A DNA stretch of 7,100 bases. Origin: Actinomycetales bacterium (GTDB lineage: Bacteria > Actinomycetota > Actinomycetes > Mycobacteriales > Mycobacteriaceae). Below the pieces are notes generated by a model. That model was not told the origin of the DNA and searched no databases. It saw nothing but the letters and a program-made list of their open reading frames with translations. Positions 1 through 7,100 of the stretch are shown piece by piece; within the stretch, counting starts at the first letter, position 1, and every line of letters begins with the position of its first letter. Location of the stretch: contig DUOR01000097.1 of the NCBI GenBank assembly GCA_012838715.1, positions 1-7,100 of the forward strand, given 5' to 3'. A program made the translations under genes and the position numbers.

Positions 1-356
1 CGGTCGCGATGATCGGCGACGGCATCAACGACGCCCCGGCGCTGGCCTCGGCGGACGTGGGCATCGCGATGGGCGCCACCGGCAGCGACGCCGCGGTGGA
101 ATCCGCCGACGTCGCGTTCATGGGGCATGACCTGCGGACGCTTCCGGCCGCGATGGCTCATGCCCGGCGCGGGCGGCGGATCATGACGCAGAACATCGCG
201 CTGTCGCTGCTCATCATCGTCGGCCTGCTGCCGCTGGCGTTGACCGGCGTGCTGGGTCTCGCGGCGGTGGTGCTGGTGCACGAGGCCGGCGAAATCGTCG
301 TCATCGCCAACGGGTTGCGGGCGGCCAGGGGCGGGGCAATCCGGGGCGTGGCCTAA
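1..356 (+). CDS. Heavy-metal-translocating P-type (P1B) ATPase, C-terminal fragment
   Basis: The reading frame enters from the left edge (first whole codon at base 3) and ends at TAA 354-356, so only about the last 118 residues are present. The first residues carry the P-type ATPase hinge motif GDGINDAPAL, which closes the Mg/ATP-binding P domain. Next comes the ADVGIAMG segment and then two closely spaced hydrophobic stretches ending in VHEAGEIVVIANGLRAAR, the position of the last membrane helix in P1B pumps. In that family the helix helps set metal choice, and a His-Glu pair here recalls the HEGGT-type helix of P1B-4 (cobalt/iron/zinc-type) pumps. The substrate remains uncertain because the CPC/SPC helix lies outside the window. 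The protein pumps a metal ion across the cytoplasmic membrane using ATP. There is no C-terminal metal-binding domain after the last helix. The next gene starts 87 bases downstream on the same strand, beyond a possible terminator, so co-transcription is possible but not shown. Confidence 0.93.
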   Translation, partial: VAMIGDGINDAPALASADVGIAMGATGSDAAVESADVAFMGHDLRTLPAAMAHARRGRRIMTQNIALSLLIIVGLLPLALTGVLGLAAVVLVHEAGEIVVIANGLRAARGGAIRGVA

Positions 357-369
357 AGTCAGCGACGGT

Positions 370-386
370 GCCGGGCAATCCCCGGC
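370..386 (+). terminator. Possible weak terminator hairpin after the P-type ATPase
   Basis: GCCGGG (370-375) and CCCGGC (381-386) form a perfect 6-bp stem with a 5-base loop, starting 14 bases after the ATPase stop codon. A second self-complementary pair, CCGCGG at 388-393 and 402-407, follows. There is no T-run, which is common for actinobacterial terminators but lowers confidence. The stem could equally be chance in such GC-rich DNA. Confidence 0.3.
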
Positions 387-429
387 CCCGCGGTCCAGCG
401 GCCGCGGCTTCACCCACCGGCCAGCCAGC

Positions 430-435
430 AGGAGG
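430..435 (+). promoter_or_regulatory. Strong ribosome binding site for the ABC exporter (GTG start)
   Basis: A full AGGAGG lies 8 bases before the GTG at 444. It decides the start codon, because no ATG in this frame has a comparable site and the conserved first membrane helix begins soon after residue 12. Confidence 0.85.
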
Positions 436-443
436 TTCCCGCC

Positions 444-2339
444 GTGCAATCCCTCGCCCGCATCCTCGCCTCGACGAAGGTGCTGTGGCCCTTTTACGTG
501 GGCATCATCGTGTGTTCCCTGGGCACCGCCGCGGCCGCGCTGGTCAGCCCGTTCCTCATCCGCGACGCCACCGACGCCATCGTCGGCGCGATCGGCGACG
601 GAGGCGACGACGTCATCAACCGCACCGTGACAACGGTGCTGTGGCTGGCCATCGGCCTGCTCATCGCGGACCTGGCGCAGACCATCGTGCACAACATCGG
701 CGGCTACCTCGGCGACGTCATGACCGCGCGGATGCGCGAAATCCTGTCGACCCGCTACTTCGCCAAACTGCTCTCGCTGCCGCAGCGCTACTTCGACGAC
801 CAGGTCACGGGCACCATCATCGCCCGGCTGGAACGCTCCATCACCAACGTGACGCAGTTCCTGCAGTCGTTCTCCAACAACTTCTTCCCCATGCTGCTCA
901 CCGTGTTCGCGGTGCTCGGCATCACCGGCTGGCATTACTGGCCGCTGGCCGTGCTGTTGGCGGCGGTGTTCCCCACGTACATGTGGCTGACGACGCTGAC
1001 CTCGAAGCGCTGGCAGAAGATCGAGGGCAAGAAGAACGGCGAGATCGACCTCGCCGGCGGCCGTTTCGCGGAGGTCGTCGGCCAGGTGAAGGTCGTCCGT
1101 TCCTTCACCGCCGAGGTCCGCGAGGTCGACGGCTTCTCCCGCCACTACGAACGCACCGTGGGCCTGACCCGCGAGCAGTCGTCCTGGTGGCACCGGATGG
1201 ACGCGCTGCGCGGCGGCATCCTCAACGTCATCTTCTTCGGCATTTACCTGCTGCTGTTCCTGCGCACCCTGCGCGGCGACTTCTCCATCGGCACGATGGT
1301 CATGCTCATCCAGCTGGTGAACATGGCCCGCCAGCCCGCCACCATGATGAGCTTCCTCGTCGACGCCGCCCAGCGCGCCGTCGCCGGCTCCCGTGACTAC
1401 TTCGACGTCATGGCGCTGCAGGAGGAGAAGTCCGCGCCGAAGGCGCTGGTGCGGGCCGCGGCGACGGACGGCCGGGCCGCCGACGCGTCGGCACGCGGCG
1501 AGGGCCTCGACCCGGATTACGCGCCGCAGCGGCTCACCCCGCCGGAGGACGGCTCCCCCGTCATCGACCTCGACGACGTCTCCTTCGCCTACGAGAAGGG
1601 CAACCCGGTCCTCGAGGGCGTGACCTTCAACGCCGGCCGCGGCGAAAAGGTCGCGCTGGTCGGCGAATCCGGCGGCGGCAAGTCGACGCTGGTCAACCTG
1701 ATCCTCGGTTTCTACCAGCCGACCGGCGGCGTGCTGGAAGTGTGCGGCGCCGACGTCCGCGAAGTGCCCATGGGCAACCTCCGCGCCTCGGTGGGCGTGG
1801 TGTTCCAGGATGCGGCGCTGTTCTCAGGCACCATCCGCGAGAACATCGCCTACGGCCGACCCGACGCCACCGACGCCGAAATCATCGACGCCGCGCGCCG
1901 CGCCAACGCCGACGACTTCGTGCGCCGCTTCCCCAAGGGCTACGACACCACCATCGGCGAACGCGGCCTGAAACTGTCCGGCGGGCAGAAGCAGCGCATC
2001 GCCATCGCGCGCGCCATCCTCAAGGACGCACCCGTCCTGCTTCTCGACGAAGCCACCTCGGCGCTCGACACGAAGGCCGAACGCGAGGTGCAGCGTGGAC
2101 TCGAGGAGCTGATGCAGGGGCGGACGACCATCATCATCGCCCACCGGTTGTCCACGATTTCGAACGTGGACACCATCGTCACCCTGGACCGGGGCCGCGT
2201 CGACGAGGTCGGCTCCCCCGCCGAACTCGCCGTGTCCGGCGGCATTTACGCCGAACTGCTGAAGCTCACCGCGTCGGCGTCGGCCGCCGACCGGAAGCGC
2301 CTGAAGAAGTACGGGCTCGAAGTCGAGGACGAGGTTTAG
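444..2339 (+). CDS. ABC exporter half-transporter (fused membrane and ATPase domains, MsbA/ABCB type)
   Basis: The gene encodes 631 residues from GTG with AGGAGG 8 bases upstream. The N-terminal half is a type-1 exporter membrane domain with about six helices (near residues 15-37, 61-85, 147-165, 167-186, 257-276 and 283-300). The ATPase domain starts near residue 373 with A-loop Tyr383, Walker A GESGGGKST (407-415), Q-loop Gln455, signature LSGGQKQR (511-518), Walker B VLLLDE (531-536), D-loop SALD and switch His567. All catalytic residues are present, so it should be an active pump working as a homodimer, or as a heterodimer with a partner not in the window. Residues about 329-372 form a longer, Ala/Arg/Asp-rich linker between the domains. 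The substrate cannot be read from sequence. Related proteins export lipids, peptides, siderophores or drugs. The metal ATPase upstream on the same strand hints at, but does not show, a shared role. Confidence 0.95.
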   Translation: MQSLARILASTKVLWPFYVGIIVCSLGTAAAALVSPFLIRDATDAIVGAIGDGGDDVINRTVTTVLWLAIGLLIADLAQTIVHNIGGYLGDVMTARMREILSTRYFAKLLSLPQRYFDDQVTGTIIARLERSITNVTQFLQSFSNNFFPMLLTVFAVLGITGWHYWPLAVLLAAVFPTYMWLTTLTSKRWQKIEGKKNGEIDLAGGRFAEVVGQVKVVRSFTAEVREVDGFSRHYERTVGLTREQSSWWHRMDALRGGILNVIFFGIYLLLFLRTLRGDFSIGTMVMLIQLVNMARQPATMMSFLVDAAQRAVAGSRDYFDVMALQEEKSAPKALVRAAATDGRAADASARGEGLDPDYAPQRLTPPEDGSPVIDLDDVSFAYEKGNPVLEGVTFNAGRGEKVALVGESGGGKSTLVNLILGFYQPTGGVLEVCGADVREVPMGNLRASVGVVFQDAALFSGTIRENIAYGRPDATDAEIIDAARRANADDFVRRFPKGYDTTIGERGLKLSGGQKQRIAIARAILKDAPVLLLDEATSALDTKAEREVQRGLEELMQGRTTIIIAHRLSTISNVDTIVTLDRGRVDEVGSPAELAVSGGIYAELLKLTASASAADRKRLKKYGLEVEDEV

Positions 2340-2349
2340 GGGCGCAGTG

Positions 2350-2400
2350 GCCTCGGTACCCGGAGTCCCGGGGGATGCCTCGGGCTCAAAGTCCCGGGGC
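2350..2400 (+). repeat. Imperfect tandem repeat between convergent genes
   Basis: Two copies of a roughly 25-base unit lie head to tail. Each starts with GCCTCGG (2350-2356 and 2377-2383) and ends with AGTCCCGGGG (2364-2373 and 2390-2399), with differing 7- and 6-base middles. The second copy abuts the stop codon of the 66-residue gene on the other strand (2401-2403). Confidence 0.65.
2367..2399 (+). terminator. Candidate terminator of the ABC exporter, with two alternative stems
   Basis: CCTCGGG (2378-2384) can pair with CCCGGGG on its left (2367-2373, 4-base loop GATG) or with the identical CCCGGGG on its right (2393-2399, 8-base loop). Each stem is 7 bp with one G-U pair. It starts 28 bases after the ABC stop codon and lies between convergent genes, where a terminator is expected. 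No T-run follows. The G-U pair becomes an A-C mismatch on the other strand, so it should work better for the + transcript. Confidence 0.5.
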
Positions 2401-2601
2401 CTAGGACGCCAGGGTCACGAGCTCACTGTCGAGGATGCCCGGGCGGGCCGGCCCGTCGTAAACGAAGAGCGAGACGTAGTCCTCGAGGGTGAAGGAATCC
2501 TCGGCGCGGGCGGCGTCGTAGGTGCTGGAGTCGTAAGCGGTCGCGCCGAAAGTGGTCGCGTCGTGGTTGGCGGCGGTGCGGAAAGCGAGTGCTGCGGTCA
2601 T
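2401..2601 (-). CDS. Small acidic hypothetical protein (66 residues), no recognised family
   Basis: The start is ATG at 2601-2599 with GGAG 10 bases upstream (2615-2612), and the stop is TAG at 2403-2401. I do not recognise the protein. It has ten Asp/Glu against three Arg, with no Lys, no Cys and no Met after the initiator. It has no signal peptide or membrane helix, so it is probably cytosolic. Residues 14-28 form three five-residue units, DATTF, GATAY and DSSTY, each ending in an aromatic residue, followed by a more conserved-looking block FTLEDYVSLFVYDGPARPG (37-55). The frame stays open upstream to an ATG at 2793-2791, but that extension is Arg/Pro-rich, lacks an initiation site and looks like GC-rich non-coding sequence. 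The gene converges on the ABC exporter and follows a roughly 295-base leader with its own regulatory signals. Codon use is ordinary for the window. It could still be a fortuitous ORF. Confidence 0.6.
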   Translation of the reverse strand: MTAALAFRTAANHDATTFGATAYDSSTYDAARAEDSFTLEDYVSLFVYDGPARPGILDSELVTLAS

Positions 2602-2678
2602 TGCTGGGGTTCTCCGGGAAAAGTTCGGGTGCGGCGTCGGGGCTGTGACGTCCACGCGGCGACCGGAGGGCCTCGACG

Positions 2679-2704
2679 GAACCGGGTTCGGTGAACCGGG
2701 TTCG
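2679..2704. repeat. Tandem pair of GAACCGGGTTCG
   Basis: Two identical 12-base copies (2679-2690 and 2693-2704) are separated by GT. Each copy is a near-palindrome, GAACC and GGTTC around one central base. The pair lies between the candidate attenuator stems and the 66-residue gene. It could be a pair of operator half-sites or alternative RNA pairing arms. The function is unknown. Confidence 0.7.
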
Positions 2705-2705
2705 T

Positions 2706-2732
2706 GGGCCGCGGGCCCCGTCGTGCGGGGCC
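2706..2732 (-). promoter_or_regulatory. Mutually exclusive stem-loops behind the leader ORF (attenuator-like)
   Basis: Read on the - strand, GGCCCCG (2732-2726) and CGGGGCC (2720-2714) form a perfect 7-bp stem with a 5-base loop, starting 5 bases after the leader ORF stop. The 3' arm overlaps GGGCC (2718-2714), which can instead pair with GGCCC (2710-2706) around a 3-base loop. Both stems cannot form at once. A ribosome at the leader stop codon would cover the first arm. This is the geometry of translation-controlled attenuation, but neither stem has a T-run, so the effect on transcription or on downstream initiation is inference. Confidence 0.4.
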
Positions 2733-2737
2733 GGGGT

Positions 2738-2815
2738 CTAGGGTCGCGGCGCGGACTGCGGACAGCGGCACATCGACGACGACGGAACCGCACGATGCGT
2801 GCTCGCGTGGACCAT
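2738..2815 (-). CDS. Candidate 25-residue leader peptide with a Met-Cys-Arg-Cys run
   Basis: This short frame starts at ATG 2815-2813 and ends at TAG 2740-2738. It is preceded by GAAAGGAG (2828-2821), one of the best ribosome binding sites in the window, spaced 5 bases from the ATG. The peptide reads MVHASTHRAVPSSSMCRCPQ and then five more residues. Residues 15-18 are Met-Cys-Arg-Cys, three sulfur amino acids in four codons, and three serines precede them. The frame lies in the leader of the 66-residue gene, downstream of a McbR-like operator and just before two competing stems. By analogy with leader peptides that sense charged tRNA (cysteine-responsive short ORFs are known in mycobacteria), it may sense Cys/Met supply. 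It is too short to be supported by coding statistics, so the ribosome binding site and the context are the only evidence. Confidence 0.45.
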   Translation of the reverse strand: MVHASTHRAVPSSSMCRCPQSAPRP

Positions 2816-2820
2816 CGGTG

Positions 2821-2828
2821 CTCCTTTC
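2821..2828 (-). promoter_or_regulatory. Ribosome binding site for the leader ORF
   Basis: GAAAGGAG on the - strand, with 5 bases to the ATG at 2815, has near-ideal match and spacing. Its presence in front of only 25 codons is the reason this frame is called. Confidence 0.6.
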
Positions 2829-2848
2829 GTCGTGGCCGTCACCCTGCG

Positions 2849-2887
2849 CCGGGCGTTTCCCGGAGGATGCGCCGGTCTCTCCCGGCG
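2849..2887 (-). promoter_or_regulatory. Two hairpins at the 5' end of the leader RNA
   Basis: On the - strand, CGCCGG (2887-2882) and CCGGCG (2875-2870) form a 6-bp stem with loop GAGAGA. CCGGG (2863-2859) and CCCGG (2853-2849) then form a 5-bp stem with loop AAACG. Both lie between the likely transcription start (near 2896) and the leader ribosome binding site. They do not fit a riboswitch class that I can name. A resemblance of the GGAGAG segment to the glycine riboswitch fails because no matching CTCTC strand follows. Confidence 0.35.
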
Positions 2888-2892
2888 ACTAA

Positions 2893-2908
2893 TGGACAAG
2901 TTAGTCTA
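2893..2908 (-). promoter_or_regulatory. McbR-like operator overlapping a possible -10 box
   Basis: On the - strand the sequence is TAGAC, six bases, then GTCCA. The McbR consensus of C. glutamicum is TAGAC-N6-GTCTA, so 9 of 10 defined bases match. McbR is the TetR-type repressor of sulfur amino acid genes and responds to S-adenosylhomocysteine. The site overlaps TAGACT (2908-2903), a plausible -10 box for the leader and 66-residue gene, where binding would block transcription. A second symmetry, GACTAA (2887-2892) with TTAGTC (2901-2906), overlaps it and could be the real operator of another TetR or MarR protein. No + strand gene starts to the right of this site, so the - strand unit is the only local target. 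Confidence 0.5.
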
Positions 2909-2976
2909 GTTTGCGGCCGGAAGTACATACCCGCGGCGAAATGACGGAGAAAACCCAGTTCATGGCCGCGCACGCT

Positions 2977-3002
2977 CCCCCGATGCGGGGGCAATCCCCC
3001 GC
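2977..3002 (-). terminator. G/C hairpin with alternative pairing, possible second terminator
   Basis: CCCCCG (2977-2982) can pair with CGGGGG (2986-2991). Alternatively GCGGGGG (2985-2991) can pair with CCCCCGC (2996-3002) around a 4-base loop. It lies about 150 bases beyond the lipid kinase stop and before the next promoter on the same strand, so it may insulate the two units. There is no T-run directly after the stem. Confidence 0.3.
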
Positions 3003-3014
3003 TCCAACCCTCCC

Positions 3015-3042
3015 CGGAACAGCGCCGGAACAGCGCTGGAAC
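3015..3042. repeat. 11-base tandem duplication
   Basis: CGGAACAGCGC occurs twice without a gap (3015-3025 and 3026-3036), followed by the partial third copy TGGAAC. It is short and probably arose by slippage. Confidence 0.7.
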
Positions 3043-3079
3043 CGTCATCCGAACACATTCCGGACAGACCGGTTCAGCC

Positions 3080-3110
3080 GCGCATCCGCCACGGCCCCGC
3101 CCGGATGCGC
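3080..3110 (-). terminator. Candidate terminator of the oxidase-kinase operon
   Basis: GCGCATCCG (3080-3088) and CGGATGCGC (3102-3110) form a perfect 9-bp stem with a 13-base loop. It lies 45 bases past the kinase stop codon on the - strand. It is the longest perfect stem I noticed in the intergenic DNA. No T-run follows, as is common in this phylum. Confidence 0.55.
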
Positions 3111-3154
3111 ACACCCCGCCCTGCTACGCTCGCACCCCGCCCGCACCCCGCCGA

Positions 3155-4099
3155 CTACGGCCGCGGCACGATGTAGCGGCCGGCGGCGGGCACGACCTCC
3201 ACGGTGACGGGCAGCGAGGCCATGCGGTCGCCGTCGGCGTAGACGTTGTGCGGCAGAGTATCGAGCAGCTCCACGCGCGCGCTGCGGGTGCGGTACATGC
3301 TCACCTGCTCGACGTCGCCGAGGTCGCCGGTGAACACCTTCGAGAACGCGAGCGCCGCCTTCAGGCGCGACGCCTTCCCCACCACGGTGACGTCGAGCAG
3401 CCCGTCGGCGTGGTCGGCGTCGGGGCAGATCTTCATCCCGCCGCCGTAGGAACGCGTGTTGCCGAAGGCGGCGAGGGTGATGGGCGACTCGAGCACGGTG
3501 CCGTCGTCAAGCGTGATGCGGAACGGCAGCGCATGGAAGTTGAGGAACTCGGCGACGATGGCCAGGTTGTACCGGTTGCGGCCGTGCGGCCAGGTCATGC
3601 GGTTGACGCGGTCCGACACGAGCGAGTCGAAGCCGGAGCACATGACGGTGCCGAACCAGCGGGGGTCACCGTCGTCGGGCGTGATGCGGCCGAGGTCGGT
3701 GGTGATGGTGAAGCCGTCGGCGACGACGTCGGCGGCCGCTTCCGGCGAGGTCGGCAGGCGGTACTCGCGGGCGTGGTCGTTGCCGGTGCCCGCGGGGATG
3801 ATGCCCAGCGGCAGGCCGGTGCCGGCCTGGACCTGCAGGGCGAGGTTGATCATGCCGTCGCCGCCGACGACGACGAGGGCGTCGATGCGCTCGTCGGAGG
3901 TGACTTCGGCGAGCAGTTTCCGCGAGGATTCCTCGTCGGCGCCCTGCACCGCCACCACGTCGACGCCGCGTTCGTTGAAGCGCGCCATCGCCCGTTCCGC
4001 CGCGTGCGCCGCCCGCCCGTGGCCGGCGAGCGGGTTCGTGACCAGCGCGACCGTGTCCACGTCGACCCAGTCAATCGGGTACTTCTCGCGGTCGAACAT
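3155..4099 (-). CDS. Diacylglycerol kinase family protein (DAGK/LCB kinase)
   Basis: The protein has 314 residues, close to the usual 300-320 for bacterial YegS/DgkB-type lipid kinases. It should transfer phosphate from ATP to a lipid alcohol such as diacylglycerol, giving phosphatidic acid at the inner face of the membrane. Visible motifs are an early VTNPLAGHG phosphate-contact segment, GGDGMIN (79-85; the family usually has GGDGT), the nucleotide-binding loop AGTGND (103-108), and the C-terminal domain with GGGMKICPDADHADGLLDV. Near the end it reads DGD (289-291) where the family usually has DGE, whose Glu is proposed as a catalytic or metal residue. The ATG overlaps the stop of the upstream oxidase by one base (TGATG, 4101-4097), so the two are translationally coupled. 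From memory, M. tuberculosis Rv2252, in a similar cluster, was reported as a diacylglycerol kinase linked to phosphatidylinositol mannoside synthesis. The frame extends upstream past 4099, but that part is antisense-like noise. Confidence 0.92.
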   Translation of the reverse strand: MFDREKYPIDWVDVDTVALVTNPLAGHGRAAHAAERAMARFNERGVDVVAVQGADEESSRKLLAEVTSDERIDALVVVGGDGMINLALQVQAGTGLPLGIIPAGTGNDHAREYRLPTSPEAAADVVADGFTITTDLGRITPDDGDPRWFGTVMCSGFDSLVSDRVNRMTWPHGRNRYNLAIVAEFLNFHALPFRITLDDGTVLESPITLAAFGNTRSYGGGMKICPDADHADGLLDVTVVGKASRLKAALAFSKVFTGDLGDVEQVSMYRTRSARVELLDTLPHNVYADGDRMASLPVTVEVVPAAGRYIVPRP

Positions 4100-5727
4100 C
4101 ACGGCACCAGCTTGCCCGGGTTCATGATGCCGGCGGGGTCCACCGCGTTCTTGATGCCCCGCAGCACCGCGACGCCGACCTCGCCGATTTCCTCGGCGAG
4201 GTACGGCCGGTGGTCCTTGCCGACGGCGTGGTGGTGCGTGATCGTCGCCCCGTTGTCCACGATGGCGCGGCACGCGGCGTCCTTCGCCGTCGCCCACTGG
4301 GCGCGCGGGTCGTCGGACTGCGCGCCGACGACGGTGAAGTACAGCGACGCACCCGTGTCGTACACGTGGCTGATGTGGCACAGCACGAAGGACGGCGCCG
4401 GTGCGAGCGCGCCGGTCACCGCCTCCCCCACCGCCGCGTGGAGCTTTCCGACGTTCGACCAATCGGTGGCGGTCTCCAGGGTTTCGCAGACGGCGCCCGC
4501 GTCGAGCAGCGCGTCGCGCAGCACCGGGGCGCCGAAACGGCCGTGCTCCCAGGCTTCGGCGGGCGCGGCGCCGGCGGATTGGCCGCCGTGGGCCTCGAGG
4601 ATTTCGCGGGTGCGGGCCATCCGCGCCTCCACGACGTCCTCCTCGCCTTCGGCGCCCTCGTACATGGTGATGCACAGGCACCCGGGGTTCATGCTCAGCT
4701 CGCCGATGCCCTCGGTGGAGCCGGCCAGGTTGACCATGGTCTCCGGCTCGTCGGACAGGCGGATGACGGTCGGGCACGTCGCCTGCTGCGTCACCTCGCG
4801 CAGGCCGGCGGCGCCGGCGGCGAAGTCGGGGAACCGGAACGCCTCATGCCGCACCACCGTGGGTTTGCGGTGGATGCGCAGGCGCACCCGGGTGATGACG
4901 CCGAAGGCGCCCTCCGAACCGACGAACACCTCGCGCAGGTCGGGGCCCGCCGCCGACGCGGGGGCGCGGCCGACCTCGGTGATGCCGGTGGGCGTGACGA
5001 CGGTCAGGCCGCGGATCATCTCGTCGAAACGGCCGTACCCGGAGGAGTCCTGCCCCGAGGATCTGGTCGCCGCGTAGCCGCCGATGGTGGCGTACGGGAA
5101 GGACTGCGGGAAGTGGCCCAGCGACCAGCCCTGCTCCCCGAGGAGCTTCTCGGCCTCCGGACCGGTCAGGCCGGCGCCGAACGTGGCCTCGCCGGAGACC
5201 GGGTCGAGGTCCTCCAGCCCGTTGAAGCGGGCCAGGTCGAGGGAGATGACGGCGCCGAAGTCGCCGCGGTCCGGGGTCACGCCGCCGACGACGGAGGTGC
5301 CGCCGCCGAAGGGGACGACCGCGATGCCGCGCTCGGAGCACAGTTCGAGCACCGCGAGGAGCTCGTCCTCCGTGCCGGGGGCCACGCAGGCGTCGGGCGC
5401 GGAGATGACGTCGCCGGAACGCCAGTCCAGCAGGTCCGGGTAGGACTTGCCGCGGGCGCGGCCGAGGCGCTGGTCGCGGTCGGCGGACACGGCGTCGTCA
5501 CCGACGATGGCGGCGATCGCCGCGGCGTCACCGTCGGAAAGCGCGGGTTCGGTGAGCTCGACGTCGTCGAGGGAGGGGCGCTCGGCCGGGCGGGGCTCGA
5601 TGCCGAGGACGCCGGCGAGCAGGCCGCGGGTGCCGTCGCCGAGCGGGCGCGCCTCGGCGGGCGTCCCCCACAGGAAGGGGTGCATGGGCGGGACCGGGAG
5701 CGGGTGGGCGGCGCGGGGATTGGTCAT
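4099..5727 (-). CDS. FAD-linked oxidase of the alkyl-dihydroxyacetone-phosphate synthase (AgpS) type
   Basis: The protein has 542 residues, ATG 5727-5725 to TGA 4101-4099. The FAD-binding PCMH-type domain spans about residues 105-285. It starts at the ISAPDACVAPGTEDEL segment and carries the pyrophosphate loop PFGGGTSVVGG (139-149) and TRSSGQDSSGYG (221-232). The C-terminal FAD-oxidase domain holds Tyr463 in SLYFTVV and the triple histidine HHH (498-500), matching the Tyr and His-His-His needed by eukaryotic AGPS, and ends in DPAGIMNPGKLVP. In eukaryotes AGPS swaps the acyl group of acyl-dihydroxyacetone phosphate for a fatty alcohol. Whether actinobacterial members do this, or act as dehydrogenases, is open. 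The start is chosen because -10 TATAGT ends 7 bases before this ATG and no Shine-Dalgarno sequence exists, giving a leaderless message. It heads an operon with the lipid kinase and diverges from glpD. It resembles M. tuberculosis Rv2251/Rv3107c products. Confidence 0.9.
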   Translation of the reverse strand: MTNPRAAHPLPVPPMHPFLWGTPAEARPLGDGTRGLLAGVLGIEPRPAERPSLDDVELTEPALSDGDAAAIAAIVGDDAVSADRDQRLGRARGKSYPDLLDWRSGDVISAPDACVAPGTEDELLAVLELCSERGIAVVPFGGGTSVVGGVTPDRGDFGAVISLDLARFNGLEDLDPVSGEATFGAGLTGPEAEKLLGEQGWSLGHFPQSFPYATIGGYAATRSSGQDSSGYGRFDEMIRGLTVVTPTGITEVGRAPASAAGPDLREVFVGSEGAFGVITRVRLRIHRKPTVVRHEAFRFPDFAAGAAGLREVTQQATCPTVIRLSDEPETMVNLAGSTEGIGELSMNPGCLCITMYEGAEGEEDVVEARMARTREILEAHGGQSAGAAPAEAWEHGRFGAPVLRDALLDAGAVCETLETATDWSNVGKLHAAVGEAVTGALAPAPSFVLCHISHVYDTGASLYFTVVGAQSDDPRAQWATAKDAACRAIVDNGATITHHHAVGKDHRPYLAEEIGEVGVAVLRGIKNAVDPAGIMNPGKLVP

Positions 5728-5734
5728 GCGATCT

Positions 5735-5740
5735 ACTATA
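5735..5740 (-). promoter_or_regulatory. -10 box of the oxidase-kinase operon (leaderless start)
   Basis: TATAGT on the - strand fits the actinobacterial TANNNT box. It leaves exactly 7 bases before the ATG at 5727, so transcription should begin at or within a base of the start codon. No ribosome binding site is present in those bases. The -35 region is weak and falls inside the palindromic operator. Confidence 0.7.
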
Positions 5741-5742
5741 GA

Positions 5743-5763
5743 CCCAAAGTGTGACACTTTTGG
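5743..5763. promoter_or_regulatory. Palindromic operator between the oxidase operon and glpD
   Basis: AAAGTGT (5746-5752) and ACACTTT (5754-5760) form a perfect inverted repeat around one base. After one mismatch, the outer CC (5743-5744) pairs with GG (5762-5763). It covers the spacer and -35 area of the oxidase promoter, so a bound protein should repress that operon, and it lies upstream of glpD. The size and symmetry suit a TetR- or GntR-type regulator. From memory, M. tuberculosis has a TetR gene (Rv2250c) at this spot. None is present here, so the regulator would be encoded elsewhere. Confidence 0.7.
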
Positions 5764-5818
5764 CGCATATGTAACGCAACTTTTCCCGGAAACCCTCCCG
5801 GCACCCTCCCGATACCCT

Positions 5819-5822
5819 GGAG
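5819..5822 (+). promoter_or_regulatory. Ribosome binding site of glpD
   Basis: GGAG stands 5 bases before the ATG at 5828 and fixes the start. The GlpD dinucleotide-binding motif begins at residue 30, as expected. The glpD promoter is not clear. CATATGTA near 5766-5773 is the only A/T-rich candidate for a -10 box. Confidence 0.7.
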
Positions 5823-5827
5823 TCACC

Positions 5828-7100
5828 ATGACCCCCACCGCACTCAACGCGGCCCGCCGCTCCGCCGACTGGTCGAATCTCGCCGCCGGCCACGAACCCG
5901 ATCTGCTCGTCATCGGCGCGGGCGTCACCGGCGCCGGCATCGCGCTCGACGCCGCCTCCCGGGGCCTCGACGTCACCCTCGTCGACGCCCATGACCTGGC
6001 GTTCGGCACCTCCCGGTGGTCGTCGAAGCTCGCCCACGGTGGCCTGCGCTACCTCGCCTCCGGCAACGTCGGCATCGCGCACCGCTCCGCCCGCGAGCGT
6101 GGAATCCTGATGGAACGGACGGCCCCGCACCTCGTCCACGCGCTGCCGCAGGTGGTTCCCGTGATGGGGAAAATCCGGCCGCTGTCGCTGCTGCCGCGGG
6201 TCGGTTTCATCGCCGGCGACGTGCTGCGGATGCTCGCGGGAACGTCATCGAGGACGTTGCCGCGGTCGCGCACCGTGTCGGCGGCGAAGGTCGCGGAGCT
6301 GGCGCCGACGGTCCGCGCCGGCGACGTGCGCTTCGGGTTCGTCAACCATGACGGCCAGCTCGTCGACGACGCCCGCCTCGTCGTCGCGCTCGCCCGCACC
6401 GCCGCCGGCCACGGCGCGAAGGTGCTGACGAAGGTGCGCGCCACCGACGCCACCGGCACCGGCGCCACCCTCACCGACGAGCTGACCGGCGAGTCCGTCA
6501 CCGTCCGCGCGAAGGCCGTGGTGAACGCCACCGGCGTGTGGGCCGGCGACCTCGCCGACGGCATTTCGGTGCGCCCCTCGCGCGGCACGCACCTGGTGGT
6601 CGACGCCGCGAAGCTGGGCAACCCCACCGGCTCGCTGACCGTCGCGATCCCGGGCAGCGTCAACCGCTTCTGCTTCGTCCTGCCCGCGCAGCTGGGCCGG
6701 GTATACATCGGCTTGACCGACGAGCCCGCCCCCGGCCCCATCCCCGACGTCCCCGAGGCGCCGGAGGAGGACGTCGACTTCCTGCTGGGCGTCATCAACC
6801 AGGCACTGGAGACGCCGCTGACCAGGGAGGACGTCATCGGCACCTTCGCCGGCCTGCGCCCCCTCATCGACACCGGCGACGGCGACACCGCGGACCTCTC
6901 CCGCGAGCACGCCATCATCACCGGCGACGACGGCCTCATCACCGTCACCGGCGGCAAGCTCACCGAGTACCGCCTGATGGCCGAGCAGACCGTCGACGCC
7001 GTCGTCGGCCGCACCGGCCTGCCCGCCGCCGAGTGCGCCACCGCGCGCCTGCCGCTGGTCGGCGCGCCCGGGACGCTCGACGAGGCCACCGGCCCCCGCC
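5828..7100 (+). CDS. glpD: Aerobic glycerol-3-phosphate dehydrogenase GlpD, 3' end beyond the window
   Basis: The frame is open from ATG 5828 to the window edge, giving 424 residues of a family that is usually about 510-590 long, so the C-terminal cap domain is cut off. The enzyme oxidises sn-glycerol 3-phosphate to dihydroxyacetone phosphate with FAD, passing electrons to membrane quinone, and sits on the inner face of the membrane. Visible evidence is the FAD Rossmann motif GAGVTGAG (30-37) with acidic Asp53 closing the second strand, the GlpD signature GTSRWSSKLAHGGLRYL (60-76), GLRPL (342-346) and TVTGGKLTEYR (372-382) near the flavin end of the fold. GGAG lies 5 bases before the start. 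It diverges from the AgpS-like oxidase and lipid kinase across 100 bases that hold a shared palindrome, linking it to glycerolipid metabolism. No glpF or glpK is visible, so use of exogenous glycerol cannot be judged from here. Confidence 0.96.
   Translation, partial: MTPTALNAARRSADWSNLAAGHEPDLLVIGAGVTGAGIALDAASRGLDVTLVDAHDLAFGTSRWSSKLAHGGLRYLASGNVGIAHRSARERGILMERTAPHLVHALPQVVPVMGKIRPLSLLPRVGFIAGDVLRMLAGTSSRTLPRSRTVSAAKVAELAPTVRAGDVRFGFVNHDGQLVDDARLVVALARTAAGHGAKVLTKVRATDATGTGATLTDELTGESVTVRAKAVVNATGVWAGDLADGISVRPSRGTHLVVDAAKLGNPTGSLTVAIPGSVNRFCFVLPAQLGRVYIGLTDEPAPGPIPDVPEAPEEDVDFLLGVINQALETPLTREDVIGTFAGLRPLIDTGDGDTADLSREHAIITGDDGLITVTGGKLTEYRLMAEQTVDAVVGRTGLPAAECATARLPLVGAPGTLDEATGPR

Follow-up and report, generated by a model that had tools for sequence, protein, structure and literature searches.

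Between positions 2401 and 2908 of the window (the whole stretch of DNA analysed here, which is one complete contig, C458, of 7100 bases from a 480-contig genome), an operator-like sequence, a short open reading frame (ORF) with cysteine codons, inverted repeats and the gene of a small protein lie in series, all on the minus strand. The locus raises the question of whether these parts form a single circuit ending on the small protein, as a first-pass annotation had proposed, and, if so, which signal such a circuit would sense and at which step it would act. Judged from the sequences of its relatives, the minus strand from 2401 to 2908 is one conserved unit consisting of an operator core, a Cys leader, a covarying stem and a small-protein gene (Table 1). 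The next gene downstream of the small-protein gene encodes an ABC transporter (444-2339, plus strand) and is convergent with it. Since a convergent downstream gene is also found in most relatives, as judged by eye, the small gene appears to stand alone.

Table 1. Coordinates of the features of the unit, in order of their position on the minus strand.
Feature	Position	Strand	Remarks
McbR-type operator TAGAC-N6-GTCCA, TAGACTAACTTGTCCA	2893-2908	-	9/10 match to TAGAC-N6-GTCTA
-10-like TAGACT	2903-2908	-	Overlapped by the operator; putative transcription start near 2896
Leader Shine-Dalgarno AAAGGAG	2821-2827	-	Anti-SD duplex -12.1 kcal/mol
Leader ORF of 25 codons, MVHASTHRAVPSSSMCRCPQSAPRP	2738-2815	-	ATG 2815 to stop 2738; SD-led, conserved with Cys
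Leader Cys codons	2770-2768 and 2764-2762	-	
P2 5' arm GCTGT	2762-2766	-	Holds the last Cys codon; partner 2646-2642 (minimum-energy fold)
P1 5' arm GTCCGCGC	2749-2756	-	Begins 5 nt downstream of the last Cys codon; pairs with 2657-2650
P1b 5' arm GCGACC	2742-2747	-	Extends P1 up to the leader stop; RNAalifold (8 sequences) and window fold
GC hairpin of the first-pass annotation	2714-2732	-	5 nt past the leader stop; 7/7 inverted repeat, 2732-2726 with 2720-2714
P1b 3' arm GGTCGC	2659-2664	-	RNAalifold consensus and window fold
P1 3' arm GCGTGGAC	2650-2657	-	48 nt ahead of the small ORF
P2 3' arm ACAGC	2642-2646	-	Window fold
Weak Shine-Dalgarno of the small ORF, CGGAGA	2611-2616	-	-6.6 kcal/mol
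Small-protein gene	2401-2601	-	66 aa and stop; no Cys, no internal Met

Conservation of the unit and its operator

The McbR box of Corynebacterium glutamicum has been given as TAGAC-N6-GTCTA (PMC2723105). The first-pass annotation had placed an McbR-like operator at a candidate promoter in the window, and the operator part of this claim agrees with the box at nine of ten positions. The promoter part found no support, as a sigma-70 consensus scan of 2300-3000 on both strands returned no promoter-like site. The operator match alone proves nothing, because 0.60 sites with at most two mismatches to the box are expected by chance in the window, in which one was found. Since the operator match is within chance and the promoter scan was empty, conservation was used as the test.

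A profile search identified the small protein in 16 of 242 Corynebacterium genomes with E below 1e-12, a count that excludes a seventeenth genome, G051 (E 0.082), set aside as noise. In all 16 units, the TAGACT core is present at the operator position, and an ORF led by a Shine-Dalgarno (SD) sequence and containing at least one Cys codon lies between this core and the small ORF on the same strand. The leader starts 45-104 nt past the start of the operator in every unit. That all 16 units combine the operator core with the leader and the small ORF supports the claim that the parts form a single circuit with the small protein. An exact leader-core pattern was found in 18 of the 242 genomes (two in the reversed control), with 14 matches at the unit and four inside unrelated coding sequence (L073, L080, L085 and L086, which were dropped). 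Two carriers, G215 and G080, have a leader that is missed by the exact pattern. The parts are regarded as one unit because carriers have the leader in 16 and the stem P1, described below, in 15 of 16 cases, and because the leader-core pattern elsewhere falls only inside unrelated coding sequence. A chance assembly of unrelated features is favoured by the operator match of the window, which chance can supply, and by a whole-leader fold that is moderately stable (z -1.97, with 4 of 200 shuffles equally stable), but it is refuted by conservation, as all units keep the operator core together with the leader and the small ORF, and all except one keep P1. Its probability is practically negligible.

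The operators of the units match the McbR box at nine of ten positions in five units, including that of the window, at eight in ten units and at seven in one. A perfect box is absent from all 16 unit operators, and the right half departs from the box in every one of them, reading GTTCA or GTCCA in 14. Because of this recurrent right half and the lack of a perfect box, a different protein could read the operator.

A link to sulphur metabolism is supported by the 18-mer TAGACTAANTTGTNCATT of the operator, which occurs once each in 16 of the 242 genomes and not at all in the reversed control. Reading of the surroundings by eye placed nine of these copies at the unit and seven directly before a MetQ gene, and the seven metQ-associated genomes have no small-protein match. 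NCBIfam searches with two of the seven MetQ proteins gave MetQ models as the best matches, yet under their cut-offs, while in a Pfam search with one of them NlpA lipoprotein was above the cut-off. In C. glutamicum, metN and metQ are listed under McbR (PMC2807442), so the 18-mer precedes a gene that is McbR-listed in C. glutamicum, the 18-mer itself having been seen in other species. The metQ sites also bear on the reading in which the leader is plain upstream translation that senses nothing, the operator alone giving the sulphur response: no such leader was seen by eye at the seven sites, as this reading has it. An operator-only response is hard to square with the P1 stem of 15 of the 16 units, which covaries and keeps a constant spacing to the Cys codon, and is therefore very improbable.

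Perfect TAGAC-N6-GTCTA boxes, which give weaker support for the sulphur link than the identical 18-mer before metQ, were sought in 12 of the 16 carriers, of which 11 have some. The total of 56 boxes compares with 38 in the reversed control, and the window's own genome has five against six in its control, so the perfect-box counts in carriers are only mildly above background. The surroundings of 19 perfect boxes were read. Ten of these boxes stand ahead of a gene recognisable as one of sulphur or redox function (metB, metH, genes of the sulphite/nitrite-reductase family, ferredoxin-reductase-like genes and genes for PatB-family C-S lyases), and for the remaining nine no clear sulphur gene was seen nearby by eye. 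The window's own genome also has a perfect box before a PatB-family C-S lyase gene. When five of the box-associated proteins were scanned by NCBIfam, the metB protein scored over the cut-off and the others matched below it.

The leader and the stems around its cysteine codons

The well-initiated 25-codon leader with Cys codons proposed for the window held up on closer inspection, since its strong SD is matched in all 16 units by duplexes of -11.7 to -13.4 kcal/mol with the anti-SD sequence. The leader frame is retained in every unit despite differences in N-terminal length. Four Cys codons are present in seven leaders, three in three, two in two and one in four. The one-Cys leaders are those of L009, L010, L014 and L015, and in three of them Arg codons stand at the positions at which the others have Cys. 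Leaders of the C. amycolatum/C. lactis kind contain PSLQMCCCCLQSVP, and those of the C. xerosis kind MVHANIHRAVPSSSMCSCHSSAPRP or a similar sequence. Compared with the small ORF, the leader shows less synonymous change at p<0.05 in only 3 of 11 pairs, which are non-independent, a weak signal.

The stem that carries most of the evidence, P1, was absent from the list of the first-pass annotation. Counted from the first base of the last Cys codon, its 5' arm starts 8 nt downstream. All 15 units that have the arm, out of 16, show the sequence GTCCRYGC exactly 5 nt past this codon. The partner of P1, GCRYGGAC, is unique in each of these 15 units, pairs at 8/8 positions and lies 48-92 nt before the small start codon. 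The sole unit without P1 is L010, in which the spacer is only 37 nt long. In relatives that keep the gene of the 66-residue protein, the leader ORF is thus conserved throughout and a stem, though not the one first drawn, in all but one.

The conservation of P1 extends to its pairing. On 13 distinct rows (the 15 sequences minus the duplicates L006 and L015), 96.5% of cells are paired. Cells changed on both sides number 16 against 6.0 in shuffles (0 of 500). The covariation score comes to 0.295, compared with 0.153 in shuffles (0 of 500) and at most 0.106 for slid partners; these shuffle tests ignore relatedness, and the split between the two main clades makes the largest contribution to them. 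Two further measures are weak: pairs with two-sided changes number 4 against 2.3, with 23 of 500 shuffles attaining this value, and further pair types number 8 against 8.3, with 427 of 500 doing so. The unit of C. sphenisci (L009) has a separate double change in P1. RNAalifold recovered the P1 helix from both of two MAFFT alignments, which were blind to pairing and held eight and six sequences, with a covariation term for the whole consensus that is slightly unfavourable in both (+1.06 and +1.93). In the free leader, the mean pair probability of P1 is 0.80-1.00 across the 15 units. P1 thus covaries and is conserved in 15 of 16 units.

The fixed position of P1 relative to the leader also bears on the reading that P1 and the leader RNA are a riboswitch-like element bound by a ligand or protein, with the Cys codons incidental. 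The four leaders with a single Cys codon are in keeping with this reading, as is the similarly built LEU element, for which the authors argue against a mechanism based on leader translation (PMC1262725). Against it stand the SD-led frame, kept in 16/16 units despite variable N-termini, and the distance from the P1 arm to the last Cys codon, constant in 15/15. In addition, an Rfam search of 2300-3150 gave no family at the gathering score and four weak matches below it, and sequence conservation between the P1 arms is poor. A riboswitch-like element is therefore decidedly unlikely, and cysteine sensing is the most economical reading because the distance between P1 and the Cys codon fits a block of the stem by a stalled ribosome.

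The first-pass annotation had instead drawn two mutually exclusive stems beginning 5 bases past the leader stop. One perfect 7-bp hairpin does exist there and is apical to P1, but neither the stem as drawn nor its conservation was confirmed. As a candidate conserved element this hairpin was rejected, since the stretch is largely gapped or different in seven aligned relatives. In some relatives, another small GC hairpin was seen by eye after the leader stop.

In the minimum-energy fold of the window, P1 and P1b are flanked by a further pairing, P2, which brings the last Cys codon together with sequence closer to the small ORF. In 12 of the 16 units, a six-mer covering the last Cys codon is exactly complementary to a downstream sequence located 10-42 nt ahead of the small start codon, and in the window 5 of its 6 bases are complementary. 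Such a complement is found in 4 of 7 lineages, with P 0.0004 against dinucleotide shuffles, where the six-mer and the lineages were picked by eye after the folds had been seen and no tree was used. The idea that the Cys stretch pairs directly with the start region in all clades was considered and rejected, as RNAalifold shows such pairing in one clade and it does not generally exceed shuffles or swaps among 12 representatives. Single-sequence duplex tests of the Cys stretch fell mostly inside the shuffle range.

The step at which these pairings would act is most likely the initiation of translation on the small ORF, with Rho-dependent termination as the second choice. Initiation is preferred because the window has no terminator with a U tract between leader and small ORF and because the SD of the small ORF is weak. 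On the minus strand of the window, no GC hairpin followed by a T tract was found between the two ORFs, and the sole terminator-like site, at 2485-2470, falls inside the small ORF (shuffles give 0.4). In the Rho-dependent alternative, translation of the leader and P1 would set Rho termination before the small ORF, and stalling would alter the access of Rho. The missing U-tract terminator suits this alternative as well, and attenuation by Rho has been offered for mycobacterial cys leaders, where the authors themselves called it weak (PMC1262725). Folding predictions, too, give no consistent change in the exposure of the start site, since predicted exposure of the small-ORF start on stalling goes up in 12 of 16 units and down in four, including the window. 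The weak SD of the small ORF in 16/16 units (-3.1 to -6.6 kcal/mol for the anti-SD duplex) and the position of the P2 partners 10-42 nt ahead of the start in 12 of 16 both point to initiation instead, and Rho attenuation is accordingly unlikely.

The small protein and its sulphur content

The small protein defines a family of about 30-71 residues with the consensus core FTLxDYVxLFxYDGPxxPxILxSELV. Its matches are confined to Corynebacterium in a partial draw at the family level (301 genomes of 31 genera, including Corynebacterium), and no match beyond Corynebacterium was found in a partial draw at the order level (249 genomes of 68 genera, including Corynebacterium). A scan of named genomes gave seven loci, all in Corynebacterium, including C. 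lactis S064, C. xerosis NBRC 16721 and C. amycolatum SK46. The protein collection holds 27 family members, the window's own among them, and the eight members with a named source are all from Corynebacterium, including C. sphenisci, C. freneyi and C. hansenii. Pfam matched no family among 13 members, NCBIfam gave a single match far under its cut-off, and a profile search of the PDB with the small protein matched no chain. The predicted structure has a pLDDT of 65.7 and a pTM of 0.28.

That the protein of the window lacks Cys and internal Met, as first noted, is correct and on its own unremarkable. The property holds across the family, in that the small proteins of all 16 units have zero Cys and zero internal Met. 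After the first Met, the 25 aligned members have 1 Cys or Met in a total of 1368 residues, a count from which P0003 and P0019, apparently over-extended and each with a Cys in its extension, were left out, as they were from the alignment. Zero Cys or Met is expected with P 0.007, as estimated on eight representatives with the homologous core counted once and with the Met plus Cys content of four neighbouring genes; this estimate excludes P0003, P0019 and the Cys-bearing P0011, the last of which is within the 25-member count. The family is therefore nearly, and not absolutely, sulphur-free, given the single Cys or Met in the aligned residues and the Cys in the two over-extended members.

Proposed control and comparison with known systems

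Taken together, the sequence features suggest that the unit is likely a cysteine-responsive attenuator beneath a sulphur repressor of the McbR type, gating a small protein that is nearly free of sulphur. In the proposed mechanism, McbR or a close relative would repress the promoter when sulphur amino acids are plentiful. Once transcribed, the strongly initiated leader would be translated. With ample Cys-tRNA, the ribosome would pass the Cys codons and P1 would close behind it, keeping the small ORF off, as P1 and P2 together would pair the Cys codons themselves with sequence roughly 10-46 nt ahead of the small ORF, whose initiation is weak. When Cys-tRNA is scarce, the ribosome would stall at the last Cys codon and cover the 5' arm of P1 and the arm of P2, the structure would be blocked and the small protein would be made. 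This direction of control is proposed because of the geometry of P1 and the Cys codon and because of mycobacterial precedent, the cysteine genes of M. smegmatis being described as regulated by translation attenuation (PMC13236596).

The small protein would then be active during sulphur starvation, when it would probably bind a partner via its short conserved core. Being almost devoid of Cys and Met, it could be produced without spending sulphur.

Cysteine-responsive attenuators of mycobacteria, with leaderless short ORFs of the poly-Cys type, were reportedly described by Canestrari et al. in 2020. These short ORFs are said to precede cysteine-metabolism operons, with RNA pairing tying downstream expression to translation of the leader. 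What the unit shares with the mycobacterial attenuators is a gene preceded by a short ORF that contains Cys codons, together with a sulphur theme. Unlike them, the Corynebacterium leader has a strong SD, in some cases with a single Cys codon, and its target is a single orphan small-protein gene rather than a cysteine-metabolism gene. For these two reasons, the SD of the leader and the nature of the target, the unit is not placed in the leaderless mycobacterial set.

Candidate Cys leader peptides have also been listed for Mycobacterium, P. acnes and B. longum (PMC1262725). That study covered three Corynebacterium genomes, and its available text names no Cys leader in them. The unit is like the leaders given there in having Cys codons near the leader stop and no terminator hairpin. 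It differs from them in its covarying stem, as no conserved terminator-like hairpin is reported for those leaders in the available text (PMC1262725). The same source describes the LEU element found before leuA in Actinobacteria, in which a run of Leu codons pairs with the Shine-Dalgarno box (PMC1262725). The two elements share an architecture in which the regulatory codons are part of a base stem around inner helices. The LEU element differs in responding to leucine, in preceding a biosynthetic gene and in having a pseudoknot, and, in the unit, the base pairing (P2) is weaker and P1 is the well-supported stem.

In its upstream part, the unit is like the McbR regulon of C. glutamicum, as its operator resembles the box and the 18-mer is common to the unit and to metQ of other species. 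Compared with that regulon as described in the available text (PMC2580772, PMC2807442), the unit would add the layer of a leader peptide and a small protein, and its operators differ from the box in the right half-site. In C. glutamicum, leader peptides have been described before trpE, leuA, ilvB and aroF, and no Cys leader is mentioned in the available text of that source (PMC3890552). The unit is not described in the literature searched, which consisted of open-licence papers.

Attenuation by a Cys leader is thus already known for mycobacterial cysteine genes, and the small-protein unit appears to be new in the literature searched. Earlier Cys leaders come from mycobacteria and a few other actinobacteria, where they precede cysteine-metabolism genes; here the leader would guard only a small protein. 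Should the proposed mechanism hold, C. amycolatum, C. xerosis, C. lactis and their relatives would have in the small protein a candidate sulphur-starvation effector, and the leader would offer a defined RNA for testing attenuation by Cys-tRNA in Corynebacterium, a genus that includes a safe laboratory species. A further, tentative reading, which is less likely than not, is that some Corynebacterium, and only these, have a sulphur-starvation switch with two locks, the repressor and the sensing of Cys-tRNA by the ribosome, which guards a sulphur-free effector that re-routes or protects sulphur metabolism. If this were so, evolution would have supplied the cell with a protein free of any sulphur cost for the very moment at which sulphur is absent.

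Possible pairing of the leader with downstream sequences

In the window, the 3' arm of the covarying stem P1 is fully complementary to the first leader codons, GTCCACGCG; the leader-start sequence is a possible competitor of P1. Five C. xerosis-type relatives have a mismatch in this pairing. In the reduced unit of genome G080, the leader is MVRNRKLPSLSMCLV, the spacer is 37 nt, and the stretch around the leader Cys codon is complementary to the region of the small ORF's GTG start (p 0.04–0.06 against shuffles).

Operator and palindrome at other genes

The 18-base operator of the unit immediately precedes a MetQ-type gene in seven genomes, all without a small-protein match, and is located ~80–105 bases upstream of the likely start at these loci.

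A palindrome, AAAGTGTGACACTTT, has been observed elsewhere in the window, in a divergent intergenic stretch. It is possibly a regulator site.

Features and their positions (L, extracted loci)
Feature	Position	Remarks
P1 3' arm	window 2650-2657	
First leader codons	window 2805-2812	
Reduced unit	L010 1455-1632	G080; P1 absent
18-base operator at MetQ-type gene	1501 of each of L029, L030, L031, L032, L036, L039, L041	
Palindrome	window 5746-5760	flanked by divergent FAD-linked oxidase and FAD-dependent oxidoreductase (glpD-like) genes
Perfect McbR boxes at OsmC-like/PdxS-like genes	1501 of each of L057, L064, L063, L068	

Perfect McbR boxes in genomes carrying the unit

In the carriers, perfect McbR boxes have also been observed before an OsmC-like and a PdxS-like gene, both named by eye; the protein at L057 has a single weak match in the NCBIfam scan. 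If real, these boxes would imply a wider sulphur regulon.
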